Part shown: in pieces, positions 1 through 35,267 of the stretch
Layout: every line of letters begins with the position of its first letter
How positions within the stretch are numbered: position 1 is the first letter of the stretch
Origin: an uncultured Geobacteraceae bacterium
Lineage (GTDB): Bacteria; Desulfobacterota; Desulfuromonadia; Geobacterales; Pseudopelobacteraceae
DNA: 35,267 bases
NCBI GenBank assembly: GCA_903958085.1
Contig: CAJBRY010000545.1
Location: 1-35,267 of the forward strand
Direction of reading: 5' to 3'
Made by a program: the position numbers and the translations under genes
The notes under the pieces: model-generated
Database searches by the model: none
What the model was told of the DNA's origin: nothing
The model's input: the letters and a program-made list of their open reading frames with translations, nothing else

Positions 1-185
1 CAGGACTGCTTCCTATTTGTCTGATGTGTAAGAAAATTCGCGATGACAAAGGGTATTGGAATCAATTGGAGAGCTATATTTCATCTCATTCCGAAGCTCA
101 TTTCAGCCATGGCTACTGTCCAGAATGTGCTGAAGTAGAGATCAAAAAGATTGAAAAAATGTTTGAAAACGATTCTAATCAATAG
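1..185 (+). CDS. C-terminal end of a signalling protein (PAS/receiver-type tail), partial
   Basis: The reading frame is open from base 3 to the TAG at 183-185, so the 5' part lies outside the window. The visible 60 residues contain a cysteine-rich tail: LPICLMCKKIRDDKGYWNQ, then a YISSHSEAHFSHGYCPEC segment. This tail, with a C-x2-C pair and a later C-x2-C pair, is known at the C-terminus of many response regulators, PAS proteins and kinases of Geobacter-like bacteria. The N-terminal domains cannot be seen, so the exact class (receiver, PAS or GAF) is unknown. The hybrid kinase gene follows 53 bases later on the same strand, so the two may act in the same signalling path. Confidence 0.75.
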   Translation, partial: GLLPICLMCKKIRDDKGYWNQLESYISSHSEAHFSHGYCPECAEVEIKKIEKMFENDSNQ

Positions 186-238
186 ACTTGCTGAATACTT
201 GACCCCTATTAAATTGTAAACTAGCAGGAGGATGAGGC

Positions 239-1738
239 ATGAGTTCCGGCAAAGTATTGATTGTTGATGATGATTCGGTAAATATCGAAATTCTCAATGT
301 AATGATGGAAAACTGTGGACATCACTGCATCAGGGCTTCAAACGGTCTGGAAGCTCTGAGTCTGCTTGAGGAGAATCTTGATACCGACCTAATAATTCTT
401 GATCTTGTGATGCCTGTTATGGATGGTTATCAGATGCTTGATGAGCTGAAGAAAAAACCGCATTTGAGAAACATTCCGGTTATTGTCGCATCTGGCGCAG
501 ATTGCAACGTGCTAAAAACTCTGCAGCATGGAGCAAGCGACTTCATAGCCAAGCCTTATGCACATGAAGAGCTGGAGGTTCGCATCAGCAACCTCATCAC
601 CTCAAAACGTGCCGCCGAAAGTTCACAGCGCTCAAAAAACGAATTTGTCGCCATTGTGAGTCACGAATTAAGAACCCCCATGAATGGTATTATCGGTATG
701 ACCGATTATTTGCTGGACGGCGAAGTCACACCGAGCCAGCAGGAATGTCTTGGAATCATAAGGGAATCTGCCAATAACCTCCTGAAAATCATAAATAACA
801 TCCTCGATTTTACCAACTCTGAAGCGGACTACATAAATCTGGCGCCGCTGCCGTTCAAGTATGTGGATGTTGCGGAACAGGTCATACGCGATTTAAGGGA
901 GAATGCTGAAGCCAAAGGACTTACTTTAAGGCTTAATGTTTCTCCTGATGTACCAGGAACGGTGTTGGGACATATGACCCGCGTCAGCAAGGTGCTAACC
1001 AATATTCTGGACAATGCCATAAAGTTTACTCTAACAGGCGGTATTCTTATCAACCTCGGTGTTGTGCGTGATAAGGGAGCGGATTTTCACCTTTTTTGCT
1101 CGGTCAGTGATACCGGCATAGGCATTTCCCCGGAAACAGCAAAGCTTATCTTTAAACCGTTTGTTCAGGCTGATGGCTCTTCAATCCGAAGATTTGGCGG
1201 AATTGGACTGGGCCTGACGACTTCACAACGACTTGTAGAATCAATGGGCGGGAGTATAACAGTGTCAGCTAATCCAGATTCCGGCAGCACCTTCACTTTT
1301 ACTTTCCGTGCTGAACTGCCGCCCAAGAGTGCAGATGCCAGATATCTTGATGCACCGAAAGATCGCACTTTGTCAGTTCTGCTTGCTGAAGACATTCATG
1401 TGAACCAACTTGTTGCAGGGCGTCTTCTGGAAAAACTAGGCCACAGAGTCACTATTGCCAACAACGGTGCTGAAGCGATTGACAAGTGGAAACAGGGTTG
1501 TTTTGATCTTATTTTCATGGATATTCAAATGCCCGAAATGGATGGTTACCAAGCCACAAGATTTATCCGTGAAGAGGAGCATGATAAAGGTGGTCATATT
1601 CCGATTATCGCACTTACTGCAAATGTCCTTGAGAATGATGAAAGAAGCTGCCTGGAATCCGGCATGGATGCCTATCTGACAAAACCGATTCGTAAAGAGT
1701 CTTTGGTAAAGGTGATTGAAGGATTCTTCCAGGCCTAG
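239..1738 (+). CDS. Soluble hybrid histidine kinase, REC-HisKA-HATPase-REC
   Basis: The 499-residue protein starts with a receiver domain (about 5-120; acidic pair D10/D11, phosphoacceptor D55 in a LDLVMPVMDG context, K105). A HisKA dimerisation helix follows, with the phosphorylated H142 in a SHELRTPMNG box. Next is an HATPase_c domain (about 245-360) with an NILDNAIKF N-box, a DTGIGIS G1 box and a GGIGLGL G2 box. A second receiver (about 378-495) has phosphoacceptor D428 and K482. There is no membrane segment, PAS or GAF domain, so input probably comes through phosphorylation of the N-terminal receiver. This is the layout of a cytoplasmic phosphorelay intermediate. The start is well supported by AGGAGG eight or so bases upstream. 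The output partner is not identifiable; no HPt or DNA-binding protein is adjacent. Confidence 0.93.
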   Translation: MSSGKVLIVDDDSVNIEILNVMMENCGHHCIRASNGLEALSLLEENLDTDLIILDLVMPVMDGYQMLDELKKKPHLRNIPVIVASGADCNVLKTLQHGASDFIAKPYAHEELEVRISNLITSKRAAESSQRSKNEFVAIVSHELRTPMNGIIGMTDYLLDGEVTPSQQECLGIIRESANNLLKIINNILDFTNSEADYINLAPLPFKYVDVAEQVIRDLRENAEAKGLTLRLNVSPDVPGTVLGHMTRVSKVLTNILDNAIKFTLTGGILINLGVVRDKGADFHLFCSVSDTGIGISPETAKLIFKPFVQADGSSIRRFGGIGLGLTTSQRLVESMGGSITVSANPDSGSTFTFTFRAELPPKSADARYLDAPKDRTLSVLLAEDIHVNQLVAGRLLEKLGHRVTIANNGAEAIDKWKQGCFDLIFMDIQMPEMDGYQATRFIREEEHDKGGHIPIIALTANVLENDERSCLESGMDAYLTKPIRKESLVKVIEGFFQA

Positions 1739-1787
1739 TTTTATTGTTTTTATTCAGAAGGTATGGCATTTTTTCGTTACAGTGATT

Positions 1788-2741
1788 ATGGTAAGCGTCA
1801 TGGATCTACCAGGCGCACTTCACAGCAGCGAAGACAACAGGTGGCAGCCGCTCCCTTCAAAATACGGTATCAATCTGACAAAGGCCAAGGCCCGCTCCTG
1901 GGCTCTGGTTCTCGACTCCCGTTCGATCCCATGCTGTATAGAAACTCTTGGCTCAAATTGGCAATTACTGGTTCCTGAACAGCATTATGAAAGCGCCGTC
2001 CGTGAGCTTCACCTTTATGAGGAGGCCAACTTCAACTGGCCGCCGGCACTCCCCGCGGCGCGTCGATTGTTTGAAAATACCATTCCAACCATTTCCGTAT
2101 TGATACTTCTCGCAACATTCCACAACCTGACACTTCTTGGTATTTCCATTCCAGAGCGCGGCATAATTGATCTGAGGGAACTTGGTTCGGCTCACGCCTC
2201 GCAGATTATGGGAGGTAAGTGGTGGCAGTGCATCACAGCACTTACTCTGCACGCTGATATTTCTCACCTCCTGAGTAACCTTACCATCGGCGGTATATTT
2301 GTAGTTATACTCAGCCGGGAGCTTGGTTCTGGATTATCCTGGAGTCTGCTGCTTGCTTCCGGAGCCCTTGGAAACTTTATAAATGCTGCAATTCAAACAC
2401 CGGATCACCGTTCGCTCGGAGCATCAACTGCGGTTTTCGGTGCCGTCGGGCTTCTTGCGGCAATCAGCACTGTACGCTATCGGCACCATCTGCAAAAGCG
2501 CTGGTTTGTGCCGGTCGCTGCCGGATTAGCTCTGTTGGCAATTCTTGGAACCGAAGGGAAGAACAGCGATCTGGGAGCTCACTTGTTTGGTTTTGTCAGT
2601 GGCATATTTTTTGGGATATGCGCTGAATATCTGGTCGGCAAATATGGCCGGACGAGTGGGGTGCTGAATTTTCTTCTCGTGGCTATGAGTGCAACATTTA
2701 TTGTAGCTGCGTGGTGGTTTGCGATAGAGTTTGGCGGGTAA
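1788..2741 (+). CDS. Rhomboid family intramembrane serine protease
   Basis: This polytopic membrane protein has rhomboid hallmarks. They are a HADISHLLSN segment (the H-x3-H-x3-N pattern of the second core helix), a GASTAVFG segment carrying the catalytic serine (family form GASGAVFG), and a GAHLFGF segment carrying the catalytic histidine. Both members of the Ser-His dyad are present, so an active protease is expected, cutting membrane protein substrates near or within the bilayer. An N-terminal soluble stretch of roughly 100 residues precedes the first helix. The start is uncertain. The frame is open back to a TTG at 1716, overlapping the kinase gene, and ATG codons lie at 1788 and 1800; none has a good ribosome binding site. 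I chose 1788. The substrate is unknown. Confidence 0.85.
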   Translation: MVSVMDLPGALHSSEDNRWQPLPSKYGINLTKAKARSWALVLDSRSIPCCIETLGSNWQLLVPEQHYESAVRELHLYEEANFNWPPALPAARRLFENTIPTISVLILLATFHNLTLLGISIPERGIIDLRELGSAHASQIMGGKWWQCITALTLHADISHLLSNLTIGGIFVVILSRELGSGLSWSLLLASGALGNFINAAIQTPDHRSLGASTAVFGAVGLLAAISTVRYRHHLQKRWFVPVAAGLALLAILGTEGKNSDLGAHLFGFVSGIFFGICAEYLVGKYGRTSGVLNFLLVAMSATFIVAAWWFAIEFGG

Positions 2742-2820
2742 GTTAGTCAGAAATAAGTGGGCAGAGTAAAGAGTGGTAAAGTTGTTATCACTAAATGATG
2801 CGTAGTGACATTTTGCTTGA

Positions 2821-2849
2821 TTGACATATTATCCAGCTTAATCTATACA
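2821..2849 (+). promoter_or_regulatory. Sigma-70-type promoter of the M6 protease gene
   Basis: TTGACA at 2821-2826 and TATACA at 2844-2849 are separated by exactly 17 bases, and the start codon is about 57 bases further on. A short inverted repeat, TCACTA and TAGTGA at 2788-2793 and 2803-2808, lies just upstream and might be a protein-binding site. The promoter is predicted by sequence only. Confidence 0.65.
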
Positions 2850-2906
2850 AATCTTTCGGCAATAAAATTCCATTACTAATTCTAAAACATATAAAAGGGG
2901 AGTCGT

Positions 2907-5900
2907 ATGAGGAGTCAGCAATTTTCCATAGGTTTTGCGTTGTATTTTGTGATAGGACTTTTGCTGTTCAGTTATCCATCAAAGTCCCATTCAATGCCAG
3001 CCTCCCCCAATTTTATCGAGTTACAGCAACCCGACGGCACAAAGATCAAAGCCCGCCAGTGGGGCGACGAACGTTCGCACGGATGGGAAACTGCAACCGG
3101 GCACTCCATTGTCCAGGATCAAAAAAACAAAAACTGGATGTATGCCACTCATGACAACGACGGCAAACTGGTGAGCTCTCCCATACCTGTAACAAAATCA
3201 AATGCACCGTCCGGCATAGAGAAAAAACTCCGCCCTTCAACTCTTTCACCTGCCAAAGTGATCAATAAGAAAACCTCTTCCCGCAGCCAATCCGCTCCGA
3301 TGCTTACTCCTTCGGTTGGCGAAACAAAAAGTCTGCCGGTAATTTTGATTGGTTTTTCTGATACTCCTTTTAGAAAAACCAAAGATGATTTTGATAACCT
3401 CTTGTTTGGTGATATTGGCAACACCATGAAAAATTATTATCTGGAAAACTCATATAACAAATTGACTGTCAACGGAGGGACTAACGGAGTTTATGGGCCG
3501 CTAACTGCAGATAAGGATTGGATGTATTACGGAGAAAATGATGGCTTCGGATATGATAAGTATCCAGGCACGCTGGCTTACGAGGCTGTATCTAAAGCTG
3601 CCGCAGGCGGCTTCAAGTTTGCTCCTTATGTAGTAGATCAGTCAAAGAGCTGCTATGTAGATGTAGTTATGATTGCTCACCAGGGAACCGGTGAAGAGGC
3701 TGGTTTTTATGAAAATGACATCTGGTCGCACAGCTGGAATCTGAACGAAGCCAATTCTTATGAATCATATAAGACCGGAGATGGTGAGTTTGTGACAGAT
3801 GAAGATTGCAGTAGCGGTGGTAAAATCAAAATCAACAACTATGTAATTCAGCCGGAACTCGCCACGCCAGACCCTGACAATAGATTGGTAGGTTTTGGTG
3901 TTTTTGCCCATGAATATGGTCATGCGTTAGGGCTTCCGGATCTTTACGATACTGTTGGCAACTCTGATGGTGCTGGAAACTGGTCTCTTATGGCTAGCGG
4001 TTCATGGCTTGGACCGATAGTAGAATATGGTGGTGAATACTGGAGATTTGGCGAAAGCCCGTCTCACCTCGATCCATGGAGCAAATTTTACCTCGGATGG
4101 ATCACCCCCACAAATATTTCAGGCGATTCCTCAGTTTCAATTGCCGCCGCTTCATCAGCAACACCAGATTTTTACTCTCTTGGAACCGGCACCCCGACAA
4201 CAGGAGAATATCTGCTTGTTGAAAACCGTCAGAAATCAGGATTTGATACATATCTTGATGGAGCCGGACTGCTTGTCTGGCATATTGACGGCAAAACCAT
4301 TTCAAGCCGTGCTAATGATAATGAAATAAATGGCTACCCGTGTACATCAACAACACCCGGTGCATGTTCCAGTTATTCGAAGCATTATGGTGTTTCCCTG
4401 ATTCAGGCTGACAACCTTCTTCATCTGGAAAAAGGGACAAACAGAGGAGATGCAAAAGATCCTTTTGTCTCCCCAAAAAGTCTGGCAGATTCTACTACTC
4501 CAAACAGTAAATTCTGGAGTGGCTCTGCTACAGGATGGAGCGTAACCGACATAAGTTCATCTCAACCAACAATGACGGCTTTGCTTTCAATCAAAGGGAT
4601 AATCAACGGTGCTTGTGGGAGCTATATACAACCTTTTGGATCGGCTCCAACTGACGATCTTTGCTCTGCGGGCACAGCTTCGGAAGTGAGCAGCGGTAGC
4701 GGCCCTTGGAGTTGGACGTGTAGTGGGATTAATGGTGGCACCACTGCAACCTGTACAACAGGAACTTCTATTCTTACAGAAAGATTCACCTCGTGTGAAA
4801 CTCCTACAGATTGGATTGTAAAAGACAATATAAATGTCACTTCAAAAGGGGTATGGGCATTTGATAATCCAAGTACGAGTCCGTTTTCTGCGAGGGGAAA
4901 TGGAACCGGCGGGACAGGATGTTTTGCTGTAGCTGACAGCGATTGGGCCGGAGAAGTCAATATGGACACTGAACTTATAACGCCATCTTATGACTTCTCT
5001 TCATACTCTTCAGTTGGTCTTAGTTTTAAAACACACTACCGTTATTATGATGGTGGTGATAGAACTGATGTTGACATAAGTATTGATGGTGGACCATGGA
5101 AAAATATGTGGACTTACACTGGTTCATCTATTGAGAATACCGTTTACACTAAGACAGAAAACATTGATGTAAGTACAGATGTGGCAGGTAAATCCAATGT
5201 TAAGATAAGATTTTATTATTACAATGCAAATTATGATTATTGGTGGCAGGTAGATGATGTTGTGTTATACGAAATACCCCCTTCTACACCCACCGTAATA
5301 GGTATCTCAGCGACCAGCGGTACAATCTTAGGCGGAACCAGCGTCACGATAACGGGCACCAACTTCTTAGGGGCTACCTCGGTCATGTTTGGCACAAGTG
5401 CCGCAAGTTTTACCGTTGACTCGTCCACCCAAATTACCGCTACTTCACCTGCTGGAACCGGTACGGTTGACATCACAGTAGTAACTGCCGGCGGCACCAG
5501 TTCCACCAGCCCGGAAGATCAGTTTACCTACGTTGTTCCGACCTACACAGTAACCTATAACGCTAACGGCAGCACCTTAGGCGCCAAGCCAAGCGACCAG
5601 ATAAAAACACATGGAGTTGATCTGCTGGTGGCAGAAAACAGCGGCGGCCTCGAAAAAACCGGCTTCACCTTTTCCGGTTGGAACACAGCAGCAGACGGCA
5701 GCGGCACTGATGCAAAAGCAGACGGTACATCCAACTACAGTGGTAATGCAGATCTTACGCTGTACGCCAAGTACCCCACCTGGTCGCTGCCGACAGCAGG
5801 AGGAAGCGGCTCAATTCTCACCTTTGCCATTGACCCGGCAAGCAGCCTGATAATGTACGCTGGTACATATGCTGGGAAGATCCTGAAATCAGAAGACAAA

Positions 5901-8654
5901 GGGCTTAACTGGAGCGAAGTTTCGACCACCGGTCTGCCTGCCTTGCCAATCTTCTCTCTGGTAATTGACCCAACCAACTCACAAATAATGTATGCAGCAT
6001 TAGGTACAGATAAAATTTATAAAACTACGGACGGTGGTGCAAACTGGAGTGGATTTAATACCAATATACCTGACACTTCTGTGGGCAACCTTGCCATAGC
6101 TTCAGGCACCCCCGTAACAATATATGCAGGAACGGATGGTGCTGGAGTATTCAAAACAACAGACGGTGGCGAAAACTGGATTGCAGCACGCAGCGGACTG
6201 CCACTTAATGTCTGGACACTTGCCGTTAACCCGACTATCCCCACAATACTTTACGCCGGGGTTGATAACAACGGTGGGGGGCGCAACGGGGGCATCTACA
6301 TTTCAACTGACGGAGGTGCAAACTGGTCACTTAAAGGTTTGTCAGGCGCAGGTATCTTATCCATCGCCGTCGACCCATCAAATCCCCTGACCATCTATGT
6401 CGGGCAGTCTTTTGGAAAAGTGAGTAAGTCAATAGACGGAGGGGATAACTGGAACACCTTTTCTGTGGCTACCGGAAAGGCTGTCTCTGCCCTTGCCCCA
6501 ATAAGTTCCCAACTCGTCTATGCCGGGATAGAAGAAGCTGGCGTCTTCAAATCTGTAGACGGAGGAAAAACCTGGAAAGCGGATAACAGCGGAATACCAG
6601 AGATCAACCCGAGTATCAATGCCCTTGCAATTAATCCTTCAAATTCGCAGAACATCTTTGCAGGGACAAGTGCTTCAGTATATTTAGGCAGAGCCCCAAT
6701 CTACACCGTAACCTTTAACGCCAATGGCAGCACATCCGGCACCAAGCCAAGCAATCAGGCCAAAATAGAAGGAATTGACCTGACGCTTGCTGCAAATACA
6801 GGCACCCTTGCAAAAGCCGGTTACACTTTTTCCGGTTGGAACACAGCATCAGACGGCAGTGGCACGACCTACACAGTCGAAGAAACATACAGCATAGATG
6901 CAGCTCTCACGCTGTATGCCAAATGGACGGCACTTCCTAACAAAACCGTTACCTTCAACAGCAACTACGGAACCAATATAACGAGCACACAGAGCACAAA
7001 TGTTGCAACCAACCTTACGACCAACACCTTCACCCGCCCCGGTTACAGCTTTGGCGGCTGGAACACTTCGTCTGTTGGCGGCGGCGTGAGCTACGCCGAT
7101 GGCGCCAGTTATCCTTTCACGGAGGACATCACGCTATATGCCCAGTGGATAGCACTGCCGACTTACAGCGTTACCTACCATACAAACAACGCAACCTCCG
7201 GCACAGCGCCAGGCGTCCAGACCAAGACCCAGGGCATCAATCTGACCCTGGCCGCAAACACAGGCACCCTGGCAAAAACCGGTTACACCTTTGCCGGATG
7301 GAATACCGCAGCAGATGGCACCGGTACAAACTATGCCGCCAATGGAACCTACAGCGGAAATGCGGCTCTAATCTTATATGCCAAATGGACGGCACTACCG
7401 ACCTACACTGTTTCCTACAACGCCAACGGCGCAACCACCGGCACCGCACCGGGTGACCAGTCCAAAATCCAGGGGATCAATCTGATCCTGGCAGCAAACA
7501 GCGGCAATCTGGTAAAAACTTGGTACACCTTTGCCGGTTGGAATACAGCCGCCAACGGAACCGGCACAAACTACGCCGCTGGTGCAACCTACAGCGGAAA
7601 TACGGCTCTGACTTTATACGCCAAATGGACTCCGACCGACACAACCGGCCCGAATCTCACCGTCTCCACACTTGACAACGGAGCAAAAACCAATAACGCC
7701 ACACTCAACGTTGCAGGAACTGCCAGCGACAGCGAAAGCGGCGTCAAGAGTCTCACCATAAACGGCACTCCGGCAACCATAACCAGTGGCAGTTTCACCG
7801 TTGCCATCACTCTGGCTGACGGAGCAAACACGATAACAACAATTGCAACCAACAACTCTGGTGTGAAAACAACCGACACACGCACCATTACCCTTGACCA
7901 GACCGCCCCCGTCCTGGCAATCACTCTGCCATCCGACAACAGTGTTACAGATAAGACTTTTGTTGAAGTTACCGGCTATGACAATGACGTAACATCAACC
8001 GTCACCGCCAAAGTCAACAACGGAACAGCCACTGGCGTCACCATGAGCGGAATAGACTTCAGCGTAACGCTAAACCTGATATCCGGACTTAACACCATTG
8101 ACATCACCGCAACCGACCCGGCAGGGAACAGCAGCAGCGTAAAACGGACGATAACTTCCGACACAACAGCACCGACTCTCGCTGTAACCGTGCCAGTTCA
8201 GGATATAACTACAACTCAGGGCAGTATGACGATAAGAGGAACAGTCACAGACCTCACCACCACAACTATCAGCATCGCAGTTGGCGATCAAACCTTCACG
8301 CCAACAGTCACAAACGGCGGTTTCAGCCAGAACATCACACTGCCAACCGAAAAAACATACAACGTAATCGTAACAGCCACTGATCAGGTAGGGAAAACAG
8401 CTACCGTACAGCGCAACATAATCAAAAGCTCAGGCAGTGCATCCGGGGATATAAATGGCGACGGCACTGTTGATATCGTTGACGCATTAAGAGCCTTACG
8501 GATTGCAGTAGGACTCGACACCCCTACCGCAGCAGATTATGCAACGGCTGACGTAGCACCGCTTGTGAATGGCAAACCGGCGCCTGATGGAGTCATAGAC
8601 ATAGCCGATGCCACGGTTATTCTTATGAAAGTAGCCGGTTTGAGAAGTTGGTAA
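2907..8654 (+). CDS. Very large secreted M6 family metalloprotease with mosaic C-terminal modules and a dockerin-like end
   Basis: The 1915-residue protein begins with a signal peptide (about 1-29), and an AAGGGGAG ribosome binding site precedes the ATG. The M6 (immune inhibitor A-like) catalytic part spans about 35-555. Its zinc site is H335-E-Y-G-H339, followed by ALGLPDLYD as in the family. Then come a CGS/CTTG cysteine-containing linker, a jelly-roll-like segment (about 622-790), an IPT/TIG domain (791-876) and one InlB-type repeat (880-956). A six-Asp-box propeller-like region (about 957-1264), four more InlB-type repeats (1266-1575) and about three Ig-like modules (1577-1840) follow. 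A dockerin-like module (1848-1915) has two calcium-loop-like segments, starting DINGDGTVD and DGVIDIADA. Ordinary M6 enzymes are well under half this length. The likely role is extracellular protein degradation with surface or partner attachment. The next gene encodes a lipoprotein that may bind it. Confidence 0.92.
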   Translation: MRSQQFSIGFALYFVIGLLLFSYPSKSHSMPASPNFIELQQPDGTKIKARQWGDERSHGWETATGHSIVQDQKNKNWMYATHDNDGKLVSSPIPVTKSNAPSGIEKKLRPSTLSPAKVINKKTSSRSQSAPMLTPSVGETKSLPVILIGFSDTPFRKTKDDFDNLLFGDIGNTMKNYYLENSYNKLTVNGGTNGVYGPLTADKDWMYYGENDGFGYDKYPGTLAYEAVSKAAAGGFKFAPYVVDQSKSCYVDVVMIAHQGTGEEAGFYENDIWSHSWNLNEANSYESYKTGDGEFVTDEDCSSGGKIKINNYVIQPELATPDPDNRLVGFGVFAHEYGHALGLPDLYDTVGNSDGAGNWSLMASGSWLGPIVEYGGEYWRFGESPSHLDPWSKFYLGWITPTNISGDSSVSIAAASSATPDFYSLGTGTPTTGEYLLVENRQKSGFDTYLDGAGLLVWHIDGKTISSRANDNEINGYPCTSTTPGACSSYSKHYGVSLIQADNLLHLEKGTNRGDAKDPFVSPKSLADSTTPNSKFWSGSATGWSVTDISSSQPTMTALLSIKGIINGACGSYIQPFGSAPTDDLCSAGTASEVSSGSGPWSWTCSGINGGTTATCTTGTSILTERFTSCETPTDWIVKDNINVTSKGVWAFDNPSTSPFSARGNGTGGTGCFAVADSDWAGEVNMDTELITPSYDFSSYSSVGLSFKTHYRYYDGGDRTDVDISIDGGPWKNMWTYTGSSIENTVYTKTENIDVSTDVAGKSNVKIRFYYYNANYDYWWQVDDVVLYEIPPSTPTVIGISATSGTILGGTSVTITGTNFLGATSVMFGTSAASFTVDSSTQITATSPAGTGTVDITVVTAGGTSSTSPEDQFTYVVPTYTVTYNANGSTLGAKPSDQIKTHGVDLLVAENSGGLEKTGFTFSGWNTAADGSGTDAKADGTSNYSGNADLTLYAKYPTWSLPTAGGSGSILTFAIDPASSLIMYAGTYAGKILKSEDKGLNWSEVSTTGLPALPIFSLVIDPTNSQIMYAALGTDKIYKTTDGGANWSGFNTNIPDTSVGNLAIASGTPVTIYAGTDGAGVFKTTDGGENWIAARSGLPLNVWTLAVNPTIPTILYAGVDNNGGGRNGGIYISTDGGANWSLKGLSGAGILSIAVDPSNPLTIYVGQSFGKVSKSIDGGDNWNTFSVATGKAVSALAPISSQLVYAGIEEAGVFKSVDGGKTWKADNSGIPEINPSINALAINPSNSQNIFAGTSASVYLGRAPIYTVTFNANGSTSGTKPSNQAKIEGIDLTLAANTGTLAKAGYTFSGWNTASDGSGTTYTVEETYSIDAALTLYAKWTALPNKTVTFNSNYGTNITSTQSTNVATNLTTNTFTRPGYSFGGWNTSSVGGGVSYADGASYPFTEDITLYAQWIALPTYSVTYHTNNATSGTAPGVQTKTQGINLTLAANTGTLAKTGYTFAGWNTAADGTGTNYAANGTYSGNAALILYAKWTALPTYTVSYNANGATTGTAPGDQSKIQGINLILAANSGNLVKTWYTFAGWNTAANGTGTNYAAGATYSGNTALTLYAKWTPTDTTGPNLTVSTLDNGAKTNNATLNVAGTASDSESGVKSLTINGTPATITSGSFTVAITLADGANTITTIATNNSGVKTTDTRTITLDQTAPVLAITLPSDNSVTDKTFVEVTGYDNDVTSTVTAKVNNGTATGVTMSGIDFSVTLNLISGLNTIDITATDPAGNSSSVKRTITSDTTAPTLAVTVPVQDITTTQGSMTIRGTVTDLTTTTISIAVGDQTFTPTVTNGGFSQNITLPTEKTYNVIVTATDQVGKTATVQRNIIKSSGSASGDINGDGTVDIVDALRALRIAVGLDTPTAADYATADVAPLVNGKPAPDGVIDIADATVILMKVAGLRSW
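6702..7630 (+). repeat. Four tandem InlB-type (Listeria-Bacteroides) repeats within the protease gene
   Basis: Four consecutive units of about 71-80 codons begin near 6702, 6940, 7160 and 7400. Each carries a YTVTYNANG-like strand, a GWNTA motif and a closing YAKWTALP-like segment. A fifth, separate unit lies at about 5544-5774. The last two tandem units are very similar at the DNA level, which points to recent duplication or repeat homogenisation. Such repeats form small beta-grasp-like domains in surface proteins. Confidence 0.8.
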
Positions 8655-8714
8655 ACCCATCCCCCCAACTTTCCCCTTGAAGGGGAGTGAGAAAAGCCAA
8701 AAATGGAGGAATTC

Positions 8715-9194
8715 ATGAACATTACAAAATATATACTAACAATAACATATCTCATTTTCCTCGCCGCCTGCGGCGGCGGAAGCGACAGCACAGGAACAGT
8801 CGCAACAGTCGCTAAAACCACCATGAACCTGACTGTTGTTCTTAATGGCAGCAACGCCTCCCAGGTTAAAGGGATTCAGGCGACCATAACCCTCCCTGAC
8901 GGTGTAATAGTGAAAGCAGGTTCAGACGGCCAAATAACTGATGGAGTAATAATCCCATCAAACACCACGCCTGACGGTTTGATTGTCGGTAAATGTATTG
9001 CAGCGGAGAAAAAAGTATCCATAGTATTTGAGACGACTAAAGATATGGTTGCTGGCGATCTTGCTACCATAACTTTAGACCTTAATGCCGGCACAACCGC
9101 CCCAGCTGCAACTGCATTCGAAATAATCTCTAGCAAGCTGGTGGGAGGCAGTGAAGTAGATGTAGTACCTGATACTTGGTTGTCACTTCGGTAA
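8715..9194 (+). CDS. Small lipoprotein, possibly with a cohesin-like beta-sandwich
   Basis: The product is about 159 residues and starts at the ATG at 8715, preceded by GGAGG at a good distance; the in-frame ATG at 8703 lacks such a site. The N-terminus is a short lipoprotein signal with the lipobox LAAC followed by GGG, so the mature protein should be lipid-anchored. The rest is rich in beta-strand-like, Thr/Val-rich sequence (for example VKGIQATITLPDG and LATITLDLNAG). This pattern resembles cohesin-type domains, but I cannot confirm it by eye. It lies 60 bases downstream of the protease gene that ends in a dockerin-like module and is closed off by a terminator, so the two are probably co-transcribed. 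A surface anchor for the protease is an inference. Confidence 0.72.
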   Translation: MNITKYILTITYLIFLAACGGGSDSTGTVATVAKTTMNLTVVLNGSNASQVKGIQATITLPDGVIVKAGSDGQITDGVIIPSNTTPDGLIVGKCIAAEKKVSIVFETTKDMVAGDLATITLDLNAGTTAPAATAFEIISSKLVGGSEVDVVPDTWLSLR

Positions 9195-9221
9195 GCTTAT
9201 AGAGATACCTCTGTACTGTTC

Positions 9222-9247
9222 AAAGGCGAGTCATCAGACTCGCCTTT
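9222..9247 (+). terminator. Hairpin terminator after the protease-lipoprotein unit
   Basis: A perfect 11-bp stem (AAAGGCGAGTC and GACTCGCCTTT) with a four-base ATCA loop lies 27 bases after the lipoprotein stop codon. The arm ends in TTT but no longer T-run follows. It separates the protease unit from the tetR promoter. Confidence 0.7.
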
Positions 9248-9292
9248 CATCTCCTGTTGTTCAAAAAATTGACCGAAGATTGCAAAAAAATA

Positions 9293-9333
9293 TTGACACT
9301 CCCATCCATATTTCATATACCTACCGATAGGTA
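9293..9333 (+). promoter_or_regulatory. Promoter with overlapping TetR-type operator (autoregulated efflux operon)
   Basis: TTGACA at 9293-9298 is followed after 17 bases by TATACC at 9316-9321. A 16-base dyad, TACCTA-CCGA-TAGGTA at 9318-9333, has perfectly complementary six-base arms and overlaps the -10 element. The tetR start codon is at 9351. The placement is classical for a TetR repressor that blocks its own promoter and the efflux genes behind it. The sequence shows the dyad directly; binding by the adjacent TetR is inferred. Confidence 0.7.
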
Positions 9334-9350
9334 AACAACTCCTCTGAAGA

Positions 9351-9962
9351 ATGAGCCAAATGAAAAATATATTAACACCAATTCCTCCGGCAGATGCACG
9401 GGAACGCCTTATGATTGCCGCACTGGACCAATTCACGCGCCGTGGTTATGCCGCCACTTCTGTCCGTGAACTCTGCGAAGCCGCAGGCGTTACCAAGCCT
9501 GTTCTCTACTACTATTTCAAAAGCAAGGAAGGACTGTATCTTCAGCTGATGGAGGAGTCCTATACCCGTTTTGAAGCAATTCTTAGTGACTTGAAGAGTT
9601 ATTCAGGTAGTGCCAGAGAACGGATAACAAATTTCACCACAGGTCTTTTTTTCAGCTATGTGAAGCAGTTGCCGCTTCTAAAACTCTGCTACTCGATTTA
9701 CTACGGAACTCCGCAAGGTGCGCCGTATTTCAATCTGGAACAGTATTATGACAGGGTATTGGATGAACTTGAACGCCTTGTCAGTGAGGGAATAAAACTG
9801 GGAGAGGTTAAAGACGGAAATGTAAACGACATTGTCTGGACGGTTATGGGATGTTTGAACATAACTATCGAGGAACAGCTTTGTCACACCAATCCACGCA
9901 TTGACGGTGATTCCATGAAACGAATGCTTGATCTTGTCTTGAACGGAATATGCACAAATTGA
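9351..9962 (+). CDS. TetR/AcrR family transcriptional regulator
   Basis: The 203-residue protein has a TetR-type DNA-binding domain at about 12-60: ARERLMIAALDQF, then ATSVRELCEAAGVTKPVLYYYF with the typical recognition helix, then KSKEGLYLQLM. The remaining helical part is the variable ligand-binding and dimerisation region. The start is at 9351 or 9360; neither has a strong ribosome binding site. The gene is first in an apparent operon with an RND adaptor, an RND pump, a pabBC fusion and an outer membrane channel, so it probably represses the pump genes and releases them on binding a pump substrate. The ligand is unknown. Confidence 0.92.
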   Translation: MSQMKNILTPIPPADARERLMIAALDQFTRRGYAATSVRELCEAAGVTKPVLYYYFKSKEGLYLQLMEESYTRFEAILSDLKSYSGSARERITNFTTGLFFSYVKQLPLLKLCYSIYYGTPQGAPYFNLEQYYDRVLDELERLVSEGIKLGEVKDGNVNDIVWTVMGCLNITIEEQLCHTNPRIDGDSMKRMLDLVLNGICTN

Positions 9963-10014
9963 AATACAGACTTCATCGCCATCTGAAGGCGCTTATTTTA
10001 GCAAGGAGTACGAA

Positions 10015-11226
10015 ATGAAAAGGATTGCGGCAATTATATTTGTGGCAGTAGTAAGTTTTTCCATCTCTGCCTGTAGTAAGAGTGACTCAAAGAAAAGTGA
10101 CGTACAGGTTTCGAAACCACCTGTTGCAGTTGAAGTGAGTACAGCCGCTAACTCTAGTGTTACCGATGGAATCGAGGTTACCGGCGGACTGGAACCTAAA
10201 TTTTCGGTTGATGTAAAAACACAGATTCCAGGATTGGTCAAACAGGTCCTGGTTTCGGAATGGGTTCATGTAACAAAAGGACAGCCACTTGTTCGAATTG
10301 ATGTTGCCGAGACCGAGGCGTTGGTAAGCCGTGCCGAAGCCGGAATAACATCGGCAAAGGCAAACCTGGTTCAGATGCAGGTGGCTGCGAATCGTGCAGA
10401 GCGTGAACTGGCACGCATTTCCAAGCTGAAAGAGTCAGGACTCGCAACGCAGCAGTCGCTTGACGATGCAAAGAGCGAGGCAGAAGCTGCAAAAGCAAGG
10501 GTAGGAGTCGCGGCGGCTCAAATTCATGTCGCCGAGGAAGAACTGCGGCAGGGTATGGCTCGCCAGAAAAAGGGGGCTGTTGTCTCTCCGATTGACGGCG
10601 TTGTTGCGATGCGAAATGTAAATGTCGGCGATCTGACCAGCGACGCTGCTGCTGCCGGTCCTATTTTCAGAATAGTGGATAATCGTCTTCTCAACCTTAC
10701 TGTAACCGTTTCATCAACAGATTCGGGCAGGATCAAAGTAGGGCAGACACTGGAGTTTTCAGTAGATTCCCAGCCGGGACGTACCTTTACCGGTAAGGTT
10801 ATGTATATAAATCCTGAACTTTCTTCCGCTGACCGTTCCCTTAAAGTTATTGCAGAAGTACGCAATGTACCTGAAACACTGAAAGGGGGACTCTTTGCAA
10901 AAGGACGAATAATTACCGGGAATCGTTCGCAAGTGCTTCAAGTGCCACGAAGTGCGGTCGGCACTTTTGATATGCAGGCAAAAAAAGGGAGTCTGTTTGT
11001 TGTCGAAAAAGGGACTGTGCGTAAACGGGACATTCAAAGTGGCACTGTCAATGGTGATATGATTGAAATCGTTTCAGGGCTCAAGCCTGGCGAACAGTAT
11101 GTAGTCCGTGGCGGATTCAACCTGAAAGACGGCGATAATGTTGCCGTGGCTGCAGCGACAGCTCCAACAACTGCAACAACTCCAACAGCACCGGCATCTC
11201 CCGCACCTCCGACAGCAAAAAAATAA
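10015..11226 (+). CDS. RND efflux periplasmic adaptor subunit (membrane fusion protein), lipoprotein
   Basis: The 403-residue protein has a lipoprotein signal ending in the lipobox SISAC, so it should be anchored on the periplasmic face of the inner membrane. Adaptor features follow in order. There is a first biotinyl-lipoyl-like half (VDVKTQIPGLVKQVLV, VTKGQPLVRID) and an alpha-helical hairpin rich in Ala, Glu and Lys (about 100-175). The second lipoyl half (VVSPIDGVVAMRNVNVGD) and a beta-barrel region come next. The C-terminus is an Ala/Pro/Thr-rich tail, which is unusual but harmless. An AAGGAG ribosome binding site precedes the ATG. It should bridge the RND pump at 11240 and the TolC-type channel at 16090. 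Confidence 0.93.
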   Translation: MKRIAAIIFVAVVSFSISACSKSDSKKSDVQVSKPPVAVEVSTAANSSVTDGIEVTGGLEPKFSVDVKTQIPGLVKQVLVSEWVHVTKGQPLVRIDVAETEALVSRAEAGITSAKANLVQMQVAANRAERELARISKLKESGLATQQSLDDAKSEAEAAKARVGVAAAQIHVAEEELRQGMARQKKGAVVSPIDGVVAMRNVNVGDLTSDAAAAGPIFRIVDNRLLNLTVTVSSTDSGRIKVGQTLEFSVDSQPGRTFTGKVMYINPELSSADRSLKVIAEVRNVPETLKGGLFAKGRIITGNRSQVLQVPRSAVGTFDMQAKKGSLFVVEKGTVRKRDIQSGTVNGDMIEIVSGLKPGEQYVVRGGFNLKDGDNVAVAAATAPTTATTPTAPASPAPPTAKK

Positions 11227-11239
11227 CAAGGAAGCACTG

Positions 11240-14200
11240 ATGATTCTCTCAAATACATCCATAAAACGCCCTATCTTCGCCTCGGTAATGGTTCTGGCTC
11301 TGGTTATCCTCGGAATCTTTTCTTATCGCCGTCTTTCGGTCGAGATGTTTCCTAACGTCGAGTTTCCTATTGTATCGGTAGTAACAACATTTTCAGGCGC
11401 CTCGCCTGAGACTGTCGAGCGAGAGGTCTCCAAGCGCATTGAAGAGGCAGTAAACCAGATTGCCGGCGTAAAGCATGTTTTCTCAACCTCGCGCGAAAGC
11501 GTTTCGACGGTAGTAATTGAATTTCGGCTCGAAGAAAAAGTAAATGACTGTGCGCAGGAAGTGCGGGCAAAAATATCTTCTATCCGTGGAACCCTGCCAG
11601 ACTCAATAGATGAGCCGATTATTCAAAAACTTGATTTCAATGCGGCTCCCATAGCTGCGCTGGCGGTTGAGTCGACTTCCCTATCACCTCGCGAACTGAC
11701 CACCCTGGTTGAGAAGAAAGTCAAAAAACGCTTTGAGAGTGTTGCTGGTGTCGGCAAAGTCGACATGGTAGGTGGGCAAAAGCGAGAGGTTAATGTCGAT
11801 CTCGATCCTGTGAAGCTTGATGCGCTCAAACTTGGCGTGAACGATATAGTTTCAGGCATCCGCTCCGAAAACACAAACACTCCACTGGGGCGCATAACAA
11901 AGGGGACTGCAGAGTATCCGCTGAGAATAGAAGGGAAGCCGGATCGCGCAGATCAATACCGCCAGATGACCATCTCACAGAAAAACGGGCGACCGATTAT
12001 GCTGGGGGAGGTGGCCCTGATCAGCGATGGAATCGAAGAAAAACGTAAACTTGCGCTGGTAAACGGCAAGCCGGCTATTGGACTCGATATTTATAAACAG
12101 TCGGGCGGCAACCAGGTTCAATTGGTCGATACGGTAAAAAAAGTTATTACAAAAGTACAGAAAGAGATGCCTCCGGGCGTGACTATTTCGCTCGTGCGAG
12201 ACGGCTCTATCATGACTCGGGAATCGCTTGCAGACGTCAAGGAAACACTCATTATCGGCGGGATACTGACAATTCTTATAGTATTCTGCTTCATCAACTC
12301 CTGGCGCTCAACCGTTATTACCGGGATTACCCTCCCTATCTCAGTAATTTCGTCGTTCATTATTATGAATGCGCTCGGAATGACACTGAACGTAATGACG
12401 CTGATGGCTCTATCGCTTGCGATTGGCATGCTGATTGACGATGCAATTGTCGTCCGTGAAAATATTGTCCGTCATCTGGAAATGGGCAAGGACCACATGG
12501 AAGCCTCCCGCTTTGGCACTTCTGAAATCGGACTGGCCGTTTTTTCTACTTCAATGTCGATCATTGCCGTATTTATACCGGTTGCTTTCATGAAGGGGAG
12601 CGTAGGGCGCTTCTTCTTCCAGTTCGGTATCAGCGTCGCCTTTGCCGTACTTGTTTCGCTATTTGTTTCATTCACTCTGGATCCGATGCTTTCCTCCCGC
12701 TGGCATGACCCCTCGATTCATTTACAGGGCAAGCGGAAAGGAATCGCGAGATATCTGGAAATGTTCAATTTGTGGTTTGATAAAACTGCTGACAGGTATC
12801 GTAGCGCAATTGCCTGGGCTCTGGATCATCGAAAGAGTGTCATGGCACTTGCCTTTGCATCATTTGTTGCCGGCATCATGATTTTTGGCACTCTGGAATC
12901 ATCGTTTATGGCGCCAGAGGACAAGGGGGAATTTCAGGTCTCTTTCAAAACAGCTCCGGATGCATCGGTGACTGAAACTGAAAACCGAATGAATGCCGTT
13001 CTGGCCGTAGTTAAAGCGGCACCGGAAGTTGACCATACCTATGCAACTATTGGCGCTGGAGATAGCGGCACGGTTCGAGACGGCCTGCTCTACGTAAAAC
13101 TTAAAGAAAGAAAAGAGCGAACCAAGAACCAGTTTCTCCTGCAGCGTGAAATACGTGAGCAGCTGCAGAAAATTGCCGGGATAACCTTCTCGATAGAGGA
13201 GGTCGGCCAGATAGGCGGCGCACAAAAACCGCTTAATGTAAACCTCAAGGGTGATGACCTGACGGTACTCAAGCAGCTGGGCGTGAAACTGAAAGATGAA
13301 CTTTACAAAGTGAGGGGCATTGTTGATATTTCGATGACACTTGAAAACGACATTCCTGAATATCGTATCCGTGTTGATCGGGATAAGGCTTTGAGTGCCG
13401 GAGTTACAACTAACGATATTGTTGGCGCAATCGGCCGTTTGATCGGAGGAGAGGCCATTTCAACTTTCGAGGATGAGGATGGAGACGCGGTCAATCTGCG
13501 CGTCCGTCTGCCGGCAAGTCTACGGCAAAATGCTGCTCAGGTTCTAGATCTTAAAGTCTCTGTGCCGGACGGCAGTGGTGGCATCAAACTCATCCCTATT
13601 TCAAGCCTGACGAGTACAGTGGTAGCTGCTTCGCCTACTGAGATAAATCGTCGCGACCTTGCCCGTCAGGTTACCGTTAGTGCCAATCTTGACCGACTGC
13701 CGGTTGGCACCGCAGCCAAGTACGTTGAAGAGGCATCCAAAAAGATAAATATGCCTCCAGGATATTCCATTAACCTTTCGGGAGAGGCGGAGGACATGGC
13801 CGAATCCTTTGGTTATATGGGCGAATCTCTGCTGTTGGCGGTACTTTTTGTTTATTTGATTCTTGCGGCTCAGTTTGAATCATTCTTTGAGCCACTGGCG
13901 ATTATGCTCTCACTGCCGCTTTCGATTGTCGGAATGGCGGGTATGCTCAAACTGACCGGGGATACTGTCAATATCATGTCACTGATCGGCCTTATCATGC
14001 TGATGGGTCTTGTGACAAAGAACGCTATTCTTCTTGTTGATTATGCCAAGGTGCTTCAGCGGCGGGACGGCATGATCAGGCGTGAAGCGGTCATTCTTGC
14101 GGGACGCACCAGATTGCGGCCTATTATCATGACTACACTGGCAATGATTTTCGGCATGATGCCATTGTTTTTTGCTCTTGGCGCCGGTGCAGAAGGGCGC

Positions 14201-14338
14201 GCTCCAATGGCGCGTGCCGTAGTCGGCGGACTTCTTACCTCCACATTATTGACACTGCTTGTCGTGCCGGTTATGTACACATTGATGGATGATATGGGGA
14301 ACTGGTTAAAGCGAAAATGGAAAGGGGATAATGCCTGA
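11240..14338 (+). CDS. RND family efflux pump permease (HAE1/AcrB-like)
   Basis: The pump is 1032 residues, the usual length. The frame is open further upstream, but the ATG at 11240 has an AAGGAAG ribosome binding site and gives the canonical N-terminus MILSNTSIKRPIFASVMV. The proton-relay aspartates D400 and D401 are present in the fourth-helix motif GMLIDDAIVVREN. Two large periplasmic loops and the typical second-half motif VTKNAILLVDYA are visible. It uses the proton gradient to drive substrates out through the adaptor and outer membrane channel encoded nearby. The gene begins 13 bases after the adaptor gene and its stop overlaps the start of pabBC. The substrate class is uncertain. Confidence 0.95.
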   Translation: MILSNTSIKRPIFASVMVLALVILGIFSYRRLSVEMFPNVEFPIVSVVTTFSGASPETVEREVSKRIEEAVNQIAGVKHVFSTSRESVSTVVIEFRLEEKVNDCAQEVRAKISSIRGTLPDSIDEPIIQKLDFNAAPIAALAVESTSLSPRELTTLVEKKVKKRFESVAGVGKVDMVGGQKREVNVDLDPVKLDALKLGVNDIVSGIRSENTNTPLGRITKGTAEYPLRIEGKPDRADQYRQMTISQKNGRPIMLGEVALISDGIEEKRKLALVNGKPAIGLDIYKQSGGNQVQLVDTVKKVITKVQKEMPPGVTISLVRDGSIMTRESLADVKETLIIGGILTILIVFCFINSWRSTVITGITLPISVISSFIIMNALGMTLNVMTLMALSLAIGMLIDDAIVVRENIVRHLEMGKDHMEASRFGTSEIGLAVFSTSMSIIAVFIPVAFMKGSVGRFFFQFGISVAFAVLVSLFVSFTLDPMLSSRWHDPSIHLQGKRKGIARYLEMFNLWFDKTADRYRSAIAWALDHRKSVMALAFASFVAGIMIFGTLESSFMAPEDKGEFQVSFKTAPDASVTETENRMNAVLAVVKAAPEVDHTYATIGAGDSGTVRDGLLYVKLKERKERTKNQFLLQREIREQLQKIAGITFSIEEVGQIGGAQKPLNVNLKGDDLTVLKQLGVKLKDELYKVRGIVDISMTLENDIPEYRIRVDRDKALSAGVTTNDIVGAIGRLIGGEAISTFEDEDGDAVNLRVRLPASLRQNAAQVLDLKVSVPDGSGGIKLIPISSLTSTVVAASPTEINRRDLARQVTVSANLDRLPVGTAAKYVEEASKKINMPPGYSINLSGEAEDMAESFGYMGESLLLAVLFVYLILAAQFESFFEPLAIMLSLPLSIVGMAGMLKLTGDTVNIMSLIGLIMLMGLVTKNAILLVDYAKVLQRRDGMIRREAVILAGRTRLRPIIMTTLAMIFGMMPLFFALGAGAEGRAPMARAVVGGLLTSTLLTLLVVPVMYTLMDDMGNWLKRKWKGDNA

Positions 14339-16073
14339 CTCACCGACAATCTTTCTTGATTCATTCAGCAAAGGGAACTTTGCCTCTTCATGGCGTTTTG
14401 ATGACTATGTCAGGACTGTTGCTGCTGGCGTAAGCAGCGAAGTGAGTAATGTTCTTAAAGAGGTGGAGGAGGAGACCGGGAACGGCCTGTATGCGGTCGG
14501 TTATGTTTCTTATGAAGCGGCAAAGGCACTGAATCAGGATTTGCCCGCTGTCCAGCCTGTTGAAGGATTGCCACTCGCGTGGTTCGCACTTTTCAGGAAA
14601 AGATACCATGTTGATAACGAGAAGGATCATACCCTCTCTACAGCGGAAACTACTCTTAAGCCGGTCAAAAAGATTGACGATTATGCTGACGATGTTCGCA
14701 GTATCCTTGAGTATATTGCAAACGGTGATTGTTATCAGGTCAACTGTACTTTTCCATTAAAAGGGACTTTCAGCGGCAATCCGCTTGGACTGTATCACCA
14801 GATCGCAAAAGCTCAGCAGGCCTCCTTCTCTGCATATATTGACACCGGCCGTTTTACGGTTCTTTCTGCCTCGCCGGAGCTCTTTTTCTCTGTCAGGAAT
14901 GGCATAATCACTACCCGTCCTATGAAAGGAACCGCAAAGCGCGGCAGGTGGTCAGCTGAAGATCTTGCCATGGTTGAAAAGTTGCTGAACAGCCCAAAAG
15001 AGAGGGCAGAAAATCTGATGATTGTTGACCTGCTGCGCAACGATCTTGGGATTGTGGCTGAAACGGGTTCGGTTTTCGTTGATAAGTTGTTTGAGGTTGA
15101 AACGTACCCCACTGTACATCAGATGACTTCTACCATCTCGGCTAGACTTATTGCCGGCAAAGGGATAAGAGATATTTTCAAGGCACTCTTCCCTTGCGGT
15201 TCTGTGACCGGAGCGCCCAAAAAACGGAGTATGGAAATTATTACCGAGTTGGAGGGTGCACCACGCGGAGTCTACTGCGGAGCAATAGGCTATGTTGCTC
15301 CAGGTGGAGAGGCGGTTTTTTCAGTCGCAATCCGCACGATGCTGTTTGACAAAATGAACAGCACATTAAATATGGGGGTTGGAAGCGGTATTACCTGGGA
15401 TTCGATCGCCGAACAGGAATACGATGAATCCATTTCAAAGGGTGCGTTCATAAATCAAAAGTTGCCTGATTTTCAGCTTATTGAGTCTTTTCGTCTTGAG
15501 AAGGGGGAATTTGCACACTTGGAACGGCATATCGTCAGACTTTCCGAGTCTGCGAGATATTTCGGTTTTTCATGTGACGAGAACAAAATACGACTAACTT
15601 TGGCAGACACCGCTGCAAATTCTTCCGGTCTTTGCAAGGTTAGACTGCTGCTTGCGGCAGACGGTTCCTATGAGATTTCATCCGAACCGCTAAATGCAAG
15701 CGATACCGCTATTTCAGCGGGAGTCAGTAAGATCAGAACGGATTCAAGCAATATTTATTGCTATCACAAAACTACCCGCAGGGAAATTTATGATATTGCC
15801 AGATCGAACCACCCTGGTTGCGAGGAGGTTCTTCTCCTGAACGAACATGGGCAGTTGACCGAGGGGAGCTTCCATAATCTGGTTCTCAAAATCGATGGGA
15901 AGCTCGTCACACCTCCACTCACTTGCGGTCTGCTGCCGGGAGTATTGCGAGAGGAGTTGTTTGAACAGGGAACAATTTCAGAGCGGATTATGTATCCGGA
16001 AGACCTGAAAAAAGCCGAGGAAATCTGGTTGATCAACTCGGTACGAGGTTGGCGAAGGTGTAACATAATTTGA
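14331..16073 (+). CDS. pabB: Aminodeoxychorismate synthase component I fused to aminodeoxychorismate lyase (PabB-PabC)
   Basis: The N-terminal about 375 residues are a chorismate-utilising domain. The TRPMKGTAKRG segment has lysine K199 where PabB enzymes carry their catalytic lysine (anthranilate synthases have alanine, PIAGT). ERAENLMIVDLLRNDLG and GSVTGAPKKRSMEI motifs follow. The C-terminal about 200 residues are a class IV PLP aminotransferase-fold lyase with ESFRLEKGEFAHLERH, a candidate PLP lysine K480 in HKTTRREIYD, and LTEGSFHNLVL, GLLPGVLREEL and NSVRGW motifs. Together these should convert chorismate to p-aminobenzoate for folate synthesis, needing a separate PabA-type amidotransferase not seen here. 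The start overlaps the RND gene by eight bases, implying translational coupling. Folate genes inside an efflux operon are unexpected. Confidence 0.9.
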   Translation: MPDSPTIFLDSFSKGNFASSWRFDDYVRTVAAGVSSEVSNVLKEVEEETGNGLYAVGYVSYEAAKALNQDLPAVQPVEGLPLAWFALFRKRYHVDNEKDHTLSTAETTLKPVKKIDDYADDVRSILEYIANGDCYQVNCTFPLKGTFSGNPLGLYHQIAKAQQASFSAYIDTGRFTVLSASPELFFSVRNGIITTRPMKGTAKRGRWSAEDLAMVEKLLNSPKERAENLMIVDLLRNDLGIVAETGSVFVDKLFEVETYPTVHQMTSTISARLIAGKGIRDIFKALFPCGSVTGAPKKRSMEIITELEGAPRGVYCGAIGYVAPGGEAVFSVAIRTMLFDKMNSTLNMGVGSGITWDSIAEQEYDESISKGAFINQKLPDFQLIESFRLEKGEFAHLERHIVRLSESARYFGFSCDENKIRLTLADTAANSSGLCKVRLLLAADGSYEISSEPLNASDTAISAGVSKIRTDSSNIYCYHKTTRREIYDIARSNHPGCEEVLLLNEHGQLTEGSFHNLVLKIDGKLVTPPLTCGLLPGVLREELFEQGTISERIMYPEDLKKAEEIWLINSVRGWRRCNII

Positions 16074-16089
16074 AAGGAGATCTGCTGTA

Positions 16090-17385
16090 ATGAAATTAGT
16101 GTTACTGGCCCTTGTTGTTCTAATGCCGGCAGTTTGTGCTGCCGAGACAAAAGTGGTGACTCTTGCTCAGGCTGTATCTATAGCTATGGATAAGAACCGT
16201 GATGTAGAGAAGGCACGTGAGTACGCAAACTATGTTCAAGGTAAATACGTCGAAGAGCGCGCTGCTGCACTGCCTCAATTATCCCTTAACGGTTCTGTGG
16301 CGCTCTCGAAAGATGAATCCCAGAAAATTTTCGGCACTACTGTTCAACGCCAGTTTGGCAAGTCAGCTGATTTGTCGGTTTCACAGCCGCTCTTTACCTG
16401 GGGCAAACTGAATGCCGCGATCCGTGCTGCGAAAGTTGGACTGAAAACCGCCGATGAACAGTTAAGGTTGTATCGTCAGGCAACTTATCGTGATGTTGTT
16501 GCAGCATATCACGACATTCAACTGGCGCGCGAACTGTCACGTCTTGCACTGGAAAACAGATCACAAAAACTACGCCATCTGGATGAAGCAAAACGTAAAT
16601 TCGGTGCGGGTGTTGCCACTGATTACGACGTGCTGGCTGCAGAAGTAGCAGCTGAAAATACCCAACCGGAAGTCATCCGTTCCGAAAACAGCGTACGCAT
16701 TGCGCGGGAAAGATTACGCTTTTTGCTTGCAATGGGAAAAGATGATGTTGATATTGCGGATTCTAAAGAAACAGCCTCCAATCGCACCCTGCCAACGAGT
16801 TATGAAGAGGCAATACAGACAGCCCGAAAGCGACGCCCCGAGTTGTCTGATTTACGCCTCCGCATCGGCATATATGACGAACTGGTAACAATAGCAAACG
16901 CAGACAACAAGCCGCGTCTTGATCTTAGAGGCTCTGCCGGATGGCATTGGGCAAACCTGGATGACCCTTCACCAGCCAGGGATGCCAACGGTGCGGCGTG
17001 GAATGTCGGTGCTTATCTCTCATTCCCGTTTTTTGACGGCCTGAAGACGAGTGGCAGAGTTGCCCAGGCAAAAAGCGACCTTCGTACGAAGCAGATTGAA
17101 GAAGCCAAGCTGCTGGACGCAATAGCGCTTGAGGTTCGTCAGGCTGAATATTCATACAATGAAGCGGCGGAAATAAAAAAAGCGCTCTCCGGCACCGTTA
17201 AGCAGGCTGAAAGGTTGGTGGAAATGGCAGAAAAAGGGTATGAATTCGGCGTCAAGATCAGGCTTGAGGTTGACGATGCACAGCTGAACCTGCTCCAGGC
17301 AAAGAGTAATCTGGCAAGGGCGGAACGTGACTTCCGAGTGGCAGAAGTAAACTACCATTGGTCAATTGGGGTTGCCGGAGAGTAG
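16090..17385 (+). CDS. TolC family outer membrane channel protein
   Basis: The 431-residue protein has a clear signal peptide (about 1-20, ending VCAAE) and a GGAG ribosome binding site. The body shows the two-repeat, heptad-rich helical pattern of the family: LAQAVSIAMDKNRDVEKAREY in the first repeat, YEEAIQTARKRRPELSDLRLRIG in the second, then a PFFDGLKTSGRVAQAKSDL segment and a YEFGVKIRLEVDDAQLNL segment. It should trimerise as the outer membrane exit duct for the RND system encoded upstream. It lies 16 bases after pabBC and is the last gene before a strong terminator. Confidence 0.93.
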   Translation: MKLVLLALVVLMPAVCAAETKVVTLAQAVSIAMDKNRDVEKAREYANYVQGKYVEERAAALPQLSLNGSVALSKDESQKIFGTTVQRQFGKSADLSVSQPLFTWGKLNAAIRAAKVGLKTADEQLRLYRQATYRDVVAAYHDIQLARELSRLALENRSQKLRHLDEAKRKFGAGVATDYDVLAAEVAAENTQPEVIRSENSVRIARERLRFLLAMGKDDVDIADSKETASNRTLPTSYEEAIQTARKRRPELSDLRLRIGIYDELVTIANADNKPRLDLRGSAGWHWANLDDPSPARDANGAAWNVGAYLSFPFFDGLKTSGRVAQAKSDLRTKQIEEAKLLDAIALEVRQAEYSYNEAAEIKKALSGTVKQAERLVEMAEKGYEFGVKIRLEVDDAQLNLLQAKSNLARAERDFRVAEVNYHWSIGVAGE

Positions 17386-17443
17386 GCCTTTGACAATGCA
17401 AGCAAACAATAAGAGTTCTATGCTATTCTAAAGCAGCAATTTT

Positions 17444-17486
17444 GAAGCCTTCCTGAGACGACAGGAAGGCTTCAGATTTTTCTTTC
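17444..17486 (+). terminator. Rho-independent terminator of the tetR-efflux operon
   Basis: A perfect 12-bp stem (GAAGCCTTCCTG and CAGGAAGGCTTC) with a six-base AGACGA loop is followed by AGATTTTTCTTTC. It sits 58 bases after the TolC-type gene and before the convergent YchJ-type gene. Confidence 0.85.
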
Positions 17487-17509
17487 ACAAATGGAGCATA
17501 AGCGACTGT

Positions 17510-17992
17510 CTACTTCCCGCAGCACTTCTTGTATTTCAAACCGCTTCCACAGGTACACGGATCATTTCTACCAATTTTGGTTACAACCAAAGGTTTGGGA
17601 CGAACCATATTTCCATCAGTAAAGTACCAGTGCCCGTCTTTCCTTTTGAATTGTCCAGCCTCATGGTGTTCACGCTTGTTCCCTTTTTCAGTAAACCGGG
17701 CAATAAATTCGACCTCTCCAACGGAGTCTCCCTCTCCTCCCTTGTTCGTATCAATTACTTCAAGCCCATGCCAATCGGCCGTTTCAGCCCACTCTTTGGT
17801 TCCAGCATGATCATACCCCTCGCGATGGTCTGGATGGGTACTTTCAAAGATAAAGTTCATTTCCGCTAAGACGTAAGCAGAATACCTGGCGCGCATAAGC
17901 TGCTCGGCGGTTTTGGCTGACTGAACACCTGAAATAATCTGTTCACAACATTCTGAGTAGTCTTTTTCGCTTCCGCATGGACAAATATTCAT
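17510..17992 (-). CDS. YchJ-like protein with two SEC-C zinc motifs
   Basis: The 160-residue protein has a SEC-C type cysteine cluster at each end: [13 protein letters not shown] near the N-terminus and [13 protein letters not shown] near the C-terminus. The middle is the UPF0225/YchJ domain with [25 protein letters not shown] motifs bind zinc and occur in SecA and many small proteins; the function of YchJ is not established. The start has a GGGGAG ribosome binding site. The gene converges on the efflux operon. Confidence 0.88.
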
Positions 17993-18138
17993 TTGTGATT
18001 CTCCCCTGTTGGTGATAGCCGGTTTGGTGCCATATTTCGTCCTCTTTTGTCAAATGGTATCTGTCTGTATTGGCCGCAAACTAAATACCAATCCTTTTGC
18101 AATATAGGTAATTGAGCTTTGCGGTAGTCTGGCTGACG

Positions 18139-19179
18139 CTAAGCCCGCTTGCATTTTCTGTTTTCCTTAACACTCTCTTTTTCCTTAGTTCTATATAGTT
18201 CACGCATTTCTTTGACCTGTCGTTTTATCTCTTTACGCAGCTCTGGAGGCTCAAGCGCCTCTGCATGCTTTCCATATGATATTACCCATGAAACCAGTTC
18301 CATAAGTCCGGCAGCCTCAAATTTCAGGATAACCCCGCCTGCCGGAAGTATGGTGACCTTCTGATCAGACATCCAGATCCGTTCCCTTATCGAATGAGAT
18401 ATTTCTGCAGAAAAACGAATCACTACCTTCATGGGGATGTCTTTTACCAAACCAAAAGCGTTGTTAAAATGAGCTTCAGGCAGGTAATTGTCCGGTATAT
18501 CGAATCTTTGACGCGTTAGCTCAATTCCACGGATACGCTCCAGTGCAAAAAGGCGCATGTCTGAACGATTGTGAGCATTCCCCAAAACATATATCCCCCC
18601 TTTGTGGAAAATCAGCGTATATGGATCAACTTCATACTCATCAACGTCACCTTTGCTCTTTTTTGCATATTTAAGGCGAACTCGATACTGCTGTAGCAGT
18701 GCCTTCTGAAGATCAGCAATGAATGGCGCAGAAACTGAGTAATCACGTGCTCCGTGAAGCAGAGGCAGAGAAACCCGCGCTATTCTCTCCAGATGTGCAG
18801 CATGACGTTCAGGGAGCACCGAATGTATGTTTCTGAACAGCTCGTCTATCTCCCCCTGAAACGGCGTGCCTGCCAGATGAGCTCCCAGCGAACGGAGCAT
18901 ATAGAGAGACATGAGCTGCGGAAGGGTAAATGTGATCGGCGGAATGTTGCGGGACTTGCTCAAAAAGCTGTACTGTTTTTTTCCTTCAAACCATTCAGTT
19001 GTAAGAGTGTAACCCGCTTGTTCAATTGCATTCAGATCGCGGTGAACAGTACGCCGATCAACATTGCACTCCTCCGCAAGCTCATCAAGCGTAAGCCCAC
19101 GCCTGGTTTCCAGTAACCGGATTATTGAATGCAGTCGTCCCGCCTGCGAATATTTTTTTGCCGGTTTACCCTTCAACAT
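18139..19179 (-). CDS. WYL-domain transcriptional regulator (HTH_11-WYL-WCX)
   Basis: The 346-residue protein has an N-terminal winged helix (about 15-70) with LTLDELAEECNVDRRTVHRDL as helix-turn-helix. A WYL domain follows (about 145-225), with the segment YEVDPYTLIFHKGGIYVLG and the RLFALERIRGIEL stretch. A C-terminal WCX-like extension ends in a Lys/Glu-rich tail. WYL regulators sense small ligands or nucleic acids and often repress stress or defence genes. The ATG has an AGGGGGAAC ribosome binding site. It is divergent from the YqaA-type gene at 19262, 82 bases away, which is one possible target. Confidence 0.9.
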   Translation of the reverse strand: MLKGKPAKKYSQAGRLHSIIRLLETRRGLTLDELAEECNVDRRTVHRDLNAIEQAGYTLTTEWFEGKKQYSFLSKSRNIPPITFTLPQLMSLYMLRSLGAHLAGTPFQGEIDELFRNIHSVLPERHAAHLERIARVSLPLLHGARDYSVSAPFIADLQKALLQQYRVRLKYAKKSKGDVDEYEVDPYTLIFHKGGIYVLGNAHNRSDMRLFALERIRGIELTRQRFDIPDNYLPEAHFNNAFGLVKDIPMKVVIRFSAEISHSIRERIWMSDQKVTILPAGGVILKFEAAGLMELVSWVISYGKHAEALEPPELRKEIKRQVKEMRELYRTKEKESVKENRKCKRA

Positions 19180-19188
19180 GGTTCCCCC

Positions 19189-19216
19189 TTGCCGAAACTG
19201 AAATTATCGTTACAAT
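19189..19216 (+). promoter_or_regulatory. Candidate promoter for the YqaA-GGDEF gene pair
   Basis: TTGCCG at 19189-19194 and TACAAT at 19211-19216 are 16 bases apart, with the first gene starting at 19262. The -35 element overlaps the ribosome binding site of the divergent WYL regulator gene. The match is moderate. Confidence 0.4.
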
Positions 19217-19261
19217 GTCAGCACGGCATCAAAGATTATTCAACGGGGATATTGTAGACGC

Positions 19262-19750
19262 TTGAGCCATTTTGACAACCAATTTCTGGCAAATATTGCC
19301 ATGCTGCACGACTGGCTTAATCAGCCCGGGTATGTATCTCTCTTTTTCGTGAGTTTTCTTGCTTCAACACTGCTGCCTCTAGGCTCAGAATGGTTGCTTG
19401 TTATGATGCTGACTGGAGGTTATGATCCGATCTATTCCGTTGTTACCGCTACCATTGGAAATTATATGGGAGCTGTTGCAACGTATATTATCGGAATAAG
19501 CGGAGGGAGCTGGCTTATTGAGAAGGTCATGCGAGTGACTGTTCAACAGCAGGAGAACGCCAGAAAGTATTACCGACGTTTCGGAGTATACTCTCTGCTT
19601 TTTTCGTGGGTACCGCTAGTAGGAGATCCTCTATGTCTCGTAGCTGGAATACTGAAAATTAATTTCGGACTGTTTTCATTGCTGGTAGCATTCGGCAAAC
19701 TTTCCCGCTACATAGTTACAACTCTTATTACTTTGACTGCCGTTGGTTGA
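19262..19750 (+). CDS. YqaA-like DedA-type (VTT domain) membrane protein
   Basis: This is a small polytopic membrane protein of up to 162 residues, comparable to Escherichia coli YqaA (about 142). Family features are visible: SFLASTLLPLGSEWLL (the acidic residue after the LLP motif), TIGNYMGAVATYIIG, a YYRRFGVYSLLFSWVP segment and GDPLCLVAGILKINFG. VTT/DedA proteins are linked to lipid scrambling and membrane homeostasis; the role of YqaA itself is unknown. The start is uncertain: TTG at 19262 has only a distant GGGG, while the ATG at 19301 has no purine-rich site. It is nine bases upstream of the GGDEF gene, so the two are probably co-transcribed. Confidence 0.85.
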   Translation: MSHFDNQFLANIAMLHDWLNQPGYVSLFFVSFLASTLLPLGSEWLLVMMLTGGYDPIYSVVTATIGNYMGAVATYIIGISGGSWLIEKVMRVTVQQQENARKYYRRFGVYSLLFSWVPLVGDPLCLVAGILKINFGLFSLLVAFGKLSRYIVTTLITLTAVG

Positions 19751-19759
19751 GGAGGGTTT

Positions 19760-20815
19760 ATGGATGACAATTATCTGGATTCAGGGCAAAAAAACGTTTT
19801 CCAGCGTTACAAGGGTTACGACCGCATTATGGGGAATATTTCCTGGCTGCTGATAGCCCTGGTTGCTCTCGATGTGAAGCTTGCCCCGACTGATAACGTC
19901 AGCATGGCTTTTGTTGCAGGTTTTTCTCTTATTCTTTTTTTCTATAATCTGAATGCCCGTTACGGTGTGCTTTCACATAAATTCAGTGCGATAAAAATTT
20001 TTGCCGATCTTATGGTTTTTCTTGCTTTTATTGTCGCTGTCTGCTGGTACACCGGCAGAATAACAAGTCCTTTCATTTCGTTGATTTATCTTATTCTTAT
20101 GGCAACGGCCCTAACGCAGGGACGGCGGGTTACCTACTTCATGGCTGCCCTCGCGATAATGTCATATATCCTGCTTGCTGCCGCTGACTTCCGCGAAAAT
20201 AATTTTTATGTAACTCACCTTATTGAACTGTTTCCCTTCATGCTGATTGCTCATCTTGGCGCAATGCTGGCAGGAGAAAGTGAGACTGCACGCAGTGAAG
20301 TAGAACGTCTGTCGCTGACTGACGATGTAACCGGCATCAATAATATGCGCAACTTTTTTCTGTTGGCTGATATTCAGGAAAAACTTGCCAAACGGTATAT
20401 CCGACGCTTCACAATATGCATGATTGACGCTGATAACCTGAAAAAAATCAACGACCAGTACGGTCACTTCGCAGGGACAAAACTGATTCAGCAAGTTGCC
20501 TTGATGATCACGGCAAATATTCGCAGCTCGGATATTTGCGCCCGCTACGGCGGCGACGAGTTTGTAATCATGTTCAATGAAGCAGCCAAAGAGGACGTTG
20601 CCGGTGCCGTTGAACGAATCGTCAGCGGCATGGCATCAACGCCATTTGATTTTGAAGGGCATATGATTACGACGACTCTATCGGCAGGAATTGCGGACTA
20701 TCCTGATAATGGTGACAGCGTACGCAAAGTTATGGCGAATGCAGATCAAGCGATGTACGTCAGTAAGCGGACCGGTAAAAATCGCCTGACTGTTTTCAGT
20801 GAAAATATGCAGTGA
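19760..20815 (+). CDS. Membrane-bound diguanylate cyclase (GGDEF domain)
   Basis: The 351-residue protein has about five or six hydrophobic helices in residues 25-175. A GGDEF domain follows (about 185-348) whose active-site signature GGDEF is at 264-268. The inhibitory I-site RSSD lies five residues before it, so product inhibition is likely. The enzyme makes cyclic di-GMP from two GTP. The membrane part is short and may be the sensor. A strong GAGGAGG ribosome binding site precedes the ATG, and the gene follows the YqaA-type gene by nine bases. Confidence 0.94.
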   Translation: MDDNYLDSGQKNVFQRYKGYDRIMGNISWLLIALVALDVKLAPTDNVSMAFVAGFSLILFFYNLNARYGVLSHKFSAIKIFADLMVFLAFIVAVCWYTGRITSPFISLIYLILMATALTQGRRVTYFMAALAIMSYILLAAADFRENNFYVTHLIELFPFMLIAHLGAMLAGESETARSEVERLSLTDDVTGINNMRNFFLLADIQEKLAKRYIRRFTICMIDADNLKKINDQYGHFAGTKLIQQVALMITANIRSSDICARYGGDEFVIMFNEAAKEDVAGAVERIVSGMASTPFDFEGHMITTTLSAGIADYPDNGDSVRKVMANADQAMYVSKRTGKNRLTVFSENMQ

Positions 20816-20956
20816 CCGGCAGGATAGAACCTTCCTTCAAAAGTCTCTCTTTATTTATACGTGATCTATGGCTGGCTTCTAACGCAAGTATCTTTCTATC
20901 AGACTCATCATTTTTTGCAGCGTCCGGAAGGACATATTTCATATAACTCATAAATA

Positions 20957-20970
20957 TTGACTTGCGTCAT
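20957..20970 (+). promoter_or_regulatory. HcpR-like operator upstream of the ygbA-frdX pair
   Basis: The sequence TTGAC-TTGC-GTCAT is a near-perfect dyad (only the last base deviates from TTGAC-N4-GTCAA). This is the recognition pattern known for HcpR, a CRP/FNR-family regulator of nitrosative-stress genes in deltaproteobacteria. A good -10 element, GATAAT, lies at 20991-20996, with its expected transcription start near 21003. That puts the dyad centre about 40 bases upstream, the usual spot for a CRP/FNR-type activator. Binding is inferred; no hcpR gene is in the window. Confidence 0.65.
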
Positions 20971-21005
20971 GTATGAATACGCAAAGTTGAGATAATATCC
21001 AAAAC

Positions 21006-21350
21006 ATGGACACTGCAACCAGAGACAGAAACAAAGACATCAGGCTGCTTGGAAAATTTGTTGAAGTGTATTGTGACGGTAGACATTCTGGAATCGAGCA
21101 CGTGACAGTAACTTTGTCTGACGGACTTGGTAGCCGGATGATTTGTCCAGAGTGTCGAAGTTTCCTGGAGTACGCCATAGTGAAAAGAGTTAACTGCCCC
21201 CTTGTAGATGAAAAACCAAGTTGCAAGCATTGCCGCGTACACTGCTATGACAAGCTACATCGTGAGAAAGTAAAGGAAATAATGGCGTTCGCCGGATTGA
21301 GACTGATGTTGCGTGGAAGACTCGATTATATCTGGCACTATTTCTTTTAA
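21006..21350 (+). CDS. YgbA-like nitrous oxide-stimulated promoter family protein
   Basis: The 114-residue protein matches the YgbA_NO family. It has a cysteine pattern with YC near residue 23, MICPEC in the middle, and the signature EKPSCKHCRVHCYDKLHREKVKEIMAFAGLR near the end (Escherichia coli has EKPACKQCPVHCY and KQIMRWAGPRM). Members are induced by nitric oxide in enterobacteria, and the conserved cysteines suggest a metal or Fe-S site. There is no recognisable ribosome binding site, and the predicted transcription start is only a few bases before the ATG, so the message could be leaderless. The FrdX-like gene starts 40 bases later. Confidence 0.85.
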   Translation: MDTATRDRNKDIRLLGKFVEVYCDGRHSGIEHVTVTLSDGLGSRMICPECRSFLEYAIVKRVNCPLVDEKPSCKHCRVHCYDKLHREKVKEIMAFAGLRLMLRGRLDYIWHYFF

Positions 21351-21390
21351 TCCGCATAACCAAAAATACTGACTAAAAGGGGAAAAGATC

Positions 21391-22137
21391 ATGTTGAGGA
21401 AAATTGTAACTATCGATCCTGAAAAATGCAATGGCTGCGGCCTGTGTGTTCCGTCCTGTGCAGAAGGTGCCATCAAGATGATCAACGGCAAAGCTGTTCT
21501 GTCGGCAGACAACCTCTGTGACGGACTAGGCGCATGCCTTGGAGAATGCCCCCGCAACGCAATCAACATCATAGAGCGTGAAGCAGATGAATTTGATGAA
21601 ACAGCAGTAGCTAAACATTTGGCAGCAATCGGAAAAGCTGCTACGCTTCATCAGCATTCCTCACCCCTTTCTCCAGCAACTCTCCATAATAGTGGCGGAT
21701 GTCCGGGTTCAAGAACCATGAGTTTCACCCCGCCTCAAGCAGCATCTTCTACTCCGACAGGAGGTAGGCAGAGCCAGCTCGCTCAGTGGCCGGTGCAACT
21801 GCATCTGGTTTCAACCACAGCCACCTATTTTCAGGGTGCAGATCTGTTGATAACCGCAGATTGCGTACCAGTGTCCTACGCCGGTTACCACGAGGACTTT
21901 CTCAAAGGAAAAGCGGTAGTCATGGGCTGCCCTAAGCTTGACGACAACAACTTTTACACTCAAAAGCTGACTGAACTGTTCAGTGAATCGGATATAAAAA
22001 GCATTACGGTATTGAAGATGGAGGTTCCGTGCTGCGGTGGTATTGCCGTAGCTGCACGTCAAGCGCTTGCAGCTTCTGGCAAGCAGATTGATTACAAGGA
22101 GATTACCATAGGAATTCAGGGGCAGATTAAGGGCTAG
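21391..22137 (+). CDS. FrdX-like 4Fe-4S ferredoxin-type protein
   Basis: The 248-residue protein starts with a two-cluster ferredoxin region. The first motif is [11 protein letters not shown] (C-x2-C-x2-C-x3-C). The second is an atypical [12 protein letters not shown], in which the spacing of the first cysteine differs. A low-complexity linker rich in Ser, Pro and Thr follows. The conserved C-terminal domain has [28 protein letters not shown] and [15 protein letters not shown]. This arrangement is known from ferredoxins often encoded beside the hybrid cluster protein Hcp, sometimes called FrdX. It is probably an electron carrier in nitrosative-stress defence. An AAGGGGAAA ribosome binding site is present. 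No hcp gene is in the window. Confidence 0.85.
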
Positions 22138-22228
22138 AAAATCTTGCCAAACAGATGCGCAGTATGACAGCTGCCCCCTTGTATATTATGCAACGGCGCA
22201 ACAACTCATTGTTCAAACGGAGAGAACT

Positions 22229-22756
22229 ATGCCTGCATCGATTGAAATTGTCCTGACTGATATAACCACCTTGGCCGTGGATGCTATTGTTAACGCTGCT
22301 AACAACACTCTTTTGGGTGGTGGAGGTGTTGACGGTGCCATTCATCGCGCTGCCGGACCTCTACTGTTGCAAGAGTGCACCACTCTGCATGGGTGCGAAA
22401 CAGGAGATGCCAAAATAACTCAGGGATACAAGCTACCAGCCAGACACGTTATACACACTGTAGGACCTGTTTGGCATGGCGGGGGCAAAGGTGAAGCGGA
22501 GTTATTGAAATCATCGTATCATCGCTGTTTCGAAGTTGCACAGCAGCATGGGATTAAAAGCATCGCATTTCCGGCCATAAGTGCGGGAGTTTACGGCTAC
22601 CCTATGCATGAGGCGGCTGCTATCGCTCTTTCGTCTGTTAATCCAGCCGTAGAAATGAACCCGCAATTGGAAAGGATTATTTTTGCTCTGTTCAGCATGG
22701 AGGCTCGGCAAATTTATCTTGAAACGGCAAAACGGGCAGGAATTACCTGTAAATAA
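22229..22756 (+). CDS. Macro domain protein, O-acetyl-ADP-ribose deacetylase (YmdB/MacroD-type)
   Basis: The 175-residue protein is a single macro domain. It has the ligand-binding segment [27 protein letters not shown] in its first third, and [16 protein letters not shown] for the phosphate loop. Family members bind ADP-ribose and remove acetyl groups from O-acetyl-ADP-ribose or ADP-ribose from protein side chains. The asparagines and the Gly-rich loop expected for activity are all present. The start has a GGAGAG ribosome binding site. It is convergent with the response regulator at 22769, 12 bases away. Its substrate here is unknown. Confidence 0.93.
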
Positions 22757-22768
22757 TTACTTGCAGCA

Positions 22769-23167
22769 TTATATTGAAGATACTTTACCAGGAAAATGTT
22801 TCATGCAGATTTCGTTCAAGAGCTGCCTGGATGCCGGCTTTCTCAAAAGACCCTCCGGCAGTCCTTCAACGCCATCCAGCATTTCACTTGCTGAGACCAT
22901 ATAAATAGGAGTTCTTGGCAGACCATTAAGCTCTTCGTATTCCCTGATTTTCTGCAGCGCTGCCTTTCCATCCATTTCGGGCATGATAATATCCATGAAA
23001 ACTATGTCGTACGGTACTCCGTTTTTTACTGCATCCTGATATTTCTGTACCGCCAACAGTCCGTTTTCAGCCTCTTCATACGAGAAAACACCATTAAGAC
23101 TGTTTGCAAGCATGATCCGACTAAGTTCTGCATCGTCCACAACTAATGCTTTTAACTGTGACGTCAT
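22769..23167 (-). CDS. Single-domain response regulator (receiver only)
   Basis: The 132-residue protein is one receiver domain. It has the acidic pair D11/D12, phosphoacceptor D59 in MDIIMPEMDG, a VSAS segment where the switch Thr/Ser lies, and the conserved lysine in LLRKPAS. It lacks any output domain. It could relay phosphate between a hybrid kinase (for example the one at 239) and a partner, or act by protein binding. A GGGAGC ribosome binding site is present. The C-terminus has a short extra helix ending in MKHFPGKVSSI. Confidence 0.93.
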   Translation of the reverse strand: MTSQLKALVVDDAELSRIMLANSLNGVFSYEEAENGLLAVQKYQDAVKNGVPYDIVFMDIIMPEMDGKAALQKIREYEELNGLPRTPIYMVSASEMLDGVEGLPEGLLRKPASRQLLNEICMKHFPGKVSSI

Positions 23168-23462
23168 ATCCGTTATTGCTCCCTTGTTTCTGATTCTATC
23201 TGAAATAGCACATCTTCAGCTGAAATCACAAGATCATGTTTCCGCTTTCAGTATAAAATCTGTTCGGGCAGGTTCTCAAAGTTCCGGGCGGTGAGGAATA
23301 GCCACTGTCTAGTGTTGCAGCGCAATCAGTCGTAAAACTGTATGGCACATTGAAACACGCAAAGATAATTATGTCAAAAGCTTCTTCATTTAGTCTGGGA
23401 TAGGTTTGTTGCGTTTTTAAGAATATCCATTGATGCTATTCAAATAAATAAAAATTTGCTGC
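23168..23462. other. Intergenic stretch without a recognisable gene
   Basis: No frame encodes a protein with a credible start, and no repeat, tRNA or riboswitch was recognised. The sequence becomes AT-rich near the end, leading into the promoter at 23463. It should contain the promoter of the response regulator on the minus strand, but I see no clear match. Confidence 0.5.
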
Positions 23463-23490
23463 TTGACAAGTTTAATAATTGTATTAAGAT
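23463..23490 (+). promoter_or_regulatory. Promoter of the short-gene unit
   Basis: TTGACA at 23463-23468 and TAAGAT at 23485-23490 are 16 bases apart in very AT-rich sequence. The expected transcription start is near 23497, about 46 bases before the short ORF. Confidence 0.6.
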
Positions 23491-23542
23491 AAAAAGTATC
23501 CTGTTAGGAATTAAATAATAAACACGAAAGGAGACCCTGCCA

Positions 23543-23605
23543 ATGTGGACTGCAAGATTTAGAATTCGTCCGGTTTCCCACTGCAAAGAGGGTTGCCATA
23601 GTTAG
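23543..23605 (+). CDS. Candidate 20-residue peptide gene (or coding leader/small RNA)
   Basis: The ORF encodes MWTARFRIRPVSHCKEGCHS. It is preceded by AAAGGAGA nine to ten bases before the ATG, a good ribosome binding site. It has its own promoter at 23463 and its own strong terminator at 23635, so the transcript would be about 180 bases. The peptide is basic (three Arg in alternation at 5, 7 and 9) and ends with two Cys and two His. A GCCCGC/GCGGGC hairpin (23605-23628) overlaps the stop codon. I do not recognise the peptide. Options are a secreted or modified peptide, a regulatory leader, or a small RNA in which the ORF is accidental. It precedes a macAB-like exporter and an M16 peptidase. 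Confidence 0.45.
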   Translation: MWTARFRIRPVSHCKEGCHS

Positions 23606-23634
23606 CCCGCTGCTGGAAAGTTGCGGGCGACCAG

Positions 23635-23674
23635 AAAAAAGGCCCCCCTGTCTATGGATAGGGGGGCCTTTTTT
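23635..23674 (+). terminator. Strong rho-independent terminator of the short-gene unit
   Basis: A perfect 14-bp stem (six A then GGCCCCCC, paired with GGGGGGCC then six T) has a 12-base loop and is followed by CTTTTATTTT. It is the strongest terminator in the window. The loop contains CTATGG, complementary to CCATAG at 23596-23601 in the short ORF, which might be chance. Confidence 0.9.
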
Positions 23675-23682
23675 CTTTTATT

Positions 23683-23712
23683 TTGTCGTGACCGCACTAA
23701 TCATGTTATAAT
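23683..23712 (+). promoter_or_regulatory. Candidate promoter of the macAB-like operon
   Basis: TTGTCG at 23683-23688 and a perfect TATAAT at 23707-23712 are 18 bases apart, 48 bases before the adaptor start codon. It follows the terminator directly, so the exporter operon can be read independently of the short gene. Confidence 0.6.
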
Positions 23713-23759
23713 CCCACTCAAATTTAATCTAGCAAATATCAGTTATTGAGAGTTCCCGC

Positions 23760-25010
23760 ATGAAAAAATACGTTGTCATAATGTCAGTAATAATTTTAAT
23801 CGCTGGCATTGCCGGATATTTTTACTACAAACGAACTCCGGAAATTAAGTACAAAACTGCTCCAATTGAACGGGGCTCGATAGTCTCATCAGTTGCCGCG
23901 ACCGGCAATCTTTCTGCTGTTACAACTGTTCAGGTAGGCACTCAAGTTTCAGGAACAATCCAGAAAATTTACGTTGACTTTAATTCACGAGTAAATAAAG
24001 GGCAGGCAATCGCTGAAATAGATCCGTCTTTGTTCAATGCTTCGGTCGAGCAATCTCAGGGAAACTATTTAAGTGCCGAGGCCAATTTGCAAAAGGCTAA
24101 AGTTGCACTTGCTGATGCTGAACGTACCTTGAAACGTAACAAAAAAATGCTGGCAGATGGTATTATTTCTCAGGGAGATTTTGACGTAACCGAGACAACG
24201 GTACAATCCTTAAAGGCCGCAGTTAAAGCTGCTGAAGGGGTGCTTGGACAGACTCGCGGCTCCCTGATGCAGTCAAGAACCAATCTGCGTTACTCAGTTA
24301 TTCGTTCACCGGTAGATGGTGTGGTTATATCCCGTGCAGTGGATGTGGGCCAGACTGTAGCGGCATCATTCTCAACGCCGACACTGTTCACTATTGCCCA
24401 GGACCTTACCAAAATGCAGATTGAAGTCAGTGTTGATGAAGCTGACATCAGTCGTATTTTGCTCGAGCAGAAAGCTACCTTCACAGTCGATTCCTACCCT
24501 GAGCAGACCTTTAAGGGAAAAGTGATTCAGATCCGCAGCGCACCGATCATCACACAGAATGTTGTTACATATGTTGTTGTCGTTAATGTTGATAATAGCG
24601 ATATGAAATTGAAGCCTGGTATGACCGCAAACGTATCTATTGAAGTTGCCAAGAAGGATGATGTTCTGAAACTTCCTCCAGCCGCTCTGCGGTTCAAGCC
24701 GAAGACTAATGCTGATGAAGCAAAAGAAAAGGGCAACGGAGCTTCCGGGCAAAAAACGGCAAATACCGTGGCAACAGCTGGCGGGAAAGGTGCTCCGGGA
24801 AAGGGACGTGATAAGAGCCAGAAGGTATATCTGCTGAAAGAGGGAAAGCCGGTGGCTGTTCAGATTAAAAGTGGAATCGCAAACAACAACAGCATTGAAC
24901 TGGTCGAGAGTGAATTAAAGGAGGGCGATGAGGTCATTATTGAACAGATTGGTGCCGATTCAAAGAAAAAGGCAGCAAGCGGCAGTTCACCGATGGGGCC
25001 AAGATTTTAG
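23760..25010 (+). CDS. MacA-like periplasmic adaptor of an ABC export system
   Basis: The 416-residue protein has a single N-terminal membrane anchor (about 4-23). Adaptor modules follow: a first lipoyl half (VQVGTQVSGTIQKIYVDFNSRVNKGQ), a helical hairpin (about 95-170), a second lipoyl half (SVIRSPVDGVVISRAVDVGQTV) and a beta-barrel region (residues 225-300). A Gly/Lys/Ala-rich insert near 320-350 is unusual in length. The C-terminal membrane-proximal part is intact. It should couple an inner membrane MacB-type transporter to a TolC-type channel. The last base of its stop codon is the first base of the next gene's GTG start, implying coupling. Confidence 0.92.
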   Translation: MKKYVVIMSVIILIAGIAGYFYYKRTPEIKYKTAPIERGSIVSSVAATGNLSAVTTVQVGTQVSGTIQKIYVDFNSRVNKGQAIAEIDPSLFNASVEQSQGNYLSAEANLQKAKVALADAERTLKRNKKMLADGIISQGDFDVTETTVQSLKAAVKAAEGVLGQTRGSLMQSRTNLRYSVIRSPVDGVVISRAVDVGQTVAASFSTPTLFTIAQDLTKMQIEVSVDEADISRILLEQKATFTVDSYPEQTFKGKVIQIRSAPIITQNVVTYVVVVNVDNSDMKLKPGMTANVSIEVAKKDDVLKLPPAALRFKPKTNADEAKEKGNGASGQKTANTVATAGGKGAPGKGRDKSQKVYLLKEGKPVAVQIKSGIANNNSIELVESELKEGDEVIIEQIGADSKKKAASGSSPMGPRF

Positions 25011-25714
25011 TGAGTGTCGTTATTTCTCTGACCGATATCCGCCGGGTTTTCACCATGGGGGATCAACAGTTTGAGGCGCTGAAAGGTGTCTCCTTCGATG
25101 TTTCCTCCGGTGAATTTGTTGCCATAATGGGGGCTTCCGGCAGTGGCAAGTCAACGAGCATGAATATCCTCGGCTGTCTGGATCTCCCCACTTCCGGTCG
25201 TTATCTTCTTGACGGAATCGATGTCGGTGGAATGACGACTAACCAGTTGGCCGATATCCGCAATAAAAAGCTTGGCTTCGTGTTTCAGGGTTTTAATCTC
25301 CTGGCTCGCACACCTGCAGTTGAAAATGTTGAACTACCTTTAGTATATGCCGGCCTTGCCTCTAAAGATCGTCGCAAAAAAGCCATGATGGCAATGGAGC
25401 AGGTTGGACTTTCCGGTAAGGAAAATAACCATTCTGGTCAGCTTTCAGGTGGCCAGCAGCAAAGGGTAGCAATTGCTCGCGCGTTGGTTAACGATCCAGC
25501 TGTTATTCTGGCTGACGAACCAACCGGCAACCTTGACAGCACCACTACGGAAGAGATTATGGGACTCTTTACATCGCTTAACAGGCAGGGGATTACGATT
25601 ATCATGGTCACCCATGAGCATGATGTCGCTGCTTATGCCGGGCGGCAGATAACCTTTAAAGACGGCAGAATAATTTCGGACACTCAGACAATCCATACCG
25701 GTAAGACGGCTTAA
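25010..25714 (+). CDS. ABC transporter ATP-binding protein (MacB/LolD-type)
   Basis: The 234-residue ATPase has a Walker A motif (GASGSGKST), a Q-loop ([10 protein letters not shown]), the signature [15 protein letters not shown], Walker B plus catalytic Glu ([12 protein letters not shown]) and the switch His (MVTHEH). The GTG start overlaps the adaptor stop by one base. Escherichia coli MacB has ATPase and permease in one chain; here they are two genes. It powers mechanotransmission-type export through the permease encoded three bases downstream. Confidence 0.95.
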
Positions 25715-25717
25715 TAC

Positions 25718-26944
25718 ATGAACTTTCTGCAAACGGTAAAAATTGCCCTCCGTGCTCTTCGTACCAACAAAATGCGTTCCTTCCTGACCATGCTTGGCAT
25801 CATTATCGGAATTGCCGCAGTAATTGCCATGATGGCAGTCGGCACAGGCGCCAGTTACGTCATCTCGCAACAAATTGCCAGTATCGGAAGCAATATTATT
25901 CTTGTTATGCCCGGTTCTACAACAAGTGGTGGACTTCGTACCGGCACCGGTGGGGCTCAGACTCTTTCGAGTGACGATGCCAAGGCTATCATGGCAGATT
26001 GTCCCTCTGTTGCTTACGCCGCAGGAACTGTTAGAACTGCAGGGCAGATAATCAACGGCAATTTGAACTGGTCGTCTGTTATCATGGGCGGGTCGCCAGA
26101 GCTCTTTGATATTCGTGAGTGGCCAGTCGTCAATGGACGTCCAATTAACCAGCAGGATGAGGATGGTGCTATCAAAGTCTGTTTGCTGGGGCAGACAGTT
26201 GCAGAAAATCTTTTCGGCTCTGCAGATCCGGTTGGGAGCATAATTAGAATCAAAAAAATTCCGTTTACCGTGATAGGCATTCTGGACAGAAAAGGGCAAT
26301 CGCCTCAGGGGCAGGATCAGGATGACGCCGTATTTGTCCCTTTGCGTACAGCACAACGGAATCTGGTGAGATCTCAAAGATCAGGAATTGTTAGTGCCAT
26401 TATTGTAAAGGCAAAAAGCGAGGAATCCATTAACAAGGCTGAAGACGAGATAAAGGCGCTTCTGAACCAGCGTCACAGGATTACCAACAGCAAGGAGCCG
26501 GATTTTTCAACCCGTAATCTTTCAGAAATCCTGGCGGTGGCTGAACAGTCATCAAAAGCCATGTCCATGCTACTTGGGGCTGTAGCTTCAATATCCCTGA
26601 TAGTCGGCGGAATCGGCATCATGAACATCATGCTGGTTTCTGTTACCGAACGTACCCGAGAGATAGGAATCAGGATGGCTATAGGAGCAAAAAAGAATGA
26701 TATTCTGCTCCAGTTTATGACAGAAGCAGTAATGCTTACAATGCTTGGGGGGCTAATTGGTATTGCTCTAGGGGCTGGTGGGGCGACGGTTGTTTCAAAA
26801 TTGCTCGGCTGGCCGACTATGATTTCAATCCAATCCATCACGATTGCATTTTTCTTTTCTGCTGCTGTTGGGATATTCTTTGGCTTTTATCCAGCAAAAA
26901 AGGCTGCTGGATTGAACCCAATTGACGCTTTGAGGTATGAATAA
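25718..26944 (+). CDS. MacB-like ABC permease (FtsX-type)
   Basis: The 408-residue permease has an N-terminal helix (about 18-42), a long periplasmic MacB-type core domain (about 50-270) and three C-terminal helices in an FtsX domain (about 280-400). Typical sequences are ALRTNKMRSFLTMLGIIIGIAAVI at the start, GGIGIMNIMLVSVTERTREIGIRMAIGA in the FtsX domain, and GFYPAKKAAGLNPIDALRYE at the end. It works with the ATPase and adaptor just upstream. Likely cargo for this family includes macrolides, peptides and lipopeptides; the true cargo is unknown. Confidence 0.94.
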   Translation: MNFLQTVKIALRALRTNKMRSFLTMLGIIIGIAAVIAMMAVGTGASYVISQQIASIGSNIILVMPGSTTSGGLRTGTGGAQTLSSDDAKAIMADCPSVAYAAGTVRTAGQIINGNLNWSSVIMGGSPELFDIREWPVVNGRPINQQDEDGAIKVCLLGQTVAENLFGSADPVGSIIRIKKIPFTVIGILDRKGQSPQGQDQDDAVFVPLRTAQRNLVRSQRSGIVSAIIVKAKSEESINKAEDEIKALLNQRHRITNSKEPDFSTRNLSEILAVAEQSSKAMSMLLGAVASISLIVGGIGIMNIMLVSVTERTREIGIRMAIGAKKNDILLQFMTEAVMLTMLGGLIGIALGAGGATVVSKLLGWPTMISIQSITIAFFFSAAVGIFFGFYPAKKAAGLNPIDALRYE

Positions 26945-27019
26945 AATGATCAAACTTCCTATTTGCAAATATTCTCCGATGAATATATGTCCAATAAAAC
27001 CTATCCTGAGTGCACCCTT

Positions 27020-28333
27020 ATGATCCGTACTTTCATGAATACCCTGGAGAACGGCCTAAGGGTTGTATGCGTTGAGATGTCGCATCTGCACTCCGCCGAA
27101 CTGGCAATATATCTGAAGGTTGGCGGGCGTAATGATCCTCCAGGCAGGGAAGGACTTTCACATTTTTTGGAGCATATCCTGTTCCGTGGCACTGCTGATT
27201 TTCCATCTTCATTGGCAATAGAGTCAGCTTTTGAGGCCATAGGCGGGGCACCAAACGCTGCTACTGATGCTGAATCGACTTATTATTATTCACGCGTACA
27301 TCCCGATAGCATCAAGAGAGGGATGGAAGTTTTCGCGTCGATGCTTATGCGGCCTCTTCTCACTGGAATCGATATCGAAAAGAGGATTATCGCCGAGGAG
27401 GCTAGAGAAGACCTGAACGAACATGGTGAGGAAATTAATCCTGACACAATCGTAAGCCGCCTCCTTTGGCCGCGCCATCCGCTTGGGATGCCGACCATCG
27501 GTACGCTTGAGAGTATTGCAGCAATCGACCAGGGTGATTTGAAAAAACATCTGAAGAATTTTTATTCGCCCTCAAATGCCGTTTTGGTAGTCTCTGGGCC
27601 AATAAATAATTCTGCCGTACTTTCCGCAGCGATGGACTGTTTTGGGAAATGGCAAGATGTAAAAGTACCTCCGACAAGCATGGTTACTTTCCGCCAATTT
27701 GCGCCGCAGATCAGTTGCGTGCAGGATTCAGACAGCCAGATGAATCTTCAGCTAGCTTTCTTGGGCTTTGCCAGAGATGACACCCGCTTTATGGCTCTTC
27801 GATTTTTGCGAAGGATTCTTGCAGGCGGCGGAAGTTCCAGGCTTCATTTGCGACTTAGAGAGGAATTGGGAATCATTTATTCCGTTGATGGTGCTATTGG
27901 AGCTTACGACGAAACCGGATGCTTGGCTTTTGACCTCTCCACAGCAGCTGAAACTCTGATACGTGCAGTGGAGGCAGCATTTGAAGAGTTGCTGCGTATC
28001 TCTGGCACCCCCGTTCCGACGGATGAATTGGAACGGATTCGCAATTCTTATATTTTTGATCTGGAGTTCAGTCTCGACTCTGCTTACGAAATGGGTGGCA
28101 GATACGGATGGGGAGAGTTGATGGGTGTTGTAAGAAGTATTGAGGATGACCAGAGTGAAGCACGTCGAATTACGTCTGCCGATCTTAAGGATGCTGCTCT
28201 CGCGCTTTTTGCTCCTGAAAATATTCGTCTGGTAGCGGTTGGGCCGTGGAAACGTGGAATGAAAAAGGCATTAAAGGAGCTTGTAACCGGGTATCAGCAG
28301 CAATTTACGGGTATACTGAAGTCAAGCAGATAA
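27020..28333 (+). CDS. M16 family zinc peptidase (insulinase/pitrilysin-like)
   Basis: The approximately 437-residue protein has the inverted zinc motif HFLEH (from the chosen start: H48, E51, H52) and the downstream acidic zinc ligand in AEEAREDL (E126 or E127). An SFEAIGGAPNA-like segment and the second-half RLREELGIIYSV motif are also present. It should be a functional zinc endopeptidase of the single-subunit M16B type acting on peptides. The frame is open back to a TTG at 26963, with another ATG at 26987; none has a clear ribosome binding site, and 27020 best fits the family. No signal peptide is apparent. It follows the MacB-like permease by 75 bases, so it may cut a peptide handled by that exporter. 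Its 3' end overlaps the PilZ gene by 12 bases. Confidence 0.9.
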   Translation: MIRTFMNTLENGLRVVCVEMSHLHSAELAIYLKVGGRNDPPGREGLSHFLEHILFRGTADFPSSLAIESAFEAIGGAPNAATDAESTYYYSRVHPDSIKRGMEVFASMLMRPLLTGIDIEKRIIAEEAREDLNEHGEEINPDTIVSRLLWPRHPLGMPTIGTLESIAAIDQGDLKKHLKNFYSPSNAVLVVSGPINNSAVLSAAMDCFGKWQDVKVPPTSMVTFRQFAPQISCVQDSDSQMNLQLAFLGFARDDTRFMALRFLRRILAGGGSSRLHLRLREELGIIYSVDGAIGAYDETGCLAFDLSTAAETLIRAVEAAFEELLRISGTPVPTDELERIRNSYIFDLEFSLDSAYEMGGRYGWGELMGVVRSIEDDQSEARRITSADLKDAALALFAPENIRLVAVGPWKRGMKKALKELVTGYQQQFTGILKSSR

Positions 28334-29020
28334 TCGGTCTCGATCAAATTCCTTGCTGGTTCTGGTGATGCTGGCAATTATTTTCTCGGTATCTTCATCA
28401 AATTCATTGAAACTGAGGCCGATTCCTGGCGCTTGGCGCCTGATCCCCCACTGCTTAATGTTCCGGATTTCCGCAGAAATTGTACAACCAAACTCCGGGA
28501 GAAATATTGTTATCTGATCTCCAACGCTGAATTTTTCAAGCTGCAAATCAACGATGAACATCCCACCCCATGAAATGTCCAGAGAAAATCCTTTTAATTC
28601 AACATCTTTATGGGAAATAAGTGTGGAAAGGCAGACGGGGTGACGCTTATAAGCACGCAAAGTCCTGGGTACAAATGCTGAACAACTATTGGTTAAAAAA
28701 TCACCAAGATTTTTATCCTGTTTAGCGCTTCCGGGCATAGCCATAGGCACAATCATGCCGCCCATTGTTCTAACGCGCAACGTCGGGAAAAAATTTGCCA
28801 GAGTATAAGCGACAATCTTCTCCTCCCCCTTCGATTTAATAATGGAAGGGAGATCAACCAATAGCCCGCTGAACATCTCTTTCAGAGCCAGATTTTCAGC
28901 TTCACAGAAGGTTGTGCAGGCTACAGCAAGTGCCTCGCTGCTGTTGAGCGTTTTAACTAATGCATCTCTTGTCTCATCAATATATGAGACTACCAGTATT
29001 GGATTGAGTTGCAATGGCAT
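28322..29020 (-). CDS. PilZ domain protein with an N-terminal receiver-like region
   Basis: The C-terminal half (about 118-225) is a PilZ domain with the c-di-GMP contacts R122-x3-R126 (RAYKRHP) and D148-x-S150-x2-G (DISWGG). The N-terminal about 110 residues look like a degenerate receiver (PILVVSYIDETRDALVKTL, then GLLVDLPSII) without the acidic pair and with no obvious phosphorylation site. The gene starts two bases after the CheX-type gene ends, so they are one operon. A GAAGAG ribosome binding site lies inside the upstream gene. Its output could be a c-di-GMP-controlled motility or surface step. Confidence 0.9.
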   Translation of the reverse strand: MPLQLNPILVVSYIDETRDALVKTLNSSEALAVACTTFCEAENLALKEMFSGLLVDLPSIIKSKGEEKIVAYTLANFFPTLRVRTMGGMIVPMAMPGSAKQDKNLGDFLTNSCSAFVPRTLRAYKRHPVCLSTLISHKDVELKGFSLDISWGGMFIVDLQLEKFSVGDQITIFLPEFGCTISAEIRNIKQWGIRRQAPGIGLSFNEFDEDTEKIIASITRTSKEFDRDRLSA

Positions 29021-29022
29021 GT

Positions 29023-29526
29023 TTACTCTTCAATGGAAAGTGAAACCATGAACCACTCTTCATCGGTGGCGAATTTGAGGGTAATGTTTTCAAGATTGGT
29101 TCCTGAAGAGACGACATAATCTGAACCGTTTACGACGGATGGAGTAGAGAGTTGAATGTCAGATCCACCTTTTGAAAGATGCTGCTTGAATGAACCGGCA
29201 ACCATGTTGGCAATTTCGCCCATAGCGTCATTTACATCGTCATCAATCTCAGTGACTTCCATTCCAAGCATCAATGACGTGAAAGAAAGCGCCAGAGGCC
29301 ATGGAAGATGGACACTGACCAAGCCGTTATAGGTCCCTGCCAGACCAACCATGGCAGTTAGGCACTCTTTGAAATGCGTAGTTACGTCAATTTGAATCGG
29401 CAGGTGCATCAGATCCTCTACTCCCACCATATTTACAAAAACGTCCTGAACGTCCTTTATCAATCCTTTTATCAGGTCATCCTCGGTCATATTGATTGCA
29501 GCGAGTGTTTCCGGTTTCATCGGCAT
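29023..29526 (-). CDS. CheX-like chemotaxis phosphatase domain protein
   Basis: The 167-residue protein matches the CheX/CheC family, with the catalytic-type motif in the segment DVNDAMGEIANMVAGSFKQHL (conserved Glu and Asn). CheX enzymes remove phosphate from CheY-type receivers. It may act on an orphan receiver such as the one at 22769, but no partner is adjacent. A strong GGAGGAG ribosome binding site precedes the start. Another in-frame ATG two codons downstream is possible. It is followed directly by the PilZ gene. Confidence 0.88.
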   Translation of the reverse strand: MPMKPETLAAINMTEDDLIKGLIKDVQDVFVNMVGVEDLMHLPIQIDVTTHFKECLTAMVGLAGTYNGLVSVHLPWPLALSFTSLMLGMEVTEIDDDVNDAMGEIANMVAGSFKQHLSKGGSDIQLSTPSVVNGSDYVVSSGTNLENITLKFATDEEWFMVSLSIEE

Positions 29527-29571
29527 TTTGGGGCTCCTCCATTAAATATTAAATTAGCGGGTCAGGATTTT

Positions 29572-29621
29572 ATTTTAAAGCTTAAAACAACAAACTCAAT
29601 TGATTTGTGCACAACACAAAT
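29572..29621 (-). promoter_or_regulatory. Promoter and 19-base dyad upstream of cheX-pilZ
   Basis: Read on the minus strand, TTGAGT (29594-29599) and TAAAAT (29572-29577) are 16 bases apart, and the start codon is 46 bases further on. Immediately upstream lies a dyad at 29603-29621, ATTTGTG and CACAAAT with a five-base centre. Its centre is about 47 bases before the expected transcription start. A regulator site is plausible. Confidence 0.5.
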
Positions 29622-29734
29622 AATTACTTTCAACATCAAAGATAAAAACAACCTGAATGATTTTACAGTACTTTTACATACGGTCAAGGGCAAATTTTTG
29701 AATCCCTTGATTTGTAATCATATATCGGCAGAAA

Positions 29735-31186
29735 TTATTCCTGGTAAGCGGTTTCCAGAACAATCATTTTAATGCGACCGATAATGGCAATTATCGGTTC
29801 AATGTTTTCAGGAAGATGCCCTACAAGCAGTTTAATGTGAGTAGGATCTGCAGGAATCTGATTGTAAGTTGGGTCAACAGAAACCCAACGATTTTCTAAA
29901 AAGCTTTCTGCCCAACTGTGATAGAGAAAACCCTTTCCTTCCAAATAGACAAGGCCTGAAACAAAACGTGTAGGAATACCGGCGGAACGTGCCAAAGCGG
30001 TATAAAGACGTGCGTGTGTTTGGCAATTACCACTCTTTGTTTTGAAACTTTCAAGTGCGCTACCGCCATCATCAACGGTGTCTTTTAACCAGTCAGCTGT
30101 CCAGGAAGCCAGAGATTTAGCCGCATCCAACTGGTTTTTACTATCCTTTGATAATATTAGTGCCTGATCCCGTATTTCAGCGGCATCAACTTCGATCTTT
30201 TCAGCCGGTTTCAGATGATCATCGGTCGGCTTTTGTGTAATTGCATTTTGTGGAGTTTGAGCAAGAGAGCCGGTCGTGAAAGTAACAACACCGGTCTGTT
30301 TCTTTTCAGCCTGTTGTCCCCCTTCATTCAACAGTGGCAGTGCATCATTCCATTCGCTAATCTCGACTTTCAGCCCCTTCAGCTTTTTAGGATCCTTTAT
30401 TGGTGTTTGTAATCTCACCAGACTGAAGTCATAAATCAAGTCTTTCTTGGCTAAAGCCAAATTGCTAATAAACGAGCTAATTGCCTGTGGAGATTCTTCT
30501 TTTGTTGTCACAAGGCCTTCGCGAACGGATTCCTCAATTGTATTGCCATTAATATCGACCCAAACATCATTATTTACAAATGGATACAGATTGTTGCGGA
30601 GCTTTAGTGCCGGTTGCCCTTCGGGACTTTTATCCTCACCAACAACAGTGATCTGCACTTCTTTGATTTTGAGTTCTTCTGGATCAAACAGCTGAATTTT
30701 GTATGAGGCTCCTACAGAGATTGGTCGCATAATTGGATACAAATTTAAAGCTGGGCCAGGATAGACATCCCCTTTAAACTTAATCATTTTATCTGATATT
30801 TTGCCGTTTGCATTATTTTTTATATGGATAGCGCTGCCGCTTACTTTCCCGCTGACATGCGAGTACGAACCATTAATTGTCTGATCCACATCAAATGAAC
30901 GGAGCGCGAGGTTTTTCGAAACAACATAAGTTTCACGCATGGAAGCTTCTTTTGAAAAGCTCATAACTTTCATTCTGATATTGCCATTTCCCTCCATTCT
31001 ATAACCGTCATCAAATTTGTCAATTTTTTGCCTGTAAAATCCGACACGTTCGCCGTTTACATAAATTCCAAACCAACGTTCCGTGAGGGGAGGTGCATCA
31101 ATCTTTGCAAACGGAGCAGCAAAAACTGGCAGACTAAAGCAGAAGAGTAGTGCAGAGATTATAAAAATTATTCTATGTTTATTCAT
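29735..31186 (-). CDS. Exported transglutaminase-like domain protein
   Basis: The approximately 483-residue protein has a signal peptide (MNKHRIIFIISALLFCFSLPV, ending near AAPF) and a long N-terminal region with beta-type, lipid-handling-like sequence of no recognised family. A C-terminal transglutaminase-like core follows: C388 in SGNCQTHARLY, H423 in FLYHSWAE, D438 in VSVDPTYN. The Cys-His-Asp triad is complete, so an acyl-transfer or peptidase activity is expected in the periplasm. The start was moved from an upstream ATG at 31219 to 31186, which has an AGGA ribosome binding site and a clean signal peptide. Substrate unknown. Confidence 0.87.
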   Translation of the reverse strand: MNKHRIIFIISALLFCFSLPVFAAPFAKIDAPPLTERWFGIYVNGERVGFYRQKIDKFDDGYRMEGNGNIRMKVMSFSKEASMRETYVVSKNLALRSFDVDQTINGSYSHVSGKVSGSAIHIKNNANGKISDKMIKFKGDVYPGPALNLYPIMRPISVGASYKIQLFDPEELKIKEVQITVVGEDKSPEGQPALKLRNNLYPFVNNDVWVDINGNTIEESVREGLVTTKEESPQAISSFISNLALAKKDLIYDFSLVRLQTPIKDPKKLKGLKVEISEWNDALPLLNEGGQQAEKKQTGVVTFTTGSLAQTPQNAITQKPTDDHLKPAEKIEVDAAEIRDQALILSKDSKNQLDAAKSLASWTADWLKDTVDDGGSALESFKTKSGNCQTHARLYTALARSAGIPTRFVSGLVYLEGKGFLYHSWAESFLENRWVSVDPTYNQIPADPTHIKLLVGHLPENIEPIIAIIGRIKMIVLETAYQE

Positions 31187-31273
31187 TTTTATCCTATATT
31201 GCGAATATGCAACCGCCACCTGTATTTAATACCTTGTCAGGGTAGAAGACAGATGGCGATCAAGTATAAAATC

Positions 31274-31290
31274 CGCCAACAAGATTGGCG
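31274..31290 (-). terminator. Weak hairpin after the REC-GGDEF gene
   Basis: Read on the minus strand, CGCCAA and TTGGCG form a six-base stem with a five-base loop, followed by GATTTTAT. It is 50 bases downstream of the cyclase stop. It is a weak candidate terminator. Confidence 0.4.
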
Positions 31291-31339
31291 AGGTGGCTTC
31301 ATTTCGGCTTATTGTTCAAGCGATGGTTTACTTTTTATC

Positions 31340-32290
31340 CTAGCTATTGCCGTCAGAAATGTTCACGCCCTCTGGCGAATGGAACTCAACCCTGTTCCTG
31401 CCTTTAGCCTTAGCTCTATATAAAGCATCGTCAGCCTCTTTAATAAACCTGTCAACAGTTGAAGTATGTTCAGGAGAAAATGAAGAAACACCAAGGCTTA
31501 CAGTAAGGTTTAGCTTTGCAAGTGGCTCATTGAACAGAGTATTTTGAACTGACATGCGAATCCGGTCGGCTACAAAAACAGCTTCCTTTAGTGACGAATC
31601 CGGCAGGATAGCGACAAATTCTTCCCCACCGTATCGTGCAGCACAGTCGTAACTGCGTAGTTCTTTTTGCAGTTGCACAGCAACTTTTTTAAGAACTATA
31701 TCTCCCTGAAGATGGCCGAAATTGTCATTGACCTGCTTGAAAAGGTCAATGTCAAGCATGATTAAAGAAAGATTACCACCCTTACGTGTATTTCGTTGAA
31801 CTTCTTTGTCAAGCGCTTCCATCAGGTAGCGCCTGTTGAAGAGTCCAGTCAGATGATCAGTATTTGAAAGTTCCAGCAGCAGTTCATTGGAGCGCTTCAG
31901 TTCATCCTGCAGTTTTTTGATTTTAAGGTGTACTTTGACTCTGGCAACCAGTTCCTCAGGATCAAAAGGTTTTGTGATGTAATCGCTGGCTCCCTGTTCA
32001 AGACCTTTGATCTTACGTTCTCTGTCATTCATACCGGTAAGGATTAGAACAGGAAGATCCTGAAGGTCGGGTCGTGATTTAAGCATGCTCAAAAATTTAA
32101 AACCATCTATGCGAGGCATCTCAAGATCACAGAGTATGATGTCAACTGGAGAGGAGAGCAACTTTTTGAATCCTTCAAGACCATCTTCTGCCTCATAATA
32201 GCGGGTAAAGAGGTTGAAAGTTTCAAGAGTCCTGATGATTTGCTCCCTGACGGTAACAGAATCATCTATGATCAACACGCTTGTGGACAT
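31340..32290 (-). CDS. Response regulator diguanylate cyclase (REC-GGDEF)
   Basis: The 316-residue protein has a receiver domain (about 4-120) with the acidic pair D9/D10, phosphoacceptor D55 in LCDLEMPRIDG, and a conserved lysine in TKPFDPEEL. A short coiled linker leads to a GGDEF domain whose signature GGEEF lies at 221-225, preceded five residues earlier by the I-site RSYD. Phosphorylation should drive dimerisation and c-di-GMP synthesis. This is the common two-domain form (one receiver, unlike PleD). No sensor kinase is adjacent. Confidence 0.94.
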   Translation of the reverse strand: MSTSVLIIDDSVTVREQIIRTLETFNLFTRYYEAEDGLEGFKKLLSSPVDIILCDLEMPRIDGFKFLSMLKSRPDLQDLPVLILTGMNDRERKIKGLEQGASDYITKPFDPEELVARVKVHLKIKKLQDELKRSNELLLELSNTDHLTGLFNRRYLMEALDKEVQRNTRKGGNLSLIMLDIDLFKQVNDNFGHLQGDIVLKKVAVQLQKELRSYDCAARYGGEEFVAILPDSSLKEAVFVADRIRMSVQNTLFNEPLAKLNLTVSLGVSSFSPEHTSTVDRFIKEADDALYRAKAKGRNRVEFHSPEGVNISDGNS

Positions 32291-32323
32291 AGGGAGTGGA
32301 GTTTAGCGTAATGCACTTGAAAA

Positions 32324-32366
32324 TTCAAATAATAAAAGGGCTATATTACGGAATTTCAAATAATAA
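32324..32366. repeat. Two exact 12-base direct repeats upstream of the REC-GGDEF gene
   Basis: TTCAAATAATAA occurs at 32324-32335 and 32355-32366, 31 bases apart (about three helical turns). The second copy ends one base before the rpe stop codon. The gap sits in the promoter region of the cyclase (minus strand). A repeated protein-binding site is possible, or the AT-rich match may be chance. Confidence 0.45.
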
Positions 32367-33032
32367 CTACAGCTGCGGTTCCTGTGCTAATGATTTCATT
32401 TCTGCTATGATTGCACAATAATCAGTTGCCCCGAATACAGCACTGCCGGCAACAAAAACATCCGCACCTGCGTGAGATATTCTGGCGATATTGGCCGGTT
32501 TTACTCCGCCATCAACTTCAAGTTCAGCTTCTGATCCACGTTGATCCAACATTTTCCGCAATGAATGAATCTTTGGGAGGCAGGCTTCAATAAAACTTTG
32601 TCCACCAAATCCAGGGTTGACGGTCATAAGCAGAACTAGATCAAGGTCTTCGATAACGTAATCCAAAAGATTCAAAGGTGTAGATGGATTAAGTGAAACC
32701 CCGGCTTTCTTTCCTAAAGATTTTATCAGTTGTATGCTGCGATGGAGATGATTGGTGGCTTCAGCATGCACGACAATTATGTCTGCACCTGCTGCGGCAA
32801 AGTCAGGGATATAAAGATCAGGGTTTTCAATCATAAGATGTACGTCAAGCGTCAATGAAGTTACCTTGCGAACGGCTTCAACGATCAGAGGGCCAATAGT
32901 TATGTTTGGTACGAAATGACCATCCATGACGTCGATGTGTATGTAATCAGCACCTGCAGCCTCAACGGCTTTAATCTCATCACCAAGACGTGAAAAGTCA
33001 GCTGAAAGAATTGAGGGGGCGATTTTTTTCAT
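32367..33032 (-). CDS. rpe: Ribulose-phosphate 3-epimerase
   Basis: The 221-residue protein is a complete TIM-barrel epimerase that interconverts ribulose 5-phosphate and xylulose 5-phosphate in the pentose phosphate pathway. Family motifs are intact: [28 protein letters not shown] (metal and catalytic Asp), [24 protein letters not shown] and [13 protein letters not shown] ribosome binding site lies nine bases before the ATG. It follows rsmB by 16 bases, so the two are one operon, a known neighbour pair in bacteria. Confidence 0.97.
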
Positions 33033-33048
33033 ATTATGAACTCCAAAA

Positions 33049-34431
33049 TCATTTTATTCGCCTGATTCTTGCTGCAAAGAATCCGTCCATGCCATGCCTG
33101 TGTGGCCATACTCTGAACATTCCATAAAATTCAAACAGCTCTTTCCATGCAGGAAACAGGTCGTTCAGGTCTTCTAACACGAACTCGGTATGGTGCAAAA
33201 GAAAATCCTCAACCACCTGTTCATTTTCAGCTTCTGAAGTTGAACAGGTTGAGTATAGCAGTATCCCACCCGGTTTCAGCTTGACGGCTGCATTTTTCAG
33301 CAGTGTTTTCTGAACTGCGGCAAGGCGTGTAATGTCTCCGGAAAACAGGCGCCACTTGGCCTCCGGATTGCGTCGTATGACACCCAGGCCAGAACATGGG
33401 GCATCCAGCAGAATGCGGTCAAATAAACCATCAGGAAAAGTATCGGGTTGATGCAGGTCAGCAACTGCCGTTGAAACGCAATTGATGCCGAGTCTTCGAA
33501 GGCTGTCCTGGACAAATGTTAATTTTGAGCGGGAAATGTCTGTGGCAATTATTTCACCACGATCATCCATCTGTTGTGCAATATGACAGGTTTTGCCTCC
33601 CGGTGCACAACATGCATCCCAAATACGCTCACCAGGCATGGCTCCTAAGAGGTGTCCAGCGAGTTGGGACGCTTCATCCTGAACAGCAAACAAGCCGGAT
33701 TCATATCCAGGCAAAGAGTTTATGGTGTGGCGATTCGCAAGAGCAATGCCATCAGGTGAAAAACGGCATGGCGTCGCTTTGATCCCTGCTTTTTCGTATT
33801 CTGGCAGCAAATTTTCACGACTGGAACGAAGTGTGTTAACTCTGAGGATCAAGGATGGTTGTTCTGAAGACACCTCTGCCAGTTGTTTAGCATCAGCGAT
33901 TCCAAGTTGCTCGATCCACTGTTCTGCAAGCCACTCAGGTTGGGAGTGGAGCGCTGCTATAGCAGTCGCAGGAGTTTCTGCTAGATCTGGAAAAGTTATT
34001 AAATCACGCCGTCGTAGAAAGTTTCTTAACACCGCGTTGATTAGTCCGCTGGTGCCTGGCGTAATATTTTTTGCCAGATTGACTGATTCGTTAACGGCGG
34101 CCGATTCAGGGATACGATCAAGGCAGGTTATCTGATATAAGCCGATGCGAAGTATAACAAGTGCCTGTGGGTCAAGTTCGATCATCGGCTTTTCGAGCAA
34201 TTGCTGGAGAATGTAGTCCAGGTTTCCCTGCCGTCGTAACACACCGAATACCAGCTCAGCGTAAAGGCCGCGATCCGGACCAATCAAAGCACCGGTGGAA
34301 AGTTCATTGTCAATCAAACGATCAGCGAAACCTCCCTCTTTTTTTATCCGGATAAGAGTCTCGAAGGCAGCCTGACGTGGGTTGGCAGATAAGGAGTTAG
34401 CGCCTTTAGCAGCAGCGCGTCTAATAATCAT
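33049..34431 (-). CDS. rsmB: 16S rRNA (cytosine-967-C5)-methyltransferase RsmB
   Basis: The 460-residue protein has an N-terminal NusB-like RNA-binding domain (about 18-145) and a C-terminal SAM-dependent methyltransferase domain. The SAM loop is [15 protein letters not shown]. The two conserved cysteines are C346 in [15 protein letters not shown] and C396 in [10 protein letters not shown] (the nucleophile position). It methylates C967 of 16S rRNA during ribosome assembly. The protein is longer than Escherichia coli RsmB mainly at the N-terminus. Start as given, with rpe downstream. Confidence 0.96.
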
Positions 34432-34733
34432 GAGTTTTTGAAATGAATATCATCGCTATAATACCTCAAACAATATGAATAACCGTTACTCCGAACACCG
34501 ACGAAGAACATCTTCGTAAGAGAAACAGAGATAAAAACGCAATCTTGAAGAAACATATAACTCTTTTTGGGATTCAAAGTCAAAACTAAGAGATTAATAT
34601 GAAAGCAGCATTACTGTCGAAGCCCATTAAGCAGGTATAGCCTTTGGGGATGATGGCGGAATCCTGGGGGACAGAAAGATCAAACTCACCGCAACATACT
34701 AATACCGATAACGCACAAATCATACCTGATTCT
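34432..34733. other. Intergenic stretch with no clear gene
   Basis: The region lies between rsmB and an ABC ATPase gene, both on the minus strand. It contains a small perfect hairpin, ACGAAGA and TCTTCGT, at 34501-34517 with no T-run after it. It also contains a 13-codon plus-strand ORF at 34600, starting with MKAALLSKPIKQV, which looks like the first residues of a zinc alcohol dehydrogenase and is then interrupted by a stop. No promoter for rsmB was convincingly seen. Confidence 0.45.
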
Positions 34734-35267
34734 TCACATTACAAGCCCATCTTTAAGGTTGATCGTTCGGTCTGCGTAAGCGCCATTCTCAGGGTTGTGC
34801 GTTACCATTACAACCGTCTGACCGGCATTATTCAGCTCCCGGAAGAGCGCCATCACATCATCGCTGGTTTTTGAATCAAGATTACCGGTCGGCTCGTCGG
34901 CAAGGAGAATATGCGGGCTGTTGACAATGGCTCTGGCAATGGCTACCCGCTCCTGTTCACCGCCGGAAAGCTGATTAGGAAGGCGCTCGAGTTTGCCACC
35001 GAGACCGACCCGTTCAAGAGCCTGCCGTGCTGCGTTCTTTTGTGCCGCAGTACTCATCTTTACGATTGCCAACGGCAGCATGACGTTTTCGATGGCGTTC
35101 AGATAGGAAATCAGATTGAATGATTGAAAGACAAAGCCCAGATTCTGAGCACGGAAGTCAGCCAGTTGTTCTCCCGGAAGCTGATAGAGCTTGATACCAG
35201 CCATCTCGACATCACCGGAAGTCGGATGATTCATGCCCCCCAATACCGACAACAAAGTACTTTTGCC
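34734..35267 (-). CDS. ABC transporter ATP-binding protein, partial (LolD/MacB-type)
   Basis: The gene runs off the window, and the first visible residues are GKST of the Walker A motif. The rest is complete: Q-loop ([13 protein letters not shown]), signature [15 protein letters not shown], Walker B with catalytic Glu ([12 protein letters not shown]), and switch His in MVTHNPENG. About 30-40 N-terminal residues are missing. The sequence class matches ATPases of MacB, LolCDE and FtsX-like exporters. No permease is visible, and it may lie beyond the window edge. Confidence 0.94.

Follow-up and report, generated by a model that had tools for sequence, protein, structure and literature searches.

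The window, the whole stretch of 35,267 nucleotides from an uncultured Geobacteraceae bacterium analysed here, contains a MacA-MacB ABC exporter operon that begins at 23760 and, before it, a compact unit formed by a promoter, an operator-like palindrome, a Shine-Dalgarno sequence, a 20-codon ORF, a hairpin and an intrinsic terminator (Table 1). Upstream of the unit are genes for a YgbA_NO protein (21006-21350, 5.6e-22) and a macro-domain protein (22229-22756, 3.7e-47). These upstream genes differ from those common to the other own-family loci compared.

Table 1. Features of the unit and genes linked to it
Feature	Position	Strand	Details
Promoter, TTGACA-16 nt-TAAGAT	23463..23490	+	TTGACA 23463-23468, TAAGAT 23485-23490; 10/12 consensus positions
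Operator-like palindrome ATCCTGTTAGGAAT	23498..23514	+	core CCTGTTAGG at 23500-23508; near the expected transcription start
Shine-Dalgarno sequence AAAGGAGA	23527..23534	+	8 nt 5' of the ATG at 23543
ORF of 20 codons, MWTARFRIRPVSHCKEGCHS	23543..23605	+	stop TAG 23603-23605; last conserved Cys codon 23594-23596
Constant-length 8-nt spacer, last Cys codon to structure	23597..23604	+	alignment of 67 units
Hairpin GCCCGCTGCTGGAAAGTTGCGGGC	23605..23628	+	its first base is the G of the stop TAG; alignment, 66 distinct sequences
Intrinsic terminator	23633..23676	+	scan: 20 pairs including A-U and G-U
MacA-like membrane fusion protein	23760..25010	+	Pfam HlyD_D23 1.5e-23; linked gene, outside the unit
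MacB-type ATPase	25010-25714	+	Pfam ABC_tran 8.9e-32; linked gene
MacB_PCD/FtsX permease	25718-26944	+	Pfam MacB_PCD 3.3e-55; linked gene

Expression signals of the unit and of its copies

An earlier note, made from the sequence alone, had described the promoter, the ribosome-binding site, the ATG-initiated 20-codon ORF and a stem overlapping the stop codon, and all four are present. The terminator it described is also present, with the 20 pairs of Table 1 and not the 14 that it gave. It had further judged such a density of expression signals unlikely to arise by chance. The unit is indeed real by conservation; promoter-like and terminator-like matches by themselves are unconvincing, the scan having returned 8 promoter-like sites where 2.9 are expected and 1 terminator-like site where 1.0 is expected. 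The transcript, 188 nt long, has a folding energy of -76.4 kcal/mol, where shuffles average -51.1 (z -5.86, none of 200 as low), a large share of this low energy being due to the terminator. The decisive evidence that the ORF is real is its conservation in relatives.

The aligned copies are of two types: type A, with peptides like RFRIRPVS[HR]CKEGC, and type B, with peptides like [YF][MK][LI]RPVT[RH]CKEGC. TTGAC is located upstream in 63 of the 67 units, one of the other four being N-masked there. AAAGGAG is found again in the relatives' units, as is the combination of Shine-Dalgarno sequence, ORF, hairpin and a second hairpin with a T-run. After removal of duplicates, terminator-like structures were identified by scan in 59/67 units and in 10/272 random stretches; the other eight units present T-runs with interrupted stems, as judged by eye. 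A macA homologue is found downstream in 32/40 units of the window's own family, in 7/13 type-B units and in none of the 14 type-A units of other families, the match beginning 89-233 nt past codon 20. Second copies within the own family lack it (0/4).

A motif of the form CCT-N2..5-AGG or -GGGA was identified in 31/38 macA-linked and 5/29 unlinked units (4.4% in mononucleotide shuffles), leaving out L008, with too little upstream sequence for the upstream-signal counts. This palindrome at the transcription start tracks macA linkage, which makes transcriptional control likely, and the copy in the window is possibly an operator common to macA-linked units. In the window's own genome the palindrome has two further matches, with 2 mismatches each. 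Several type-B units present CCTCGAGG or CCTCCGGGA in place of the palindrome.

Conservation of the peptide and of the hairpin

The 20-residue peptide was matched by tblastn in 56 of 58 related genomes (best E <=3.8e-4), several of which contain two copies at low E. Exceptions are G002 and G008, with completeness of 76% and 99% respectively. A profile built on 21 peptides identified 68/76 genomes of the family at E<=0.001, and in the window's own genome a second peptide amounts to at most one weak match (E 1.15). Invariant elements of the 21 peptide rows are the start, R9, C14, K15, E16, G17 and C18, and conservation is strongest in the residues closest to the last cysteine.

At the codon level, 52 distinct type A and B sequences were compared with no motif demanded; they were kept from the best-scoring stretch of 77 of 78 loci (L058 out, one below the score limit). 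On average, pairs of sequences differ by 0.108, 0.145 and 0.355 at codon positions 1, 2 and 3, and one-step codon variants are 20 synonymous to 9 nonsynonymous where 34 and 128 are possible. The bias is concentrated in codons 10-18 (13:2, possible 17:64), being mild in codons 3-9 (7:7, possible 17:46). A previous motif-based count gave 21:9 in 53 sequences, with a regular expression that fixed residues 10-18, and the motif-free repeat upheld the synonymous excess. All these ratios come from loci gathered by protein similarity or by motif pattern, so that kept amino acids are favoured in them. Judged from these substitutions, comparison shows the ORF to be under selection as a protein. The last cysteine codon is TGC in 52/53 type A and B sequences, a preference that hints at an additional constraint at this codon.

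The hairpin was compared in 67 aligned units (66 distinct once duplicates, also removed for the codon counts, were discarded). L199 was left out of this alignment and of part of the codon test because it carries a pseudoknot. In the alignment 90.6% of the cells are paired and changes on both sides occur in 8/10 pairs; none of 500 shuffles scored as high and versions slid along the alignment were 35-49% paired. The sequence comparisons that the earlier note had put forward, namely tblastn in related genomes, synonymous against nonsynonymous changes and covariance, came out on the side of the unit. Its condition for refutation, an ORF or RNA structure not conserved in relatives, therefore fails, both being conserved. 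The covarying hairpin and the compact terminated transcript would also fit a small regulatory RNA with an incidental ORF, a disfavoured reading of very low probability since third positions vary with the amino acids kept, as expected of a translated frame under selection.

No described family covers the unit at the cut-offs used, in agreement with the earlier remark that the peptide matches no known one. Rfam 15 gave no family in the window at gathering score, a single match in 15 loci (a c-di-GMP-I riboswitch, none at the unit), one in 6 further loci, again outside the unit, and nothing at E<=1 in 12 loci with the pseudoknot alone. At E<=5 there were 31 sub-gathering matches at the unit, nearly all over the terminator. 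The riboswitch is located at L049:10505-10581 (-), with 43 bits, in the locus of a relative and away from its unit. NCBIfam contains no family for the window peptide and gave one sub-threshold match for six related peptides (12.8 bits, cut-off 250), and Pfam contains none for seven peptides, with the consideration that peptides this short match poorly in both collections. The alternating arginines that the note had pointed out characterise this clade; the core common to the divergent form is [RP]-x-[VIT]-[AST]-[HR]-C-x-[ED]-G-C.

The divergent form, the 8-nt spacing and the moving stop codon

Outside the window's order the matches include short ORFs, for example MKRFMIPRVAHCSEGC, with an H-type pseudoknot, GTCCYGGGCANGACNNNAAACTGCCC, after them; peptides of this divergent form end in ..RPVAHCKEGC or ..PRVAHCSEGC. 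At E<=0.05 the peptide profile matched 48 genomes among 395 of the phylum, in many cases weakly. A pattern scan of species genomes gave at least 118 stretches, of which 80 were made into loci, a set that is no census; 79 are genuine by inspection and L175 was dropped as a chance match. Both the 8-nt distance and the pseudoknot's 5' part were required by this pattern, which left the 3' strand of helix 2 free. Record titles among the matches listed belong to at least eight phyla, some with a single locus: Omnitrophota, Zixibacteriota, Acidobacteria, Actinomycetota, Bacillota (Peptococcaceae, Moorella), Chloroflexi, KSB1, Auribacterota and deltaproteobacteria. The Omnitrophota locus L199, with MWITRYMLRPVTHCKEGC and a pseudoknot, joins type B and the divergent form. 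No match to the pseudoknot strands was found in the window's own genome. A mobile element was considered and rejected, the divergent pattern having no matches in viral contigs and the window's unit none in plasmids.

Among the matches listed, helix 1 of the pseudoknot is paired in 99.6% of the cells and helix 2, over six pairs, in 88.3%, with two-sided changes in 4/9 pairs and slid controls at 26-40%; pair 31-55 is formed in 41/77 only. In the same listed matches, neither the covariation score nor the number of cells with two-sided changes was reached in 500 shuffles. Other measures exceed the shuffles little (cells paired 92.1 against 90.9%, 3/500 shuffles; further pair types 187/500) because most sequences share one pairing. 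Comparison shows that both structures, the hairpin of the window's order and the H-type pseudoknot of the divergent form, are under selection as RNA. The divergent pattern fixed six of 13 codons. In the seven codons outside it, variants among the matches listed are 17 synonymous to 14 nonsynonymous (possible 17:46), with differences of 0.367, 0.334 and 0.649 at the three positions.

Twelve loci of the window's relatives (L121, L124-L130 and L132-L135) present the pseudoknot between genes with no visible HC..GC ORF, 7 of them 14-38 nt past the end of a same-strand ORF. Eight protein pieces from these loci were scanned, not all of them downstream, and the downstream genes identified include cation-efflux, HMA-domain and UPF0060 proteins. 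The pseudoknot without the peptide ORF may represent a separate RNA element. In L090, L096 and L098 the peptide-pseudoknot unit lies in a frame open for 373-529 codons, possibly fused or spurious.

The distance between the peptide and the structure is constant. The last cysteine codon and the 8 nt that precede the stem form gapless columns in 67/67 aligned type A and B units of the order, and in divergent loci that came from protein searches the distance from the last cysteine codon to the pseudoknot is exactly 8 nt in 15/15. Twenty loci were put into this second check, 15 with a readable HC..GC and pseudoknot; L085, L086, L087, L089 and L094 fell outside the search expression (in L085 the distance, judged by eye, is 8 nt), while L100 and L101 were left out. 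In the 79 pattern loci the spacing was demanded by the pattern itself.

The stop codon moves. Seven of the 80 pattern loci (L144, L154, L163, L180, L201, L211 and L212) have the stop straight after the last cysteine, including both from Moorella; elsewhere in the divergent form, among the matches listed, it lies up to eight or more codons further. HCKEGC-TGA was identified in four relatives among seven fetched stretches, and in types A and B the stop is replaced by TGG, CGG or AGG in L005, L048, L051, L055, L056, L074 and L078, where the frame enters the hairpin. Because the 8-nt spacing is fixed, also across phyla, while the stop codon moves, it is Cys18 and not termination that sets the position of the structure. 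Fixed spacing with a moving stop is the key point beyond what the earlier note had seen, and the resulting placement is the main argument for an action on the ribosome that holds the nascent Cys18 peptide.

Neighbouring genes and a proposed pause at the last cysteine

The next gene of the divergent units is on the same strand in 58/79, on the opposite strand in 19/79 and absent in 2/79 of the matches listed. By mechanical ORF calls over these same listed matches, same-strand genes flank both sides in 48/79, the upstream side only in 11, the downstream side only in 8 and neither in 7, and 5/79 have no neighbour within the stretch examined. An Rrf2-like ORF is next in 18/79 divergent units among the matches listed (blastp grouping; L138 Pfam 8e-29). 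These Rrf2-linked units are, among the matches listed, L136, L138, L145, L151 and 14 others, most titled Omnitrophota, and in part of them ferredoxin, hybrid-cluster protein or flavoprotein-like genes then follow. In 30 proteins scanned, other neighbours included hybrid-cluster protein, hemerythrin, MsrAB, ArsP permease, ArsR, Metal_resist, peroxiredoxin and flavodoxin. Unrelated ones (sugar kinase, polysaccharide deacetylase, sporulation lipoprotein) occur too, and the description has no control set. Terminator-like hairpins follow 8/19 divergent units with an opposite-strand next gene and 9/58 with a same-strand one among the matches listed, against 24/400 random stretches.

The Rrf2-like ORFs, together with the macA genes after 32/40 own-family units, would suit a cysteine-responsive attenuation leader, in which starvation at the two cysteine codons keeps the structure folded and alters the next gene (macAB, or rrf2 in Omnitrophota). 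The structure would abut a ribosome with the last cysteine codon in its A site, and leaders with cysteine codons have been described (PMC1262725, PMC8632094). For the window unit, where the earlier note had named an attenuation leader as one option, it is not supported: a terminator is present in all 67 units, looks unconditional in the window, and macA follows none of the type-A units of other families. There is also no run of cysteine codons, the two being four apart, and R, K, E and G are as conserved in the order as the cysteines. An antiterminator switch between hairpin and terminator was unsupported as well, the 3' arm of the former and the 5' arm of the latter not co-varying: their pairing is -9.12 kcal/mol compared with -9.67 when arms are swapped among 59 units, 100/100 swaps being at least as strong. 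We regard attenuation as improbable. Another candidate pairing, between GCCCA in the Ala-His codons and UGGGC of the pseudoknot, looked tempting but was discarded because, as judged by eye, it fails to track the GAGC variants.

The same macAB linkage (own-family and type-B units) next to a very short conserved cysteine peptide would agree with a RiPP or cofactor precursor, synthesised on the ribosome and then modified, for which the adjacent MacAB may serve as exporter. We consider it still less probable than attenuation: no maturase recurs among the neighbours identified, a radical SAM gene having been seen once (L178); conservation extends to copies that lack macAB; and it leaves an RNA structure at fixed spacing without a reason.

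The main rival to pausing holds that the product is a free micro-peptide, about 18 residues long, with an HC...C site for handling thiols, metals or reactive nitrogen; the structure would then only tune translation or protect the mRNA. Conservation extending past the two cysteines, the unit's own promoter and terminator in the window's order, and the Rrf2, hybrid-cluster, hemerythrin, MsrAB, ArsP, Metal_resist and peroxiredoxin genes that adjoin divergent copies (with no control set) are in its favour. We hold it to be rather unlikely, given that such a peptide needs no fixed 8-nt spacing to an RNA structure and that its C-terminus is unconserved, with 0 to eight or more variable residues past the last cysteine, which is odd for an 18-residue effector.

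The reading best supported, plausible if a little short of probable, is that the ribosome is paused or arrested at the last cysteine codon by the nascent peptide together with the RNA structure. The ribosome would stop with Cys18 at the peptidyl-transferase centre, the two elements acting jointly: the RNA structure would be encountered by the front of a ribosome for which the last cysteine has just been incorporated or comes next, and the conserved residues would act from within the exit tunnel. The supply of cysteinyl-tRNA, or a ligand, may tune the pause. When the A site holds the Cys18 codon, the stem starts at +15 from the P-site codon, which we take to be the usual edge of the footprint. 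A chain of 18 residues is wholly inside the exit tunnel, and the tunnel-acting arrest peptides (TnaC, SecM and the Erm leaders) are conserved near their arrest site, may have a stop as the next codon and act on a gene in cis. The present family resembles them in that its conserved residues would fit in the tunnel, and residues conserved as amino acids near the presumed arrest site are found here as well. It differs in that the window unit is terminated before the next gene, arrest being here a proposal.

A stand-alone terminated unit offers no visible target for the pause, and this counts against pausing; alternatively, the structure may be conserved because it restricts translation or makes the mRNA more stable. 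In the Rrf2-linked divergent loci (the 18/79 among the matches listed) the state of the pseudoknot could control the rrf2-like gene in cis. A single cis target for the family is not apparent because 19/79 divergent loci, among the matches listed, have an opposite-strand next gene. In the window's order the output would be in trans, or the peptide itself, because the unit is separate from promoter to terminator. A more specific proposal, which we find unlikely, and slightly more so than the free micro-peptide, is that these are free-standing arrest mini-genes spread over several phyla, in which arrest at one cysteine acts in trans and not in cis. They might, for instance, sense cysteinyl-tRNA, thiol, metal or nitric oxide stress, with a readout through ribosome rescue or a released peptide.

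Two recoding systems were also compared. Bacterial SECIS elements are stem-loops at a set distance past a UGN codon, a placement that the present family shares; here the codon is UGC or UGU, in sequences that were collected by their cysteines, and the in-frame UGA of the fetched stretches noted above is the stop after the last cysteine. For -1 frameshifting, no slippery heptamer X XXY YYZ was seen by eye in GAR GGN TGY before the spacer.

The peptide strings were not found in the open-licence literature, where combinations of leader, pseudoknot and arrest, and Geobacter, gave analogues only; Geobacter is not mentioned in the main text of PMC6429828 and PMC8632094. The nearest described designs found are the LEU element (PMC1262725) and the uORFs before cysS and hflX (PMC8632094). 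The LEU element, in the leuA leader of Actinobacteria, has a run of leucine codons that pairs with the Shine-Dalgarno sequence of leuA and is described upstream of that gene. It shares with the present family a short leader ORF and an RNA pseudoknot, whereas the present family has no codon run, fixed spacing, varied neighbours and many free-standing units. In PMC8632094, uORFC-8-2 is a cysS leader of Rhodobacterales with cysteine codons and uORFC-6-1 an hflX leader with Arg-Leu-Arg. Both are like the present family in combining a short ORF with an RNA structure, in the proposed action of a stalled ribosome and in the cysteine codons or the R-x-R. Each is described there as exclusively or mainly before one gene and exclusively or predominantly in one order, whereas the present family has record titles from at least eight phyla, keeps a conserved core in its peptide and lacks a single target gene.

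As far as searched, a mini-gene family formed by a short peptide core and a placed RNA structure is undescribed. The interpretation of the earlier note is partly supported overall, and of its proposals a peptide product and a dual-function RNA are possible readings of the window unit. The recurrence of versions of the peptide with a folded RNA at the same short distance in many bacterial groups suggests that ribosomes may be made to pause at one cysteine. The core extends from Moorella to Omnitrophota and to the window's order and is unmatched in the present searches of Rfam, Pfam and NCBIfam, which constitutes an annotation gap. If ribosomes are arrested on it, this would be an arrest system joining a peptide and an RNA structure, of unusually wide range and near several redox and metal stress genes.
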